From Actinomycetospora chiangmaiensis DSM 45062 (GTDB lineage: Bacteria > Actinomycetota > Actinomycetes > Mycobacteriales > Pseudonocardiaceae), in assembly GCF_000379625.1 (NCBI RefSeq), contig NZ_KB903225.1, forward strand, positions 1 to 64,000: a stretch of 64,000 nt of DNA, given 5' to 3'. Of the stretch, positions 1-64,000 are shown in pieces. The translations under genes were made by a program, and so were the position numbers. Within the stretch, counting starts at the first letter, position 1; each line of letters opens with the position of its first letter. Below the pieces are notes generated by a model that saw nothing but the letters and a program-made list of their open reading frames with translations, was not told the origin of the DNA and made no database searches.

Positions 1-111
1 GGCTACCGCACCCTGCGCGGACGCACCGAGGAGACGGAGCTGCTCGCCCCGGTCGACGCGGGGGCGCGAGTGGTACACCAGGCATCCTCCGAGGCATCCG
101 CCTCTGCCTGA
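1..111 (+). CDS. C-terminal end of an unidentified protein
   Basis: The first 36 codons run in frame 1 to a TGA at 109-111, so this is the tail of a gene that starts outside the window. The visible residues include GYRTLRGRTEETELLAPVD followed by a Ser/Ala-rich end. The pattern 'LRGRxExxELLAPV' resembles the last strand of class III nucleotide cyclase domains, but 36 residues are too few to assign a family. The next gene starts 125 bp downstream, so the two are probably not tightly coupled. Confidence 0.5.
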   Translation, partial: GYRTLRGRTEETELLAPVDAGARVVHQASSEASASA

Positions 112-236
112 CCGTCACCCTCGGCGAGCGGCGGGGCAGGTCCGAACGACGAGACCCGGCGACAACAGAAGCGTTCGCGTGCCGACCACATCGCGCGGCG
201 GGACGGGATCTCGGCCGTCGCCCTAGGGTCGCGCGC

Positions 237-1076
237 ATGACCTACCCGTGGCCCGACCAACCCGTGCCGACCGCCGAGGAGGTCGCCGCGCGGGTGCGGA
301 CGGAGCAGGACGGCACGGTCCTGCTGATCCGGATGACGCGGCCGGAGAAGCACAACGCGATCGACGCCGCGATGACCCGGGGTCTCGACGTCGCCCTGAA
401 CCGCCTCGACGACGACCCCGCCCTGCGCTGCGGTGTCCTCCTCGGCGGGCTGAAGGCGTTCTGCGCGGGGACGGACGTGGCGGTCGGGCCCGGGGCGCCC
501 ACCCCGCGCGGCGGGAACTACGGCGTCGTCGCGCGCCGCCGCCGGACGCCGCTGATCGCCGCGGTGGAGGGCATCGCGTTGGGCGGCGGGTTCGAGCTGG
601 CGCTCGCGTGCGACCTCGTCGTGGCCTCGACGAGTGCCCTGTTCGGGCTGCCGGAGGTCGGGCTCGGGCTGGTCGCGAACTGCGGCGCGCTGTTCCGCAC
701 CCCGCGGGCCCTCACCCCCGCCGTCGCGAAGCGGCTGCTGCTGACGGGCGACCCGATCGACGCCGCGCGGGCCCACGAGCTGGGCCTGGTCACCGACCTG
801 ACCGACCCGGGCGACGCCGAGGCGACGGCCCGCCGGGTCGCGCAGCGCATCGCCGAGCGCTCCCCCGCCGCCGTGGCCGCGACCCTCGCCGCGGTCGACT
901 CCGCCGTGCTCGAGGCCGACGCCCGGGGCTGGGCCGACACCGACGCCGCGGTCGCCGCCGTCGTCGACGGGCCCGAGCGCGCCGAGGGCCTCGCCGCGTT
1001 CGCGGAGAAGCGCCCGCCGCGGTGGGCCACGCCGTCGGCGAGCACTCACCCGGCGTCGGGCGCCTCGTCCCGGTAG
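237..1076 (+). CDS. Enoyl-CoA hydratase/isomerase family (crotonase) protein
   Basis: 279 residues, the usual crotonase length. This cytosolic fold polarises acyl-CoA thioesters; most members hydrate 2-enoyl-CoA in beta-oxidation or side-chain degradation. Both oxyanion-hole strands are visible (AFCAGTDV near residue 75 and ALGGGFELA near 115), as are both catalytic glutamates of true hydratases: Glu120 in GGGFELALACD and Glu140 in GLPEVGLG. The ATG is preceded by TAGGGT (224-229) with only 7 bp between, which suggests a leaderless transcript, and there is no Shine-Dalgarno. The 3' end overlaps the convergent gene by 31 bp. The substrate cannot be told from the sequence. The last 20 residues (Ser/Ala/Pro-rich) look like a non-conserved tail. 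Confidence 0.9.
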   Translation: MTYPWPDQPVPTAEEVAARVRTEQDGTVLLIRMTRPEKHNAIDAAMTRGLDVALNRLDDDPALRCGVLLGGLKAFCAGTDVAVGPGAPTPRGGNYGVVARRRRTPLIAAVEGIALGGGFELALACDLVVASTSALFGLPEVGLGLVANCGALFRTPRALTPAVAKRLLLTGDPIDAARAHELGLVTDLTDPGDAEATARRVAQRIAERSPAAVAATLAAVDSAVLEADARGWADTDAAVAAVVDGPERAEGLAAFAEKRPPRWATPSASTHPASGASSR

Positions 1077-1495
1077 CGCGAGCGCAGCAGCACCGTCGTC
1101 CCCCGCGCGTCGTGGTGGATCGCGACCTCGTCGACCTGCGAGTTCATCAACGTGATCCCGCGGCCGTGCAGCGCCGGCCGCCCCACCACGTCGTGCTCGA
1201 GGTCCGCACTCGCGGGCTCCCGCCAGTGGCCGCCGTCGGCGACGGTCACCAGCACCTCCCCGGCGTCCAGCATCACCGTCAGGTCGATGCGGGCCACCCC
1301 GTCCCGGCGGTGCGACTCGTCGTAGGCGTGCAGCACGACGTTGTCGATCGCCTCGCTCGCGGCGAGGACCATCCCGTCGGCGACGAGGGCCGGCACGGCG
1401 GAGGAGCGCAGCCACTGCCGCAGGTCGTCCCGGATGCGCGGACCCTGGTCGACGTCGGCGCTGTACGCCACGCGCTCGAACTCGACGGCGTCCAT
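1046..1495 (-). CDS. ATP-binding protein, anti-sigma-factor/RsbW-like HATPase
   Basis: 149 residues from the ATG at 1495, chosen because AAAGGA lies about 7 bp upstream; a longer frame to 1591 has no such site. The fold is a small GHKL ATPase of the RsbW/SpoIIAB type, which in actinobacteria act as serine kinases or anti-sigma factors in partner-switching stress circuits. An N-box helix with the conserved Glu and Asn is seen in ASEAIDNVVLHAYD, a G1-like VTVADGGHW, and a G2 lid in GRGITLMNSQVDEV. No sigma factor or anti-anti-sigma partner is adjacent, so its target is unknown. It converges on the crotonase gene with overlapping 3' ends. Confidence 0.8.
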   Translation of the reverse strand: MDAVEFERVAYSADVDQGPRIRDDLRQWLRSSAVPALVADGMVLAASEAIDNVVLHAYDESHRRDGVARIDLTVMLDAGEVLVTVADGGHWREPASADLEHDVVGRPALHGRGITLMNSQVDEVAIHHDARGTTVLLRSRYRDEAPDAG

Positions 1496-1695
1496 GACTC
1501 GTCCTTTCGATGACACCAGCAGCCCCTCCCGAAGGGATCGATGCGGACGTCTCACTCGGTCGCGGGATAGCCAGTGGTCCGTCCGCGTCATGCGCCCGCC
1601 CGCGGCGATGCGGTCGGCGGACGACAGGGCACGGCCACCGGCGTTTCCCCGACGGTGGAGTGCGAGCGGGCGGCCACTGCGGAAGGCTCGCCGTC

Positions 1696-2400
1696 GTGAG
1701 CAAGGCGCACCCGCAGCAGTGGACGATCCACGACGACGACCATCGTCCCGACCCCGCGGCGGTCGCGGCCCTGGCGGCCTTCCCGACGACGCAGATCGCC
1801 GACTCCGGCAGCCCGGTGTCGGTGGTCGGGCCGGGCATCGTGCGCCAGGCGGGCGGCCGCGACTTCTGCGGGCCGGCGGTCACGGTGTGGACGAAGCCGG
1901 GCGACATCCTCTTCCTGCTCAAGGCCCCCGACCTGGCCCGCGCCGGTGACGTGCTCGTCGTCGACGGCGGCGGTCGCACCGACGCCGCGATCCTCGGCGA
2001 CATCATGAGCGGCGCCCTCGCCCGGATCGGTGCCGTGGGCATCGCCATCGACGGCGTCATCCGCGACGCCGACGGCATCGACGAGATCGGCCTGCCGGTC
2101 TTCGCCCGCGGGGTCTACCCGACGACGGCGTCCAACGAGGGTCCGGGCGCCATCAACGTCGACGTCGTGCTCGGCGGGGTCGCGGTGCGCCCCGGTGACG
2201 TGGTGCGCGGCGACGCGAGCGGGCTCGTCGTCGTGCCGCGGGAGCACGTCGAGGAGGTCGTGCGCCTGACGCAGGCGGTCGAGGACCGGGAGCGGGTGTG
2301 GCTCGACGCGATGGAGCAGGGCGCTGGGCTCGCGGCGGCCACCGGGATCGACGAGGTCATCCGCGCCCGCCGCGAGGCGGTCGGCGTACACCTGCCCTGA
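1696..2400 (+). CDS. RraA family protein (HMG/CHA aldolase-like)
   Basis: 234 residues from the GTG at 1696, which has GGAAGG 9 bp upstream (1681-1686); longer frames lack a ribosome site. RraA-fold proteins include 4-hydroxy-4-methyl-2-oxoglutarate aldolases of aromatic catabolism, oxaloacetate decarboxylases and RNase E inhibitors. The core is intact: GDVLVVDGGG, AILGDIMSGALARIGAVG and AIDGVIRDADGI, in which the Arg-Asp pair contributes substrate and metal binding in the aldolases. A glycine-rich beta segment (GGVAVRPGDVVRGDASG) follows, as usual. No pathway genes sit alongside, so aldolase activity is a family-level inference. Confidence 0.85.
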   Translation: MSKAHPQQWTIHDDDHRPDPAAVAALAAFPTTQIADSGSPVSVVGPGIVRQAGGRDFCGPAVTVWTKPGDILFLLKAPDLARAGDVLVVDGGGRTDAAILGDIMSGALARIGAVGIAIDGVIRDADGIDEIGLPVFARGVYPTTASNEGPGAINVDVVLGGVAVRPGDVVRGDASGLVVVPREHVEEVVRLTQAVEDRERVWLDAMEQGAGLAAATGIDEVIRARREAVGVHLP

Positions 2401-2441
2401 GGAGGGAATTCCCGCCGCGAGAGCGTGAGAGGGAGACCGAG

Positions 2442-2753
2442 ATGACCGAGCAGGGCCGGGTCCGGCCGCAGCCCGACACCCCCCGGCAGTACCGCCCGCA
2501 GGGTGGCAGCCCGACGGCGGGTGACTCCGTCGGCCGGCCCGACGACGCGTGGCTGCTCGAGGACGACGAGTTCCGCTACGCGGGCCGCCTCGACGATCCG
2601 GCCCCGGCCGACGGCGCCGAGGTGGAGGCGGCCGGACGGACCTGGTCGGTCGAGGGCGACGCGGAGGTGATCGGCGAGCAGGGGAAGGTGCTCGAGCCGG
2701 CGCCCGAACCGTCGTCGGCACCGGCCGAGCGCCTCGCCGTCACCGACCCGTAG
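2442..2753 (+). CDS. Small acidic hypothetical protein
   Basis: 103 residues, with AGAGGGAG about 6 bp before the ATG. I do not recognise the family. The protein is polar and probably largely disordered: a Pro/Gln/Arg-rich start, an acidic middle (LLEDDEFRYAGRLDDPAP) and a Pro/Ala/Glu tail. There is no signal peptide or membrane segment. It follows the RraA-like gene by 41 bp and may be co-transcribed. A strong hairpin (2804-2830) closes the transcript. Confidence 0.55.
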   Translation: MTEQGRVRPQPDTPRQYRPQGGSPTAGDSVGRPDDAWLLEDDEFRYAGRLDDPAPADGAEVEAAGRTWSVEGDAEVIGEQGKVLEPAPEPSSAPAERLAVTDP

Positions 2754-2803
2754 CGACGCGCCGCACGACGCGGCCGAGCGAGCCGGGTCCGCCGCGCGGC
2801 CCA

Positions 2804-2830
2804 CGCCGCCCGCCCGGTCGGCGGGCGGCG
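2804..2830. terminator. Bidirectional hairpin terminator
   Basis: Perfect 11-bp stem CGCCGCCCGCC / GGCGGGCGGCG with a 5-nt loop, lying between two convergent genes (ends 2753 and 2849). There is no T-tract, as is common in high-GC actinobacteria. Confidence 0.6.
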
Positions 2831-2848
2831 GGATCGCCACGGATCAGG

Positions 2849-3730
2849 TCACGACCCGATGGCGTCCAGTTCGGCCACCGCGTCCGCGGGCAGCTCGAGG
2901 CCCGCGCCGGCGACGTTCTCCCGCAGGTGCTCGACCGACGACGTGCCGGGGATGAGCAGGATGTTCGGCGAGCGCTGCAGCAGCCACGCGAGCGCGACGG
3001 CCAGGCGCGAGGCCCCCAGCCGCGCGGCGACCGCGTCCAGCTCGGACGACTGCAGGGGCGAGAAGCCGCCGAGCGGGAAGTAGGGCACGTAGGCGATGTC
3101 CTGCGCGGCGAGCGAGTCGATCAGGGCGTCGTCGTCGCGGCGGGCGAGGTTGTACGGGTTCTGCACGCACACGACCGGCGCGATGCGCTGCGCGGCCGCG
3201 ATCTGGTCGGCGTTCACCGTCGAGAGCCCGAGGTGGCGGATCTTGCCCTGCTGCTGCAGCTCGGCCAGGGTGCCGAAGCGCTCCTCGATCGGCTCCTGCG
3301 GCTGCGGCGTCATCGTGTCGGCGCCGCCGGGCATGCGCAGGTTGACGACGTCGAGGGTCTCCAGCCCGAGCCGCTGCAGGTTGTCGTCGACCGCCTGACG
3401 CAGCTGGTGCGGCTCGAGCGCCTGCGGCCAGCCGCCCTGCTCGTCACGGAACGCCCCGACCTTCGTGACGATGCGCAGGTCGTCCGGGTAGGGCGCGAGC
3501 GCCTCGCGGAGGATCTCGTTCGTGACGTGCGGGCCGTAGAAGTCCGACGTGTCGATGTGGTTGATGCCGAGCGCGACGACCTCACGCAGGACCGCGATCG
3601 CGGCGTCCCGGTCGGCGGGCGGGCCGAAGACGTGCGGGCCCGCGAGCTGCATCGCCCCGTAGCCGACGCGGGTGACCTCGAGGTCGCCGAGCTGGTAGGT
3701 GCCGCCGGGCAGTTCCGTGGTGATGGACAT
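2849..3730 (-). CDS. Aldo/keto reductase family oxidoreductase
   Basis: 293 residues, a TIM-barrel NADPH-dependent reductase. AKR landmarks are present: GYGAMQL near the N-terminus, the catalytic Asp and Tyr in HIDTSDFYGPH, and the Lys in IVTKVGAF. The strand that normally carries the catalytic His (consensus LIHWP) reads VVNLRMP here, so the His is replaced by Arg. This variant appears in a recognisable actinobacterial subgroup and may change substrate range. The C-terminal NADP-binding loop is recognisable (LLIPGTSSVEHLREN). It diverges from the MCE gene across 93 bp. Substrate unknown. Confidence 0.85.
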   Translation of the reverse strand: MSITTELPGGTYQLGDLEVTRVGYGAMQLAGPHVFGPPADRDAAIAVLREVVALGINHIDTSDFYGPHVTNEILREALAPYPDDLRIVTKVGAFRDEQGGWPQALEPHQLRQAVDDNLQRLGLETLDVVNLRMPGGADTMTPQPQEPIEERFGTLAELQQQGKIRHLGLSTVNADQIAAAQRIAPVVCVQNPYNLARRDDDALIDSLAAQDIAYVPYFPLGGFSPLQSSELDAVAARLGASRLAVALAWLLQRSPNILLIPGTSSVEHLRENVAGAGLELPADAVAELDAIGS

Positions 3731-3823
3731 GGCCCCAGGCTGCCGCGCCCGACCGGACCCTGCGAGGGGAACAGGCTTCCTGGGACTGCGCGTCCCACCC
3801 GTCCGGGCGTCGTTGACCGACCC

Positions 3824-5005
3824 GTGCGGGCGAAGCTCTGGCTGTTCACGGCGCTCACCGTGGTCGGCGTCGTCTTCGTGGCGTTCCGTTACGCCGGGCT
3901 CGGCCCGCTGGTCGGGATCCGGCCGCCGGAGGTCCGCCTCGACCTCGCCGACTCCGGCGGCCTCACCGTCCAGAACGAGGTGACCTACCGCGGCGTCCCG
4001 GTCGGGGACGTCGATCGCCTGGGCTTCACGACGACGGGGGTGGAGGCGGTGATCCGCCTCCGGCCGGGCGCCCCGGCCGTGCCGGCGTCGGCGGTCGCGG
4101 TGGTGACGAACCGCTCGGCGATCGGCGAGGTCTACGTGGACCTGCAGCCGCCGTCGGCCGACGGTCCCGTGCTGGGCGACGGGTCGGTGATCCCCGTCGG
4201 GCGGACGCGGTTGCCGGTGGGATCGGTCGTCGGGCTCGGGGCCCTGGACCGGCTCGCGCGCTCGGTCCCGGTGGGCGACCTGCGCCGCACCGTCGACGAG
4301 CTGGCCGTCGCCTTCGACCGCACCGGCCCCGACCTCGGCCGGCTGCTCGACTCCTCGCAGCTGCTCGTCGCCGATGCGCGCCGGTCCCTCCCCGCGACGA
4401 CGGGGCTGCTGCGCGACGGGCGCACCGTGCTCGACACGCAGGTGGCCCTCGGCGGGCAGTTCCGGGCCTTCGCGCGCGACCTCGCGGCGTTCACCGACAC
4501 CCTGCGCCGCCGCGACGGCGACGTGCGGGCGACGGTCGCGGCGACCCCGCGGGCGGCCGACGAGGTGACCGCCCTCGTGCGGGAGAGCGGGCCCGACCTG
4601 GGGCGCACGCTCGCGAACCTGCTGGTGACGGCGCGGATCCTGGAGCCGCGGACCGCCGGCCTCGAGCAGTTCCTCGTCGTGGGGCCGTGGGCCGCCGGGG
4701 CGGTCGGCCCTGCGGTGCTGCCCGGGGACGGGCGGCTGCACTTCGGGCTCGTGCTCGACGTCGACGACCCGCCGTCGTGCCGGGCGGGCTACCTGCAGCC
4801 CGACGCCGGCTGGCGGGACGCGACCGCGACCGACGCCGTGGCGATGGACACCTCCGTGCGGTGCCGCGAGGCGCCACCGGTGGACGTGCGGGGCGCGCAG
4901 CACGCGCCGGGAGCCGAGGGCCCGGGCCGCGCGGACCCGCCGTCGGGAAGGGTCCCGACGACGGGCGGCCCGGCGATCGTGGTGCCGGGGCTCTCGACCC
5001 GTTGA
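3824..5005 (+). CDS. Orphan MCE (MlaD-domain) family protein
   Basis: 393 residues from a GTG. Residues 4-24 form one N-terminal membrane helix (LWLFTALTVVGVVFVAF), followed by the MCE/MlaD beta-barrel: VRLDLADSGGLTVQNEVTYR, GVPVGDVDRL, and AVVTNRSAIGEVYVDLQP. A long alpha-helical region and a Pro/Gly-rich C-terminus follow, the usual layout of actinobacterial Mce proteins. These form hexameric lipid or steroid import complexes with YrbE permeases and the MceG ATPase. MCE genes normally come in blocks of six behind two yrbE genes; here there is a single copy with no permease nearby. It may be a stand-alone or accessory subunit. The ribosome site is weak. Confidence 0.85.
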   Translation: MRAKLWLFTALTVVGVVFVAFRYAGLGPLVGIRPPEVRLDLADSGGLTVQNEVTYRGVPVGDVDRLGFTTTGVEAVIRLRPGAPAVPASAVAVVTNRSAIGEVYVDLQPPSADGPVLGDGSVIPVGRTRLPVGSVVGLGALDRLARSVPVGDLRRTVDELAVAFDRTGPDLGRLLDSSQLLVADARRSLPATTGLLRDGRTVLDTQVALGGQFRAFARDLAAFTDTLRRRDGDVRATVAATPRAADEVTALVRESGPDLGRTLANLLVTARILEPRTAGLEQFLVVGPWAAGAVGPAVLPGDGRLHFGLVLDVDDPPSCRAGYLQPDAGWRDATATDAVAMDTSVRCREAPPVDVRGAQHAPGAEGPGRADPPSGRVPTTGGPAIVVPGLSTR

Positions 5006-5086
5006 CCAGCACCTTCGGCACCGCCGCGCCGTGGTGACCCGACGCGCTGTCGGGGGACGGGCGGTCACCCGTGGTGTCATGGCGCG

Positions 5087-5479
5087 GTGCCGCACGTGTC
5101 CACCGTCGTCGCCCGCTCCTGGCAGCAGGTCTACGACTACGCCGCCGACCCCGCGAACCTCCCCCACTGGGCGGCCGGGCTGTCCTCCGCCGCGCTCGTG
5201 CCCGGCGACGACGACTGGTGGGCCGCCGACTCCCCGATGGGCACCGTCGGCGTGCGGTTCTGCGCGCGGAACGGGTTCGGCGTGCTCGACCACGTCGTGC
5301 GGCTGCCCGACGGCACCGAGGTGCTCAACCCGATGCGCGTCGTCCCGTGGGACGGGGACGCGGAGGTCGTGTTCACCGTCCGCGCGCGGGCCGGCATGAC
5401 GGACGCGGACGTGGCGGCGGACGTCGAGGCGGTCGCCGCGGACCTGGCGACCCTGAAGCGGATCCTCGAGTCGACCTGA
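5087..5479 (+). CDS. SRPBCC family protein (START/polyketide-cyclase fold)
   Basis: 130 residues from a GTG at 5087. The helix-grip fold pattern is visible: an opening strand VSTVVARSWQQVYDYAADPANLPHWAAGL, where W/P after a short helix is typical, then alternating strands and a long C-terminal helix (DVEAVAADLATLKRILE). Members bind hydrophobic ligands and range from aromatase/cyclases to toxins; no specific role can be read here. A strong hairpin lies 115 bp past the stop. Confidence 0.75.
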   Translation: MPHVSTVVARSWQQVYDYAADPANLPHWAAGLSSAALVPGDDDWWAADSPMGTVGVRFCARNGFGVLDHVVRLPDGTEVLNPMRVVPWDGDAEVVFTVRARAGMTDADVAADVEAVAADLATLKRILEST

Positions 5480-5594
5480 CGGCGGAGACCGGCGTCTGGC
5501 GGGCGTTGCTCATCGACGGCCCACCGGTGTCACGGGACGCGTCGGAGGGGCCATCGACCCACCGGCCGACCGGGCCGTGATCCGAGGGCGCACG

Positions 5595-5633
5595 ACACCG
5601 CCCCGGCCGCAGGGAGCACGGCCGGGGCGGTGT
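5595..5633. terminator. Strong bidirectional terminator hairpin
   Basis: A perfect 15-bp stem (ACACCGCCCCGGCCG and its complement) with a 9-nt loop, between the convergent SRPBCC gene and the proline-rich gene that ends at 5646. It has no T-tract but is among the most stable hairpins in the window. Confidence 0.75.
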
Positions 5634-5645
5634 GGTGGCGGCGGC

Positions 5646-6302
5646 TCAGCCCGCGGGAGCCGGGGCGGCCGGGGCCTGCCCGTTCGGGGCCGCCGGAGCC
5701 TGCGGCGCGGCCGGAGCCTGGCCGTTCGGCGCCGCCGGAGCCTGCGGCGCGGCCGGAGCCTGCCCGTTCGGCGCCGCCGGGGCCTGCGGGGCGGCCGGAG
5801 CCCGCCCGTTCGGCGCCGCCGGGGCCTGCGGCGCGGCCGGACGCTGCCCGTTCGGCGCCGCGGGAGCCTGCCCGTTCGGCGCCGCCGGGGCCTGGCCGTT
5901 CGGCGGCGCGGGCGGCATCGGGGCGCAGCGGCCCGGGCCGCCGGCCGGCCCACCCGGCCCACCGTGCTGGCCGCGTGGACCGTGTGCACCGGGGCCGTGA
6001 GCACCCGGGCCACCGGGCCCACCCGGGCCGCCGGGCCCGCCGTCGGGACCCTGCTGCGAGGCCATCGTGACCGTGCCGACGTCACCGATGCCGCCGGGGC
6101 CCGACAACGAGGTGCCGAGCGGCGTCGCGAGGAGCACCACGCCCGCCACCACCAGGCCGAGCACGAAGGCGCCGACCGTCCCGAGGATGCCGATCACCCG
6201 GCCGCGCGGACGTCCTCCCCGCGTCGAGTCCCGGAACCGCCCCCAGCGCGACCGCTGCGGCACCGGCTCCACCGGCGAGGTCTCGGGGTCGAAATCGCTC
6301 AT
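5646..6302 (-). CDS. Single-pass membrane protein with Gly/Pro and APAAPNGQ repeats
   Basis: 218 residues, family not recognised. A cytosolic basic N-terminus (about 36 residues) is followed by one membrane helix (VIGILGTVGAFVLGLVVAGVVLLA, about 36-59). The rest is an extracytoplasmic low-complexity stalk: a Gly-Pro-rich stretch (GGPGGPGGPG), a His/Gly/Pro stretch, then about nine copies of a PAAPNGQA-type unit to the end. No catalytic domain or anchor signal is present. It is transcribed away from the two-component operon, and the shared upstream region holds six CTTCAG-like boxes, so it is a likely target of that regulator. The sensor kinase loop is also Pro/Gly-rich. Confidence 0.7.
   Translation of the reverse strand: MSDFDPETSPVEPVPQRSRWGRFRDSTRGGRPRGRVIGILGTVGAFVLGLVVAGVVLLATPLGTSLSGPGGIGDVGTVTMASQQGPDGGPGGPGGPGGPGAHGPGAHGPRGQHGGPGGPAGGPGRCAPMPPAPPNGQAPAAPNGQAPAAPNGQRPAAPQAPAAPNGRAPAAPQAPAAPNGQAPAAPQAPAAPNGQAPAAPQAPAAPNGQAPAAPAPAG
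5649..5912 (-). repeat. In-frame tandem repeats coding for PAAPNGQA units
   Basis: Degenerate 24- and 36-bp units alternating GCCGCGCCGAACGG and GCGCCGGCCGC-type blocks code for APAAPNGQ and APQAPAAPNGQ. Copy number probably varies between strains by slippage. The units are coding and not separated by unique spacers, so this is not a CRISPR array. Confidence 0.75.
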
Positions 6303-6369
6303 CGGAAGTCCTTCCCGTCTCGTTCGTCCCGCGTCTCCGCGGGCTCGTGATCGACGATGGGGAGCGGAC

Positions 6370-6443
6370 CTGAAGCCACCCTGAGGTCGAGGGGGCGGTC
6401 CGGGTTCCTCAGCGGAGCTTCAGCGACTTCAGGCGGACTTCAG
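6370..6443. promoter_or_regulatory. Array of CTTCAG-like boxes, probable response-regulator binding region
   Basis: Two boxes in one orientation (CTGAAG 6370, CTGAGG 6381; 11 bp apart) face four in the other (CCTCAG 6407, CTTCAG 6418, 6427 and 6438; steps of 11, 9 and 11 bp). OmpR-family regulators bind direct repeats about one helical turn apart; the mycobacterial MprA box also has CTCAG-type repeats. The array lies in the divergent region between the repeat protein and the response regulator, which suggests autoregulation and control of both. Confidence 0.6.
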
Positions 6444-6467
6444 TCGCGCCTGGTGGGATGGCTCGCC

Positions 6468-7175
6468 ATGGGTGTCCACGCGGATCCGAACGCGCCGCGC
6501 GTCCTGGTCGTCGAGGACGAGGCGACCGTGCGCGAGTCGATCGTCCGGGCGCTGAACCGCTCGGGCCACGTCGCCCTCGGGCTTCCCGACGGCGGGTCGC
6601 TCGAGGAGACGCTCGACGGCTTCCGGCCCGATCTCGTGATCCTCGACGTGATGCTGCCGGGCCGCGACGGGTTCGACCTGCTCACGGTCGTCCGGGACCG
6701 GACCGACGCGGGCATCGTCATGGTCACCGCGCGCGACGCCCTCGACGACCGGCTCCGCGGCCTCGACACCGGGGCGGACGACTACGTCGTCAAGCCGTTC
6801 CTGCTCGAGGAGCTCGCGAGCCGGGTCCGGGCCGTGCTGCGGCGCCGGGGCCGGACCCCGACCGCGCTCGTCGTCGGGGACCTGGTCATCGACGAGGAGG
6901 CCGGCGTCGCGACCCGCGCGGGCGTGCCGCTCAAGCTGACGGCGACCGAGCTGCGGTTGCTGCGCTACCTCGCCGAGCAGCGGGGCCGCACGGTGAGCAA
7001 GAACCAGATCCTCACGCAGGTGTGGGGCTACGACGCCTACGACCCGAACCTGGTCGAGGTCCACCTGTCCGCGCTGCGCCGCAAGCTCGAGGCGCACGGG
7101 CCGCGCATCGTCCACACCAGCCGCGGCCTGGGCTACACACTGCGGCCCACCGACGCGGCGGGAGCGCCGTCGTGA
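6468..7175 (+). CDS. OmpR/PhoB-family response regulator
   Basis: 235 residues from the ATG at 6468; upstream in-frame codons run through the CTTCAG array, so longer starts are unlikely. The receiver domain (about 10-125) has the acidic pocket VVEDE, phospho-acceptor Asp60 in VILDVMLPGRDG, Thr87 in MVTARD and Lys109 in VVKPF. The C-terminal winged helix (about 135-230) shows LTATELRLLRYLAEQ, the recognition helix VEVHLSALRRKLE and the closing wing SRGLGYTL. It is first in an operon with its kinase (ATG/TGA-type 4-bp overlaps follow). The signal is unknown; the upstream box array suggests autoregulation. Confidence 0.93.
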   Translation: MGVHADPNAPRVLVVEDEATVRESIVRALNRSGHVALGLPDGGSLEETLDGFRPDLVILDVMLPGRDGFDLLTVVRDRTDAGIVMVTARDALDDRLRGLDTGADDYVVKPFLLEELASRVRAVLRRRGRTPTALVVGDLVIDEEAGVATRAGVPLKLTATELRLLRYLAEQRGRTVSKNQILTQVWGYDAYDPNLVEVHLSALRRKLEAHGPRIVHTSRGLGYTLRPTDAAGAPS

Positions 7176-8668
7176 GGTGGCGTCCGGTGCGTCGCGACCG
7201 CCCCACGGCGGTCCCCGCGCGCTCCCTGCGGTTCCGGGTCACCGCCACGGTCGTCGCGGTCATGGTGGTGACGCTGCTCGTGGCCGGGATCGTCGTGGAC
7301 CTCGTGCTCTCCGCCGCCCTGGAGCGCGACCAGCAGAGCCGGCTGACGGAGCGGGCGCAACGGGTCGACCAGCTGGTCGTCCAGCAGGTGCCGGCCGACG
7401 AGATGGTGGCCCTGCTCGACGGCCAGGGGGTGCGGGCCGTGCGGGTGGCGGCCGGGGGCGCGGTGCTCCAGGGCGTCCCCCAGCCGCCCACCCCGCCCGG
7501 CGGCGGGCCGCCCGGACCGGCCGGTCGCCCGCCCGGCCCGCGCCCGGTGCACGCGGGGCAGGCGCTGATCGTCACGAAGACCCTCCCCGACGGCACGGCC
7601 ATCGTGCTCTCGGCCGACCCCGGCGAGGTCGATGCCGTGGTCTACCGGCTCCGGGGCGTCATGGTCGGGGTGGGGGTGGTCGGGGTCGTGGGCTCGGCCC
7701 TCCTGCTGTTCAGCGGGGTCACCGCCGCGCTGCGCCCGTTGGACGGCATGACCCGGGTGGCGCGCGCCATCACCACCGGCGACCGCGGGCAACGGCTGCG
7801 GCCGGCGAACACCGGCACCGAGATCGGGCGGACCGCCGCCGCGTTCGACGAGATGCTCGACGCCCTGGACGCCGCCCAGGGCCGCTCCGACGAGGCCGCG
7901 CGCCGCGAGCGTGGTGCCGCCGAGGAGGCCCGGCGCTCCGAGGCGACGACTCGCCGCTTCCTCTCCGACGCCGCCCACGAGCTGCGGACGCCCCTGGCCG
8001 GGATGCAGACCCTCGCCGAGACGCTGGTCCGCGACTCCGACGAGGACCGGGAGGTGCGCGAGGAGCTCGCCATCGCCCTCGTCCGCGAGACCTCGCGGGC
8101 CTCGGCGCTCGTCTCGGACATGCTCGACCTCGCCCGCATCGAGGGCGGCCAGGAACTCGACCGGGAGGAGGTCGACCTCGCGCGGCTGGCCCGCGAACAG
8201 GTCGACCACGTCCGCCTGGTGAGCCCCGCGCTCGACCTGCAGATCGAGACCGACGGACCCGTCGTCGCGGCGATCGATGCCCAGAAGGTGCGGCGTGTCC
8301 TGGTCAACCTGCTCGACAACGCCCGACGTCACGTGGGCGCGGATGGAGTGATCAGCGTCGGGGTATCGGCCGACCGAGACGTCGGGGACGGCGGAGAGCC
8401 GAGGGGACGCATCGTGGTGCACAACGACGGCGAGGTCATCGCCGAGGAGGACCGGGACCGGGTCTTCGACCGGCTGGTCCGGCTCGACGAGGCGCGGGCG
8501 GGCGACGCCGGCGGGGCGGGCCTCGGGCTCTCGATCGCGCGGGCGCTCGTCCGTGCCCACGGCGGCGACCTCGTCTACCGCGCCGTGCCGGGCGGGTCGG
8601 ACTTCGTCGTCACGCTGCCGCTCGCGACGTCCGGCGCCGCCGCGGCCGGCCCCGTGGCGCACCGGTGA
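7172..8668 (+). CDS. Sensor histidine kinase
   Basis: 498 residues from a GTG that overlaps the regulator's stop (GTGA). Two membrane helices (about 24-48 and 161-186) bracket an extracytoplasmic sensor of about 110 residues containing a Pro/Gly stretch (QPPTPPGGGPPGPAG). HAMP follows at about 187-240, then dimerisation helices with phospho-acceptor His269 in SDAAHELRTPLAG, and the ATPase with N box NLLDNARRH, a relaxed G1 (HNDGE instead of DxGxG) and G2 GLGLSIARALV. The sensor's proline-rich loop resembles the stalk of the divergent membrane protein. The stop overlaps the next start by 4 bp. Confidence 0.93.
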   Translation: MRWRPVRRDRPTAVPARSLRFRVTATVVAVMVVTLLVAGIVVDLVLSAALERDQQSRLTERAQRVDQLVVQQVPADEMVALLDGQGVRAVRVAAGGAVLQGVPQPPTPPGGGPPGPAGRPPGPRPVHAGQALIVTKTLPDGTAIVLSADPGEVDAVVYRLRGVMVGVGVVGVVGSALLLFSGVTAALRPLDGMTRVARAITTGDRGQRLRPANTGTEIGRTAAAFDEMLDALDAAQGRSDEAARRERGAAEEARRSEATTRRFLSDAAHELRTPLAGMQTLAETLVRDSDEDREVREELAIALVRETSRASALVSDMLDLARIEGGQELDREEVDLARLAREQVDHVRLVSPALDLQIETDGPVVAAIDAQKVRRVLVNLLDNARRHVGADGVISVGVSADRDVGDGGEPRGRIVVHNDGEVIAEEDRDRVFDRLVRLDEARAGDAGGAGLGLSIARALVRAHGGDLVYRAVPGGSDFVVTLPLATSGAAAAGPVAHR

Positions 8669-9828
8669 CCGGGCGGCTGCGGCAGGCCCTGCGGCCGCGC
8701 CGCGTGGTGCTCGGCCTGGTCGTCGTGGTGGCCGTGGTGATCGCGGCCAAGGTCCTGCTCGACAACAGCGACGAGCTGCTCGGCGCCGCCGACACCCTCA
8801 CCCACCTCGAATGGGGATGGGTGGCGGTCGCGCTCGTCCTCGAGGTGATGTCGTACGCGACCCGTGGCGTGGGGCAGAGCATCCTGCTGCGGCAGGCACC
8901 GGGGGTCGTGCCGGACGGCCGGGGGCGCCCCGGCTACGTCGTCCTCGGCGCCGGGACGCTCGCGGGCGACGCGGCCGCGTACTGCCTGCCGTTCGGGTTC
9001 GCGGCCTCCGGCGTGGTGATGTTCCGCGTGCTCCGCCGCCGGTCGGTCGACCCGACGGTCGCCGGGTGGATGTTCGCGGTGTCGACGCTGCTCTACCTGG
9101 GCGCGATGTGCGTGCTGACCATCGGCGCGGTCGAGATCGCCGGCGGCGAGGACCCCGTCCCGGGGCTCCAGGAGGCGGCCCTCATCCTCATCGTCGTCCT
9201 CGGCGTCCTCGGGCTGGGCTTCGTCGCCCTGCGGCGCGGCCCCCTGGTGGGCCTCGCCCGCCGGCTGCGGATCCGGCGCCGCGCCGCGTCGGTGAGGTCG
9301 GCCCGACGCGACGCCGCGCTGGAGGCCGGCGCCCTCCCCACCCCCGGGCCGGTCGGCCGCGTGCTGCTGAACCTGCGCCGCCGCACGCGCGAGCACGTCG
9401 GCGTGCTCCGGACGATCCGCGTGCCCCCCGCCCTGCTCACGGCCGCCTTCGCGATGATGCTGCTGAGCTGGCTGTCCGACATCGCAGTGCTGGGGATCGC
9501 CTACGAGTCGGTCGGCTCCTCCCCGCCGTGGCTCGGGCTGCTCCTCGCCTACTGTGCCGGGCAGGTCGCCGCCGCCATGCCGGTGACCCCGGGCGGGCTC
9601 GGCGTCGTCGAGGGCAGCCTGACCCTGGCCCTCGTGGCGTTCGGCAGTTCGGAGAACACCTCGCTGGCCGCCGTGCTGCTCTACCGGCTCATCGCCTACT
9701 GGATGTGCATCCCGCTCGGGGCCCTCGCGTGGCTGGGGCTGCGGGCGGCCGTGCGCCGTCGGACGGGGACTCCCCCCGTCTCGACCGCGGTCGCGTCCGA
9801 CCCCGACTCCCCGGCGGTGGCGGCGTGA
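8665..9828 (+). CDS. UPF0104/LPG-synthase-type integral membrane protein
   Basis: 387 residues from a GTG overlapping the kinase stop. It has about eight predicted membrane helices and the family's marker loops: YCLPFGFAASGVVMFRVLRRRSVD near 105-130, and GQVAAAMPVTPGGLGVVEGSLTLAL near 305, where PxxPGGLGxxE is diagnostic. The family is related to the flippase half of MprF and to AglD; members act in lipid or glycolipid translocation. There is no C-terminal synthase domain, so a pure membrane (flippase-like) role is likely. Its position inside a two-component operon suggests an envelope-stress or cell-surface function. Confidence 0.85.
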   Translation: MTGRLRQALRPRRVVLGLVVVVAVVIAAKVLLDNSDELLGAADTLTHLEWGWVAVALVLEVMSYATRGVGQSILLRQAPGVVPDGRGRPGYVVLGAGTLAGDAAAYCLPFGFAASGVVMFRVLRRRSVDPTVAGWMFAVSTLLYLGAMCVLTIGAVEIAGGEDPVPGLQEAALILIVVLGVLGLGFVALRRGPLVGLARRLRIRRRAASVRSARRDAALEAGALPTPGPVGRVLLNLRRRTREHVGVLRTIRVPPALLTAAFAMMLLSWLSDIAVLGIAYESVGSSPPWLGLLLAYCAGQVAAAMPVTPGGLGVVEGSLTLALVAFGSSENTSLAAVLLYRLIAYWMCIPLGALAWLGLRAAVRRRTGTPPVSTAVASDPDSPAVAA

Positions 9829-10340
9829 CCGCGCGGCGCCGCCGGGCGGCCGCCCTCCTCGGCGGGGTCGTCCTCGCGTCCTGCCTGACGGGGTGCGCCG
9901 CCCCGGGCGGCGGCGCGGGCGCGCACAACGCCGTCGGGAAGTGCGCGTCGGTCATCGGTCTCTCCCGCACCGCCGTGCCGGGCGGCGGCGCCCCGGAGAT
10001 CATCCGGCCGGTGACGGTGGAGGACATCGGCGCGCTGACGCTGGCCGCGGGGGTGCCGACGACGCTGCCGACGACGAAGGCCCCGAAGCCCGCCGGCCCG
10101 CCGCCGGTCCCGCCGCCCACCGACGCCGCGGGCGACCCGATCCCGCGCTACTGCCTCGTCGTCGTGCCGGGGCGCTTCGCGCCGAACTCGGTCCCCGGGG
10201 CCGTCCCCGCCGGCGCGGGCGGCGACCACGTGCTGGTGGTGGCGGCGACCCGGCCGGCGCAGGTCGAGCGGCTGCTGATCACGACGGGGGTGCCGTCGAT
10301 CGCGACGCCGCACCCGTGGTGGCAGTTCTGGAAGAGCTGA
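9825..10340 (+). CDS. Putative lipoprotein, unknown function
   Basis: 171 residues, last gene of the four-gene overlapping operon. The N-terminus is a lipoprotein signal: basic start (TARRRR), hydrophobic core and lipobox LTGC, so the mature protein would begin near Cys24 and be membrane-tethered. A Pro/Thr-rich linker (TTLPTTKAPKPAGPPPVPPP) separates two small segments that each hold one further Cys, possibly a disulphide. The end is PHPWWQFWKS. I do not recognise the domain. Co-transcription with the kinase suggests a sensor accessory or a surface factor controlled by it. Confidence 0.7.
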   Translation: MTARRRRAAALLGGVVLASCLTGCAAPGGGAGAHNAVGKCASVIGLSRTAVPGGGAPEIIRPVTVEDIGALTLAAGVPTTLPTTKAPKPAGPPPVPPPTDAAGDPIPRYCLVVVPGRFAPNSVPGAVPAGAGGDHVLVVAATRPAQVERLLITTGVPSIATPHPWWQFWKS

Positions 10341-10452
10341 GCGCGCTGGGCCGGGTGCGCTCGTCCGATTGGTTGAAACGGGTCCTTCCCCCGATCGTGC
10401 CCGGGTCGTTACCCTTCGGTGACGTCCAATCAGATTGCCTTGCGGGGGTGGG

Positions 10453-11145
10453 ATGGACCGGGTCGGGGAGTACACCTGGAGCCCCGGCGTCGACCACTGG
10501 GAGTGGAACGACACCATGTTCCACCTGCTCGGCTACGTCCCCGGCCAGGTCCGGCCCAGCCGCGCGCTGGTCATCGCCCACAAGCACCCGGCCGACCGGG
10601 CGCAGGTGGAGCACGTCCTGGCCGACGCCTGCAGCAACCGACTGGCGTACACCCACCGGCACCGCATCGTGTCCGTGACCGGCGAGATCCACGAGGTGGG
10701 CGCGATCGGCTACCCCGTCGCCTCCCGGTCACCGAGCCTGCTGCTGCACGGCTACCTCGTGCACCTCGCGACCCACCAGCCCTCGCCGTCGACGGCCCGC
10801 GCCGCCGGCGCCTCGGCCCGGCCACCGCAGGCACCGTCCCCGGCGAGCGCGGCCGGTCCCCCGACGGTGCCGTTCACGATCCCCGACCCGACCACCGCCG
10901 CGCCCTGGACCCTCGACCCGGGCCGGGAGCACGACCGGTTCCTGGTGCGGGCCGTCGACGTCCTCGCCGACGCGACCGAGCTCCCGCACGGGGCCGCGGC
11001 CGCGCTGGTGGCCCACCTCGCGAACACCGGCGCCCTGCCGCTCATCTCGGTGGCGGAGCGCATCCTCGCCATGCGCCTGGACCCCGACGTCGACGGGCTC
11101 GGCGGCCTGCTCGCCGCGGTGGTCCGCCCGGACCCGACCGACTGA
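10453..11145 (+). CDS. PAS-domain protein with ANTAR-like C-terminal helices
   Basis: 230 residues from the ATG at 10453, with GGGGGTGGG just upstream; a TTG at 10435 is a less likely start. Residues about 3-105 form a PAS fold (DRVGEYTWSPGVDHWEWND, MFHLLGYVPGQV, then the VTGEIHEVGAIGYPV strand), typical of PAS_3-type sensors. An Ala/Pro-rich linker follows. Residues about 150-215 are helical (FLVRAVDVLADAT, AAALVAHLANTGALPLISVAERILAM), resembling the ANTAR RNA-binding domain often fused to PAS in this group, but the match is degenerate and the tail may only mimic it. A free-standing signalling protein; target unknown. Confidence 0.65.
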   Translation: MDRVGEYTWSPGVDHWEWNDTMFHLLGYVPGQVRPSRALVIAHKHPADRAQVEHVLADACSNRLAYTHRHRIVSVTGEIHEVGAIGYPVASRSPSLLLHGYLVHLATHQPSPSTARAAGASARPPQAPSPASAAGPPTVPFTIPDPTTAAPWTLDPGREHDRFLVRAVDVLADATELPHGAAAALVAHLANTGALPLISVAERILAMRLDPDVDGLGGLLAAVVRPDPTD

Positions 11146-11224
11146 TCGGTGACGTGGGTCGCATTCGATCACGCCGACGTTTAGCGTGACCGGGAGCACA
11201 GTCGTTCCCGCTCGGAGGCCCGAG

Positions 11225-13147
11225 ATGCGTGCACCGCGCCACGTCCGCCTGACCACCCCGCTCGTCCGCGACGGCGGCGTCCTGCGGGAGGCGAGCTGGG
11301 AGGAGGCGCTCGACCGGGCCGCCGCCGGCTTCCGCGGCGTGCCGGGCGACGCGTACGGGATGTTCTCCTGCTCGAAGGCCACCAACGAGCTGAACTTCAT
11401 GGCCCAGAAGTTCGCGCGGGTGGTGATGGGGTCCAACAACGTGGACTCCTGCAACCGCACTTGACACGCTCCCAGCGTCGTCGGTCTGACGGCGGTGTTC
11501 GGCGCCGGTGGCGGCACCAGCGCCTACTCCGAGGTCGAGGACACCGACCTCGTCCTGCTCTGGGGCTCCAACGCGCGCGAGACCCACCCGATCTACTTCC
11601 ACCACGTCCTGACGGGTCTGCGCCGCGGTGCCGCGATGTACGTCGTCGACCCGCGGCGGACCTCGACGGCCCGGTGGGCCCGGGGCCACCTGCCGCTCGA
11701 CGTCGGGACCGACATCGCGCTCGCCCACGGGATGGGACGCGCCATCCTCGACGCCGGGCTGGAGAACCGCGCCTTCATCGAGCGCGCCACCACCGGGTTC
11801 GACGAGTACGTGCGCGCGGTGGAGCCGTGGACCCTGGAGAAGACCGCCGAGGTCACGGGCGTCGACGCCGGGCTGGTCCGCGAGACCGCGCTGGCCTATG
11901 CGTGCGCCGACCGCGCCCAACTGTGCTGGACGCTCGGCATCACCGAGCACCACAACGCCGTCGACAACGTGCGCGCCCTGATCGACCTCGCCCTGCTCAC
12001 CGGCCACGTCGGGCGCTGGGGCTCGGGGCTCGTCCCGTTGCGCGGGCAGAACAACGTGCAGGGCGGCGGCGACATGGGCGCCATCCCGAACCGGCTGCCC
12101 GGCGGGTACGACGTCACCGACGACACGCACCGCGCCCGCTTCGACGCCGCCTGGGGCAGCTCGATCCCGGCGGCCCGGGGTCTGCACCTCTCCCAGATGT
12201 TCGAGGCGATGGAGCGCCGGGAGCTGCGGGCGGTCTACGTCGTCGGCGAGAACCCGGCCGAGTCCGAGGCCGACGTCGCGCACGCCCGCGCCCTGCTCTC
12301 CGGGCTCGACCACCTCGTCGTGCAGGACATCTTCCGCACCGCGACCGCCGAGCTCGCCGACGTGGTGCTGCCCAGCTGCGCCGACTGGTGCGAGTACGAG
12401 GGCACCGTCACCTCGTCGGAACGACGGGTCCAGCGGGTGCGCAAGGCGATCGAGCCGCCCGGGCTGGCCCGCCCCGACACCGAGATCCTGTGCGATCTGG
12501 CCCGCCGGCTCGGGCACGACTGGGGCACGCCCTCGCCGGAGGAGGTCTGGGACGAGCTGCGTTCGCTCTCCCTCGACTGGCACGCCGGGATGTCCTACGC
12601 CCGCCTCGAGGCCGAGGGCGGCCTGCAGTGGCCGTGCCCCTCGCTCGACCACCCGGGCACCCCGACGATGCACACCCGGCTCTGGGAGCGCGACCCCGCG
12701 CGGCGCGGGAAGCCCGCGCCGTTCGCCCCGGTGGTGCACGCCGGGCCGCTCGACGAGCTGTCCGCGGAGTTCCCGCTGCGGCTCACCACGGTCCGCCGCC
12801 TCGACTCCTACAACTCCGGCGTCCAGACCGGCGGCTACACCTCGCCGCTGCGGCGCGACGAGGCGCTCTGCCTGGACGCGAGCGACGGGCGGGCCCTCGG
12901 GGTGCACGACGGCGAGCGGGTGCGGGTGGTCTCGCGCCGCGGCGCGGTCGAGGCGCCCGTCCGCTTCGACGACGCCGCCCGCCCCGGGCTCGCCTTCATC
13001 ACGCCGCACTTCTCCGAGCAGGTCGACGTCAACCTCATCACCAACGAGGCGTGGGACCCGCAGTCGGGGACCTCGGAGTTCAAGGCGACCGCGATCCGCA
13101 TCGAGAAGCTCGCCGTCGGGGCCCGCGTCCCGGTGGCCGGCGCGTAG
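11225..13147 (+). CDS. fdhF: Selenocysteine-containing formate dehydrogenase, catalytic core (split alpha subunit)
   Basis: 640 residues if the in-frame TGA at 11462-11464 is read as selenocysteine (residue 80). The frame is continuous on both sides, and the context NVDSCNRT-U-HAPSVVGL matches the active site of Sec-type formate dehydrogenases, where Sec ligates molybdenum and the next His aids catalysis. The protein oxidises formate to CO2 at a bis-MGD centre. It starts at MRAPRHVRLTTPLVR and so lacks the N-terminal [4Fe-4S] domain found in whole alpha subunits; that domain is in the gene at 15000. The C-terminal molydopterin-binding domain is complete (GVQTGGYTS...NEAWDPQSG). The start has GGAGG 6 bp upstream. 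Without Sec insertion it would stop at 79 residues. sel genes are not in this window. Confidence 0.9.
11462..11494 (+). promoter_or_regulatory. UGA (Sec) codon with bacterial SECIS hairpin
   Basis: TGA at 11462-11464 is followed by an apical hairpin: 7 pairs (11476-11482 with 11488-11494, one G-U) closing a GGTCT loop at 11483-11487. As recalled, the loop sequence and the 18-nt distance from the TGA to GGTCT equal those of the E. coli fdhF SECIS, which binds SelB. The element lies inside the coding region, as bacterial SECIS elements do. Confidence 0.85.
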
Positions 13148-13158
13148 GAGGTCTCCGC

Positions 13159-14999
<1,841 letters not shown>

Positions 15000-15003
<4 letters not shown>

Positions 15004-15950
15004 CCGTGGTCGACCTCGGCACCATCCGGCGGCTGGTGAGCGTCACCGTCGACGACGTCGAGCACCGCGTGCCCGAGGGCGCCACGATCATGGACGTCCT
15101 CGACGACGCCGGCGCCGACACCCCGCGGCTCTGCCAGGCCCCCAACCTCACGCCCGTCAACGCCTGCCGGGTGTGCGTGGTGGAGGTCGAGGGCTCGCGC
15201 CCGCTCGTGCCGTCCTGCGCGCGGAAGGTCGAGGACGGCATGGTCGTCCGCACCGACACCGAGCGCGTGGCGCACAGCCGGAAAATGGTGCTGGAACTGC
15301 TCGCGAGCGCCAACGACCTGTCGGAGGCCGGCGACGACGTCGCCCGCTGGCAGATCGAGTACGGCGCCGACCCCGAGCGCTACGGCCCGCCCGGACCACC
15401 CGCCGCCGCGGGTGAGCGCGGCAACCGGCACCCCGGGCACCACGGCCTTCCCGACGGCGAGACGCGGGCGACGGTCGCGCAGCCGGTCACCGTCGACAAC
15501 GACCTCTACGTGCGCGACTACGCCCGCTGCATCCTCTGCTACAAGTGCGTCGAGGCGTGCGGCACCGACGCGCAGAACACCTTCGCGATCGCCGTCGCCG
15601 GCCGCGGGTTCGACGCGACGATCTCCACGGAGTTCGCCGTCCCCCTCCCCGACTCCGCCTGCGTGTACTGCGGCAACTGCATCGGCGTCTGCCCGACCGG
15701 CGCGCTGAAGTCGGTGGCCGAGCACGAACGGCGCGAGGCCGGGACCTGGGATCCCGAGGGCGAGACGGTGACGTCGACGATCTGCTCGTTCTGCGGGGTC
15801 GGCTGCACCCTCGAGCTGCACGTCCAGGACAACACCATCGTCAACGTGACCTCCCCGCACGACCACGCCGTGACCCACGGGCACCTGTGCATCAAGGGCC
15901 GGTTCGGGTTCCAGCATGTGCAGAATGTGGCTCCGCCAGGTGAGCACTAA
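15000..15950 (+). CDS. Iron-sulfur N-terminal half of formate dehydrogenase alpha subunit (NuoG-like), separate gene
   Basis: 316 residues. In order: a plant-type [2Fe-2S] domain (Cys45, Cys56, Cys59, Cys73); a helical segment where the NuoG His/Cys [4Fe-4S] site would lie but no Cys is present; two [4Fe-4S] ferredoxin motifs (CILCYKCVEAC, CVYCGNCIGVCPTGAL); and the molybdopterin-enzyme [4Fe-4S] motif (CSFCGVGC then LCIKGRFGF). It ends within a few residues of the point where a whole FdhA would continue into RLTTPLVR, which is where the gene at 11225 starts. The two polypeptides therefore together make one alpha subunit. The TAA stop sits in the arm of a palindromic terminator. Confidence 0.88.
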
Positions 15951-15979
15951 CTGGGCCTATAGCCCCACGTAGTGCTCAC
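15940..15979. terminator. GTGAGCACTA palindromic terminator element
   Basis: Arms GTGAGCACTA (15940-15949) and TAGTGCTCAC (15970-15979) around an imperfect inner stem centred on CTATAG. It carries the TAA stop of the preceding gene. It belongs to the same family as the elements at 19485 and 58067. Confidence 0.7.
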
Positions 15980-16041
15980 GAGCGAGCGCAGCGAGCACAC
16001 TCGCGCGGGTTGAGATCCCGCCGCACGAGGCATCCCCGCCG

Positions 16042-18231
16042 GTGCGCGGAGACGACAGGCTGACGCGGGGACGTGGGCGCTACACCGCCGACCTGCACGT
16101 CGACGGGTGCCTCGAGGCCGCGTTCGTCCGCAGCCCGGTCCCGCACGCGGACCTGCTCGGGATCGACACGACCGCCGCCCGGGACATGCCGGGCGTCGCG
16201 GCGGTCCTCACCGCCGACGACCTCACCGACGTCGGCGACGTCCCCACCATGTTCGGCACCGACGACTCCCCGCCGTGGCGCCCGCTAGCCGCCGACCGGG
16301 TGCGGCACGAGGGCGAGGCGGTCGCGATGGTGGTCGCCGACGACCGGTACCGCGCCGAGGACGCCGCCGCCGCGGTCCGCCTCGACCTCCGCCGCCGCCC
16401 CGGCCACGCCGCGCCCGGCCGCGCGGGGCGCACCGACCGCCTCTACCCGGACCACGACGACCTCGCCCTCGAGAAGGAGTTCGGCCCGCCGGTCGCCGAC
16501 GCGACCTGGACGAACGCCCACATCGTCATCGACTCCCGCTACCGCCAGCAGCTCCTCGCGCCCACCTCGCTCGAGGCGCGCGCGATCCTCGTGGAGCCCG
16601 GCGCCTTACTCACCGTCCACTGCTCCCACCAGTACCCCCACGGCCTGCGCACCGGGATCGCGGGCGCCTTCGGGCTCGCCGAGGACGACGTGCGGGTGAT
16701 CGTCCCCGACGCCGGCGGCGCCTTCGGGTCGAAGAGCCCGACCTACCCCGAGTACCTCGCCGTCGTCGCGGCGGCGCGGCGACTGCAGCGGCCCGTCCGC
16801 TGGATCGAGGACCGGACGGAGGCGCTCACGTCGGCGAGCCGCGGTCGCGGCCAGGACCAGCACGTCCGCCTCGCGGCCGACGCCGACGGGCGCATCCTCG
16901 CGATCGACCTGCAGGTCGACGCCGACATCGGCGCCCACCCGCTCGGGGCGGCCCTCCCCGGCCAGACCGCCCTCGCCGCGTCCGAGGCGTACGCCGTCGG
17001 AGAGGTGCACGCGACGTTCCGCTCCTGGTTCACGACGACGGCTCCCACCTACGCCTACCGCGGGGCCGGTCGGCCGGAGGCGGCCTACGCGGTCGAGCGG
17101 GCGGTCGACGAGCTGGCCGCGGCGCTGCACCTGGACCCCGCCGAGCTGCGGCGCCGGAACTTCGTCCGCGAGTTCCCCTACGACACCCCGACCGGCCGCC
17201 GCTACGACAGCGGGGACTACGCCGCCTGCCTCGACCGGTGCCTCGAGCTGCTCGAACCCGACCGGTGGCGCGGCGCCCGGGAGCGGCCGACCGGTGTCGG
17301 CATCGCCTGCTACGTCGAGCGCAGCGGCGGCGAGCCCGGGATCCTCGAGGAGTACGGGTCCGTCACCGTGGACCCGTCGGGCTTCACCGCCCGGGTCGGC
17401 ACCTCGTCGACCGGCCAGCCCCACCACACCGTGTTCGCGCAGCTCGTCGCCGACCGGCTCGGCGTCCCCGCCGACACCGTGGACCTCGTCGAGGGCGACA
17501 CCGGCGAGGTCCCCGAGGGTCACGGCACGTTCGCCAGCCGCAGCACGCAGATGGGCGGGGCCGCTCTCGCGGGGGCGGCCGACGCCCTGGTCGACGAGGC
17601 CCGTGCGCAGGCCGCGGACCGCTGGGGCCTCACCGCCGACGACGTCGCCTGGGACAAGGGCGTGCTCCGCGCCGGCACCCGCGAGCTGCCGGTGGCCGAG
17701 CTCGCGCCGCTGCACGCCGAGCACCGCTTCACCTCCCCGCCCGCGTTCCCGTACGGCAGCTACGGGGCCGTCGTCGAGATCGACCCGGAGCTCGGCGCCG
17801 TGCACCTGCTGCGGCTGGTCGCCGTCGACGACTACGGCACGGTCCTCGACCACACCGCCACGCACGGCCAGACCCTCGGCTCGATCGCGCAGGGCCTCGG
17901 GCAGGTGCTCATCGAGGGCGTCGTGCTCGACGACGAGGGCGCGACGGTCATGCCCGACGGCCTCCTCGACTACCTGCTGCCCACGGCCGCCGAGATGCCG
18001 CGCGACCTGCGCGTCGACGAGACCGCGGTGCCCGCGCCCGACAACCCGTTGGGCGTCAAGGGCGCCGGCGAGGCGGGCTGCATCGGCGTGCCCCCCGCCG
18101 TCGTGAACGCAGTCGCGGACGCGATCCGGCCGCTCGGTGGCGACCCCGCCCGACTTCGGATGCCGCTGACGCCGCAGGTGGTCTGGGAGGCGCTCGGGGG
18201 CGAGCGCAGCGACGGGGAGGGACGCGGGTGA
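16042..18231 (+). CDS. Molybdenum hydroxylase large subunit (xanthine dehydrogenase/CoxL family)
   Basis: 729 residues, molybdopterin-cytosine-dinucleotide-binding large subunit. It opens with RGDDRLTRGRGRYTADL, close to the usual family start; an in-frame TAG at 15970 limits extension, so the GTG at 16042 is used although no clear ribosome site precedes it. Diagnostic motifs: GGAFGSKSP, the loop AYRGAGRPEA (form-II type; true CO dehydrogenases have AYRCSFR), QMGG, and the catalytic Glu in GVKGAGEAGCIG near the C-terminus. It hydroxylates an aldehyde, purine or N-heterocycle; the substrate is not evident. It is followed with 4-bp overlap by the FAD subunit, giving an L-M-S order. Confidence 0.9.
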   Translation: MRGDDRLTRGRGRYTADLHVDGCLEAAFVRSPVPHADLLGIDTTAARDMPGVAAVLTADDLTDVGDVPTMFGTDDSPPWRPLAADRVRHEGEAVAMVVADDRYRAEDAAAAVRLDLRRRPGHAAPGRAGRTDRLYPDHDDLALEKEFGPPVADATWTNAHIVIDSRYRQQLLAPTSLEARAILVEPGALLTVHCSHQYPHGLRTGIAGAFGLAEDDVRVIVPDAGGAFGSKSPTYPEYLAVVAAARRLQRPVRWIEDRTEALTSASRGRGQDQHVRLAADADGRILAIDLQVDADIGAHPLGAALPGQTALAASEAYAVGEVHATFRSWFTTTAPTYAYRGAGRPEAAYAVERAVDELAAALHLDPAELRRRNFVREFPYDTPTGRRYDSGDYAACLDRCLELLEPDRWRGARERPTGVGIACYVERSGGEPGILEEYGSVTVDPSGFTARVGTSSTGQPHHTVFAQLVADRLGVPADTVDLVEGDTGEVPEGHGTFASRSTQMGGAALAGAADALVDEARAQAADRWGLTADDVAWDKGVLRAGTRELPVAELAPLHAEHRFTSPPAFPYGSYGAVVEIDPELGAVHLLRLVAVDDYGTVLDHTATHGQTLGSIAQGLGQVLIEGVVLDDEGATVMPDGLLDYLLPTAAEMPRDLRVDETAVPAPDNPLGVKGAGEAGCIGVPPAVVNAVADAIRPLGGDPARLRMPLTPQVVWEALGGERSDGEGRG

Positions 18232-19043
18232 AGCCGGCGCCGTTCGAGTACGCCACCCCGACGACGCTCGACGAGGCGATCGCGCTGCTCGCCACCCCCG
18301 GCGCGCGCGTGATCGCGGGCGGGCAGAGCCTCCTGCAGGACCTCCGGTGGCGCCGGACGTCGGCGTCGGTGCTGGTCGATCTCGCACGGATCGACGAGCT
18401 CCGGGGCGTGCACGACGACGGCGCCCGGGTGCGGATCGGCGCGCGGGTGCGCCACGTCGACCTGGAGCGCGGGGCGGTCGGTGGGCCGCTCGGCCGGCTG
18501 CTCGCCGCGACCGCCGGTTGGATCGCGCACCCGCCGGTGCGCAGCCGCGGGACGATGGTCGGGAGCCTGTGCTTCGCGCACCCGTCGTCGGAGTGGTGCG
18601 GGCTGGCCGCCGGGCTCGACGCGGCGGTGGAGCTCGTCTCCGTGCGCGGCCGCCGCGAGGTCCCGGTCGCGGAGTTCCTGCGCGACTCCTTCGCCACCAC
18701 CGCCGCCGCCGACGAGCTCGCGACCGCCGTCCTCGTCCCGACCCTCCCCGACGGCACCCGCGTCGGGGTCGTGGAGTCCCGCCGCACGCACGCCAGCTAC
18801 GCCCACGTCGCCGCCGTCGCCGCCCGCGTTCCCGACGGCGGGTCGCGGCTCGGCCTGGCGGGCGCCGCGCCGACCGGCACCCGGGCGCACGCCGCCGAGG
18901 CCGCGCTCGCCCGGGGCGAGGACCCCGGCGCCGCCGCGGCGGAGCACGACGCCGACCCGCGCGAGCACCCGCACGCGTCGATCCCCTACACCCGGCACGT
19001 CGCGGGCGTGCTCGTCCGCCGCGCGCTGCAGGAGGCCGCCTGA
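18228..19043 (+). CDS. Molybdenum hydroxylase FAD-binding subunit (CoxM-like)
   Basis: 271 residues, GTG start overlapping the large-subunit stop. This VAO-fold flavoprotein carries electrons from the iron-sulfur subunit to the final acceptor. FAD motifs: ARVIAGGQSLLQDL (pyrophosphate loop), and HPPVRSRGTMVGSLCFAHPSSEW (the second FAD loop, normally RNxGTxGG-like; here RSRGTMVGS). The C-terminal CO_deh_flav domain begins near VVESRRTHASYAHVAAV. The stop overlaps the next start by one base (TGATG). Confidence 0.88.
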   Translation: MKPAPFEYATPTTLDEAIALLATPGARVIAGGQSLLQDLRWRRTSASVLVDLARIDELRGVHDDGARVRIGARVRHVDLERGAVGGPLGRLLAATAGWIAHPPVRSRGTMVGSLCFAHPSSEWCGLAAGLDAAVELVSVRGRREVPVAEFLRDSFATTAAADELATAVLVPTLPDGTRVGVVESRRTHASYAHVAAVAARVPDGGSRLGLAGAAPTGTRAHAAEAALARGEDPGAAAAEHDADPREHPHASIPYTRHVAGVLVRRALQEAA

Positions 19044-19495
19044 TGGAACTCGACGTCAACGGCGCGCGCCACGAGGTGACCGCCGAACCGCGCCGCGCCC
19101 TCGCCGACGTGCTCCGCGACGACCTCGGCCTGACCGGCACCCACCTGGGCTGCGAGCACGGCGTGTGCGGCACGTGCACGGTGCTGCTCGACGGCGAGCC
19201 GGTGCGCTCGTGCCTGGTGCTCGCGGTGCAGGCGGTGGGTCACGAGGTCCGCACCGTCGAGGGCCTCGCCGAGGACGACCCGCTGCCGGGCGCGTTCGCC
19301 GAGCACCACGCGCTGCAGTGCGGGTTCTGCACGCCGGGCTTCCTCATGCTGCTCCGCGGCGCCCTCGACGAGGACCCGACCGTGGTCGACGACGACGGGC
19401 GCCTCGACGCCCTGCTCGCCTCGAACCTGTGCCGCTGCACCGGCTACGAGGGCATCCGGAACGCCGCGAAGGTGGCTGCGCCTCGTGAGCACTAA
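19043..19495 (+). CDS. Molybdenum hydroxylase [2Fe-2S] subunit (CoxS-like)
   Basis: 150 residues, GGAGG upstream. The first cluster is the plant-type motif in LGCEHGVCGTCTVLLDG plus a later Cys (VRSCLVL); the second is the four-helix cluster in QCGFCTPGFLM and NLCRCTGYEGI. These two clusters relay electrons from molybdenum to FAD. Last gene of the L-M-S operon; its TAA lies inside the left arm of the palindrome at 19485-19524. Confidence 0.92.
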   Translation: MELDVNGARHEVTAEPRRALADVLRDDLGLTGTHLGCEHGVCGTCTVLLDGEPVRSCLVLAVQAVGHEVRTVEGLAEDDPLPGAFAEHHALQCGFCTPGFLMLLRGALDEDPTVVDDDGRLDALLASNLCRCTGYEGIRNAAKVAAPREH

Positions 19496-19524
19496 GTGGG
19501 GCTATAGCCCCTCTTAGTGCTCAC
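19485..19524. terminator. Near-perfect 40-bp palindromic terminator holding two convergent stop codons
   Basis: GTGAGCACTAAG pairs with CTTAGTGCTCAC; after one T-T mismatch, GGGGCTA pairs with TAGCCCC with no loop. The upper-strand TAA (19493-19495) ends the iron-sulfur subunit and the lower-strand TGA (19521-19523) ends the TetR gene, so both convergent genes terminate inside one structure. Confidence 0.8.
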
Positions 19525-20078
19525 CTGCGGAGCCCGTCCACCAGCACGGCGGCCATCCGGCGGGCGTGGTCGGGGCCCACGCCGTCCGCGGGCAGGCAGA
19601 GGTGGGCGACCGCGTGCAGCAGGTCGGTCGCCGACACGTCGTCACGCACCTCGCCCGCCGCGACGGCGGCGTCCAGCAGCGTCGTCAGCGCAGGACGGAA
19701 GCGGGCGTCGAAGTAGGCGGGCAGGGCGTCGAAGGCGGGATCGCCCGAGTGCAGGGCCGCTGCGAGTCCGCGCTTGGTCGCGAGGAAGTCGACGAAGCGC
19801 GCGAGCCACCGGTCGAGCGCCTCCGCCGGCCCGTACGCGGCTGCGAGCGGCGGGGCCGCGTCCGCGCACGCGTCGACCTGGTGGCGGAACACCGCCGCGA
19901 CCAGGTCGGACCGCTTCGGGTAGTGCCGGTACACGGTGCCCACCCCGACCCCGGCCCGGGCCGCCACGTCGCGCACCGGGGCGTCCACCCCCGCCGTCGC
20001 GAAGACCTCGGTCGCGGCCTCGAGCAGCGCGTCGGAGTTGCGCCGCGCGTCGGCCCGGACCCGTCGTGGGGTCGACAC
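19521..20078 (-). CDS. TetR family transcriptional regulator
   Basis: 185 residues from the GTG at 20078, chosen for GGGGAGGG about 6 bp upstream; a TTG at 20096 is the longer alternative. The N-terminal helix-turn-helix is typical (NSDALLEAATEVFATAGVDAPVRDVAARAGVGVGTVYRHYPKRSDL split over helices 1-4), followed by a ligand-binding helical domain. It diverges from an aldo/keto reductase, and two palindromes lie between, so it very likely represses that gene and itself. The ligand is unknown. Confidence 0.9.
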   Translation of the reverse strand: MSTPRRVRADARRNSDALLEAATEVFATAGVDAPVRDVAARAGVGVGTVYRHYPKRSDLVAAVFRHQVDACADAAPPLAAAYGPAEALDRWLARFVDFLATKRGLAAALHSGDPAFDALPAYFDARFRPALTTLLDAAVAAGEVRDDVSATDLLHAVAHLCLPADGVGPDHARRMAAVLVDGLRR

Positions 20079-20097
20079 GGCACCCTCCCCTTGCAAG

Positions 20098-20137
20098 CGG
20101 AACCACGTTCCGTCTAGTGTTCCGGAAGCACGTTCCG
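20098..20137. promoter_or_regulatory. Twin palindromic operators for the adjacent TetR
   Basis: CGGAACCACGTTCCG (20098-20112) and CGGAAGCACGTTCCG (20123-20137) share 14 of 15 positions, with centres 25 bp apart. They sit between the divergent TetR and reductase starts, overlapping the only room for promoters. Confidence 0.75.
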
Positions 20138-20167
20138 CTTCCGCGGAGACTAGCCCAGGAGGAACCC

Positions 20168-21208
20168 GTGCACTACCGCACGCTCGGCCGGACCGGTATC
20201 CAGGTCAGCCCCTACTGCCTCGGCGCGATGATGTTCGGCGCCATGGGCAATCCGGACCACGACGAGTCGATCCGGATCATCCACCGCGCGCTCGACGCCG
20301 GGATCAACGTCGTGGACACGGCGGACATGTACTCGCAGGGCGAGTCCGAGGAGATCGTCGGGAAGGCGCTGGGCCAGCTCCCGCCCACCCGCCGCGACGA
20401 CGTCGTGCTCGCGACGAAGGCCTTCAACCCGATGGGCGACGACCCGAACATGCGCGGCAGCTCCCGCCGCTGGCTGGTCCGCGCCGTGGAGGACTCGCTG
20501 CGCCGCCTCGGCACCGACCACATCGACCTCTTCCAGGTCCACCGCCCCGACCCGGACACCGACGTCGAGGAGACGCTCTCGGCCCTGTCGGACCTCGTCC
20601 ACAGCGGCAAGGTGCGCGCCATCGGCTCGTCGACCTTCCCAGCCGCGCAGATCGTCGAGGCGCAGTGGGTCGCCGAGCGACGGAACCTGGAGCGCTTCCG
20701 CACCGAGCAGCCGCCGTACTCGATCCTCGACCGCGGGATCGAGCGCGACGTGCTGCCGGCGATCGAGCGCTACGGCATGGGCGCCCTGGTGTGGAGCCCG
20801 CTGTCCGGCGGCATGCTCACCGGCCGCTACCGCAAGGGCCAGGAACCGGACACCCGGCGGGCGCAGTACGGCTTCGCGCACATGCGCGACGAGCGCCGCC
20901 TCGACGCCGTCGAGGAGCTGCTCGCCCTCGCCGACAAGGCGGGCCTGTCGCTCACCCACCTCGCGATGGCCTTCGTGGTCGCGCACCCGGGCGTCACCAG
21001 CGCGATCATCGGCCCGCGCACGATGGCCCACCTCGACGACGTCCTCGCGGGGGCCGAGGTCTCCCTCGACGACGAGGTCCTCGACCGGATCGACGAGATC
21101 GTGCCCCCGGGCACGGACGTCAGCCCGCTGCCGCACGCCTACGGGACGCCGGCCCTCGCGCAGCCCCGGCTCCGCCGGCGCCCGGACGCCGAGCGGGCGG
21201 CCGCCTGA
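20168..21208 (+). CDS. Aldo/keto reductase (YajO/YhdN-type)
   Basis: 346 residues from a GTG with AGGAGG 6 bp upstream. The TIM barrel carries the full AKR tetrad: Asp and Tyr in VVDTADMYSQGESEE, Lys in VLATKAFNPMG, and His in FQVHRPDPDTD. The NADP-binding end is SAIIGPRTMAHLDD. It reduces aldehydes or ketones with NADPH; the substrate is not shown. Divergent TetR and twin operators imply ligand-induced expression, perhaps detoxification of a reactive carbonyl. Confidence 0.9.
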   Translation: MHYRTLGRTGIQVSPYCLGAMMFGAMGNPDHDESIRIIHRALDAGINVVDTADMYSQGESEEIVGKALGQLPPTRRDDVVLATKAFNPMGDDPNMRGSSRRWLVRAVEDSLRRLGTDHIDLFQVHRPDPDTDVEETLSALSDLVHSGKVRAIGSSTFPAAQIVEAQWVAERRNLERFRTEQPPYSILDRGIERDVLPAIERYGMGALVWSPLSGGMLTGRYRKGQEPDTRRAQYGFAHMRDERRLDAVEELLALADKAGLSLTHLAMAFVVAHPGVTSAIIGPRTMAHLDDVLAGAEVSLDDEVLDRIDEIVPPGTDVSPLPHAYGTPALAQPRLRRRPDAERAAA

Positions 21209-21227
21209 CGTCCGGGGACCCGACCGG

Positions 21228-22124
21228 TCACGCCACGGGCTGCAGCACCACGTCGAACTCCGCCCGGCGGAAGGGGTTCGGCAGCCCGAGGCGGGCGGCG
21301 GTGTCCGCGTCGTCCACGGGGGCGAAGTCGCGCACCAGCGCCTGCTTCACGGCGAACACGGCGTCCGAGTCGAGGTACGGGCTGCCGGCGACGAACACGT
21401 GCGTGGTCACCGGCACGTAGCCCTCGGCCTGCACGATGAAGTGCACGTGCGCCGGGCGGTACGGGTGGCGCCTCGTCGCCGTCAGCAGCTGCCCGACCGG
21501 ACCGTCGGTCGGGATCGGGTAGTGCGCCGGGACGATGCTGCGGAAGTGGTAGCGGCCGTCGTCGTCGGCGGTGAACAGTCCCCGCCCGTTGCCGAGTGGC
21601 TGGGCGTCGGGCACCTGGACGTCGTAGAAGCCCTTCTCGTCGGCCTGCCAGACGTCGAGCTGCGCCCCCGGGACCGGCGTGCCGTCGGGCGCCGTGACCC
21701 GGCCGGTGATCAGGCACGGCTCGCCGCCGTCGACCAGCGAGATCGTGTCCCCGAGCGCCCGCTCGGGGCTCGCCACCACGTGGAACGGCCCGAGCACCGT
21801 CGAGGAGGTGGCGTCGAGCCCCTCCCCCGTCGCTGCGCTCGCCCCGCCCGCCTGCCGGGAGGCCTCCATCGTCTCGACCAGCATCGACGCCCCGAGCACG
21901 TCGGAGAACAGGATGAACTCCTGCCGGTGCTCGTCGCACTTCTGCCCGATCGCGGTGAGGAAGTCGATCGCCGCCTCCCACTCCGCGAGCGAGGGCCGGG
22001 CGTCGCGCAGGAACCCGTGCAGGTGGGTCACGAGGCTCGTCATGACCTCGCGGAGCCGGGGGTCCGGGGTGTCGGCGAAGCTCGCGACGACGGCGTCGAC
22101 CGAGTCGGTCTCACTGAAGTCCAC
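21228..22124 (-). CDS. Intradiol ring-cleavage dioxygenase, hydroxyquinol/catechol 1,2-dioxygenase type
   Basis: 298 residues from a GTG one base past the upstream hydroxylase stop. The non-haem Fe(III) ligands are all present: Tyr167 (GFYDVQ), Tyr202 (AHYPIP), His226 and His228 (RPAHVHF). The N-terminal helical dimerisation domain (about 1-105) contains QEFILFSDVLGASMLVE, as in catechol and hydroxyquinol dioxygenases. It cleaves between vicinal hydroxyls to give a muconate or maleylacetate. Pairing with a TfdB-like phenol hydroxylase fits hydroxyquinol or a substituted catechol as substrate; no cycloisomerase or maleylacetate reductase is nearby. Confidence 0.9.
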   Translation of the reverse strand: MDFSETDSVDAVVASFADTPDPRLREVMTSLVTHLHGFLRDARPSLAEWEAAIDFLTAIGQKCDEHRQEFILFSDVLGASMLVETMEASRQAGGASAATGEGLDATSSTVLGPFHVVASPERALGDTISLVDGGEPCLITGRVTAPDGTPVPGAQLDVWQADEKGFYDVQVPDAQPLGNGRGLFTADDDGRYHFRSIVPAHYPIPTDGPVGQLLTATRRHPYRPAHVHFIVQAEGYVPVTTHVFVAGSPYLDSDAVFAVKQALVRDFAPVDDADTAARLGLPNPFRRAEFDVVLQPVA

Positions 22125-22125
22125 G

Positions 22126-23847
22126 TCAGCTCCCCAGGATTCGGCGCAGCGTCGCGGTGAGGGTCCCCGCGGGGTCGTCGGGCAGCGCGGCGAACCGCGC
22201 CGCGACGTGGTGGTCGGGGCGCACCAGCAGGCCGCCCGAGTCGCCGATCCCCTCGGCCTCGAGCAGCCGCGCCCAGTCGCCGTAGGGGTCCTCGACCTCG
22301 TGACCGGGCCCGACGACGACCACGCGGACCTGTTCCGAGGCCGGCCACGCCTCCCCGCCCGGCCCGGTGAACAGCGTGAAGCGCCCGTGGCCCGCGAGGT
22401 CGATCGTGGAGACGTCGCCGCCCCGCGCCGCGAGCCATGCGTGCGGCACGCGGGCGCCCGGCGTCGTCGTCGCGACGTAGGTGAGCTCCGGGTCCTCCAC
22501 CGTGCGCAGCGGGTCCGCGGCGAGGTCGTCCGCGACGACGGCCGAGGAGACGTAGCGCTGGTTCAGTTCGACGCCGTGCGCATCGAACTCGTAGGCCTTG
22601 AACGCGATCGCCTCGCGCAGCGCGCGGCGCTGCTTCTCGGCGCCGGGTTCGCGACGACGGGCCATGTTCTGACGCATCACCGCGGGGTCGTCGGTGCCGC
22701 TCACGCCGAGCGCGTCGAAGATGCGACCGGTCTCCCCGATGGACTGGTTGGCCCGGTCGACGACCTGGCGGCCGATCGGCGCCCGCTCGTCGCTGTAGGA
22801 GTCGAGCAGCGACTCATCGGCCCAGCCGCGCAGGACGTAGGCGAGCTTCCACGCGAGGTTGAACGAGTCCTGCATCGAGGTGTTCGAGCCGAGCCCGTTC
22901 GACGGCGGGTGCCGGTGCACCGCGTCGCCGCCGCAGAACACGCGCCCGGAGCCGTAGTGCTCGGCGGCCATGTGGTTGACGGTCCACGCCGAGCTGCCGA
23001 CGATCTCGACCTCGAGGTCGTCGACGCCGACGAGCTCGCGCACCACGCCGCGGGTGTACTCGTCGGAGAGCTCGGGCGGGCCCTCCGCCGCGTCGTAGCC
23101 CCAGACGATCAGCCACTCGTTCCAGGGTCGGACCATCCGCACCAGGCCCATGCCGATGCCGCCGACGTCGGAGCCGGGCTGCAGCACCCAGTAGAGGACG
23201 CTCGGCCGGTGCGCGACCCACGGCGAGAGGTCGGCGCGGAAGACGATGTTGAGCGACCCCGCCACGCCCATCTCGCCGCGCATCGGCAGCCCGGCGTCCT
23301 CCGCGACCCGCGAGCGCCCGCCGTCCGCGCCGTAGAGGTACTTCGCCCGGATCTCGTACTCGTCGCCCCGCAGGCGGTCCCGGACGGTGACCGTCACCCC
23401 GTCGTCGTCGACCGCATGCGACAGGTACTCGGTGGAGAACCGGATCCGCGAGCCCTGCGCCTGCGCCGCCGACGCGAGCATCGGCTCCATGAGGTTCTGC
23501 GGCATGTCGCAGGTGCGGGCCGGGCTGGCGAGCTCGTGGGCCGCGCGGCTGCGCGGGTCGGTGCCCCACGAGCGCACCCGGCCGAGCTCCTCGCCCGCCA
23601 GCGAGGTGCAGAACGTCGTCGTGCCCATGACGTGCTGCGGCGCGGCCAGCGCCTCGACCTCGTGCGCCACCCCGAGGTCGCGCAGGACCTCCATCGTGCG
23701 CTGGTTCGTGATGTGCGCGCGGGGCTCCGCGGCCAGCGTCTCGTAGCGGGTGACCACGATGTGGTCCACGCCCAGCCGGGCGAGTGCGAGCGCCATCGAC
23801 GCCCCCGCCGGACCGCTCCCTACGACGACGACGTCGGTGGTCACCAT
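22126..23847 (-). CDS. FAD-dependent phenol hydroxylase (TfdB/PheA-like)
   Basis: 573 residues. A group A flavoprotein monooxygenase: N-terminal Rossmann motif VVVVGSGPAGASMALALARLG, the DG motif LYGADGGRSRVAEDAG, and GD motif RVFCGGDAVHRHPPSNGLGSNTSMQD, in which Pro and Asn around the flavin are typical of phenol hydroxylases. A thioredoxin-like C-terminal domain ends the protein. It hydroxylates a phenolic ring ortho to OH using NAD(P)H and O2, delivering a diol to the adjacent dioxygenase. First of the two tightly spaced genes; the deacetylase-like gene lies 55 bp upstream. Confidence 0.9.
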   Translation of the reverse strand: MVTTDVVVVGSGPAGASMALALARLGVDHIVVTRYETLAAEPRAHITNQRTMEVLRDLGVAHEVEALAAPQHVMGTTTFCTSLAGEELGRVRSWGTDPRSRAAHELASPARTCDMPQNLMEPMLASAAQAQGSRIRFSTEYLSHAVDDDGVTVTVRDRLRGDEYEIRAKYLYGADGGRSRVAEDAGLPMRGEMGVAGSLNIVFRADLSPWVAHRPSVLYWVLQPGSDVGGIGMGLVRMVRPWNEWLIVWGYDAAEGPPELSDEYTRGVVRELVGVDDLEVEIVGSSAWTVNHMAAEHYGSGRVFCGGDAVHRHPPSNGLGSNTSMQDSFNLAWKLAYVLRGWADESLLDSYSDERAPIGRQVVDRANQSIGETGRIFDALGVSGTDDPAVMRQNMARRREPGAEKQRRALREAIAFKAYEFDAHGVELNQRYVSSAVVADDLAADPLRTVEDPELTYVATTTPGARVPHAWLAARGGDVSTIDLAGHGRFTLFTGPGGEAWPASEQVRVVVVGPGHEVEDPYGDWARLLEAEGIGDSGGLLVRPDHHVAARFAALPDDPAGTLTATLRRILGS

Positions 23848-23902
23848 GGACCGGAATCCTGCGACGTCCCGACGTCGGGCCGCAAGAGTCTCGTTGAAGA
23901 TT

Positions 23903-24784
23903 CTATGACCGGCGCGGTGAGCGTCGCTGGAAGTCCTGCGCGATCTCGTCGAAGGTCAGCCAGCGCACGCCCTCGTGGCCCGAGATGTACTCGATGAGCC
24001 GCTCGTGCGCGAGCAGGACCTGCGGCCGCCCCGAGACGTCCGGGTGGATCGTCATGGTGAAGACCGCGTAGTCCATCTCGCGGTAGACCCAGTCGAACTG
24101 GTCGCGCCACAGCTGCTCGATGTCGCGCGGGTTGACGAAGCCGTGCGAGTTCGGGCTGCCCTTGATGAACATCATCGGCGGCAGGTCGTCGAGGTACCAG
24201 TTCGCGGGGAGCTCGACCAGGTCGGTCTCCTCGCCGCGCACCAGCGGCTTCATCCAGTCCGCCGCCTCCCGCTCCAGGTCGATCCTCGTCCAGGAGTCGC
24301 CGACGCGGACGTAGTAGGGCGTGAAGTCGTCGTGCATGAGCGAGTGGTCGTAGCGCAGCCCGCGGTCGAGCACGAGCTCGTTGGTGATCTCGGAGAACTC
24401 CCACCAGGGCGCGACGTAGCCGGTGGGCCGCGTGCCGGAGCGGGTCTCGATCAGCGAGATGCAGTGGTCGAGGACGTCGGACTCCTGCTGCCGCGACATC
24501 GCGATCGGGTTCTCGTGGCTGTAGCCGTGCACCCCGATCTCGTGGCCCGCCGCGACGCAGGCGTCGAACTGCTCCGGGAACGTCTCGATGGAGTGCCCCG
24601 GCCAGAAGAACGTCTGCCGCAGCCCGTACCGGCGGAACAGCTCGAGCACCCGCGGCACCCCGACGTCGCCGGCGAACAGCCCGCGGGAGATGTCCCCGGG
24701 CGAGTTCTCGCCGCCGTAGGAGCCGAGCCACCCCCCGACCGCATCGATGTCGACTCCGTAACTGACCAGGATCTCCTTCGCCAT
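23903..24784 (-). CDS. Polysaccharide deacetylase (NodB-fold) family protein
   Basis: 293 residues. The NodB/CE4 barrel is seen with the metal motif: Asp in [10 protein letters not shown] and the H-x3-H-type pair in [12 protein letters not shown], plus [10 protein letters not shown] and a late [12 protein letters not shown] with the final-strand His. Proteins of this PuuE/allantoinase-like branch act on small amides rather than chitin. There is no signal peptide, so it is cytosolic. Position directly upstream of the hydroxylase/dioxygenase pair suggests hydrolysis of an amide or N-acyl aromatic before ring oxidation, which is inference only. Confidence 0.82.
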
Positions 24785-24802
24785 GCGCGGAGGAGTTCCC
24801 GG

Positions 24803-25495
24803 TCAGCGCACCCAGGTATCCGTGCGCGCGAGGTTCGCGGACAGCCGGGTCACCGGGAACGACCGGGCCGAGCGCTTGAGCTCGGCGAACCCCGGCCAGC
24901 GCCCCAGCTTCTCGACGGCGTCGTAGAGGTCCTCGGCCTCCTCGCCCGACGGCGGCTCGTCGATGACCGGGCCGAACAGCGCGGTCTTGCCGTCGAACGA
25001 CAGGACCGGCGTCCCGACGCCGCCACCGCACCGGTCGACGGCCTCGAACGTCTCGTCGCGCAGCGCCGCGTCACGCGACGTGTCCGCGGCGACGTCGGCG
25101 AGGGAGACGGGCAGGCCGCACTCCCGGAGCGCCGGGGTGAGGTCCCGCTTCCGCGCCATCTCGTGCATGACGGCCTCGAAGGTGCCCTCGACCGGGTCGG
25201 CGTCCCACACCAGCTCGCCGAGCGCGGTGTAGAGGTCGCCGACGACCTCCGAGCCGTGCGCCTGACGGGCTGCATGGACCACCCGGAGCATCTCCAGCCC
25301 CCGCACGTGGGAGTCCGGGTACTCCGGCGATGCCTTCTTCCGCTCCTCGTACGAGATCTCCTCGTTGAGCAGCGCCAGCGAGAGCGGGCGCCACTCGACG
25401 CGCAGGGCGCGCTGCGACTGCACCTCCACCACCCAGCGGGAGGTCACCCAGCAGAACGGGCAGATCGGGTCGAAGAAGAATTCCAGGTCCGGCAC
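24803..25495 (-). CDS. DsbA family protein (2-hydroxychromene-2-carboxylate isomerase/FrnE-like)
   Basis: 230 residues. Thioredoxin fold with an inserted helical domain: active site FDPICPFCW (Cys12, Cys15) right after the first strand, and the cis-Pro loop GTPVLSFDGKTALFGPVI. No signal peptide, so a cytosolic disulphide oxidoreductase or isomerase. It is first of the leftward set running through the deacetylase, hydroxylase and dioxygenase (18-bp gap), so a role in the same aromatic pathway is plausible. Confidence 0.82.
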   Translation of the reverse strand: MPDLEFFFDPICPFCWVTSRWVVEVQSQRALRVEWRPLSLALLNEEISYEERKKASPEYPDSHVRGLEMLRVVHAARQAHGSEVVGDLYTALGELVWDADPVEGTFEAVMHEMARKRDLTPALRECGLPVSLADVAADTSRDAALRDETFEAVDRCGGGVGTPVLSFDGKTALFGPVIDEPPSGEEAEDLYDAVEKLGRWPGFAELKRSARSFPVTRLSANLARTDTWVR

Positions 25496-25577
25496 GGCCT
25501 CCTGGCTACCCGATCTTCCCGCGGAAATCCCGCCGCTGGGACGCCGACGACGTGCGCCGACGGGCCGTTCGCAGCGG

Positions 25578-26243
25578 CTACGTGCGCGGGAGTGCCGTGC
25601 GCCCGGGGTCCGCAGACCGCCCCGCCCGGAAGCCCAGCACCACGATCACCAGCACCTCCGCGAGCGACAGGACCCGCTCGATCAGCCCCAGCGGCACGGC
25701 CTGGTACCAGGGTGTGGCGAGGAGCGGGGCCAGCGCGATCGCCCCGACGATCGGCAGGAACGACGCCCACGCGAGCACCGAGAGGGCCGCCACCGTGCGG
25801 GCCCACCGTTCCCCCCGGTGGCCCCGGGCCGTCAGCAGCCCGGCCGCGGGGAGCGCGACGAACGCCGCGAGGCTGGCGTCGCGGTGGACGGTCCCGGAGA
25901 GACTCGGCCCGACCGACCAGTTCGTCTTCTCGAACACGACGACCAGCACGAGCCCGACGCACCAGACGCCGACCAGGACCACGGCCGACGTCGGGACGAG
26001 CCCGCGGGCCAGCAGACCGGCCACCACCGCGATCGTCGCGGCGACCAGCCCCAGCACGGCGACGTCGAACAGCCACCCGCCGGGTCCGACGGCGTACTCG
26101 CTGATGGTGCGCCGCACCGGGTCGTGCCGCGACCAGGGTTCGAGGACGTGCATCAGCCCGACGACGGCCACGACGGCGAGGGCTCCGACCGCGCCGACGC
26201 GTCCGAGGGCGACCGGCCGGACCCGGGTCGCGGAGATCGTCAC
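25578..26243 (-). CDS. DUF998 family membrane protein
   Basis: 221 residues from a GTG. Six predicted membrane helices; the DUF998 signature is the loop RHDPVRRTISEYAVGPGGWLFD after helix 1, and the conserved acidic/His positions near SGTVHRDASLAAFVALP. Function unknown for the whole family. It is followed (leftward) by 82 bp before the DsbA-like gene. Confidence 0.75.
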   Translation of the reverse strand: MTISATRVRPVALGRVGAVGALAVVAVVGLMHVLEPWSRHDPVRRTISEYAVGPGGWLFDVAVLGLVAATIAVVAGLLARGLVPTSAVVLVGVWCVGLVLVVVFEKTNWSVGPSLSGTVHRDASLAAFVALPAAGLLTARGHRGERWARTVAALSVLAWASFLPIVGAIALAPLLATPWYQAVPLGLIERVLSLAEVLVIVVLGFRAGRSADPGRTALPRT

Positions 26244-26268
26244 CGGACCAGGATGACCCGTGAGGCCG

Positions 26269-26676
26269 TCAGTCCACCGTCAGGCGCAGCACCACGCGCT
26301 CGCGCGGCGGGCCGCCCCGCCGGAAGGCGCGCTCGGCGGCCTGGAGCAGGCGGATTCCGCCGAACTCCCAGCCGTACTTGGCCCTGAGCAGGTTCTCCGC
26401 GTCGTCGACCGCGCCGTCGGCGTCGTCCACGACGGCCGTCGCCCGCACCGTGGGGGTGCCCGGGGCGACGCGACCGCGACGGTCGCAGGCCCGGAGCTCG
26501 ACCTGCTGGTCGTGGCGGAGCCGTTTGACCTTGCCGCTCTCGGCGGTGGTGTAGACGACGAGCCCGTCACCGTCGCGAGCCACCCAGACCGGCGTCGCCA
26601 CCGGGTCACCGGAGCGGCGGAAGGTCGTGAGGGACACGAAGCGCTGATCGCCGAGCGTCACGAGCGAGGCAGTCAC
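26269..26676 (-). CDS. PPOX-class F420-dependent oxidoreductase
   Basis: 135 residues. Split-barrel flavin/deazaflavin-binding fold: FVSLTTFRRSGDPVATPVWVARDGDGLVVYTT in two strands, then SGKVKRLRHDQQVELRACDRRG, the pattern of Rv1155/Rv2074-like F420 enzymes. It probably reduces a tetrapyrrole-like or other conjugated substrate using F420H2. The end RERVVLRLTVD is usual for the group. The TetR gene lies 69 bp away on the same strand. Confidence 0.8.
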   Translation of the reverse strand: MTASLVTLGDQRFVSLTTFRRSGDPVATPVWVARDGDGLVVYTTAESGKVKRLRHDQQVELRACDRRGRVAPGTPTVRATAVVDDADGAVDDAENLLRAKYGWEFGGIRLLQAAERAFRRGGPPRERVVLRLTVD

Positions 26677-26745
26677 GAGTCCAGGCTTACCCGCGTCCCG
26701 GACGGGATCGATCCAGCCCGGGGCCAGGTCACAGCGCGACGCCGC

Positions 26746-27294
26746 TCACACCGTCCACCCGTGTCGCAGGAGGTCGAAGACCGCGTCGACCTGCGGCGGG
26801 TCCGACCCGATCGTCGCGACGACCACGTGCGCCAACGCCCGCGCGCGCGGATCGGCCGGTTCCAGCCCGGCGTCGTCCGCGACCGCCGCCGCCAGCGACG
26901 ACTCGTAGCCCTCCCACATGCGCCGCGAGTACGCCAGCAACGACGGCGCCGCCCCGACCATCGCGACGAAGCCCTCGTACCCCGGCTCGGCCCGCCGGTC
27001 GGCCGCCGACCGGGCAAAGCGCTGCAGCGCGGTGAGCACGTCGACGTCGTCGGGGCGCCCCCGGACGGCGCCGAGCAGCCGGGCCTCCCGCTCGGCCTCC
27101 TCGTCGAAGACCAGCGACTCCTTGCTCGGGAAGTGGTTGAAGAGCGTCGTCAGCGAGACGTCCGCGGCGTCGGCCACCTCCTTCACCGTCACCGCGTCGA
27201 ACCCGCGCTCCAGGAACAGCGCGAGCGCGGCGTCCGCGATGGCGGCGCGCGTCGCCGCCTTCTTCCGTTCCCGGCGGCCCGGAGGTGAGGTCAC
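26746..27294 (-). CDS. TetR family transcriptional regulator
   Basis: 182 residues from the GTG at 27294 (VTSPPGRRERKKAATRAAI). A longer start at 27345 would run through a probable operator, so the shorter form is preferred, though its ribosome site is weak. The helix-turn-helix is clear (VTVKEVADAADVSLTTLFNHFPSKESLV). The C-terminal part (RMWEGYESSLAAAVADD) resembles acyl- or drug-responsive TetRs. It diverges from the FAD monooxygenase at 27366, which is its most likely target. Confidence 0.88.
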   Translation of the reverse strand: MTSPPGRRERKKAATRAAIADAALALFLERGFDAVTVKEVADAADVSLTTLFNHFPSKESLVFDEEAEREARLLGAVRGRPDDVDVLTALQRFARSAADRRAEPGYEGFVAMVGAAPSLLAYSRRMWEGYESSLAAAVADDAGLEPADPRARALAHVVVATIGSDPPQVDAVFDLLRHGWTV

Positions 27295-27316
27295 GGGAGC
27301 ATCGTAGCCGCACCGC

Positions 27317-27335
27317 AAGTTGAGCCGCTTCACTT
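27317..27335. promoter_or_regulatory. Possible TetR operator
   Basis: Imperfect inverted repeat AAGTTGA-GCCGC-TTCACTT between the divergent TetR and monooxygenase genes, about 20 bp upstream of the TACTGT (-10-like, 27352-27357) that precedes the monooxygenase start. Confidence 0.4.
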
Positions 27336-27365
27336 TCGTACTCACTGCGCCTACTGTTCGACGGC

Positions 27366-28457
27366 ATGACCACCCTCGCCGTCATCGGCGCCGGCCCCGC
27401 CGGCCTCACGCTCGCCCGCGTCGTGCAGCGTCTCGACGCCCCCTTCGACGTCGTCGTCCTCGACCGCGACCGCGGGCCCGACGACCGCCCGCAGGGCGGC
27501 ACCCTCGACATGCACGTCGGGTCCGGCCAGACCGCGCTCGAGCGCGCCGGTCTGCTCGACGTCTTCCACGCCGTCGCCCGTCCCGAGGGTCAGGACATGC
27601 GCCTGCTCGCCCACACCGGCGAGGCGCTGGTCGAGCTCGTCGCGGCCCCGGACGACACCGCCAACCCGGAGATCGACCGTGGTGACCTGCGGGCCCTCCT
27701 GCTCGACTCGCTGCGTCCCGGCACGGTGCGGTGGAACGCGCGGCTCGACCGCGTGGACGGGGACCTCGTGCTCGACGACGGGTCGCGGCTGGCCGCCGAC
27801 GTCGTGGTCGGGGCGGACGGCGCCTGGTCGCGGGTCCGGCCGCTGCTCTCCCCCGCGCAGCCCGCCTACTCGGGGGTCACGTTCGTCGAGTTCCGCCTGC
27901 CCGGGATCGACGTCCGCCGTCCGGACCTCGCCGCGCTCGTCGGCCGCGGCTCGATGTCGGCCCCGTACGCGAACCGGTCGCTCATCGCCCAGCGCAACGC
28001 CCGGGGCGTCGTCCGCGGGTACGCCGCCCTGCGCTGCCCGCTCGGCACCCCGGGACTCGACGACCGCACGACGCTGCTGGCGCACTTCGCCGACTACGAC
28101 GACGCGCTCACCGACCTCGTCCGCGCCGCCGACGACGGGTTCGTCGTGCGCCCGATCATGGCGCTGGACGTGCCGCACGTCTGGGAGCACGTCCCCGGGG
28201 TCACGCTGCTCGGCGACGCCGCCCACCTGATGAGCCCGTTCTCGGGCCTGGGCGCGAACCTCGCGATGCTCGACGGATCCGACCTCGCCCTGGCCCTCGT
28301 CGAGCACGGACCGGAGGGGATCGCCGCGTACGAGGACCTGATGTTCCCGCGCAGCGAGGTGGCCGCCCGCGGTGCGGCCGAGGGCATCGCGAACGCCATC
28401 GCCCCCGACGCGCCGGCCCACAGCCTGCGGCACCTGGCGCGCCTGCAGGAGGCGTGA
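27366..28457 (+). CDS. FAD-dependent monooxygenase, Tet(X)-like
   Basis: 363 residues. N-terminal FAD motif VIGAGPAGLTLARVVQR, the substrate-side GGTLDMHVGSGQ (as in Tet(X): GGTLDLHxxxGQ), DG motif VVVGADGAWSRVRP, and GD motif TLLGDAAHLMSPFSGLGANLAMLDG. Tet(X) and relatives hydroxylate aromatic polyketides, including tetracyclines. Resistance is one possible role, but most such homologues are uncharacterised. The start has a -10-like TACTGT 8 bp upstream and no Shine-Dalgarno, consistent with a leaderless mRNA. A divergent TetR suggests inducible expression. Confidence 0.85.
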   Translation: MTTLAVIGAGPAGLTLARVVQRLDAPFDVVVLDRDRGPDDRPQGGTLDMHVGSGQTALERAGLLDVFHAVARPEGQDMRLLAHTGEALVELVAAPDDTANPEIDRGDLRALLLDSLRPGTVRWNARLDRVDGDLVLDDGSRLAADVVVGADGAWSRVRPLLSPAQPAYSGVTFVEFRLPGIDVRRPDLAALVGRGSMSAPYANRSLIAQRNARGVVRGYAALRCPLGTPGLDDRTTLLAHFADYDDALTDLVRAADDGFVVRPIMALDVPHVWEHVPGVTLLGDAAHLMSPFSGLGANLAMLDGSDLALALVEHGPEGIAAYEDLMFPRSEVAARGAAEGIANAIAPDAPAHSLRHLARLQEA

Positions 28458-28533
28458 GCCGTCACGGGAACGACACACCGCGGTCACACGACCGGTTCCG
28501 CCCGCCGCGCCCGGTGCGGCACGCTCGGCGGGC

Positions 28534-29889
28534 ATGACACCCCGGGCGGACGGCACCGACGGCACGCGGCCCCGGGTGGTGATCGTCGGCAGCGGGTTCG
28601 CCGGCTACCACACCGCGAAGTCCCTGGCCCGCCGCACGCGCGGCGAGATCGACATCGTCGTCGTCAGCCCCACCAACTACTTCCTCTACCTGCCGCTGCT
28701 CCCCGAGGTCGCGGGCGGCATCCTCGAACCCCGCCGGATCGCGGTCGCGCTCTCCGACACCCTGCCGTCGTGCGTGCGCCACGCCCCGGGCGAGGTCGAC
28801 GCGATCGACCTCGAGGCCCGCGAGATCGGCTGGCTCGACCCGGAGGGCGTCGCGCACCGCACGGGCTACGACCGGCTGGTGCTCGCCGCGGGCAGCGTGC
28901 ACAAGGTGATGCCGGTGCCCGGCGTCAGCGAGTACGCGGTCGGCTTCCGGGGCGTCCCGGAGGCGTTCTACCTGCGTGACCACCTCGTGCGGCAGATCGA
29001 CCTGGCGGCGATGAGCGACGACCCCGCCGAGGTCGCCGCGCGGTGCACCTTCGTCGTGGTGGGCGCCGGGTACACGGGGACCGAGCTCGCCGCGCAGGGT
29101 CAGCTGTTCACCCGCGCCCTGGCGCGCAGCCGCGGCCTCGACCCGGACACCATGCGATGGGTGCTCGTGAGCCGCGGCCGCGTCCTCGCCGGGCTCGACG
29201 AGCACCTCTCCCGCACCGCCGACGCCGTGCTGCGCCGCCGCGGGGTCGAGGTGCACACGGACACGACGATGGACGAGGCCGCCGAGGACGGCGTGCTGCT
29301 GTCGACGGGTGAGCGCATCCCGACCCGCACGCTGCTGTGGTGCGTCGGCGTCCGGGTCGACCCGTTGATCGAGGACCTCCCCATCGAGATCGACGACGGG
29401 CGGGTCGTGGTGGAGCCGACGCTGCAGGTGCCGGGCCGCCCCGAGCTCTACGCGTGCGGTGACGCGGCCGCGGTCCCCGACCCGAGCCGCCCCGGGGAGG
29501 CCACCCCGATGACCGCGCAGCACGCCGTGCGCCAGGGCACGCTGGCCGGCCGCAACATCGCCGCGTCCCTCGGGTACGGCACGGTGCGGCCCTACCGTCA
29601 CCGCGACCTGGGCTTCGTCGTCGACCTGGGCGGGCTGCAGGCCGCGGCGGCACCCCTGAACATCCCGCTGACCGGACTGCCCGCGAAGGTGGTGGCCCGC
29701 GGCTACCACCTCGCCGCGATGCCCGGCAACCGGCTCCGCACGGCGGTCGACTGGGTCATCGAGGCCGTCCAGCCCCGCCAGAGCGCCCAGCTCGGGCTCG
29801 TCCGTTCGCCGGCGATCCCGCTCGACACGGCGTCCCCCGAGGTACCGCAGCACCACCTCGGCTTCCCCCACGCGACCCCCCGGTCGTGA
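28534..29889 (+). CDS. NAD(P)/FAD-dependent oxidoreductase, type II NADH dehydrogenase-like
   Basis: 451 residues. Two Rossmann sites: FAD in VVIVGSGFAGYHTAKSLARR and NADH in FVVVGAGYTGTELAAQG; the second FAD contact is ELYACGDAAAVPDP, followed by PMTAQHAVRQG. The segment PTNYFLYLPLLPEVAGG matches NDH-2. A C-terminal amphipathic region (LPAKVVARGYHLAAMPGNRLRTAVDWVIE) would dock it to the membrane. It would pass electrons from NADH to menaquinone without pumping protons. 76 bp follow the monooxygenase gene. Confidence 0.87.
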   Translation: MTPRADGTDGTRPRVVIVGSGFAGYHTAKSLARRTRGEIDIVVVSPTNYFLYLPLLPEVAGGILEPRRIAVALSDTLPSCVRHAPGEVDAIDLEAREIGWLDPEGVAHRTGYDRLVLAAGSVHKVMPVPGVSEYAVGFRGVPEAFYLRDHLVRQIDLAAMSDDPAEVAARCTFVVVGAGYTGTELAAQGQLFTRALARSRGLDPDTMRWVLVSRGRVLAGLDEHLSRTADAVLRRRGVEVHTDTTMDEAAEDGVLLSTGERIPTRTLLWCVGVRVDPLIEDLPIEIDDGRVVVEPTLQVPGRPELYACGDAAAVPDPSRPGEATPMTAQHAVRQGTLAGRNIAASLGYGTVRPYRHRDLGFVVDLGGLQAAAAPLNIPLTGLPAKVVARGYHLAAMPGNRLRTAVDWVIEAVQPRQSAQLGLVRSPAIPLDTASPEVPQHHLGFPHATPRS

Positions 29890-30175
29890 CCGGGCCCGGA
29901 CCGACCCGACCCGTCGTCGGGAAGGGGACGAGAACCGCCCGTAATACGGGCACCAGGGACCCCGGGTCCCGCACTCCGCGAATGATCGCGCACCGTCGAT
30001 CGACTTCTCCGGCCATTTCCGGGGTGATGGACCCACCGCCGCTTCACCGCTGTGAGCTGGGCGTTCACCCGGTCGTGGCGGAACGGACAAGACCGTCCGC
30101 CCGGTTTCGAGAAAGGCGACGATTCGTGATAGGGGCGCCTTGTTGTGGACCTCCGGAGCGATTAACGTGACGCGC

Positions 30176-30252
30176 GTAGCCGGGCAGCAACGTCTCCCCC
30201 CGACGAAATCCGGGTCACCCCCCCCAGACCCGGAGGTGTGCTGCCCGGCTAC
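30176..30252 (+). ncRNA. 6C RNA
   Basis: A 14-bp outer stem (GTAGCCGGGCAGCA 30176-30189 with 30239-30252) encloses two hairpins. The first is CGTC/GACG with loop T plus six C (30196-30201). The second is TCCGGGTC/GACCCGGA with a loop of eight C flanked by A (30217-30226). Two hairpins each with at least six loop cytosines define the actinobacterial 6C RNA family (B11 in Mycobacterium tuberculosis), a free-standing small RNA that acts on mRNAs through its C-rich loops. It occupies the 501-bp gap 29890-30390; the rest of that gap holds one iterated motif (29910-29921) and no gene that I can see. Confidence 0.88.
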
Positions 30253-30390
30253 GAACGTCCCCTCGGATCGTGGCCCGGTCGATCAGCCGCCCGTCGTGGT
30301 ATCCACGATGATGGATGCCCCGGGCGTCGGCGCCCCGTCGCCGGCCCGGGCAGCCTCCCCGCCAGTCCCCGATCCGACGAGGTGCAGCTC

Positions 30391-30699
30391 ATGGCTCTCA
30401 TGCGTCGCGTGGCCGCGCTCGGTGCCGCCGTGGCCGCGGCCCGCCAGTACGCCCGCCAGAATCCCGAGAAGGTCAACCGCTACGCCGACCAGGCGGCCGC
30501 CTTCATCGACCAGCGCACGAACGGCAAGTTCCGCCGCCAGATCGACGGTGCGCTCCGGCAGGTGCGCAAGGAGACCAGCGTCCCCGGCCGGACGGTCCCC
30601 GGGCCGAGCCAGGCCGGCCAGTACGGGCCGCAGCAGTTCCGTCACGACCCCTACCAGAGCGGCACGCAGCGCTACCCGAGCGAGCGCACCGACCGCTGA
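30391..30699 (+). CDS. Small protein resembling Rv0909/MT0933 antitoxin-like family
   Basis: 102 residues; GAGG upstream of the ATG. After a short hydrophobic Ala-rich helix, the segment NPEKVNRYADQAAAFIDQRTNGKFRRQID resembles the small proteins labelled antitoxin Rv0909 (consensus NxxKVxxxxDKAGDFxDxKTxGKYxxxID). The C-terminal third is Gln/Pro-rich and disordered. No partner toxin is adjacent, so a toxin-antitoxin role is doubtful. It lies directly downstream of the 6C RNA (about 140 bp), but on present evidence is a separate gene. Confidence 0.6.
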   Translation: MALMRRVAALGAAVAAARQYARQNPEKVNRYADQAAAFIDQRTNGKFRRQIDGALRQVRKETSVPGRTVPGPSQAGQYGPQQFRHDPYQSGTQRYPSERTDR

Positions 30700-30747
30700 C
30701 GCCGCAATTCCCGGCCCGCCGCGTCCGGGCCGGTTAGCGTGCCGGGC

Positions 30748-32739
30748 ATGCAGCCGGCCGACATCGCCCGACTCGTCTCCCCCGGCGACCCGCGGGTCTC
30801 CCCCGACGGGCGTCGGGTCGCACTCGTCGTCAGCCGGGTCGACCTCGACGCCGACCGCTACCGCACCTCGCTGTGGATCGCTCCGGTCGACGGCCGGCCC
30901 CGGCCGCTGACCACCGGCGACGGCGACGCGAACCCCCGCTGGTCGCCCGACGGCACCCGGATCGCGTTCACGCGCTCCACCCCGGGCCCCGGCGGCCGGC
31001 ACCAGCTGCTCGTGCTGCCCGTCGACGGCCCCGGCGAGGCCGTGACGCTCGTTGACCGCGGTGCCCCGATCGGCGAGCCCGCGTGGTCGCCCGACGGGTC
31101 CGCGATCGCCTTCACCTCCCGGGAGCCGCGGCCGGACGCACCCCCGTTCACCGTCGTCGGGACCCCCGACCGGACGACCGTGCCCCGCCGCATCGACCGG
31201 CTGCTGCCGAAGCTCGACGGCGAGGGCTGGATCGTCGACCGGCCGCGCGCGGTGTTCGTGGTCGCGACCGACACGCCCGCGGCCGCGCAGCTCCTCGCGC
31301 ACCACCGCTACGACATCAGTGGGCCGGCGTGGTCGCCGGACGGCCGCGAGCTCGCCGTGACGACGGTCCGCGACGAGCCCGACGCCGACCTCCGGATGGT
31401 CGAGGCGCTGCACGCCGTCGACGTCGCGTCCGGCGAGCTGCGCCCGCTCACGTCGTCGCCCACCCTCTCGGTCACCCGGCCGGCCTGGGCCCCCGACGGC
31501 ACCTCGATCGCCGTGCTCACCGAGGACGTCGCCCTGATGCCGTCGTTCGGCCGGGTCGCCCTGGTCCCGACGGCGGGCGGGGAGCCGACGGTGCTCACGG
31601 CCGGCCTCGACCGCCAGGCCGCCCCGTTCGTCGGCGGCCGGCCGCCGCTGTGGCACGGCACCGACCTCGTCCTCGCCGTCGAGGACCACGGCACGCAGCC
31701 GCTCTACCGCGTGCCGGCCGACGGGTCGAGCGAACCCACGGAGCTCCTCGGCGGCCCACGCGTGATCGTCGGGTACGACGCGGCGGGCGGCACGCTCGCC
31801 GTCTTGACGACGGGTCCGACCTCCCGCCCGGAGCTCGCCGTCGTCCGCGACGGGAAGGAGACGACGCTGTCGTCGTTCTCCGCGGCCTTCCACCGCGACC
31901 TGCCGCTCGACGCCCCCGAGCACCTCCGCGTGCCGTCGTCCGGCGGGGGCGAGATCGACGCGTGGCTGCTCCGGCCCCGCTCCGCCGCGCTGGCCGGCAC
32001 CGACGGGCGGCTGCCGCTGCTGCTCTCGGTCCACGGCGGGCCGATGACGCAGTACCCGACGGCCTGGTTCGACGAGTTCGCGATGTGGTCGGGCGCGGGC
32101 TACGCCGTCCTCTGGTGCAACCCGCACGGATCGACCGGCGACACCGAGGCCGCGCTGCGCTCCATCCGCACGCCGGAGTCGACGGAGGTCCCGGGGACCG
32201 GGTGGGGCGGGGTGGACGCCGACGACGTCCTCGCCGCCCTCGACGCCGCCCTCGCCCACGACACGTCGCTGGACCCCGACCGCGTCGGGATCCTCGGCGG
32301 CTCCTACGGCGGGTTCATGACGACGTGGCTGGTCGGCCACTGCGACCGCTTCGCGGCCGCGTGCTCGGAGCGGGCGGCGAACAACCTGCTGTCGTTGGAG
32401 TGGGGCGGGTCGGACCTCGCCGGGTACTTCCGCTTCGAGATGGGGGTCGACCACCTCGCGCGCGCGGACGTGTACCGCCGCATGTCCCCGACGTCGTACG
32501 TCGAGCACATCCACACCCCGCTGCTGATCCTGCACGCCGACGACGACCTGCGGTGCCCGCCGGACCAGGCCGACCAGCTCTATCTGGCGCTGCGGCTGCT
32601 CGGGCGCGAGGTCGAGTACTGGCGGTTCCCGGACGAGGGCCACGAGCTCTCACGCAGCGGCTCGCCGCGACGCCGGGTGCAGCGGGCCGAGATCATCCTC
32701 GACTTCTTCGCCCGGCACCTGGCGCCGGGCGTGCCGTAG
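30748..32739 (+). CDS. S9 family peptidase (prolyl oligopeptidase/acylaminoacyl-peptidase type)
   Basis: 663 residues. The N-terminal half is a WD40-like propeller with repeated WSPDG/WAPDG blades (RWSPDGTRIAFT, AWSPDGSAIAFT, AWSPDGRELAVT, AWAPDGTSIAVL). The C-terminal alpha/beta hydrolase has the nucleophile in GGSYGGFMT, the Asp in HADDDLRCPP and the His in DEGHELSRSG. The oxyanion turn HGGPMTQY is typical of acylaminoacyl peptidases. Cytosolic; trims short or N-acylated peptides. TAGCGT lies 7 bp before the ATG with no Shine-Dalgarno, suggesting leaderless expression. Confidence 0.9.
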   Translation: MQPADIARLVSPGDPRVSPDGRRVALVVSRVDLDADRYRTSLWIAPVDGRPRPLTTGDGDANPRWSPDGTRIAFTRSTPGPGGRHQLLVLPVDGPGEAVTLVDRGAPIGEPAWSPDGSAIAFTSREPRPDAPPFTVVGTPDRTTVPRRIDRLLPKLDGEGWIVDRPRAVFVVATDTPAAAQLLAHHRYDISGPAWSPDGRELAVTTVRDEPDADLRMVEALHAVDVASGELRPLTSSPTLSVTRPAWAPDGTSIAVLTEDVALMPSFGRVALVPTAGGEPTVLTAGLDRQAAPFVGGRPPLWHGTDLVLAVEDHGTQPLYRVPADGSSEPTELLGGPRVIVGYDAAGGTLAVLTTGPTSRPELAVVRDGKETTLSSFSAAFHRDLPLDAPEHLRVPSSGGGEIDAWLLRPRSAALAGTDGRLPLLLSVHGGPMTQYPTAWFDEFAMWSGAGYAVLWCNPHGSTGDTEAALRSIRTPESTEVPGTGWGGVDADDVLAALDAALAHDTSLDPDRVGILGGSYGGFMTTWLVGHCDRFAAACSERAANNLLSLEWGGSDLAGYFRFEMGVDHLARADVYRRMSPTSYVEHIHTPLLILHADDDLRCPPDQADQLYLALRLLGREVEYWRFPDEGHELSRSGSPRRRVQRAEIILDFFARHLAPGVP

Positions 32740-32746
32740 GAGCCGG

Positions 32747-33520
32747 TCAGGCGATCGCGCGGACCGGCCCGGTCGACTGAAGGGCGGCCAGTTCGAGCGC
32801 GACGGCCCGCTGGACGGCGGCCGAGGTCAGCTGCGCGATGTGGCCGCCCTCGACGACGACGTTGTGCGCGTACGGGTCGTGGCTCGACCGCCACGGCACC
32901 GCGCCGTCGGTGCGGCTGTAGATGCTGGTGAACGGCACGGCCGCGGGCCACGGCGCGCGGAGCGTGTCGCGGAAGCCCGCGCAGCAGCGGCCGGCCATGC
33001 ACCCGAGCCCGAACAGGCCGGGGACGCCGGCGGTGCCCGCGGCGGCCATCCCCCACGCCACGAGCGTCATGGACGGTGTGAGGCCCCAGCGGTCGAAGGG
33101 CGTGCCGATGGTGATCAGCTGGGCGACCGACTCCGGAGCCGCCGCGCCCACCGCCCGCCCGAACTGGCCCCCGCGGCTGTGCCCGACGAGGCGGACCGGT
33201 TCCCCCGCCTCGTCGGCGATCGTGCGGACCCGCCGGGTCAGCGAGTCGACGGTGCGCTGCGCACAGCCCAGGCCGGCGCCGAGCGTGAAGGGGTGGACGT
33301 CGTAGCCGAGGCGGGTGAGCCACCGGCCCATCGGCTCGAGGCACGGCCCCGTCTCGCACATGCCGCCGAGCAGGACGACCGGACCGCGCCCGGGGTCCGT
33401 GACCTCCTCGGCCGCCCCGACGGAGCGGTGCCGCAGGCCCGTGACCCCGACGGTCGCCCGTCCCACGTTCGCGAGGCCGAAGCCCACCATCGCGTTCCAG
33501 CCCGGGGGGCTCCACCGCAT
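32747..33520 (-). CDS. Alpha/beta hydrolase, lipase-like
   Basis: 257 residues; GGAGAG precedes the ATG. Serine hydrolase features: VVLLGGMCETGPCLEPMGRWL (lid and oxyanion strand), nucleophile in VGHSRGGQFG, Asp in SRTDGAVPW and His in GGHIAQL. This layout resembles bacterial lipase class 2/esterase proteins. No clear signal peptide; a weakly hydrophobic N-terminus could associate with membrane. Ends 7 bp from the convergent peptidase gene. Confidence 0.8.
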   Translation of the reverse strand: MRWSPPGWNAMVGFGLANVGRATVGVTGLRHRSVGAAEEVTDPGRGPVVLLGGMCETGPCLEPMGRWLTRLGYDVHPFTLGAGLGCAQRTVDSLTRRVRTIADEAGEPVRLVGHSRGGQFGRAVGAAAPESVAQLITIGTPFDRWGLTPSMTLVAWGMAAAGTAGVPGLFGLGCMAGRCCAGFRDTLRAPWPAAVPFTSIYSRTDGAVPWRSSHDPYAHNVVVEGGHIAQLTSAAVQRAVALELAALQSTGPVRAIA

Positions 33521-33564
33521 GGGACTCTCCGATCCTCGACGATCCGGGATGAGTTACCCGTGGG

Positions 33565-34332
33565 TCAGATCACGGGAAACCAGGAGAGCGCCTCGGCGAC
33601 CAGGCCGTGATCACCCACGTCGTCGCCGTGGACGACCGCGTAGCAGGGCCCGACGTCGAGCCAGGTCCGCGCCCGGGCGGCGAGTTCCCCGGTCACGCCG
33701 TAGGCCGCGGTCACCTCACGGGCGACCCGCGGGCCCGCCTGCAGGAGCGGCCAGACCAGGTCCTTCGCCGGGTCGCCGGCCCGGGCGTCGCCCCAGTCGA
33801 TGACCCCGGAGACGCGTCCGTCGTCGATCAGGACGTGGTCCGCTGACAGGTCACCGTGCACCAGGACGGAGGCGGGTGCATCGCGGATGACCGCGAGGCG
33901 TTCTCCGAGCCAGTTTCCCGTCGTGGGCGGCAGGCGCGGCACGACCTCGCTCTCGAAACGGTCGACATGCGCGTCGCGCAGGGCCGACGTGCGCTCCGGC
34001 GACGGGAGCCCCCGGCGGACCGCCGCCGCGAGGTCGACGGCGTGCAGCGCCACGAGGAACTCCCCCACCGCGGTGCCGAGCCCGGGCCCGTCGTCGGGAC
34101 CCGCGGGTCGACCGGGGACCAGCCGGTGCCGCACCGTCAGCGGGGACTCCTTCCCGACGACGGGTCGGGGCACCTCCAGCGGGAGCTGCGGCGCGAGCCA
34201 CGGCAGCAGCGTCGTCTCCGTCCGCAGCCACGGTTCGACGTCCGGGCGCCTCGCCGTGCGCTCCACCCACTCCCCGTCGACCAGCCACGCGTCGCTGTCC
34301 CAGCCGGAGCCCAGGTACTGGCGGGTAGTCAC
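33565..34332 (-). CDS. Aminoglycoside phosphotransferase (APH) family kinase
   Basis: 255 residues from the GTG at 34332. Kinase-like fold: Brenner motif VLVHGDLSADHVLIDDG (catalytic Asp and Asn-equivalent position occupied by His) and metal motif GVIDWGDARAGDPAKDL. The N-lobe has GSGWDSDAWLVDG as nucleotide loop. Members phosphorylate antibiotics or metabolites such as homoserine, choline or sugars; the substrate is unknown, and resistance should not be assumed. Confidence 0.8.
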   Translation of the reverse strand: MTTRQYLGSGWDSDAWLVDGEWVERTARRPDVEPWLRTETTLLPWLAPQLPLEVPRPVVGKESPLTVRHRLVPGRPAGPDDGPGLGTAVGEFLVALHAVDLAAAVRRGLPSPERTSALRDAHVDRFESEVVPRLPPTTGNWLGERLAVIRDAPASVLVHGDLSADHVLIDDGRVSGVIDWGDARAGDPAKDLVWPLLQAGPRVAREVTAAYGVTGELAARARTWLDVGPCYAVVHGDDVGDHGLVAEALSWFPVI

Positions 34333-34389
34333 GTCCGCTACTGTCGCGCGGTCCCTCCCCCTGTGACGAGCGTCGCGGAGAGCAGTCCG

Positions 34390-34944
34390 ATGAGCACGCA
34401 GGACACCGAGGCCGACGAGCAGGACCTCCAGCAGCGGTTGGAGTCCTCGACGGCCGGACGGGCCGCGATCAGCGTCCTGATCGTCGTGCTGCTCGGGATC
34501 GTCGCGATCGTCAACATGCCGGACTCCCTCACCAAGAACGCGCTGGTACCCGTGGCGGGCCGGATGGCGAATCTGGTCGGGCTCGACCAGGGATGGGCGG
34601 TGTACGCCCCAGCCCCACGGCGGCTGTCGACCTACCTGGAAGCGCGTGTTCTCGACCGGGACGGGACGACCACCGTGCTGCCGGCGCCCATCACGTCGGG
34701 CCTCTCGGAGTACTGGGACTACCGCTGGCAGCGCTACGCGGACACGCTGCTCAACGGGCCCGACAACGTCCCCCGCTGGGGGCCGTACGCGCGCTGGATC
34801 GCGGACGGGCAGCGGGCCGAGGGACGCCACCCGGTCATCGTCAGCCTGTGGAACATCTCCGCCGAGTCCCAGCCGCCGAGCGACGCGACGCCCCGCACGC
34901 CATGGGCGGCGCGGCAGTTCTTCTCGATCGGGGTGGGCTCGTGA
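34390..34944 (+). CDS. DUF5819-like single-pass membrane protein
   Basis: 184 residues. One N-terminal membrane helix (AAISVLIVVLLGIVAIVNM, about 26-45), then a soluble domain with GLDQGWAVYAPAPRRLSTYLEARVLDRDG, the pattern (W-x-x-[FY]-A-P-x-P) seen in DUF5819 proteins that accompany HTTM proteins. The next gene, an HTTM protein, overlaps its stop by 4 bp. The two probably form one membrane complex; biochemical role unknown. Confidence 0.65.
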   Translation: MSTQDTEADEQDLQQRLESSTAGRAAISVLIVVLLGIVAIVNMPDSLTKNALVPVAGRMANLVGLDQGWAVYAPAPRRLSTYLEARVLDRDGTTTVLPAPITSGLSEYWDYRWQRYADTLLNGPDNVPRWGPYARWIADGQRAEGRHPVIVSLWNISAESQPPSDATPRTPWAARQFFSIGVGS

Positions 34945-35915
34945 CCCGTGTGCGCCGGCTCGCTCTCGCGGCCTGGGCCGGGTGGGAGCGCTTCTTCTTC
35001 ACCCCGACGTCAACCGCGCCACTCGCGGTGTTCCGGATCGCCTTCGGTCTCGTCGTCACGCTCTGGACGGCCACGCAACTGCCCAACCTCTTCACCTTCT
35101 ACGGGCCGGACGGGGTCCTGCCCCAGCCGCCGGCCATCGGGCCGTGGCAGTGGGGCCTGCTGACCACCTCCAACTCCGTGCTCATGGTGGCGGTCGTCTT
35201 CCTGGCCACGCTGGTGGCGGGGATGGCGCTGACCGTCGGTGTCTCGCCCCGGATCGCTGCGCTCGTGGTCCTGATCGGTCTCATCGCCCTCGAGCGGCGC
35301 AACCCTTACGTGCTGAACTCCGGCGACATCCTGCTCCGCGTCATGGCGGTGTACCTGGTGTTCGCACCGTCCGGGGAGTCGTTGTCCTGGGACCGCTGGC
35401 GTCGGGACCGCGCACGCTTCTGGGAGTTCCCGCGGCGCGCTCCCTGGGCGATGCGCATGCTGCAGGTCCAGGTATCGATCATCTACTTCGCCGCGATCTG
35501 GGCGAAACTGCAGGGCGACCAGTGGCGCAACGGCACGGCGGTCTCCTTCGCCCTGCGCATGCTCGACCAGTTGCGGGCTCCGTCGCCCGAACTGATCGCC
35601 GGGTCCGGACTGCTCACCGAGTGGCTGACCTTCGGGACGCTGCTCATCGAACTGTCGGTCGGCATCCTCGTGTGGAACCGACGACTCCGGCCGTGGGTGC
35701 TCGCGGCCGGCGCGCTGCTCCACCTCGGCATCGAGGTGTTCATCATGGTCGGCTTCTTCAGCATCGGGATGTGGGTCCTCTACCTCGTGTTCCTCTCCCC
35801 CGACTGGACCGAGCGGACCGTCCTGCGTCTCCGGGACCGGTGGCGGTCTCGACGGGCGGTGACACCCGAGGCGGCATCCGAGGAGCCGCGTGAGCCAGTT
35901 GTGTCCGAACCGTGA
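34941..35915 (+). CDS. HTTM-domain integral membrane protein
   Basis: 324 residues from a GTG overlapping the preceding stop. HTTM domains are related to the membrane part of vitamin K-dependent gamma-carboxylase. Landmarks: TSTAPLAVFRIAFGLV near the start, FYGPDGVLPQPP, RNPYVLNSGDILLRVMAVYLVFAPSGE in the centre, YFAAIWAKLQGDQWRNGTAV, and LLHLGIEVFIMVGFFSIGMWVLYLVF late. The Lys of the WAKL segment aligns near the carboxylase active region, but the lumenal domain is missing, so carboxylation is not implied. Frequently found next to DUF5819 genes, as here. Confidence 0.82.
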   Translation: MTRVRRLALAAWAGWERFFFTPTSTAPLAVFRIAFGLVVTLWTATQLPNLFTFYGPDGVLPQPPAIGPWQWGLLTTSNSVLMVAVVFLATLVAGMALTVGVSPRIAALVVLIGLIALERRNPYVLNSGDILLRVMAVYLVFAPSGESLSWDRWRRDRARFWEFPRRAPWAMRMLQVQVSIIYFAAIWAKLQGDQWRNGTAVSFALRMLDQLRAPSPELIAGSGLLTEWLTFGTLLIELSVGILVWNRRLRPWVLAAGALLHLGIEVFIMVGFFSIGMWVLYLVFLSPDWTERTVLRLRDRWRSRRAVTPEAASEEPREPVVSEP

Positions 35916-35937
35916 CGGAACCGCGCGCTAGACACGT

Positions 35938-35982
35938 CGTTACATGTAACGCCACCGGCATGTACACCGACGAAACGGTGTA
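35938..35982. promoter_or_regulatory. Palindrome and small hairpin upstream of the Ser-rich protein gene
   Basis: A perfect 14-bp palindrome CGTTACATGTAACG (35938-35951), AT-rich for this genome, and a hairpin TACACCG/CGGTGTA with a 6-nt loop (35963-35982). Both lie in the 114-bp gap before the gene at 36030, which has a GAAGAGAGG ribosome site. A regulator site or 5' leader hairpin are both possible. Confidence 0.4.
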
Positions 35983-36029
35983 TCGGCGACGGACAGTTTC
36001 TTGATCAATTCGAGGGAAGAGAGGTCGGG

Positions 36030-36617
36030 ATGAGTCCAGGACGGCGTACGACCGTCAAACGCATGGTCGCGGTCGCAGCCGGGATGATGCTCGTGGGCAT
36101 GGTCTGGCAGGGCGTCGCAACGGCGCAGGTGAACACAGCAGCTCCGCAGCCGCGGCTGTTCCAGGCGGTGTCGGACGTGTCGAGCAGTCTCTCGACCTCG
36201 TCCTCCACCTCGAGCTCGACCTCGTCCTCCACTTCGAGCTCGACTTCTTCCTCCACCTCGAGCTCGACGTCCTCGTCGACCAGCAGCTCCGGGACCGCCC
36301 TTGGTAGCAACGTGTCGAGCGTGGGCACGGTCCTGGGCGTCTCAAGCGTGCTGAGCACGGTCTCCACCTCGAGCTCGACCGCGTCGACCAGCTCGACGTC
36401 GTCGACCAGCGGCGCCAACACCGTGGTCATCTACTCGCCGTACCCGTACCCGGTCTTCGGCGACTACGGCCACCGCTACTATGGCCGCTACTACGACCAC
36501 GGCTGCGGCTGCGACCGCTACGCAGCGCCGACCTACACCCCGACCTACGTCGCCGCGACCCAGGTCTCGTCCGTGCCCAAGGGCGGCGTCAACACCGGGG
36601 ACGGCTCGTTCCAGTGA
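36030..36617 (+). CDS. Secreted Ser/Thr-repeat protein, probable surface protein
   Basis: 195 residues. A Sec signal (TVKRMVAVAAGMMLVGMVWQGVATAQ, cleavage near AxA at about 32) leads into a stalk of seven or more TSSS units (about 50-87), a second Ser/Thr stretch (STVSTSSSTASTSSTSS) and a Tyr-rich segment with a GHRYYGRYYDHGCGCDRY cluster. It ends SVPKGGVNTGDGSFQ. There is no LPxTG motif, C-terminal hydrophobic helix or basic tail, so it is not a standard sortase substrate, although a class F sortase gene overlaps its stop. The final PKGGVNTGDGS could be a reduced recognition signal. The repeats are likely to be glycosylated. Confidence 0.75.
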   Translation: MSPGRRTTVKRMVAVAAGMMLVGMVWQGVATAQVNTAAPQPRLFQAVSDVSSSLSTSSSTSSSTSSSTSSSTSSSTSSSTSSSTSSSGTALGSNVSSVGTVLGVSSVLSTVSTSSSTASTSSTSSTSGANTVVIYSPYPYPVFGDYGHRYYGRYYDHGCGCDRYAAPTYTPTYVAATQVSSVPKGGVNTGDGSFQ

Positions 36618-37258
36618 GCTCGGAGACCGAGACCGAGACCCCGCCGACCCGGGAGCCGTCCCGGGTCGACGGCGTCACGGGCAAGATCGGGATCGGTCTG
36701 ATCGTCGTCGTGGCGCTCATCGGTCTGGTGGTCGCCGGCACGTCCGGCTCCAAGTCCTCGGGCTCCTCCGGGAACTCGGGGGTGCAGCTCCTGGCGGCCT
36801 CCACCCCGACGTCGGTGTCCGTGCCGTCGATCGGGGCGGAGTCCTCGCTGATCGAGACCGGGCAGAACCCGGACGGTTCGCTCCAGGTGCCGGCGCTGTC
36901 CAACCCGATGCAGGCGAGCTGGTACGACAAGAGCCCGTCGCCAGGCACCATCGGCCCCGCCGTGATCCTCGGACACGTGAACGGTGACGGTAAGGCCGGC
37001 ATCTTCTACCGGCTCAAGGACGTCAAGGCAGGTGACCAGGTCCTGGTCAAGCGCCAGGACGGGCAGACCGCCGTCTTCACGGTGTCGAACATCGACACCG
37101 TGCCGAAGGCGGCCTTCCCCGCCGATCAGGTCTATGCCGACACCCCGGACTCGCAGCTCCGCCTCATCACCTGCGGCGGCGTCTTCGACCCGGCGGCCAA
37201 GAGCTACGAGGCCAACGTGATCGTCTACGCGAACCTCACGGACGTTCGTCCCGCCTGA
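36614..37258 (+). CDS. Class F sortase
   Basis: 214 residues, GTG start overlapping the previous stop. N-terminal cytosolic tail, one membrane helix (about 25-42), a Ser/Gly linker and the sortase barrel. Catalytic His121 is in VILGHVNGDG and Cys187 in LITCGGVFDPAAKSY, the class F signatures. The enzyme cleaves sorting signals at the outer membrane face and attaches proteins to the cell wall or to each other. The adjacent Ser/Thr-rich secreted protein is the obvious candidate partner. The stop is 1 bp from the convergent GT-C gene. Confidence 0.88.
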   Translation: MSSETETETPPTREPSRVDGVTGKIGIGLIVVVALIGLVVAGTSGSKSSGSSGNSGVQLLAASTPTSVSVPSIGAESSLIETGQNPDGSLQVPALSNPMQASWYDKSPSPGTIGPAVILGHVNGDGKAGIFYRLKDVKAGDQVLVKRQDGQTAVFTVSNIDTVPKAAFPADQVYADTPDSQLRLITCGGVFDPAAKSYEANVIVYANLTDVRPA

Positions 37259-37259
37259 T

Positions 37260-38999
37260 TCAGCGCTCCGATCCGACCGATGCTGCGGCCGCTGCCCCGA
37301 TGGGCGGCGGCCGCAGCGTGTCGCTACAGGTCCAGCTCGTGGGGTTGTTCGCGTCGAACGACGCGACCACCGCATTCATCAGGTTGGCCGACGCGACCGC
37401 CGCCGACCGGAGCGCCGTCTCGTCGCGCACGGCGTCGCGCCGGACCAGCGTTGCAGCGCCCCGCCCATCCGACCAGAGCACGACGTAGTCACGAGCCGTG
37501 CGTCGGTCATCCAGCAGACCCGTGGCGTCGGCGATGTCCGTACCTCGAACCAGCCGCATGAACGTCGGTCGGGCGACCTCGAGGACGTGGTCGCGAAGCT
37601 GGCCCATGTCCCCGGTGCTCCAGAAGCCGGCGATCGTCGGATCGGTCAGACCGGCCAGGTCCACGAAGCGCAGGCGGCTCGTCAGCGCCACGCCGCCCGC
37701 GTCGACGCCGAGGAACGAGCCATCTCGAATACCCAGGGCGTCCGCGTCGGCGTCGACGACGAGACCGTTGGTTCGGGTGACGCCGCAGAGCGACACCGTC
37801 GGGTTCGCCCGGAATCCCGACGCCGCCTGTACCCAGGTCACCAGGCTGACGACGACCGCGACCGCGACGCCCGCCACGACCGGTCGTCGCATGCTCGGGC
37901 CGAGGCCCTCGAGCACGGGTCCGAGCACGAGAACCGCGACCAGCGCGGCTAGTGGCCACACCGCTGTCGCGAATCTGGCCAGCGCCATCCAATCGCCATG
38001 GAGCAGGGCGAAGGCCAGCACGGCGAGTCCGAGTGTCACGAGGAGCGGGAGAATGGCCCGGACGAGCAGCTTCGTGCCCGCTCGACGCCGGACCATGATC
38101 ACCGCGAGTGCGCCGATCGCCAGCAGCACCGCGGGCCATCCGGCCAGGGCGATCAGATCCGCCGGGCGGGCGAGGTTCAGCGAGGACAGAAAACCCTGCC
38201 CCTTGGCCAACGCCGTCGTCGGGACGAGCTCGCCGAAGGTCGCGATCCGCCAGACCTCGTAGACCAGCGCCGGGACGACCCCGACGGCGACGGAGAGCCC
38301 GGCTCGTCGCCAACGAGCGGCGCCGGTGGCCAGCACCGCGACGGCAAGCGGGTACGCGGCGAGGTACACCGCGCCGTCCGGGCGGGTGAGCGAGGCCAGG
38401 GCCGCAAGTCCGGCGCACTGCAGGGCCACCTGCGTCGACAGCAGGTCCCCGTCGACCGCGGCGGTCGCGAGCCGGGCCCCGAGGAGGACCACCGCGAGCG
38501 CGAGCAGCGGGTTCTCCAGCCCGCTTCCGATCCAGACGACGAACGACGGGATCGCCGCGGTGATCGTCCCGGCCACCATCGTGGTCGTCAGCGGATTGGG
38601 CGAGACCCTCACCGCCACGCGGTGGAACGCCAGGAACATGCCGGCGCAGCAGAGAACGGCGACGACCTTCGGGAACGCGACGAGGTCGGAGACGCCGAAC
38701 CAGGAACCGTGGTCGAGCAGTCCGAGCCAGCGCGCGACGACGAAGAGGGCGAGCCACGCCGGATCGGACCAGCCCTCCGAGATCGGTGCGCCCGGCTGGA
38801 GCACGGGTCCCAGCCCACTGGAGATGGACCGGGCGTAGGCCATCGTGATCCCGGCGTCGTCGACGATCCACCGCCCGTAGACCCACAGGTGGGCGGCGAC
38901 GAGGACGGTCGGCACCGCCACTGCGACCGCAGTGTCCGATCTACGTGCAGATCGAGTCGGCGCGGAGTCGGCGGGCGGCGCCTCGGCGGTCGTCGTCAC
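37260..38999 (-). CDS. GT-C-fold membrane glycosyltransferase, AftB-like
   Basis: 579 residues from a GTG. About ten membrane helices, then a soluble extracytoplasmic C-terminal domain (about 400-579). After helix 1 comes RWIVDDAGITMAYARSISSGLGPVLQPG, the acidic first loop of GT-C enzymes (compare DDAYITLRYARN in AftB-type arabinosyltransferases), then SLTRPDGAVYLAA and YEVWRIATFGELVPTTALAKGQ. These lipid-phosphosugar-dependent enzymes build wall arabinan, mannan or modify surface proteins. Convergence with a sortase/Ser-rich protein pair suggests cell-surface glycosylation, without proof that the two are linked. Confidence 0.78.
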   Translation of the reverse strand: MTTTAEAPPADSAPTRSARRSDTAVAVAVPTVLVAAHLWVYGRWIVDDAGITMAYARSISSGLGPVLQPGAPISEGWSDPAWLALFVVARWLGLLDHGSWFGVSDLVAFPKVVAVLCCAGMFLAFHRVAVRVSPNPLTTTMVAGTITAAIPSFVVWIGSGLENPLLALAVVLLGARLATAAVDGDLLSTQVALQCAGLAALASLTRPDGAVYLAAYPLAVAVLATGAARWRRAGLSVAVGVVPALVYEVWRIATFGELVPTTALAKGQGFLSSLNLARPADLIALAGWPAVLLAIGALAVIMVRRRAGTKLLVRAILPLLVTLGLAVLAFALLHGDWMALARFATAVWPLAALVAVLVLGPVLEGLGPSMRRPVVAGVAVAVVVSLVTWVQAASGFRANPTVSLCGVTRTNGLVVDADADALGIRDGSFLGVDAGGVALTSRLRFVDLAGLTDPTIAGFWSTGDMGQLRDHVLEVARPTFMRLVRGTDIADATGLLDDRRTARDYVVLWSDGRGAATLVRRDAVRDETALRSAAVASANLMNAVVASFDANNPTSWTCSDTLRPPPIGAAAAASVGSER

Positions 39000-39183
39000 C
39001 CGCTGTGCCTACAGGGACGAGGTCGACCGCACCAGTGGTCACCGACGGCCCGCCCTTCCGACGCGACCAGCGGCGGGCCGGACGCGGCGCCCGGGGAGCG
39101 GGCACGAGCAGCCCGAGCGCACCCGCCGTCGGGAAGGGAAGATGGTCTTCGTCCGCGGAGAGACCGGCCCGAGGAGCACACCG

Positions 39184-40377
39184 ATGCCCAGCACCCCGAC
39201 TCCCGTCGGCGTCACCACCGAGGCGCAGGAGGAACTGCGCGGGCGGGTGCGGGAGCTCTGCGCGCGGTTCCCCGACGAGTACTGGCGCGAGCGGGACCGC
39301 AACCGCGAGTACCCCGACGCCTTCGTCGACGCGTTGACCGCGGCCGGCTACCTCGCCGTGCTGATCCCCACCGAGTACGGCGGAAGCGGCCTGGGGATCA
39401 CCGAGGGCTCGATCGTGCTCGAGGAGATCAACCGCTCCGGCGGGCACTCCGCGGGCTGCCACGCCCAGATGTACACGATGGGCGCGCTGCTCAAGCACGG
39501 CTCGGAGCAGCAGAAGAAGGCGTACCTGCCCGGGATCGCGGACGGTTCGATTCGGCTGCAGGCGTTCTCGATCACCGAGCCCGAGGCCGGGTCGAACACC
39601 ACCGACATCCGCACCACGGCGATCCGCGACGGCGACGACTACGTCATCTCCGGGCACAAGAACTGGACGAGCCGCATCGAGCAGTCCGACCTCGCGCTCG
39701 TCCTCGCGCGGACCTCGCCGCGGGCCGAGGACCTGAAGGACCGCACGAAGGGCATCAGTCTGTTCCTGGTCGACCTGCGCGACGTGCGTCGCGACGAGCC
39801 CGACACGCTCAAGGTCGAGCCGGTGCGCACGATGTTCAATTACGCCACTAACGAGGTGCGCTACAACGACATGCGGGTGCCCGCGAGCGCCCTGATCGGG
39901 GAGGAGGGGCAGGGGTTCCGCTACGTGCTCGACGGGTGGAACGCCGAGCGGATCCTGCTCGCGGCCGAGGCGGTCGGCGACGGCTACTGGTTCATCGACC
40001 GGGCCACCGCGTACGCGAACGAGCGCCAGGTGTTCGGGAAGCCGATCGGCGCGAACCAGGGCGTGCAGTTCCCGCTCGCACGGGCGTACGCGCAGGTCGG
40101 GGCGGCCGACCTCATGCGCTACCGCGCCGCTGCGCTGTTCGACGCCGGTGAGAAGTGCGGCGAGCAGGCGAACCTCGCCAAGTTCCTGGCGAGCGAGGCG
40201 AGCTGGCAGGCCGGCAACGCGTGCCTGGACACCCACGGCGGCTACGGCTTCGTCGACACCTGGGACGTGGAACGCAAGTTCCGGGAGACGCGGCTCTACC
40301 AGGTGGCGCCGGTGAACAACAACCTCGTGCTCGCCTACGTCGGCCAGCACGTGCTGGGCATGCCGCGCAGCTACTGA
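39184..40377 (+). CDS. Acyl-CoA dehydrogenase family protein
   Basis: 397 residues from the ATG at 39184 (GAGGAG about 8 bp upstream; an ATG at 39142 is also possible). The FAD loops are intact: SITEPEAGSNTTDIRTTA and VISGHKNWTSRIEQSD. The C-terminal signature HGGYGFVDTWDVERKFRE has Thr where most family members have the catalytic Glu (YTxEx), but GWNAERILLAAE holds a Glu at the position used by isovaleryl-CoA-type dehydrogenases, so activity is still plausible. Oxidises an acyl-CoA to an enoyl-CoA; no ETF genes nearby. The 3' end overlaps the convergent transporter by 7 bp. Confidence 0.88.
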   Translation: MPSTPTPVGVTTEAQEELRGRVRELCARFPDEYWRERDRNREYPDAFVDALTAAGYLAVLIPTEYGGSGLGITEGSIVLEEINRSGGHSAGCHAQMYTMGALLKHGSEQQKKAYLPGIADGSIRLQAFSITEPEAGSNTTDIRTTAIRDGDDYVISGHKNWTSRIEQSDLALVLARTSPRAEDLKDRTKGISLFLVDLRDVRRDEPDTLKVEPVRTMFNYATNEVRYNDMRVPASALIGEEGQGFRYVLDGWNAERILLAAEAVGDGYWFIDRATAYANERQVFGKPIGANQGVQFPLARAYAQVGAADLMRYRAAALFDAGEKCGEQANLAKFLASEASWQAGNACLDTHGGYGFVDTWDVERKFRETRLYQVAPVNNNLVLAYVGQHVLGMPRSY

Positions 40378-41567
40378 CTCCGGACCCGCGTCACCGCCGC
40401 CGCCCCCGCCACCGCGAGGACGACCAGCGCGCCGAGCACGACGGCGAGCGGGACGTCCCACGCGGGCGGGGCGACGGACTCGTGCACGGCGCCGAGCAGC
40501 CACGGCCCGAGCGCTCCGAGCAGGTAGCCGCCGCCCTGGACGAACGCGGCCATGCGGCGGTTCTCGGTGGCGTCGCGGCTCGCGGCGAGGCACGCCGAGA
40601 AGATGACGGTGAACCCGCCGCCCTGCGCGGCACCCGCCAGCGAGCACCACAGCGGCCACAGCGCGGGGGCCACCAGCAGCCCGCCGGGCAGCGCCAGGAA
40701 CCCGGCCGCGACCGGGAGGAAGGCCAGCCGGAGACTCGTCCGCCGCGCGACCAGCGGCGTCACGAGCGCGCCGACCACCGCGAGGATCTGGAACAACGAC
40801 GAGGCGACGCCGGCGCTCGCCGTGTCGAGGCCCCGCAGGTCCCGCAGGATCTCCGGCAGCCACGCGGTGAGGCCGTAGTAGGAGAACGACTGCCCGGCGA
40901 ACGCGAGCAGCAGCAGCCACCCCACGGGGCGGCCCCAGGGAGCCCGGGCGGGCGTCGACCCGTCGTCGGGGGTGTCCACCGGGGCTTCCCGACGGCGGGT
41001 GGCGAGGCTCCAGACGACAGCCGCCGCGACCGTGAGCACCAGGTAGGCGCAGAGGGCGAGCCGCCAGCCCGTGCCGGCCGCGATCGGGACGGTCAGCGAG
41101 AGCGTGATCATCGAGCCGACGTTCATCGTGGCCGTGTAGACGCCGAGCAGGGGCCCGGAGCGGTGCGGGAAGTCGCGACCGATGACCACCGGCACCACGA
41201 TGTTGCCGACCGTGATGCCGGCGCCGATGAGCGCGGTGCCGACCAGCGCGCCCGCGACCCCGTCGGCGGACCGGAGCACGACCCCGGCCGCGAGGACCGC
41301 CAGCCCGACGAGCATCGCCCGCTCGGCCCCGATCCGGCCGATCAGCCACGACGCGGGCGGCGAGGCGAGGGCGAACGCCAGCACGGGCAGGCTCGTCAGC
41401 AGCCCGGCGACGCCGGCGGACACGCCGAGGTCGGCGCGGACCGCGTCGACGACCGGGCTCACCGCGACGATCGGGCCGCGCAGGTTGAGCGCGACGAGCA
41501 CGATCGCCGCCACGAGGAGCGGGGTACCGAGGGTCGCGGCGGAGCGTTGCCGGGCGGCGGTGGTCAC
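40371..41567 (-). CDS. MFS transporter, CynX/NimT family
   Basis: 398 residues from the GTG at 41567; the longer frame adds 41 residues with no membrane character. Twelve predicted helices. The family marker VALNLRGPIVAVSPVVDAVRADLGVS in helix 1 is typical of CynX/YycB (cyanate, 2-nitroimidazole) exporters, with SLPVLAFALASPPASWLIGRIG after helix 2 as the MFS loop. Substrate unknown: an organic anion or toxic small molecule is likely. Confidence 0.85.
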   Translation of the reverse strand: MTTAARQRSAATLGTPLLVAAIVLVALNLRGPIVAVSPVVDAVRADLGVSAGVAGLLTSLPVLAFALASPPASWLIGRIGAERAMLVGLAVLAAGVVLRSADGVAGALVGTALIGAGITVGNIVVPVVIGRDFPHRSGPLLGVYTATMNVGSMITLSLTVPIAAGTGWRLALCAYLVLTVAAAVVWSLATRRREAPVDTPDDGSTPARAPWGRPVGWLLLLAFAGQSFSYYGLTAWLPEILRDLRGLDTASAGVASSLFQILAVVGALVTPLVARRTSLRLAFLPVAAGFLALPGGLLVAPALWPLWCSLAGAAQGGGFTVIFSACLAASRDATENRRMAAFVQGGGYLLGALGPWLLGAVHESVAPPAWDVPLAVVLGALVVLAVAGAAAVTRVRSQ

Positions 41568-41610
41568 GTGTGCCCAGTCTGGATGGTTCGCCCGCGAAAG
41601 GACATCGGGT

Positions 41611-41856
41611 GTGAAGAACGACGCGGGTCGGGCAGCCCGGCCGATGACCGAACGCGACGACGCCCGGGTCCGCAAGGCCCTCCAGGGCAAGGACTTCCCG
41701 GCCGACCGGAACGAGCTGGTCGCCTACGCCACGGACCGCGACGTGGACGAGAAGACGCTCACCGCCCTCGCCGCGCTGCCCGACGGCACGTACGGCTCGA
41801 TGGACGAGGTGCTGGACGCGGTGCCGCACCGGCCGGGGTCGGTCGCCGACCGCTGA
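41611..41856 (+). CDS. DUF2795 domain protein
   Basis: 81 residues from the GTG at 41611 (GAAAGGA about 9 bp upstream; an ATG at 41644 would give a shorter form). One DUF2795 helical unit: ARVRKALQGKDFPADRNELVAYATDR then LTALAALPDGTYGSMDEVLDAV, with the conserved FPA and LPDxxY. Function unknown in the family. Followed by a hairpin terminator at 41865. Confidence 0.75.
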   Translation: MKNDAGRAARPMTERDDARVRKALQGKDFPADRNELVAYATDRDVDEKTLTALAALPDGTYGSMDEVLDAVPHRPGSVADR

Positions 41857-41864
41857 GCACCCTG

Positions 41865-41897
41865 TGGGTGCAAGCAATGCGTCACTGCTTGCACCCA
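41865..41897. terminator. Hairpin terminator GGGTGCAAGCA/TGCTTGCACCC
   Basis: Twelve base pairs (including an outer T-A) with loop ATGCGTCAC, nine bases past the stop of the DUF2795 gene. The arm sequence GCAAGCAGTG recurs beside the dispersed repeat at 59006. Confidence 0.7.
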
Positions 41898-41956
41898 GTG
41901 CCAGGAAATTCGGCATCGTCGGCGACGTTGTCGGGGGTCGCTGCTAGACCTGGGCC

Positions 41957-42400
41957 ATGACGACGTGGAGCGAGGTCGAGGCAGCGGCGCCCGAGCTGGC
42001 CGCCGCGGTGCGGGCGTGCTTCGACCGGGGCAAGCACAAGACGATGGCGACGCTGCGCGCGGACGGCTCACCGCGGATCAGCGGGATCGAGACCGAGTTC
42101 GCCGACGGCGCGCTGACGTTCGGCATGATGCCGGGCTCGGTGAAGCTCGCCGACGTGCGGCGCGACCCGCGGGTGGCGCTGCACTCCCCCTCGGTCGACC
42201 CGCCGGACGATCCGTCGGCGTGGGCCGGCGAGGCCAAGGTGTCCGGCCACGCCGTGCCCGGGGCGCCCATCGAGCAGGGGGCCTCGTTCGCGGTCGACGT
42301 CGCCGAGGTGGTGCTCACGCACCTGAACGAGGCGGGCGACCGGTTGGTCGTCGAGTCGTGGCGCCCGGGTGGTCAGGTCCGCCGGGTGGAGCGGACCTGA
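41957..42400 (+). CDS. Pyridoxamine 5'-phosphate oxidase-like (split-barrel) protein
   Basis: 147 residues. Split barrel with HKTMATLRADGSPRISGIETEF and ALTFGMMPGSVKLADVRRDPRVALHSP, the pattern of flavin/F420-binding PNPOx-like proteins of actinobacteria. It lacks the C-terminal PNPOx dimerisation segment, so true pyridoxal-phosphate synthesis is unlikely. Convergent with the TPP enzyme at 42411 (10-bp gap). Confidence 0.8.
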   Translation: MTTWSEVEAAAPELAAAVRACFDRGKHKTMATLRADGSPRISGIETEFADGALTFGMMPGSVKLADVRRDPRVALHSPSVDPPDDPSAWAGEAKVSGHAVPGAPIEQGASFAVDVAEVVLTHLNEAGDRLVVESWRPGGQVRRVERT

Positions 42401-42410
42401 CCCGTGCGGC

Positions 42411-44072
42411 TCACCGCGCGATGAGCTGGCCCAGGCGCTTGGTCAGCTTGACGTTCTCCCGGTAGTCGACGGGCACGACGATCACCGACGGGCGGTCGCG
42501 CTGGTCGAACGCCTCCTTGAGCGCCGGGCGCAGCTCGTCAGCGCTCTCCAGCCGCCGCGCGTGGCAGCCGAGGCCCTCGGAGATCTTGACCAGGTCCGGG
42601 GAGGGGAAGTCGGTGCCGAAGTGCCGGCCGAACTCGACCTCCTGCTTCCAGGAGATCAGGCCGTAGCCGTTGTCCTCCCACACGAGGTTGACCGGGGCGA
42701 CGCCGAGGCGCACCGCGGTCGCGAGCTCCGGACCGTTCATGAGGAAGCCGCCGTCACCGGAGATCGCGACCACCCGCAGGTCGGGGTGCACCAGCGACGC
42801 CGACACCCCGCCCGGGACGGCGATACCCATCGAGCAGAACCCGTTGGAGATGATGCAGCTGTTGGGCGTGTACGTCGGGTAGTGCCGCGCGATCCACATC
42901 TTGTGGGCCCCGACGTCCGAGATCAGGATGTCCTCGTCGTCCATCTCGGCGCGCAGGTCGGCGAGGATGCGCTGCGGCTTCATCGGGAAGTCGCCGGTCT
43001 CGGCCTCCGACGACGCGCCGCCCTCGGTGATCTCCTCGGTGAGGTGCGCGCGGGCGCGGGCGTGGGCCTCGATGTCGGGGAAGCGGTGCTCCTCGGTCAG
43101 CCCCTCGTTGATCGCCCACAGCGTCGCCGCGATGTCACCGACGATCTCGACGGTCGGGCGGTAGGCGCCGTCGACCTCGGCCGGGTCGAAGTCGATGTGC
43201 AGCAGCCGCTTGGTGCGGCCGATGTTCCACCGCGACGGCGGCCACTCGACCATGTCGTAGCCGACGGCGATCACCAGGTCGGCGGCCTCGAAGACCTCGG
43301 TGACGTAGTCGCGGGACCCGAGGCCGACGGCGTAGAGGCTGCGCTCGTGGCGGTCGGAGAGCGCTCCCTTCCCCATGAACGTCATGCCGGCGTAGATGCC
43401 GGTCTCCTCGACGAACCGCTGCAGCTGGCGGCTCACCCGGGTGCGGACGCACCCCTGCCCGACCAGCAGCACCGGGCGCTCGGCGCGCGCGATGAGGTCG
43501 AGGGCGGCCTGGATCGACTTCCCGTCGGGGATCGGACGGCGAACCTTCTCCGGCGGGACGATCGGCGCGCTCTCGACCTCGTGCTTGGCGATGTCCTCGG
43601 GCAGCTCGACGTGCGTGGCGCCCGGCTTCTCGGCGACCGCGAGCTTGAACGCCTTGCGGATCACCTCGGGGATCGTCGTCTCGTCCCGCAGCGAGGTGGT
43701 CCACTTCGTGATCGGCGTGAACATCTCGACCACGTTCATGGCCTGGTGCGACTCCTTGTGGAGCCGCGTCGTGGCGCCCTGCCCGGTGATCGCGACGACC
43801 GGGGAGTTGTCCATGTTTGCGTTCGCGACGCCCGTCACCAGGTTCGACGCACCCGGCCCGAGGGTCGACAGGCACACGCCCGGCTGCCCGGAGAGCCGGC
43901 CGTAGACGTCGGCCATGAAGGCCGCGCCCGACTCGTGGTGGGTGGGGACGAAGCGGATGGCGGAGTCGCGCATCGACATGAGGAGGTCGGCGTTCTCCTC
44001 GCCGGGCACCCCGAAGATGTACTCGACACCCTCGGCCTCCAGACACCGCACGAACAGATCGCTCGCCCTCAC
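42411..44072 (-). CDS. TPP-dependent enzyme, acetolactate synthase large-subunit-like
   Basis: 553 residues, three-domain TPP fold. The catalytic Glu is in PTHHESGAAFMADVYGRLSG, the central FAD-like domain has VLLVGQGCVR, and the TPP motif is AISGDGGFLMNGPELATAVRLGVAPVNLVWEDN (GDG then N at +25). CLSTLGPGASNLVTGVANANMDNSPVVAITGQ is typical of acetolactate synthases. It is shorter in the central region than anabolic IlvB and has no regulatory subunit gene next to it, so a catabolic (AlsS-like) or other pyruvate/glyoxylate-type role is possible. Confidence 0.85.
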   Translation of the reverse strand: MRASDLFVRCLEAEGVEYIFGVPGEENADLLMSMRDSAIRFVPTHHESGAAFMADVYGRLSGQPGVCLSTLGPGASNLVTGVANANMDNSPVVAITGQGATTRLHKESHQAMNVVEMFTPITKWTTSLRDETTIPEVIRKAFKLAVAEKPGATHVELPEDIAKHEVESAPIVPPEKVRRPIPDGKSIQAALDLIARAERPVLLVGQGCVRTRVSRQLQRFVEETGIYAGMTFMGKGALSDRHERSLYAVGLGSRDYVTEVFEAADLVIAVGYDMVEWPPSRWNIGRTKRLLHIDFDPAEVDGAYRPTVEIVGDIAATLWAINEGLTEEHRFPDIEAHARARAHLTEEITEGGASSEAETGDFPMKPQRILADLRAEMDDEDILISDVGAHKMWIARHYPTYTPNSCIISNGFCSMGIAVPGGVSASLVHPDLRVVAISGDGGFLMNGPELATAVRLGVAPVNLVWEDNGYGLISWKQEVEFGRHFGTDFPSPDLVKISEGLGCHARRLESADELRPALKEAFDQRDRPSVIVVPVDYRENVKLTKRLGQLIAR

Positions 44073-44126
44073 GTCACGCTCCTTCGGTCGTCGACGCCCG
44101 GAGCTGTACCCGGTGTCGGGGTTCGC

Positions 44127-47100
44127 TCACCCACCCCCGTCGTCGCGGACCTCGAACCGGGTCAGGGCCAGGCCCGGCCCACCCGTCCACGGCTCGAATC
44201 CGGCCTGGATGTTGGTGAGGAAGTCGGTCGCCTCCACCGAGCCCCGGGCCACGGCGTCCTGCACGAAGTCGGTGAGGGGCAGGTCGTCGGCGCTGTCGAC
44301 GTAGCCCTGGCGGACGTAGGAGATGACGTTCACCCCGCCGTTCTGCCCCGTCCAGACGTCCCAGGTGGCGCCACCGAGGGTCGCGGTCCCCGACTGCTGC
44401 CCGATCGGCTTGATGCCGCCGGTCTCCTTCAGCCAGATCATGAGCTCGACGGCGTCGTTGTGGCCGTTCCTCCTCGGGGTGTGGTCCGCCCAGATGTCGT
44501 ACGCCAGGTTGGACGTCGTGCCCGCCGGGATCTCGCCCGCGATGCTGGAGCTGATCGGACCGAGATCGCTGATCCGCCGCGGCAGCGTGGTGCCCTCGGT
44601 GCACGTGCCCATCCAGCACCCGGACATGATCGACGGGTAGGACGCCGGCGCGTCGTTCTTGTCGTGGACGCCGGAGTCGACGGTGAACCCCCGGGTGGTG
44701 GCCGTGATGCACTGTCCGTCCGCCGCGCCCCACTCGTTGTTCTGGACCAGGAACGCGCCGCCGGCGATCTCGGTGGACCCGAACGTGTCGCAGACCTGCT
44801 TCCCCCGGACGTTCGCCGTCTCGGCCGGCCGCGAGCTGGTCGGGGCGGCCGCCGGGGCCGCACCCGCCGTCCGCCGGGCGGAGGTCGAGAGGGCGGCGGG
44901 TCCGTCGCCACCGGCCCGGCTCGTCGTCCCGGCGGCGCCCGAACCGCCGCCCGAGCTGCCCGGCGCGCCGGCGAGCCCGGAGACGGCGGCGAGGTCGTCC
45001 CCGATCTTGAGGTCGTTGAGGAACAGGACGCTGACCTGGCCGATCGACTCGTCCCGGTAGATGCCGGTCTTGAGATAGGCGCTGCCCTTCACGTTCGACT
45101 CGGGCGTGCGGTAGCCCGAGAGTGTCTGCTGCCCGTTGCAGTAGGCGTCGATCGTGCCGCCGAAGGTGATGCCGAGCTGGAAGGAGAACGCTCCGGGGCC
45201 GACGGGGCAGAAGTCCTTCTGGTTCCCGCCGTTGTTGGCCAGCCGCAGCTGCCCGTTCCCGACCTCGACCGCCAGCGGCGGGCTCCCCGTCCCCGGCTGC
45301 TTGAACTGCATGATGAGCTGCCACGTGCCCGTGTCGGTCGGGAAGCCCTGGTCGAAGAACCCGGAGTAGCCGACGAACGCCGTCTCGCCGTCCTGGAACT
45401 CGGGGATGTCGGGCTCGGCCTCGGTGCGCTTGCCCCCGCCGGGCATCTCGAACTTCACCGCCTCGCGGCCCGGCACATTCGGCGACGCGGCGTCCGACGG
45501 GTCCGTCGCGTTCTGGTTGTTCCACGGCGTCGACTTGAAGCCCGCCAGCCCCTCGGTGAGCGCGAAGTCGGCTCCGGTCGCGCGACCCGGCGTGCCCGCC
45601 CCGCCCGACGACGGGTCGTCCCCGACGCCCGTGCCCTCCCCGGGGTTCGCCGTACGCCGGGTCGTGGTGCTCCGCCCCGCGCCGTCGCCCGAGGAGCCGG
45701 CGCCCGGGGCACGGGTGGTGGTGGCGACTCGTCGGTCGCTCGCACCGGGTGCCCGCGTGGCGGTGACGCCGCCGGCCCCGCTGCCCGGGGCGCGGGTGGT
45801 GGTCACGCCGGTGTCCGCCGAGCCCGGCGCACGGGTCGTCGTCACACCGGGGTCCGCCGAGCCCGGCGCACGGGTCGTCGTCACACGGGGGTCCGCCGAG
45901 CCCGGCGCGCGGGTGGCGGTCACGCCGGCGTCGGCGCCGGGTGCACGAGTCGTCACGCCGGTCCCGGTGTCCGGCGTGCGCGTCGCGGTGACATCGCCGG
46001 GCACGCGGATGGGAGTCTCCGTGACGCTCGGATCGCCGGGCGCCCCCGTCGCCGTCGTGGCCCCGGACTCCTCCTCGTACTCCGACCCGGGCGCGGGGGT
46101 CGCCGAGCCGACCGCCCCACCGGTCCCGGGGGTCGTCGGGACCGACGGCGTGGTGGTCGTGCTCGGCGCCGGGCCGGCGTCGGTCGGCACCGCCGCCACC
46201 ACCGTGCCGAGCGACGCGGCCGCCCACTGCGGGGCCGAGGTGCCCTGTGCGACGGGGAGTTGCGCGTAGGTGGCGTGGGTCGGCGAGGTCAGGGCCTGCT
46301 CGAGCGAGGCGTTGCCGGCGGTCGCCGGGCTGTCGCAGACCGGGTCGCCGGGCGCGCAGATCTGGATGGTCCGGGCGTCGAGGGTGCCGAACCCGACGGC
46401 GCGCGGCGGGAGCACGCCCTGCCCGGTGGTGCCCTCGGGGACGGCGCGGGTGGCGGGGCTGCGGGCCGGGTCCCCGAACAGACCGACGGCGCGGACCAGC
46501 TCGACGGGGATGCGCGGCTCGAGGCCGGTGCCGATGCGCGACGCCAGGTCCCCCGCGACCTGAGCGCCTGCGGAATAGCCGAACAGCATGATCGAGCCGG
46601 TGGGGCAGCCCTCGACGTGATCGCCCACGGCGTCGGACAGCGCGCCGACCGCCGCCGACTCGGCGGCGGCGTACGACCCGCCGGTCACGGGCGGCGGCAC
46701 CGTGACCACCGAGACCTTCTCCCCGAACCGCTGCGCGAGCGGGTCGGTGACCGCCGTGAGCACGTCGGACCCGCCACCCGCCCCGCCGACCGCGTAGAGC
46801 GTCACGGGACGGCAGGAGTCGGGGAGCGCCTGGGACGACGCCAGCGTGGCCACCCCAGTGCCGACGGCGCCGACCAGCACGGCGACCGCCACCAGCGCGG
46901 CCGCGACCAGCGAGCCGAGCGGACGCCGCTCGCGGGCCGGCGCGACGACCGGACGCCAGTGGGACACGCGTACGGCGGGGGTCGGCGCGTCCACCCGGAC
47001 CGGCGTTGGAGCTGCCGGACCCGGGGTGAGCGGACCCGTCGTCGGGAAGGCCTCGACAGGACCGGAGGGGCCCACCGCGAGCCGGGTGACGCCACCGTCG

Positions 47101-47273
47101 ACGAGGTCGACGCGCAGGACGCGACCGCGCCGCACCGCGTGTCGACGCGCGGCCTCGAGCGCCACCGCGCGGGGGTCACCGCCCGTGGGCACGGGCAGGG
47201 GCCGCCCGTCGGCGAGCACCACCGCTCCGCCGAGGGTGCGCACCACCTCCAGCCGCACGTCCGCCGCGCCCAC
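44127..47273 (-). CDS. Membrane-anchored trimodular protein: cutinase, polysaccharide-lyase-like, GH12
   Basis: 1048 residues from a GTG with GGAGGA 6 bp upstream. Residues 1-115: cytosolic domain not recognised. 119-145: one membrane helix. 152-360: cutinase with Ser234 (FGYSAGAQ), Asp310 (CAPGDPVC) and His333 (THATY), and Cys154/223 and 306/313 as likely disulphides. 365-565: Thr/Pro-rich linker with TTTRAPGSADPGV-type repeats. 568-760: jelly-roll domain like PF14099 polysaccharide (heparin) lyases (GREAVKFEMPGGGKRTEAEP, GWSxxF-like VGYSGFF, WQLIMQFKQ). 825-1048: GH12 endoglucanase/xyloglucanase with nucleophile Glu943 (AVELMIW) and acid/base Glu1027 (GFEPWTGG). Together these would attack plant cuticle esters and wall glucans from the cell surface. 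Confidence 0.88.
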   Translation of the reverse strand: MGAADVRLEVVRTLGGAVVLADGRPLPVPTGGDPRAVALEAARRHAVRRGRVLRVDLVDGGVTRLAVGPSGPVEAFPTTGPLTPGPAAPTPVRVDAPTPAVRVSHWRPVVAPARERRPLGSLVAAALVAVAVLVGAVGTGVATLASSQALPDSCRPVTLYAVGGAGGGSDVLTAVTDPLAQRFGEKVSVVTVPPPVTGGSYAAAESAAVGALSDAVGDHVEGCPTGSIMLFGYSAGAQVAGDLASRIGTGLEPRIPVELVRAVGLFGDPARSPATRAVPEGTTGQGVLPPRAVGFGTLDARTIQICAPGDPVCDSPATAGNASLEQALTSPTHATYAQLPVAQGTSAPQWAAASLGTVVAAVPTDAGPAPSTTTTPSVPTTPGTGGAVGSATPAPGSEYEEESGATTATGAPGDPSVTETPIRVPGDVTATRTPDTGTGVTTRAPGADAGVTATRAPGSADPRVTTTRAPGSADPGVTTTRAPGSADTGVTTTRAPGSGAGGVTATRAPGASDRRVATTTRAPGAGSSGDGAGRSTTTRRTANPGEGTGVGDDPSSGGAGTPGRATGADFALTEGLAGFKSTPWNNQNATDPSDAASPNVPGREAVKFEMPGGGKRTEAEPDIPEFQDGETAFVGYSGFFDQGFPTDTGTWQLIMQFKQPGTGSPPLAVEVGNGQLRLANNGGNQKDFCPVGPGAFSFQLGITFGGTIDAYCNGQQTLSGYRTPESNVKGSAYLKTGIYRDESIGQVSVLFLNDLKIGDDLAAVSGLAGAPGSSGGGSGAAGTTSRAGGDGPAALSTSARRTAGAAPAAAPTSSRPAETANVRGKQVCDTFGSTEIAGGAFLVQNNEWGAADGQCITATTRGFTVDSGVHDKNDAPASYPSIMSGCWMGTCTEGTTLPRRISDLGPISSSIAGEIPAGTTSNLAYDIWADHTPRRNGHNDAVELMIWLKETGGIKPIGQQSGTATLGGATWDVWTGQNGGVNVISYVRQGYVDSADDLPLTDFVQDAVARGSVEATDFLTNIQAGFEPWTGGPGLALTRFEVRDDGGG
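45698..45953 (-). repeat. Tandem coding repeats of the Thr/Arg/Ala/Pro linker
   Basis: About seven near-identical 39-bp units (core CCGAGCCCGGCGCACGGG, plus GTCGTCACAC-type ends) code for TTTRAPGSADPGV between the cutinase and lyase-like domains. Adjacent units near 45830-45900 are almost identical, suggesting recent duplication. Confidence 0.8.
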
Positions 47274-47388
47274 CCGAGTCCTCCACCGTCCGCCGTGACC
47301 CCGAACCGGATCTCAGGGTCGGCGGCCGACGCGGCGCGTGGGTGCCGTTTGGAGAAAGTCGTGGGGCCGGTTCTGCCAGGGCGGCTCC

Positions 47389-47428
47389 ACGATGTGGCGT
47401 TCCTGCCACTAAATGACAGCAACGACGC
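47389..47428 (-). repeat. Dispersed 40-bp element, copy A
   Basis: 37 of 40 bases match 59006-59045, in the same orientation. It follows the stop of the DPP-IV-like gene. The flanking TTCCTGCCACT (47430-47440) repeats an internal TTCCTGCCACT of the element and contains part of that gene's TAG stop. Confidence 0.75.
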
Positions 47429-47438
47429 TTTCCTGCCA

Positions 47439-49535
47439 CTAGGAGCGGAGCGACTCCTTGAGGAACGCCACCTGCAGGCGCAGCAGGTTCTCGGCGACGA
47501 CCTCCTGCGGCGTCATGTGCGTGACCCCGGAGAGCGGCAGCACCTGGTGCGGGCGCCCGGCGGCGAGCAGCGCCGAGGACAGGCGCAGCGTGTGGGCGGC
47601 CACCACGTTGTCGTCGGCGAGGCCGTGGATGAGCAGCAGCGGGCGGTTCGGCGCGGTCGCGGTCGCGGGTCGCTCGCCGTCGGTGATGATCGACGACCGC
47701 TCGTAGGCGTCCGGCCGGTCCCGGGGCGTCCCGAGGTAGCGCTCGGTGTAGTGGGTGTCGTAGAGCGCCCAGTCGGTGACGGGCGCCCCGGCGATCGCGG
47801 CGTGCACCGCGTCGGGTCGGCGCAGCACCGCGAGCGCGGCGAGGTACCCGCCGAACGACCAGCCCCGGATCGCCACCCGCGTGAGGTCGAGGTCCTCCAC
47901 CTCACGCGCGGCGCCCTCGAGTGCGGCGAGCTGGTCGTCGAGCACGGGTGCGGCGAGGTCCCCGTCGACCGCCCGCTCGAACGCCGGCCCGCGCCCCGGG
48001 GTCCCGCGGCCGTCCGCGACGACGACCGCGAAGCCCCGGTCGGCGAACCACTGGCTCGTCAGGAAGGCACCCCGGGCGTCGAGGACGCGCTGGGCGTGCG
48101 GCCCGCCGTACGGGTCGAGCAGCACCGGGAGCTTCTCCGAGCCGGGGATGTGGTGGCGGGGCAGGAGCACGGCGGTCGCGAGCCCCCGCTCCCCCGCCGC
48201 GAACAGGTGCACCCGCGGCTCCAGGTTCGGCGACTCCGCGAACGAGCGGATCACCGCCGAGGACCCCGGGCCGCGCACCGTCGTCACCGACCCGTCGTGC
48301 TCGAGCGAGGCCTGCGCGACGACGAGCGTCCCGCCTGCGAGCCGACCGGACGCCATGCCGCGCTCGGCGCTGACCACCGAGACACCCGCCTCGCGCGACC
48401 ACACGGCCAGCACCGTCGAGGTCGGCGTCCCGGTCCGGGAGGCGGTGACCAGCACCGTCGCGCCGTCGACGCCCGCGACACCGCGCACCTGCCACTCCGG
48501 CCCGGTGACCGGCTCGCCGTCGACCACCAGCCGCCGCGCGTCGTCCGCGTCCGCGCAGGTGACCAGCGACCCGTCGTCGAGATGGGCGGGGACCCCGGGC
48601 ACGAGGTCGACCCACGCCGGGTCCGTCTCGGTGACCACCACCTCCGCCGTTCCCGACGACGGGTCCACCCGGCGCAGCGTCACGGCCTTCTGGTCGCGGG
48701 TGGAGGTGGTGAGCAGCAGGTCGTGGGCGTCCCACGTGACGTCGGCGAGGTACTCGTCGGGCTGCGGGACGTCGACCCGGGACCCGTCGAGGCCGAGCAG
48801 GTGCAGCGTCACCGTCGCGTTCGTCGTCCCGGCGGCCGGGTAGCCGACGACGCCCGGCTCGCGGTCGGGGTTGGCGGGGTCGGCGATGTGCCAGCGGGTG
48901 ACCGCGCTGTCGTCGACGCGGGCGACCGCGAGCGCGGAGCCGTCGGGCGCCCACCAGTACCCGCGGAAGCGGTTCATCTCCTCCGCGGCCACGAACTCGG
49001 CGAGGCCGTAGGTGACGTGCTCGGCCTCGGGCGTCGCGAGGGTCCGCCCAGTGCCGTCGACGAGCACGTGCAGCGCCCCGCCCCGGACGAACGCCACCGC
49101 GTCGCCGGCGGGCGATGGACGCGGGTCGACGACCGGGCCCTCGACGGGCAGCGGCTGCGGCGACGCACCGGGGTGCAGCGCGACGGTGAACCCGCGCCCG
49201 GAGAGCACGAACGCCGCAAGGTCGACTCCCCGGTCCGTCGCGTAGTCCACGACACCGCCCGACTGTTCGCGCACCCGCTCGCGGCGCGCCTTCTCCTCCG
49301 GCGGCAGGTCCTCCTCGCCCGGCACGTCCAGCGCGAGCGGGTCGACGAGCAGGTGCTCCTCGCCGGTCGCGACGTCGAGCACCCACAGGCAGGTCACCGG
49401 GTCGTCCCCGCCGCGGCTGCGCAGGAAGACCACGCGCGACCCGTCGGGGGCGATCGTCACGCCGCGCGGGGCGCCGAGGGTGAAGCGCCGGGTCGCGGCC
49501 TGGCGGCGGGGGAAGGAATCGGCGGGTGCTGCCAC
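47439..49535 (-). CDS. S9 family peptidase, dipeptidyl-peptidase IV-like
   Basis: 698 residues from a GTG. The N-terminal eight-bladed DPPIV_N propeller (about 50-430) contains the Glu motif FVAAEEMNRFRGYWWAPDG, which anchors the substrate N-terminus in DPP-IV. The C-terminal hydrolase has Ser in RGWSFGGYLAAL, Asp in HGLADDNVV and His in SGVTHMTPQE; DPYGGPHAQRV gives the oxyanion Tyr. No signal peptide, so cytosolic; releases Xaa-Pro or similar dipeptides. The next gene on the same strand ends 6 bp upstream of its start. Confidence 0.9.
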   Translation of the reverse strand: MAAPADSFPRRQAATRRFTLGAPRGVTIAPDGSRVVFLRSRGGDDPVTCLWVLDVATGEEHLLVDPLALDVPGEEDLPPEEKARRERVREQSGGVVDYATDRGVDLAAFVLSGRGFTVALHPGASPQPLPVEGPVVDPRPSPAGDAVAFVRGGALHVLVDGTGRTLATPEAEHVTYGLAEFVAAEEMNRFRGYWWAPDGSALAVARVDDSAVTRWHIADPANPDREPGVVGYPAAGTTNATVTLHLLGLDGSRVDVPQPDEYLADVTWDAHDLLLTTSTRDQKAVTLRRVDPSSGTAEVVVTETDPAWVDLVPGVPAHLDDGSLVTCADADDARRLVVDGEPVTGPEWQVRGVAGVDGATVLVTASRTGTPTSTVLAVWSREAGVSVVSAERGMASGRLAGGTLVVAQASLEHDGSVTTVRGPGSSAVIRSFAESPNLEPRVHLFAAGERGLATAVLLPRHHIPGSEKLPVLLDPYGGPHAQRVLDARGAFLTSQWFADRGFAVVVADGRGTPGRGPAFERAVDGDLAAPVLDDQLAALEGAAREVEDLDLTRVAIRGWSFGGYLAALAVLRRPDAVHAAIAGAPVTDWALYDTHYTERYLGTPRDRPDAYERSSIITDGERPATATAPNRPLLLIHGLADDNVVAAHTLRLSSALLAAGRPHQVLPLSGVTHMTPQEVVAENLLRLQVAFLKESLRS

Positions 49536-49541
49536 GGCGGG

Positions 49542-50219
49542 TCATCCTGCCTGGTCGACCTCCGCCAGGAGCGCCTCGATCGCGGTGACGAGCGCGTCCG
49601 GGCCGCCGCGGAGCACGTTGTGCGTGGCCGGGAGATCGGTGACGGTCCAGGCGGGATCGGTGCGCAGGCGGTCGGCGACGGCCGGGAACGGCGAGACCGC
49701 GGCCCACGCCGGGTCGGCGGCCAGCGCATAGTGCCGGACTCCGCAGTAGGCGCCGGTGAGACGGATCCGTTGCAGCAGCGACGCCACCGGGTGCGGCGTG
49801 GTGCGCGGGTCGAACTGGGGCATCGGGTCGACGCCGGTGCCCGACCGGCCCGCCGCCTCGACGTACCAGGCGCGCATCGCGTCGTCGACCGACGTCCAGC
49901 ACGAGTCGCCGTCCTCCGGCGCGAACCCGTCCACCGACAGCAGCCCGACGACCTTCTCCGGCAGTGCATCCGCCACGCCGGCGACCACCATCCCGCCGTA
50001 GCTGTGGCCGACGAGGACGACGGGCCCGTCAAGCGCGGCGACGGTCGCGACGACGTCCGCGACGTGCGCGGCGAGGGTCACGCCCGGCTCCTCGGCCCGC
50101 TCGCACAGGCCGGGGAGGGTCAGCGGGAGGGCCGCGCGGCCCCGCGCGCTCAGGGTCTCGACGACGGGTGCGTACCACCAGGCGCCGTGGCAGGCCCCGG
50201 GGATGAGGACGACGGTCAT
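49542..50219 (-). CDS. Alpha/beta hydrolase (salicylate-esterase/MenH-like)
   Basis: 225 residues from the ATG at 50219. Starts VVLIPGACHGAWWYAPVVETL, the loop found in plant-type methylesterase/hydroxynitrile lyase relatives; nucleophile in VGHSYGGMVV, acid residue near LSVDGFAPEDG or ALAADPAW, and final His in LPATHNVLRGGP. A small cytosolic esterase. It diverges from a LysR gene (76-bp gap), which probably regulates it. Confidence 0.82.
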   Translation of the reverse strand: MTVVLIPGACHGAWWYAPVVETLSARGRAALPLTLPGLCERAEEPGVTLAAHVADVVATVAALDGPVVLVGHSYGGMVVAGVADALPEKVVGLLSVDGFAPEDGDSCWTSVDDAMRAWYVEAAGRSGTGVDPMPQFDPRTTPHPVASLLQRIRLTGAYCGVRHYALAADPAWAAVSPFPAVADRLRTDPAWTVTDLPATHNVLRGGPDALVTAIEALLAEVDQAG

Positions 50220-50295
50220 GACGACGAGCCTCGGCGCCGGTCGGGCAGAAGTCCAAGACTTGCTCGTGAGCCCGGTCAGAAGCAACGGTGATGGT

Positions 50296-51219
50296 GTGCA
50301 GCTCCATCAGCTCGAATACCTGGTCGCCGTCGCGGACGAGGGCGGCTTCACCCGCGCCGCGGACCGGCTGCGGGTCGCCCAGCCCGGCGTGAGTGCCCAG
50401 GTCCGGAAGCTGGAGCGGGAACTGGGCCACGAGCTGCTCGACCGGTCGGGGCACCGCGTCCGACCGACGGCCGTCGGCGTCGAGGTCGTGGCGGCCGCGC
50501 GGGCCGCCCTCGACCCCGTCGCCGGAGTGCGGCGCGTCGTGGCCGACCTCGACGGGCTGCTGCGGGGCGAGGCCCGCGTCGGGATGGTGACCAGCGGCCC
50601 GTTCCTCGACGTCCCCGGCGTGCTCGCCGACTTCGCCGCCGCCCACCCGCAGGTCCGGTGCTCGCTGGTCGAGGCCGGGTCGACGCGCCTGGTGTCGCTC
50701 CTGCGGGAGGGCCGCCTCGACGTCGCCCTGATCGGGGCCGGCGGAGGGGCCGGCGGAGGGGCCGGCGATCGCGTCGCCGACGACCTCGTCGTCGACACGG
50801 TCACCGAGGAGACGCTCGTCGTCGCGGTCCCGCCGGGCGACCCCCTCGCGGCGGCCTCGGCGGTGAGCCCGTCCGACCTCGCGGACCGCGACGTGGTCGC
50901 CCCGACCGAGGGCAACGCGCTGCGGGAGGCGTTCGACCGGGCGTGCGCGACGGTCGCCGTCCGCGTGACCTGCACGGCCAGCGACCCCACCGTCCTCGCC
51001 CGCCTCGCCGCCCGCGGTCTCGGCGTCGCGATCCTCCCCGCCTCGCTGTCGGCGCTGCGCCGCGAGGACCTGGTGGCGGTGCCCCTCGACACGCCCGAGG
51101 TCCGCGCCCGCCTGGTGCTCGCCCGATCGCGCGGGGCGACGAGCCCCGCGGCGGCCGCCCTCACCCGGGCGCTGCTCGCCGCGCGCCCGGGACTCCCGCC
51201 AGGGCCCCTCGACCCCTGA
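50296..51219 (+). CDS. LysR family transcriptional regulator
   Basis: 307 residues from the GTG at 50296 (VQLHQLEYLVAVADEGGFTRAADRL), the canonical LysR start; the upstream in-frame ATG would add an unrelated 31 residues. The helix-turn-helix is AADRLRVAQPGVSAQVRKLERELGHELLDR. The effector domain begins near LRGEARVGMVTSGPF. An unusual GAGGGAGGGAGD insertion follows DVALI, made by a short tandem duplication. LysR regulators usually act on the divergent gene, here the alpha/beta hydrolase. Confidence 0.9.
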   Translation: MQLHQLEYLVAVADEGGFTRAADRLRVAQPGVSAQVRKLERELGHELLDRSGHRVRPTAVGVEVVAAARAALDPVAGVRRVVADLDGLLRGEARVGMVTSGPFLDVPGVLADFAAAHPQVRCSLVEAGSTRLVSLLREGRLDVALIGAGGGAGGGAGDRVADDLVVDTVTEETLVVAVPPGDPLAAASAVSPSDLADRDVVAPTEGNALREAFDRACATVAVRVTCTASDPTVLARLAARGLGVAILPASLSALRREDLVAVPLDTPEVRARLVLARSRGATSPAAAALTRALLAARPGLPPGPLDP

Positions 51220-51280
51220 CGGACCCCCGCGCCGAGCGCGACGATGGCCGGGCCGAGTCCCCACGAGGAGCAGGAGCACC

Positions 51281-51691
51281 ATGCCGACGACGCTCACGCC
51301 CGACGAGATGAAGGATCGGGTGCGCGCCCACTTCGAGGACTTCGTCAACCGGAGGCGGGCCGCGGTGATCCGTCAGAACATGACGGCCGACTTCCACGAC
51401 CACGACGGGCCCGGCGGTCTCCCCACCGATGCCGACGGCGACGAGGCCATGATGATCCGGATGTACGAGGCCATGCCCGATCTCACGGTCAGCGTCGAGG
51501 ACCTGATCGCCGAGGGCGACAAGGTCGTGTGCCGCAACATCTGGCGCTTCACCGACCCGGCCGGCGGGACGCCACGCTCCTTCCAGGGCTTCGTCCTCTG
51601 GCGCTTCGAGGGCGACCGGATCGCCGAACGCTGGGCCACCGTGACCCCGCCGCAGGACACGTCCAGCTGGTCACCCGCCCGGCAGGCCTGA
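51281..51691 (+). CDS. SnoaL-like/ester cyclase family protein
   Basis: 136 residues; GAGCAGGAG-type ribosome site upstream. The NTF2-like cone fold is seen in VRAHFEDFVNRR, MTADFHDHDGPGG, DLTVSVEDLIAEGDKVVCRNIWRFT, and FQGFVLWRFEGDRIAERWATV. SnoaL relatives include polyketide cyclases and small-molecule isomerases; no polyketide genes are nearby, so the specific reaction is unknown. Confidence 0.8.
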   Translation: MPTTLTPDEMKDRVRAHFEDFVNRRRAAVIRQNMTADFHDHDGPGGLPTDADGDEAMMIRMYEAMPDLTVSVEDLIAEGDKVVCRNIWRFTDPAGGTPRSFQGFVLWRFEGDRIAERWATVTPPQDTSSWSPARQA

Positions 51692-51695
51692 CGGA

Positions 51696-52583
51696 TCAGG
51701 GCTCGAGCAGCTCCAGGTCCTCGAGCAGCGACGGGTGGGCCGGCTCCCAACCGAGCGCCGCGCGGGTGTGGGCGCTGGAGGCGGGCTGGTCCATGGCGAA
51801 GATCGGCCCGAACGGACCGAAGTCCTCCGTCGGGACGGCCCGGACCGGCAGCCCGAGGCGGCGCCCGATCACCGCCGCGATGTCGCGGACGGCGTCGCCC
51901 TCGTCGGCGACCGCGTGCCACACGGTGCCCGCCGGCGCCTGCTCGAGGGCGAGCCGGAACAGCACGGCCGCGTCGCGCGCGTGCACGGCGGGCCAGCGCT
52001 GGTCGCCGTCCCCGGGGTAGCCGGCGACACCGGTGCGGCGGGCCTGGTCGGTCAGCAGCCCCGCGAAGCCGCCCTTCCCCTCGTCGTGCGCCGTGCGCGG
52101 GATGCGCACGGCCGAGGTGCGCACGCCCCGGTCGGCCAGCGCCAGCAGCGCGGTCACCGACCGGGCGCGGCCGGCCACCGGACCCTCCATCGGCAACGGG
52201 TCGTCCTCGGTGGACGCGCGGCCGGGCACCCACGGCGTGCCCGAGACGACGACCATCGGCCGGCCGCTGGCCACGAGCGCCTGCCCCAGGGCGTCCGTCG
52301 CGGCGGCCTCCTCCGCGATGGACCGGTCGAGGGCCGCGGCGTCGGAGGTCTCGCTGCCGTGGTCGAAGGCCAGGGAGATCACGCCGTCGGCCGCGGCCGC
52401 GCCCTTGCGCAGCACGTCGAGGTCGGCGAGCCCACCCCGCAGCACGTCCGCGCCCGCCGCCGTGAGGGCCTGCACGGAGCGGTCCGTACGGGCGAGCCCG
52501 AGGACGGTGTGGCCGGCGTCGAGCAGCTCGGCGACGACCGCCGAGCCGATGGTCCCGGTGCCGCCGGTGACGAACACGTGCAT
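51696..52583 (-). CDS. NAD-dependent epimerase/SDR family protein
   Basis: 295 residues; GAGGAG before the ATG. Rossmann motif VFVTGGTGTIGSAVVAELL. Active-site Ser/Tyr/Lys are atypical: after VVVSGTPW there is no YxxxK, which points to an atypical SDR acting as a reductase, sensor or chaperone-like protein. Shares a 81-bp divergent region with the TetR gene at 52665, which holds two palindromic operators, so it is probably TetR-repressed. Confidence 0.82.
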   Translation of the reverse strand: MHVFVTGGTGTIGSAVVAELLDAGHTVLGLARTDRSVQALTAAGADVLRGGLADLDVLRKGAAAADGVISLAFDHGSETSDAAALDRSIAEEAAATDALGQALVASGRPMVVVSGTPWVPGRASTEDDPLPMEGPVAGRARSVTALLALADRGVRTSAVRIPRTAHDEGKGGFAGLLTDQARRTGVAGYPGDGDQRWPAVHARDAAVLFRLALEQAPAGTVWHAVADEGDAVRDIAAVIGRRLGLPVRAVPTEDFGPFGPIFAMDQPASSAHTRAALGWEPAHPSLLEDLELLEP

Positions 52584-52600
52584 GTCGAACTCCTCTGTCG

Positions 52601-52649
52601 ATGAGACCGTGTCTCATCACCGTAGCACCGTGACGAGACTCTGTCTCAT
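52601..52649. promoter_or_regulatory. Twin palindromic operators for the adjacent TetR
   Basis: ATGAGACCGTGTCTCAT (52601-52617) is a perfect palindrome around CGT; ACGAGACTCTGTCTCAT (52633-52649) is a second copy with one arm base changed. Centres are 32 bp apart, about three turns. TACGCT (52653-52658) is a -10-like box for the TetR gene just downstream. Confidence 0.78.
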
Positions 52650-52664
52650 CGCTACGCTCACCTC

Positions 52665-53234
52665 GTGGCGCGATGGGAACCGGACGCCCGCATGCGGCTC
52701 GTGCGTGCGGCGATCGACCTGTACGCCGAGCAGGGCTACGAGACGACGACGGTGACCCAGGTGGCCGAGCGGGCGGGCCTGACGAAGGCCACGTTCTTCC
52801 GCCACTTCCCCGACAAGCGGGAACCGCTCTTCGCCGGCCAGGCCGAGCACGGCGCCCTGCTCGCCGCCGGCGCCGCGCAGGCCGCCGCCGACGCGACGCC
52901 GCTCGAGGTGGTGGCGGCCGCCCTCGACCACGCCACGGCCGCCTTCACCCCGGAGCAGCGGGAGTTCGCACCGCGCCTGCGCGACGTCGTCGCGGCCCAC
53001 GACGAGCTCCGCGAACGCGCCGCCTTCAAGCGCGCACACCTCACCGACGTGCTCACGACGACCCTGCGCGAGCGCGGCGTGGACGAGGCGACGGCGGCGG
53101 TCGCCGCCGAGCTCGGCGTCGAGGCGTTCCACCGGGCCTTCGAGCACTGGTCGGACGGCGACGGCGCGTCCTACGGGGAGCTCGCCCGCCACGAGCTGCA
53201 CGCGCTGCACGCGGCCGCCACGTCGCTGCGCTGA
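52665..53234 (+). CDS. TetR family transcriptional regulator
   Basis: 189 residues from a GTG, with the -10-like TACGCT ending 6 bp upstream and no room for a leader, so probably a leaderless mRNA. Helix-turn-helix: LYAEQGYETTTVTQVAERAGLTKATFFRHFPDKREPL. The C-terminal domain (LRERGVDEATAAVAAELGVEAFHRAFEHW) is of the AcrR-like type. It most likely represses itself and the divergent SDR gene through the operators at 52601-52649. Confidence 0.9.
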   Translation: MARWEPDARMRLVRAAIDLYAEQGYETTTVTQVAERAGLTKATFFRHFPDKREPLFAGQAEHGALLAAGAAQAAADATPLEVVAAALDHATAAFTPEQREFAPRLRDVVAAHDELRERAAFKRAHLTDVLTTTLRERGVDEATAAVAAELGVEAFHRAFEHWSDGDGASYGELARHELHALHAAATSLR

Positions 53235-53236
53235 TC

Positions 53237-53491
53237 TCAGAGCGGACGCCACTCCCGCACCACGCACGACCGCTCCTGCCGGCCCGCCACCTCGAGACTC
53301 CCCGGCCGGGCCGGGTGCCGCTCGTAGAGCCACACCCGCCAGCCCCGCTCCCGCAGGTCGTCCGCGAGCAGCTCGAGCGCCTCCCGGTCGTCCCCCTCGG
53401 CGGTCCGGAGCTCGTTGCGCACCGGCGCGTCGAGCGTCCCGCGGAACAGTCGGGCGTGAAGGTGCCAGCGCGGGCTCATACTGTGCACCAT
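53237..53491 (-). CDS. Small hypothetical protein
   Basis: 84 residues from the ATG at 53491; a second ATG at 53479 (MSPRWHLHARL) is equally possible. Family not recognised. Compact and charged: ELLADDLRERGWRVWLYERHPARPG suggests an alpha/beta segment that could bind a partner or nucleic acid; no Cys pair apart from one Cys near the end. Its start lies inside a 24-bp palindrome shared with the divergent small HTH protein gene, which suggests the pair is controlled together. Confidence 0.5.
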   Translation of the reverse strand: MVHSMSPRWHLHARLFRGTLDAPVRNELRTAEGDDREALELLADDLRERGWRVWLYERHPARPGSLEVAGRQERSCVVREWRPL

Positions 53492-53504
53492 ACCTGGTGC
53501 ACAG
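53481..53504. promoter_or_regulatory. Palindromic operator CTGTGCACCA-TACC-TGGTGCACAG
   Basis: Perfect 10-bp arms around TACC. A related site, TGCACTACAACTGGTGCA, follows at 53519-53536, repeating the TGGTGCAC half-site. Both lie between divergent small genes, one of which encodes a helix-turn-helix protein. Confidence 0.65.
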
Positions 53505-53551
53505 GCATTCCGGCGTCATGCACTACAACTGGTGCACGTCACGGTGCTGTG

Positions 53552-53764
53552 GTGGACCCGAGGGAAGTGCGCGCGCGTCTCGACGCCGCCCTCCGGGAAC
53601 GCGAGGCCGCCCGCAAGGCCGCCGACGCCGCCGAGGCCGAGTTCCGCGAGGCGATGCGCCAGGCCCTGGCCGCCGGGGTCACCGTCACCGAGGTCGCCGA
53701 GCTCACCGGCTACCACCGCAACAGCGTGCGCCGGATCGTCGACAGCACCGACGAACAGGAATGA
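53552..53764 (+). CDS. Small helix-turn-helix protein with coiled-coil N-terminus
   Basis: 70 residues from a GTG. The first 40 residues are a charged helix (VRARLDAALREREAARKAADAAEAEFREAM) likely to form a coiled coil. The last 30 hold a helix-turn-helix: GVTVTEVAELTGYHRNSVRRIVD. Similar mini-regulators occur across actinobacteria and phage. The palindromes directly upstream (53481-53504, 53519-53536) are plausible binding sites, giving autoregulation and control of the divergent gene. Confidence 0.65.
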   Translation: MDPREVRARLDAALREREAARKAADAAEAEFREAMRQALAAGVTVTEVAELTGYHRNSVRRIVDSTDEQE

Positions 53765-53773
53765 CCCGCCGGT

Positions 53774-53824
53774 CAGCCGTGGCCCACGGCTGCCACCGGA
53801 CGTCAGCCGTGTGCCACCGCTGAC
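53774..53824. terminator. Two hairpins after the small HTH gene
   Basis: CAGCCGTG/CACGGCTG with a 3-nt loop (53774-53792), then GTCAGC/GCTGAC with an 11-nt loop (53802-53824). They begin 10 bp past the stop and precede an iterated motif that supplies the next gene's ribosome site. Confidence 0.55.
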
Positions 53825-53878
53825 ATCACGGCCGCCTTCACACCGGCACCGACCCGTCGTCGGGAAGGATGCGCACCC

Positions 53879-54187
53879 GTGACCCGCACGATCGCGCCCC
53901 TGGCCACCCTGTTCCGCGCCGTCGCGATCGCCGAGGCGTGCTCGTGGACGGGCCTGCTGATCGGGATGGTGTTCAAGTACCTCGTCGTGTTCGACGACAT
54001 CGGCGTGAAGATCTTCGGGCCGATCCACGGGGTGCTGTTCATCGGCTACGTCGTGACCACGCTGCTCGCCGCCCGCACGTTCCGCTGGCGGTGGAGCACG
54101 ACGATCATCGGGCTCCTGGCGAGCATCCCGCCCCTGACGACGCTGTGGTTCGAACGCTCCGCGTATCGGCGGGGCCTCCTCGCGTAG
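53879..54187 (+). CDS. DUF3817 integral membrane protein
   Basis: 102 residues from a GTG. Three membrane helices, with the DUF3817 pattern LFRAVAIAEACSWTGLLIGMVFKYL and GPIHGVLFIGYVVTTLLAARTFRW (conserved Glu, His and Gly). Function unknown; related proteins sit next to membrane or regulatory genes. The iterated motif at 53853-53869 provides GGGAAGG as ribosome site. Confidence 0.8.
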   Translation: MTRTIAPLATLFRAVAIAEACSWTGLLIGMVFKYLVVFDDIGVKIFGPIHGVLFIGYVVTTLLAARTFRWRWSTTIIGLLASIPPLTTLWFERSAYRRGLLA

Positions 54188-54229
54188 TCCGACCGAGGGA
54201 CGGTGCGCGGCGGGATCTCGCCGTGTTGA

Positions 54230-57200
54230 ATGTGGAACGTGACGACCGCGCGCCTCCCGGAGCGTCGCCTCGTCCACGTCCTCTTCGTCGACCTCGTCGG
54301 CTTCACGAGTCTCGTCGAGGAGCTCGACGCCGAGGACGTCGCACTGCTGCAGGAGCACTACTTCGCGCAGGTCGCGCGGCTGGTGGCCGCGGCGGGCGGG
54401 CAGGTCGAGAAGTACATCGGCGACGCCGTGCTGGCCACGTTCGGCCTGCCGGTCCTCGGTCCCGACGACGGGGTGGGGGCGGTCCGCGCCGGTCTCGCGA
54501 TCATCGACTCGCTCGCCGGCGTCGAGACCGACCTCGGCCTGCCGGCCGGCACGCTCGCCGCGCGGGTGGGGGTGCACACCGGCGAGGTGGTGGTCACCTG
54601 GGCGGCGGACGGGTCCTGGCGGCTCTCCGGCGACGTCGTCAACACCGCCGCCCGGCTGCAGGCGGCGGCGGAGCCGGGCACCGTCGTCGTCGGGCCGGAG
54701 ACCGCGCTCGCGGTCGGGACGGTCGTGGCGCTCGACCCGCTGGGTGAGGTCGCGCTGAAGGGCAAGGCCGAGCGGGTGGCCGCCTACCGGGTGGCCGGCC
54801 GGCGGGTCGTGGCCCCGCGCGACCGGGACCGGCTCCGCGGCCGCGACGCCGACCTCGCCCGGCTGCGGGCCGCCCACCGCGCCGCCCGGGGCGCGGAACG
54901 GCTGACCGTGCTCGCCCCGCCCGGCGTGGGGCGCACCCGGCTCGTCGAGGAGTTCCGCGACCGGACGGACGGCCCGGTGTGGCTCGTGCGCGTGGGGCGC
55001 GACGAGCCGGTGTACGCCCCGGTCGCGGCGCTGTTGCGCGCCGCGAAGGTGGTCGGGGCGGACCTCGCCGACCGCCTCGCACGCCACGGCCACACCGGCC
55101 CCCGCGCCGCGGTGTCCGCCCGGCACACGGCGGCCCTGCTCGCCGGGGAGCCGCTCGACGGGGACCCTCGGGAGCTGTGGGCCTCGTGGACGGCCGTCCT
55201 CGACGCGCACGGCGACCCCGGCGGCCCGACCCCGGTGTGGGTGCTCGACGACGTCCACCTCGCCGGCCCCGACCTGCACGCCTTCCTCGACCACGCCACG
55301 GCCGCCCCCCACCGCGCGACCCGGCTCGTCGTCACCACCGCCCGCCCCGGCAGCGAGGTCCCCGCCGGTGAGGTGCTGGTGCTCGACCCGCTGCCGGACG
55401 AGGAGATCACCGCGCTGGTCGCCGACCGCGCCCCCGACCTCGCCGCGCCCGTCGTCGAGCAGGTGCGGCGCGCGGCCGGCGGCAACCCGTTGTTCGTCGT
55501 GGAACTGCTGCGCGCCTGGGAGCAGACCGGGGTGTCGGGCGAGGCGGTGGTGCCGAGCACGGTCCGGGCGATCTACCTCGGCCAGCTCGACGCCCTGCCG
55601 TCGCCGTCACGGACGCTGCTCGGGCAGGGCTCGGTCGCGGGGCGCACGCTGCCCGCCTCCGCCCTGCCCGACCTCGGCGTGACCGAGCCCGACGTCCCGC
55701 TCGCCGAACTGACCGGGACCGGGCTGCTGACCGGCCCCCACGCGGGCGTCATGGACCCGTCGTCGTACACCTACCGGCACCGCCTGCTGCGGGACACGGC
55801 CTACGCGACGCTGCCCCGCGCGCGCCGCGCCGAGCTGCACGAGCGGTTCGCGCGCTGGCTGGACCGCCGCGGGGGCCGCGTCGAGCTCGTCGGCCGCCAC
55901 CTGGCCGACGCCTACGCCGAGGCGCCCGCGCTCGGGAGCCGGCTGGACCGGTTCGCGCTCGCTGGTCGTGCCGCCACGGCGCTGACGGCGGCCGGCGAGG
56001 CCGCGCTGGCGACCGAGCCGCTGCACGCGGCGCAGCTGTTCGCCCGGGCGTACGACCTGGGCACGGCCGCCGACCCCCGCCCGTCGGAGGAGCAGGCCCG
56101 ACGCCGGCTGCATCGGGCGGAGGCGCTGCGCCGCGGCGGTCGGCTGCCCGAGGCGATGACGGCCTTCGCCACCGTCACCGCGACCGCGGCGCCGGGCACG
56201 CACGCCACCCGGGCGGCCGCCGCGCTCGGCTACGAGGACGCGCTCTTCGACAGCCGCCTCCCCCGCGCCGCGTGGGGCGCCCGGGCGTTCGACCTGCTCG
56301 AGGAGGCCCTCGCCCTCACCCCGAGCGGCGAGGCGGGGCTGCGGGCCCGGCTGCTCGCCGCGTCCGCCCGTGCCCACGGCTACGGCGGCGACGTCCCGAC
56401 GGCGGGTGCCCTCGGCGACGAGGCCGTCGCGCTCGCCCGCCGCGCCGACGACCCGGGCGCCCTCGCCTACGCCCTCCTCGCCCGGCGACCCACCCTCGCC
56501 GCCCCGGCCGCCCTGCAGGCCCGGCTGGCCTCCGACTCCGAGCTGCTCCGGGCCGCCCGCGCGGCCGGCGACGGCGAGCGCGAGTTCGAGGCGCTGCGCC
56601 TGCGCATGGTGGACCTGCTCGAACTCGGCGCGACGACGGAGGCGGTCGAGCTGGTCGAGGAGGCGTCCGCGCTCGCGGTACGGCTCGGGCGCCCGCTGTA
56701 CCTCTGGTACCCCGCGATGTGGCGGGCGACGATGCTGCTCCACCACGGCGGGCTCGACGCCGCGGCCGAGGCGGTGGAGCACTTCCGCGTCGAGGGCGAG
56801 CGCTGGCACTACGGCGACGCCGGCCAGGTCCACTCCGTCCAGCTCCTGACCCTGCACACCGCTCTCGGCACCCCGGAACTGGCGCTGCCGACGCTGCGCC
56901 GCGTCGCGGAGGTCGTCGGCGGGCGGACCTGGGCGCACGTGGCGGTCGCGGCCGCCCGCGCCGGCCGGGACGACGAGGCCGCGACCCTGCTGCGGTACCT
57001 GGCGGCGGACGACTTCACGGTCGCGGGGGACGACGGCGCCAGCGCCTTCGTGCTGGCGGAGTGCGCCGAGGTCGCCGCGCGGCTCGGGGACGCCGCCGCG
57101 GGCGCGACGCTGGTCCGGCGGCTCGCGCCGTGGGCCGGGCTGGTCGTGGTCGTCGGGTCGGGGGCGCTGTGTCTGGGCGCGGTCGACCACTTCCGCGGCC

Positions 57201-57337
57201 TCGCCGCCCGGGCCGCGGGGCACGACGCCGAGCCGCTGTTCCGCGCCGCCGTCGCCCTCGACGAGTCCTCCGGCGCCGTGCGCGCCGCGGACGCGACCCG
57301 CACCGAGCTCCGTCAGGAAGGACGTCCCGCATGCTGA
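54230..57337 (+). CDS. Adenylate/guanylate cyclase with AAA ATPase and TPR-like C-terminus
   Basis: 1035 residues. The class III cyclase domain (about 14-195) has metal Asp21 in FVDLVGFTSLVEEL and Asp65 in EKYIGDAVLATFG, and the transition-state Asn and Arg in GDVVNTAARLQ; Lys61 in the EKYIGD strand fits adenine recognition. An AAA-like ATPase follows (about 205-480): Walker A is APPGVGRTRL, where Arg replaces the usual Lys, and Walker B is WVLDDVHLAG. The remaining 500 residues are Ala/Leu-rich helical repeats of the TPR/MalT type. This is a soluble sensor-type cyclase, common in actinobacteria. The 3' end overlaps the next gene (ATGCTGA). Confidence 0.88.
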   Translation: MWNVTTARLPERRLVHVLFVDLVGFTSLVEELDAEDVALLQEHYFAQVARLVAAAGGQVEKYIGDAVLATFGLPVLGPDDGVGAVRAGLAIIDSLAGVETDLGLPAGTLAARVGVHTGEVVVTWAADGSWRLSGDVVNTAARLQAAAEPGTVVVGPETALAVGTVVALDPLGEVALKGKAERVAAYRVAGRRVVAPRDRDRLRGRDADLARLRAAHRAARGAERLTVLAPPGVGRTRLVEEFRDRTDGPVWLVRVGRDEPVYAPVAALLRAAKVVGADLADRLARHGHTGPRAAVSARHTAALLAGEPLDGDPRELWASWTAVLDAHGDPGGPTPVWVLDDVHLAGPDLHAFLDHATAAPHRATRLVVTTARPGSEVPAGEVLVLDPLPDEEITALVADRAPDLAAPVVEQVRRAAGGNPLFVVELLRAWEQTGVSGEAVVPSTVRAIYLGQLDALPSPSRTLLGQGSVAGRTLPASALPDLGVTEPDVPLAELTGTGLLTGPHAGVMDPSSYTYRHRLLRDTAYATLPRARRAELHERFARWLDRRGGRVELVGRHLADAYAEAPALGSRLDRFALAGRAATALTAAGEAALATEPLHAAQLFARAYDLGTAADPRPSEEQARRRLHRAEALRRGGRLPEAMTAFATVTATAAPGTHATRAAAALGYEDALFDSRLPRAAWGARAFDLLEEALALTPSGEAGLRARLLAASARAHGYGGDVPTAGALGDEAVALARRADDPGALAYALLARRPTLAAPAALQARLASDSELLRAARAAGDGEREFEALRLRMVDLLELGATTEAVELVEEASALAVRLGRPLYLWYPAMWRATMLLHHGGLDAAAEAVEHFRVEGERWHYGDAGQVHSVQLLTLHTALGTPELALPTLRRVAEVVGGRTWAHVAVAAARAGRDDEAATLLRYLAADDFTVAGDDGASAFVLAECAEVAARLGDAAAGATLVRRLAPWAGLVVVVGSGALCLGAVDHFRGLAARAAGHDAEPLFRAAVALDESSGAVRAADATRTELRQEGRPAC

Positions 57338-58050
57338 CCGCCGTGCAGGCCCGCGAGGCCGTCGCCCGCTGCTGGGGTGCCGTGCTCGACGCCCTTCCCG
57401 ACGACGCGTGGGAGCGGCCGACGCGGTGCGCCGGGTGGACGCTGCTGGACCTCGCCCGGCACGGGGCGTGGGGCACGTCCATGGAGGCGGACGCGCTGCG
57501 GCGCTCACGGCTCGGGGAGCCGGGCAGCGGGCTCGGGGTCGAGCCGTCCGGTGACCGCGACGAGGTGCTGCCCGCACTGCGGTCCTCGGTCGCGGCGCTG
57601 GTGTCGGAGCTGGACCGGGCGGCCGAGCTCGGGGACACCGTGACGATCCCGTTCGGGGCGATCCCGGCGCCGTTCGCGCTCCAGGTCTTCACGATGGAGG
57701 CCGGGGTGCACGCCGACGACGCGCTCAGCGCCCTCGGGACCGACGAGCCGTTCGGGGCCGACGTCGTGACCGCGACCGCCGTGGTGCTCTCGGCGGTGCT
57801 CCCGGCCCTGGCCGCGTCGGTCCCCGCGACGGGCACCGTGGTGGGGCTGACCGGGCCGACCGTGGACCTGCGGTTCGGGGTCGCCGACGGGGCGTGGCAG
57901 GCCGTGGACCTGCCGCCGACGGTGTCCGTGCGGGGGACGTCGGACACCGCGGTGCTCCGCTTCGCCCTCGGCCGGACGGGCGCGGACGACCCGGCGGTCA
58001 CGGTCGACGACGGCGCCCGGGCGTTCAAGACGTGGTTCCCGGGGCCGTGA
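57331..58050 (+). CDS. Maleylpyruvate isomerase/DinB-fold protein (TIGR03086-like)
   Basis: 239 residues; AGGAAGGA 9 bp before the ATG, which overlaps the cyclase stop. The N-terminal four-helix bundle has the metal His in LDLARHGAWGTSMEADAL and a second His in MEAGVHADDALSAL, the DinB/MDMPI metal pattern; a C-terminal sterol-carrier-like part closes it. Such proteins are mycothiol-dependent thiol transferases or isomerases in actinobacteria. Probably co-transcribed with the cyclase. A GTGAGTACT palindrome follows the stop. Confidence 0.8.
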   Translation: MLTAVQAREAVARCWGAVLDALPDDAWERPTRCAGWTLLDLARHGAWGTSMEADALRRSRLGEPGSGLGVEPSGDRDEVLPALRSSVAALVSELDRAAELGDTVTIPFGAIPAPFALQVFTMEAGVHADDALSALGTDEPFGADVVTATAVVLSAVLPALAASVPATGTVVGLTGPTVDLRFGVADGAWQAVDLPPTVSVRGTSDTAVLRFALGRTGADDPAVTVDDGARAFKTWFPGP

Positions 58051-58066
58051 GGTGCGCTCCGCGCCC

Positions 58067-58106
58067 GTGAGTACTAATCCGTGCTGGAGCCCGGAAAAGT
58101 ACTCAC
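58067..58106. terminator. GTGAGTACT palindromic terminator element
   Basis: Arms GTGAGTACT and AGTACTCAC with a second inner stem (TCCG...CGGA). Same architecture as 15940 and 19485 with a different inner part. It lies 17 bp after the stop at 58050; the lower-strand TAG stop of the convergent gene (58074-58076) is inside it. Confidence 0.7.
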
Positions 58107-58886
58107 GAGGCTCCGCCACCAGCTGCGGTGGGCGAGCATGACCGCGCCCGGGCGCATGCGGCCGAACTCCCGCTGGATCGCGGCGATGCGGTCGAGGACC
58201 GGGCCGCGGGCGCCCGTGACGGTGGACGTGACGTAGGGCCGGGTGGTGGCGAGGTGGCCGACTCCGGTGCGGGCGAGCGCGGCCTCGACGAAGGCGGTCG
58301 ACGGGCAGGAAGTGCCGGGCACGACCACCTCGACCGTCGCGACGCCGTCGCACCGGGCGGTGAGGTGCGCGGGCACGTCGGCGGCGGCGGGCACGGTGAG
58401 CGCGACCGGTCCACGGGCCAGGCGCTCGTCGAGGGCGGCGAGGAACTCCTCGGGGGACGGGTGCAGCGCCTCGGCGTCGACGAGGTCCATCACGCGGGCG
58501 CGGGTCGTGAGCAGGGCCGGGCGCCAGGAGGCGGGCCGCCCGAGGCCGCGGCGCACGGCGGCGACCACCTCGGCGTCGGGGTGGAAGGTCAGCGCGTAGC
58601 CGGCGCCGGACCCGTGGAAGACGGGCGTGCCGAAGGCGACCGCCGTCGCGGCGACGGACCGGTCGCCCGCGTCGCCCAGCGACAGGCGGTGCGTGGACCA
58701 GTCGGTGCGCCAGAACCGGTCGAGCTCGGCCCGCTCGTCGGCCGCCAGCCGCCGACCGAACACGGCCTCGGCGAGCGCGTGGGCGTCCATCGGCTGCTCC
58801 TGCGGGGCGCGGGGGACGGTGCGGGTCCGGCGGGGGGTCGTCATGAGGCCGGTGGCGGAGTAGATCGGGTCCGTGCTGACGGGCAT
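58074..58886 (-). CDS. Hypothetical protein, possibly YrdC/Sua5-like
   Basis: 270 residues from the ATG at 58886 (AGGAGG 9 bp upstream; the longer frame is a shadow). Not firmly recognised. The middle and C-terminal parts (GRPASWRPALLTTRARVMDLVD, GPVALTVPAAADVPAHLTARCDGVATVEVVVPGT, GVGHLATTRPYVTS) have the alternation and a Thr-rich loop that recall the YrdC/Sua5 carbamoyl-adenylate fold, but the KxR and SxN signatures are not evident. It lacks signal peptide and membrane helices. The first 30 residues (IYSATGLMTTPRRTRTVPR) may be a disordered tail. Confidence 0.55.
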   Translation of the reverse strand: MPVSTDPIYSATGLMTTPRRTRTVPRAPQEQPMDAHALAEAVFGRRLAADERAELDRFWRTDWSTHRLSLGDAGDRSVAATAVAFGTPVFHGSGAGYALTFHPDAEVVAAVRRGLGRPASWRPALLTTRARVMDLVDAEALHPSPEEFLAALDERLARGPVALTVPAAADVPAHLTARCDGVATVEVVVPGTSCPSTAFVEAALARTGVGHLATTRPYVTSTVTGARGPVLDRIAAIQREFGRMRPGAVMLAHRSWWRSLVSTFPGSSTD

Positions 58887-59005
58887 CGCCGGGGCCTCCT
58901 GGGACGGTTCGGTCGTGCTGGAGAGAACCCTGCCCGGCCCGCGGTGGGCCGTCCGTCCACACCGTGACGGTCGTTGTGTCAGGGATCCGACACAGCGCTC
59001 CGGCG

Positions 59006-59045
59006 ACGATGTGGCCTTCCTGCCACTGGATGACAGCAACGACGC
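59006..59045 (-). repeat. Dispersed 40-bp element, copy B
   Basis: 37 of 40 bases match the element at 47389-47428. It follows the stop of the Crp-family gene (lower strand), again directly at a gene end, and is joined to ACTGCTTGCACC, an arm sequence of the terminator at 41865. Confidence 0.75.
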
Positions 59046-59065
59046 ACTGCTTGCACCGGGAACCG

Positions 59066-59713
59066 TCAGGAACCCGCACGCTCCAGCCCCGCCGGGTCGA
59101 GCACCGCCACGCGGCCGCGGCGCAGTTCCAGCAGCCCCTCGGCAGCGACGGTGCGCAGCACCTTGTTCACCGTCGCCCGGCTCGCGCCCGCCAACGACGC
59201 GAGCTCCTCCTGGGTGAGCGGGATGAGCGTGGGCGTCGACGCGCCCCGGTACTGGCGCTCGAGGTCGGCGAGGCGGCGCAGCACCCGGGTCTCTACCGGC
59301 AGGTGCAGGGCCTCCACGAGCAGGCCGGACAGCCGGCGCACCTGCCCGGCGAGGGTCTGCAGGACGAACGCGTCGGCCCCGGCGTTGGTGCGGCGCAGCC
59401 GGTGGAAGGTCTCGGCCCCGAACGACCAGGCCTCGGTCGCCTCCAACGCCACCACCGACGCCGACCGGCGGGCCCCGGAGTCGATCAGGGCCAGCTCGCC
59501 GACCGTCTCACCCGGCCCGACCACCGCGAACGTCACCGTGTCGCCCATCGGCGTCGACGCGCGCACCGCCACCCGACCCGAGTCGAGCAGTAGGAACGTG
59601 TCGGCCGGGTCGCCCTCGTGGAAGACGACCTCGCGCGGCGAGAACCGGCGGCGCCGACCGCTGGCGAGCACCTGGCGACGGTCCTCGGCCGACATGTCCG
59701 CGAGCAGCTCCAC
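59066..59713 (-). CDS. Crp/Fnr family transcriptional regulator
   Basis: 215 residues from the GTG at 59713; ATG at 59695 (MSAEDRRQVLA) is an alternative. The N-terminal cNMP-binding barrel runs to about 115 (FSPREVVFHEGDPADTFLLLDSGRVAV, GPGETVGELALIDSGARRSASVVA), with GELALID-x-x-x-RRSASV resembling a true phosphate-binding cassette. Dimer helix, then winged HTH: TQEELASLAGASRATVNKVLRTVAAEGLL. Cyclic-AMP binding is possible, and a cyclase gene lies 1.7 kb away, but no site was recognised. Divergent from trpS. Confidence 0.88.
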   Translation of the reverse strand: MELLADMSAEDRRQVLASGRRRRFSPREVVFHEGDPADTFLLLDSGRVAVRASTPMGDTVTFAVVGPGETVGELALIDSGARRSASVVALEATEAWSFGAETFHRLRRTNAGADAFVLQTLAGQVRRLSGLLVEALHLPVETRVLRRLADLERQYRGASTPTLIPLTQEELASLAGASRATVNKVLRTVAAEGLLELRRGRVAVLDPAGLERAGS

Positions 59714-59786
59714 GGGGCGGGACCCTAACCGTGGCGGGCGGAGCGACGGGTCGGGGCCGCGGGGAGGAGGGATAGGCTCGATCACC

Positions 59787-60830
59787 GTGAGCAGTACAGG
59801 AGACGGAGCGCAGGCGACCTCGCAGAAGACCTCCCTGACCGGCATCAAGCCGACCGGGGAGCCCCACCTCGGCAACCTCGTCGGCGCGATCGAGCCGGCG
59901 ATCGAGATGGCCGCGGGGGACTACGAGTCGCTGTACTTCATCGCCGACTACCACGCGCTGACCACGGCCCGGGATCCCGAGCTGCTCGCGCAGTGGACCC
60001 GCTCGGTCGCCGCCACCTGGCTCGCCGCCGGCCTCGACCCGAAGCGCACCGTGTTCTACCGCCAGTCCGACGTGCCGGAGACGTTCGAGCTCTCCTGGAT
60101 CTTCTCCTGCATCACGGGCAAGGGGCTGATGAACCGGGCGCACGCCTACAAGGCGGCACGCGACGCGAACGTCGCCGCGGGCGAGGACCCCGACGCCGGG
60201 ATCAACATGGGGCTCTACAACTACCCGATCCTCATGGCCGTCGACATTCTGATCATGGAGGCGGACCTGGTGCCGGTCGGGCGCGACCAGCAGCAGCACG
60301 TCGAGATCGCCGCCGACATCGCGGGCAGCTACAACCACCTCTACGGCCACCGCGGCTACCGCTTCCCGATCCCCGCGGCCGTCATCCCGCCCGAGACGAC
60401 GGGCCACACGCTGCCCGGGCTCGACGGGCGCAAGATGTCGAAGTCCTACGACAACTACATCCCGCTGTTCCTGCCGGCGTCGAAGCTGCGCAAGCTCGTG
60501 CGGCGGATCCCGACCGACTCGACGCCCGTCGAGGACCCGAAGGACCCGGACGCGTCGTCGGTCTTCCAGATCCTCGCGCAGTTCGCCCCGGACGACGCCG
60601 TCGCCGAGACCCGCGCGCGGCTGGAGGCGGGCGGTGTCGGGTGGGGCGAGCTGAAGAACCAGCTGGCCGACGTGCTCGAGGAGCGCCTCGCCCCGATGCG
60701 GGAGCGCTACGAGGAGCTGATGGAGCCGGGGAGCGAGCTCGACGACGCCCTCGCCGCGGGCGGCGAGATCGCCCGCGAGCGGGCGGGCCGGGTGCTGCGC
60801 TCGGTGCGCCACGCCATCGGGATCCGCTGA
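59787..60830 (+). CDS. trpS: Tryptophan--tRNA ligase
   Basis: 347 residues from a GTG. Class Ic synthetase: HIGH-like motif GIKPTGEPHLGNLVG, KMSKS motif GLDGRKMSKSYDNYI, and the tryptophan-binding core YFIADYHALTT, GRDQQQHVEIAADIA. It charges tRNA-Trp in the cytosol. TAGGCT (59773-59778) lies 8 bp upstream of the start without a Shine-Dalgarno, so a leaderless transcript is likely. Its stop is 6 bp from an iterated motif copy (60837-60848). Housekeeping; if there is a second trpS elsewhere, this GIKPTGEPHLGN type may be the inducible one. Confidence 0.93.
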   Translation: MSSTGDGAQATSQKTSLTGIKPTGEPHLGNLVGAIEPAIEMAAGDYESLYFIADYHALTTARDPELLAQWTRSVAATWLAAGLDPKRTVFYRQSDVPETFELSWIFSCITGKGLMNRAHAYKAARDANVAAGEDPDAGINMGLYNYPILMAVDILIMEADLVPVGRDQQQHVEIAADIAGSYNHLYGHRGYRFPIPAAVIPPETTGHTLPGLDGRKMSKSYDNYIPLFLPASKLRKLVRRIPTDSTPVEDPKDPDASSVFQILAQFAPDDAVAETRARLEAGGVGWGELKNQLADVLEERLAPMRERYEELMEPGSELDDALAAGGEIARERAGRVLRSVRHAIGIR

Positions 60831-60882
60831 CCCCTTCCCGACGACGGGGCGGGTCGGCCCGGGCGCGCCCGCAACGGCGGAT

Positions 60883-60906
60883 CCCTGCCACCTGACGTCG
60901 GCAGGG
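60883..60906. terminator. Candidate hairpin terminator
   Basis: CCCTGCC/GGCAGGG with a 10-nt loop between the convergent trpS (end 60830) and the small membrane protein gene (end 60933). Confidence 0.45.
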
Positions 60907-60932
60907 CGCCGCTCGCACGGGCGCACCGACCG

Positions 60933-61214
60933 TCAGCGGACGGACGGCACCTCGTTCATGCCCGAGTCGACGTCGCGGGGCCGGCGCGGCGCCGGCACGT
61001 CGTCGATCAGGGCGGCGGGGGTGTCCGGCACCCGCGGGATCTCCGCGAGCCACATGGCCATCGCGCCCCGCAGGTCACGCTCGCGGCCCTGCTCGGCGAG
61101 CTCCCCGTCGACCGCGGCCCCGCGACGCAGCAGCGCGCCCAGCCCGAGGGCCGCCAGGACCGAGACGGCGCACCACACCCCGACGAGAACGGCGACCCAG
61201 CTCAGGACCGTCAT
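60933..61214 (-). CDS. Small hypothetical membrane protein
   Basis: 93 residues from the ATG at 61214 (GGGAGG about 6 bp upstream; GTG at 61220 is the alternative). One N-terminal membrane helix (VLSWVAVLVGVWCAVSVLAALGLGALL) then a polar cytosolic tail with WLAEIPRVPDTPAAL. Family not recognised. The 193-bp gap upstream to 61407 shows no gene. Confidence 0.55.
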   Translation of the reverse strand: MTVLSWVAVLVGVWCAVSVLAALGLGALLRRGAAVDGELAEQGRERDLRGAMAMWLAEIPRVPDTPAALIDDVPAPRRPRDVDSGMNEVPSVR

Positions 61215-61407
61215 CTCCACCTCCCGTGTGCTGCCGTCGATACCCGACCGTCGCGGAGGGTGACCGACCGCTCGCTCCAGCCGCCCGTCCGCGCACGGTG
61301 ACTATGGCAGTACAACCGGTGAGCACGGGCGCAATCCACTCGAACGGACGCACAACCTGAGACCGCTGAGCGCGTCGTAGCGACCGCTGGGCCCCGTTCA
61401 GACCTGC

Positions 61408-61887
61408 TCAGAAGGCCGTATGCCGAGCCGATACCTCCCCGGACGGCTCAAGCGGACCCGTCGTCGGGGCCCTTGACCAGCGCCTCGCCGATCGGCGTGC
61501 GACCGATCCGGCCTCGTCGGGGCTCCCGTAGGGGTGACGGGGCCCCAGGAAGAAGCGCAGCCCGTCCTTCGGCCGGCGGGGGATGACGTGCAGGTGCAGG
61601 TGCGGCACCGACTGGCTCACCACGTTGTTGATCAGCACGAGCGAGCCCGGCGCGTCCATCGTCGACTCCACCGCGCGCTCGAGCCGTTGCGCGAGGGCGA
61701 AGAAGCCCGGCACCGCGTCGGCCGGGAGCTCGGCGAGGGTCGTCACGTGCCGCGTCGGCACGAGGAGCACGTGCCCGGGGAAGATCGGCTTCACGTCGAG
61801 GAAGGCGACGGTGTCGTCGTCGCGGTGGACCTCGTGGGCGGGAGCGTCGCCGGACACGATCGCGCAGAAGGCACACGGTTTCGGCAC
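61408..61887 (-). CDS. HIT family protein with frameshifted C-terminus
   Basis: 159 residues as the open frame stands. The HIT core is intact: N-terminal zinc-like CAFC, DDDTVAFLDVKPIFPGHVLLVPTRHV and the triad HLHLHVIP (His96, His98, His100), a nucleotide hydrolase/transferase active site. Near residue 126 (about 61510) the usual tail is lost in this frame; the neighbouring frame continues as GRIGRTPIGEALVKGPDDGSA and stops at 61448, a typical HIT ending. A one-base deletion is therefore likely, either true or a sequencing error. The core should still be active, since the tail is not catalytic. Confidence 0.82.
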   Translation of the reverse strand: MPKPCAFCAIVSGDAPAHEVHRDDDTVAFLDVKPIFPGHVLLVPTRHVTTLAELPADAVPGFFALAQRLERAVESTMDAPGSLVLINNVVSQSVPHLHLHVIPRRPKDGLRFFLGPRHPYGSPDEAGSVARRSARRWSRAPTTGPLEPSGEVSARHTAF

Positions 61888-61929
61888 GCGTCCAGGATGG
61901 TCATGGGCCCCGGGCGCGTTGCACCGGGT

Positions 61930-62706
61930 ATGCGTGCCTCTCCCCCGACCCTGCTCGTCATCGGTCACGACGCGTCCCCCGAGACGGTGCTGGTGCAGTC
62001 CGGCACGCTCGCCGGGTGGGCCCGCGCCCACGGCCTCACCGTGGTCCCCGCAGTGGCGGGCACCGAGCTGCCGGACCCGTCGGAGGTCGACGCGGTCGCG
62101 GTGCTCGGCTCGGTGCAGGGGGCCTGGGACGACTCGGTGCCCTGGCTGGCCTCCGAGATCGCCTACCTGCAGCGCGCGATGGCGGCCGACGTGCCGGTGC
62201 TCGGTATCTGCTTCGGGGGGCAGCTCCTCGCCCGCGTCCTCGGCGGCAGCGCCAATCCGGCCGACGGGCGGCACGAGAACGGCTTCCGCACCATCACGAC
62301 GTTCTGCGACGCCATCGACGACGGGCCGTGGATGGAGTTCCACTTCGACTCCTTCACCGCCCCGCCCACCGCCGAGGTGCTCGCCCGCTCCGAGCGGTGC
62401 GACCAGGCGTTCCGCCTCGACCGCCACCTCGGCGTGCAGTTCCACCCCGAGATCACCCCGGACGAGTTCGAGATCTGGGCCGGCCGCTGGACCGGCACGC
62501 CGCTCGAGGACCGCTTCGACGAGCTCGGGATCACGACGGCGGGGCTGCGCGCGGAGGTCGCGGAGCGCGCGGAGTCCTCGCGGGTGCGATCGTGGCGGCT
62601 GTTCGACGACTTCGGGGTGCGGGCCGGGCTCGTCCCCGGGCCCGACTCCGGGCTCGACTCCGGGCTCGACTCCGGGTTCCCGACGACGGCGGAGGTGCGG
62701 GCATGA
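61930..62706 (+). CDS. Type 1 glutamine amidotransferase (GMP synthase-like)
   Basis: 258 residues. Class I GATase: nucleophile Cys94 in VLGICFGGQLLARVLGG, and the His/Glu pair in LGVQFHPEITPDEFE. Other landmarks: AVLGSVQGAWDD (oxyanion region) and NGFRTITTF. It releases ammonia from glutamine for an unidentified partner; the lone domain is not the guaA gene. A short DSGLDSGLDSG duplication precedes the end. Its stop overlaps the next start by 4 bp. Confidence 0.82.
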   Translation: MRASPPTLLVIGHDASPETVLVQSGTLAGWARAHGLTVVPAVAGTELPDPSEVDAVAVLGSVQGAWDDSVPWLASEIAYLQRAMAADVPVLGICFGGQLLARVLGGSANPADGRHENGFRTITTFCDAIDDGPWMEFHFDSFTAPPTAEVLARSERCDQAFRLDRHLGVQFHPEITPDEFEIWAGRWTGTPLEDRFDELGITTAGLRAEVAERAESSRVRSWRLFDDFGVRAGLVPGPDSGLDSGLDSGFPTTAEVRA

Positions 62707-63605
62707 GCGTTCGTCTCGGTATCGGGTCGGCCGTGACCGACGACGAACCGGCCATGGCCACCCGCGACCTCGTCGACGGCTGCGAGCGTCGCGGGATCGA
62801 CTCCGTGTGGTTCCCCGACCGCATCGCCGCCCCCGCGATCGAGCCCCTCACGGCCCTGGCGTGGGCGGCGGGGCGGACCGAGCACCTCAAGCTCGGCACC
62901 GGCGTCGTCGTGCTCCCGGGGCGGAACCCCGCCGTCGTCGCCCACCAGCTCGCCTCGCTCGCCGCCCTCGCACCGCGGCGCATCCTCCCGGTGTTCGGGC
63001 TGCAGCCCGCGACGCCGGCCGAGCGGACGATGTACCCGGTGGCCGGCCGGCGGGCCGACGTCTTCGAGGAGGCGCTCGTCGTCGTGCGGCGTCTGCTCTC
63101 CGAGCCCGTCGTCACCCACCACGGCCGGTTCTTCCACCTCGACGAGGCCGTCGTCGAGCCCCGTCCCGCGAAGCCGCTCGACCTGTGGCTCGGCGGACTC
63201 GTCCCCGACGCGCTGCGCCGGGTGGGACGCCTCGGGGACGGCTGGCTCGCGTCGTTCGTGACCCCCGACGAGGCCGCGGCCGCCCGCCGCGCCATCGCCG
63301 AGGCCGCCGACGCGGCCGGCCGCGCCGTGGAGGACGACCACTACGGCACCAACCTGCTCGTCCTGCCCGAGGGGGCGACGGACGACGAGCTCGCTCACGC
63401 CCGCGCCGCGACCGCCCGTCGGCGGCTCGACACCGAGGACCCCGGGAAGCTGATCGCCGCCGACTGGAACGAGGCGAGGCGGCTGGTCGGCGAGTTCGTC
63501 GACGCCGGGATCACCAAGTTCGTCGTGCGCCCGGCGACCGCACCGCGGACCTGGGACGACTTCCTCGACGGGTTCGCCGCGGAGCTCGTCCCGCTCCAGA
63601 CCTGA
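62703..63605 (+). CDS. LLM-class F420-dependent oxidoreductase
   Basis: 300 residues. Bacterial luciferase-like TIM barrel: LVDGCERRGIDSVWFPDRI, LKLGTGVVVLPGRNPAVVAHQLASLAALAPRRILPVFG, and LDLWLGGLVPDALRRVGRLGDGWLASF. The F420-binding type is inferred from these strands and from the host, where F420 is widespread; an FMN-linked monooxygenase is the alternative. Substrate unknown. Overlaps the amidotransferase stop (ATGA). Confidence 0.82.
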   Translation: MSVRLGIGSAVTDDEPAMATRDLVDGCERRGIDSVWFPDRIAAPAIEPLTALAWAAGRTEHLKLGTGVVVLPGRNPAVVAHQLASLAALAPRRILPVFGLQPATPAERTMYPVAGRRADVFEEALVVVRRLLSEPVVTHHGRFFHLDEAVVEPRPAKPLDLWLGGLVPDALRRVGRLGDGWLASFVTPDEAAAARRAIAEAADAAGRAVEDDHYGTNLLVLPEGATDDELAHARAATARRRLDTEDPGKLIAADWNEARRLVGEFVDAGITKFVVRPATAPRTWDDFLDGFAAELVPLQT

Positions 63606-63670
63606 GCCGCACAGACCCTGCACAGGTCGGACATACGCCCTGATCAACCCGCGGCCGCAGGCTCGTCGTC

Positions 63671-64000
63671 ATGAGCCTGCTCGCCGCTGACCGGAACGAA
63701 CGACGCGTTCGTGCAGCGGGAGGCGACGACCGCGCCGTCCGCGCCGCCGGGGGTCGCTGGTACCCGGCGCTCCTCGCGGCCCTGCTCGTGGGCACGGCGG
63801 CGCTGTACCTGGTCGGACTGTCGGCCAGCGGGTGGGGCAACGCCTTCTACGCGGCGGCCGCGCAGGCGGGCGGGCAGTCGTGGAAGGCCTGGTTCTTCGG
63901 CGCCTCGGACGCCCCTGCGTCGATCATGGTGGACAAGCCGCCCGCCTCGCTGTGGGTGCTGGGGCTGTCGGTGCGGCTGTTCGGGCTGTCGTCGTGGTCG
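63671..64000 (+). CDS. Glycosyltransferase family 39 (ArnT/PMT-like), 5' part
   Basis: The first 110 codons of a gene that runs off the window. Basic cytosolic start, then one membrane helix (WYPALLAALLVGTAALYLVGL), then GWGNAFYAAAAQAGGQSWKAWFFGASDAPASIMVDKPPASLWVLGLSVRLFGL, the first loop of GT39 dolichyl/undecaprenyl-sugar mannosyl- or aminoarabinosyl-transferases, with the conserved DKPP. Integral membrane; transfers sugar from a polyprenyl carrier. Family confidence is good; the specific substrate cannot be told from this part. Confidence 0.82.
   Translation, partial: MSLLAADRNERRVRAAGGDDRAVRAAGGRWYPALLAALLVGTAALYLVGLSASGWGNAFYAAAAQAGGQSWKAWFFGASDAPASIMVDKPPASLWVLGLSVRLFGLSSWS

Follow-up and report, generated by a model that had tools for sequence, protein, structure and literature searches.

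An in-frame TGA very probably read as selenocysteine in a formate dehydrogenase gene of Actinomycetospora chiangmaiensis DSM 45062, with a catalytic subunit encoded in two parts

At positions 11225-13147 of the window (the whole stretch of DNA that was analysed, 64,000 nucleotides), a gene is best read as encoding the selenocysteine (Sec) part of a molybdenum formate dehydrogenase (FDH) that is cytoplasmic and probably NAD-dependent, and the account as a whole is given a probability of about 0.97. A GGUCU hairpin located 18 nt after the UGA would recruit SelB with Sec-tRNA(Sec), and Sec would be inserted at codon 80 as the active-site metal ligand (Sec80-His81 and Arg273; class I U-H/R-G-Q). 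The N-terminal Fe4S4 domain and ferredoxin-like clusters would come in trans from the cluster's third gene (15000-15950), and electrons would then go to a NuoE-NuoF fusion (13159-15003) and to NAD. Sec coding in this gene set is already published (PMC7176365), and the split of the catalytic subunit is the less familiar feature. The first-pass annotation had interpreted the TGA as a Sec codon and not as the mark of a broken gene, an interpretation that is supported by the machinery of the genome, by conservation of the TGA and by a hairpin present in Sec but not in Cys genes. The features are as follows.

11225..13147, + strand: fdhA3, 640 aa with predicted Sec at 80; Pfam Molybdopterin and Molydop_binding; without the N-terminal Fe4S4 domain
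11462..11464, + strand: TGA, putative Sec80 codon, at the place of Sec140 in E. coli FdhF; relatives have TGA or a Cys codon
11476..11494, + strand: SECIS apical hairpin, 7-bp stem 11476-11482 / 11488-11494, GGUCU loop 11483-11487, 18 nt after the TGA
13159..15003, + strand: fdhB3, 614 aa, NuoE-NuoF fusion (2Fe-2S thioredoxin-like, FMN-binding 51K, NADH_4Fe-4S), GTG start
15000..15950, + strand: fdhC3, 316 aa, N-terminal catalytic-subunit part (Fer2_4, ferredoxin clusters, Molybdop_Fe4S4)

The TGA codon, its frame and its relatives

The open reading frame runs from ATG 11225 to TAG 13145-13147, and its single internal stop is the TGA at codon 80. The frame had been described as continuous around the TGA, in the context NVDSCNRT-TGA-HAPSVVGL and at the Sec/Cys site of FdhF, and these claims hold: there is no second stop in the 640 codons, the context is found in the sequence at exact coordinates, and codon 80 aligns with E. 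coli FdhF Sec140. The FdhF counterparts of His81 and Arg273 are His141 and Arg333, and U80 H81 together with R273 G274 Q275 (FdhF 140, 141 and 333-335) make up the class I formate dehydrogenase active site, defined as C/U-H with R-G-Q (scheme of PMC8808070). Sec at exactly residue 80 is a prediction from the sequence.

The protein was found in 73 of 297 family genomes (E up to 1e-150), and the site is TGA in 35 of these (36 loci read), in a set that includes near-copies (G203 and G221). Among the 38 family genomes without TGA, the 23 that were fetched have TGC (14) or TGT (9), and the other 15 are known from the search alone, with no internal stop reported there. A genome_contigs scan gave TGA in 79 of the best 80 of 466 relative-encoding stretches and TGC in one (Nocardiopsis), a set that is biased toward the query and has some genomes in common with the family collection. 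By title, these 80 belong to Actinobacteria, Acidobacteria, Chloroflexi, Planctomycetota, Deltaproteobacteria, Eremiobacterota and others, mostly metagenome-assembled genomes; named relatives include Actinomycetospora at 85-96% identity. All 24 non-TGA loci read in both collections are TGC or TGT, meaning that an in-frame TGA occurs where homologues have Cys, as in bacterial selenoproteins. A quick LG+G4 tree of 108 proteins separates the 24 Cys rows from the rest by a single branch, whose SH-aLRT of 81 falls short of the starred level. A second Sec was considered for three genomes reported with two TGA codons (G203, G221 and G155) and rejected, the second TGA being at the C-terminal end, and three others (G174, G161 and G186) were reported with one TGA yet have Cys at the site.

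The codon before the TGA (window 11459-11461) is ACT in 17/17 and 30/30 TGA loci, counted in two locus sets with genomes in common, and in 1/23 Cys loci. This bias is a third-position constraint outside the hairpin.

UGA terminates translation when Sec-tRNA is scarce. It could then be proposed that the TGA stops translation on purpose without selenium and ties enzyme level to selenium supply, and polarity is possible because the downstream genes are close and fdhB3 and fdhC3 overlap. However, such a stop would be a consequence of Sec coding and no alternative to it, and nothing in the analysis suggests a function for a 79-aa product, making this an improbable explanation of the codon.

The hairpin after the TGA

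A SECIS-like hairpin with a GGTCT loop had been suggested at first reading, along with a spacing like that of E. coli fdhF. Both suggestions were confirmed, with GGTCT at 11483-11487, 18 nt past the TGA, and GGTCT also at 18 nt in fdhF on NC_000913. A 23-nt piece folds as the hairpin (-10.6 kcal/mol, z -2.43, with 7 of 200 shuffles equally good), and the identical hairpin forms in a 38-nt piece (z -0.78). In a 49-nt piece a different fold is best and there is no excess stability (z 0.17), so folding energy is weak evidence and reliance was placed on cross-species comparison. An Rfam search of the window gave no match.

For this comparison, 126 TGA loci were reduced to 78 distinct 42-mers, and 24 Cys loci to 21. 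GGTCT is present in 78/78 distinct TGA 42-mers compared with 1/21 Cys 42-mers, and a stem of 6 bp or more in 77/78 compared with 0/21, the single exception among the 78 having a stem of only 4 bp (L118). The Gly codon is GGT in all 78 Sec 42-mers and in one of the 21 Cys genes. The second stem pair covaries across the 78 sequences (U-A in 34, U-G in 26, C-G in 18, C-A in 0), and at another locus (L142) C-G is exchanged for G-C at third codon positions of the stem. A GGU-loop hairpin at a fixed distance after the TGA is maintained through compensatory change, as in selenoprotein genes. With random synonymous codons drawn from the gene's own usage, a stem of this length (6 bp or more) arose in 20% of draws on average, and stem and GGT together in 2%. 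In a slid-partner control, a 3-nt slide still gave 70-83% pairing because codons repeat, so the paired fraction says little by itself.

Selenocysteine machinery and the published system

The genome of the window (31 contigs, 5.86 Mb) contains tRNA-Sec at 7079-7170 of contig 12 (70.3 bits, cut-off 47; anticodon tca). Profile searches placed selA (382.9 bits, above cut-off) and selB (245.2 bits, or 265.4 with neighbours in frame; cut-off 242.25) on the same contig, both within 10 kb of tRNA-Sec, and selD on contig 7 (385 bits, above cut-off). The lack of selABD and tRNA-Sec had been named at the outset as a result that would refute Sec coding; all four were found above their cut-offs. Across the family, tRNA-Sec scores above the Rfam cut-off in 35/35 TGA genomes versus 16/38 others (Fisher p 9e-9), and its presence in those 16 indicates a machinery that is independent of this gene. 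Two further TGA-containing molybdopterin oxidoreductases/formate dehydrogenases are encoded on contigs 12 and 16, both with GGTCT 18 nt after the TGA and a GUCCCC/GGGGAC stem unlike that of fdhA3; the first differs from fdhA3 at 13 of 35 positions. On contig 12, positions 7079-16825 hold together tRNA-Sec, Sec FDH1 (1078 aa with the TGA read), FdhB1, FdhC1, a permease-like ORF, selA and selB (L009).

Three Sec FDH systems, FDH1-3, and a bSECISearch analysis have been described in A. chiangmaiensis DSM 45062 (PMC7176365). In that study formate accumulation was almost negligible with selenite, an effect not assignable to FDH3 rather than FDH1, and FdhA3, FdhB3, FdhC3, SelA, SelB and SelD were detected by mass spectrometry/proteomics; its passages on these data report no Sec peptide. 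FdhA3, FdhB3 and FdhC3 were of similar abundance there (0.012, 0.022 and 0.017%; PMC7176365), which fits one complex. The lengths published in PMC7176365 and those in the genome agree in 10 of the 11 cases compared. The FDH3 subunits (640/614/316 aa, compared by length) equal the window genes. FdhA1 1078, FdhA2 1089, FdhB1 362, FdhC1 366, SelA 459, SelB 597 and SelD 334 aa fit ORFs in place, in a fit that allowed any ATG/GTG/TTG start; some of these seven lengths can be found in unrelated frames as well. The permease is 322 aa as published versus 321 aa for the longest ORF at its place in the genome. It had also been expected that an annotation pipeline would call two fragments or a pseudogene, which seems not to be so for this gene, since FdhA3 has an NCBI id and 640 aa in Table 1 of PMC7176365. 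For the remaining two Sec alpha subunits that table gives n.a., and the authors added them. Because two of the three are without a database id there, well-supported Sec coding in this soil actinomycete is a useful annotation check.

Reading of the TGA by a near-cognate Trp or Cys tRNA instead of Sec-tRNA can be discounted almost entirely, given the alignment with FdhF Sec140, the conserved hairpin, tRNA-Sec in every TGA genome (35/35) and the selenite dependence (PMC7176365). A lone in-frame TGA, with Cys in 24 related loci, might also be explained by a nonsense mutation or a sequencing error, leaving a pseudogene or a codon that is really TGC/TGT. However, the same TGA recurs across 35 family genomes (36 loci) and in 79 of the best 80 (of 466) in the other collection, no other stop interrupts the 640 codons, TGA genes retain the loop and stem whereas Cys genes do not, the genome has Sec machinery, and FdhA3 protein was detected (PMC7176365). 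This explanation, to which the chance left is negligible, was rejected on the 35 family genomes with an identical TGA.

A catalytic subunit in two parts, compared with known systems

The first identification, a formate dehydrogenase of the FdhF type, stands for the Sec site and fails for the subunit as a whole, which is not a single chain: the catalytic subunit is of FdsA type and split, and fdhA3 encodes its larger portion. In the alignment to FdsA (PDB 6tg9 chain A), fdhA3 matches residues 307-931 and fdhC3 residues 14-302. Likewise, fdhA3 covers positions 52-672 of TIGR01591 (score 591 versus a cut-off of 666) and fdhC3 positions 1-50. Before the Sec codon, fdhA3 has Cys at 49 and 76 only, and the N-terminal Fe4S4 domain of single-chain FdhF and FdsA is absent from its polypeptide. 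NuoE, NuoF and NuoG-N-terminal modules are all encoded in the cluster, as in FdsABG-like enzymes, with the fdhC3 start overlapping the fdhB3 stop as ATGA. Outside the operon, a PAS-domain protein is encoded immediately upstream (10435-11145), and molybdenum hydroxylase genes, for a large subunit of the xanthine dehydrogenase type and a 2Fe-2S subunit, follow the operon at 16042-19495.

The split was surveyed in 121 loci including the window, some genomes being present twice, and 97 loci had enough downstream DNA (at least 3.2 kb). The order A-B-C is present in 92 of these 97, and every one of the 98 C genes that were found is separated from A by an in-frame stop. The exceptions to the A-B-C order are L066, L067, L145, L155 and L157. 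The C gene of L066 and L067 (genomes G069 and G035) is about 14-16 kb off on the opposite strand of the same contig, and for the TGA-type FdhA of L145, L155 and L157 the third gene was not found in the fetched stretch. At L066 and L067, where a Sec FdhA lacks adjoining B and C, nearby ORFs resemble by eye an MFS transporter and a permease.

It is very probable that this widespread FDH family, with Sec in most of the loci read, has a permanently split catalytic subunit, in which the proximal Fe4S4 domain is carried by a separate HoxU-like protein whose gene lies behind that of the diaphorase; the Mo site and the first cluster would then meet only on assembly. FdhA3 and FdhC3 are predicted to assemble together, and the enzyme would be a natural two-part molybdoenzyme in which to study how a molybdopterin site is assembled beside a cluster on another chain. 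A split subunit is not described in the open-access literature searched (titles and abstract openings; passages of PMC8808070, PMC13397495 and PMC7325909), and PMC7176365 names FdhC3 the gamma subunit, in passages that make no mention of a split.

Among known systems, E. coli FdhF is similar to FdhA3 in its Sec-His/Arg active site and in GGTCT 18 nt after the TGA, with 237 of 618 aligned residues identical. However, FdhF has its own N-terminal Fe4S4 domain (Cys 8, 11, 15 and 42, within the first 60 residues), and the alignment of FdhA3 starts at FdhF residue 61. FdhC3 resembles the HoxU-type subunit found in NAD-reducing hydrogenases in that it is a separate iron-sulphur protein like the NuoG N-terminus, and it matches the HoxU model with E 5.3e-36 (124 bits, below the cut-off of 333); it matches group A6 FeFe hydrogenase (E 3.8e-45) and NuoG (1.1e-38) models better, both also below cut-off. 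Unlike HoxU, FdhC3 has an extra Molybdop_Fe4S4 domain at its C-terminus. Rhodobacter capsulatus FdsABG (PDB 6tg9/6tga), which is soluble and NAD-dependent, and the tungsten formate dehydrogenase of PDB 7vw6 have catalytic and electron-transfer domains in common with FDH3. Their catalytic subunit is one chain, whereas that of FDH3 is two chains with Sec, and its N-terminal part is encoded last.
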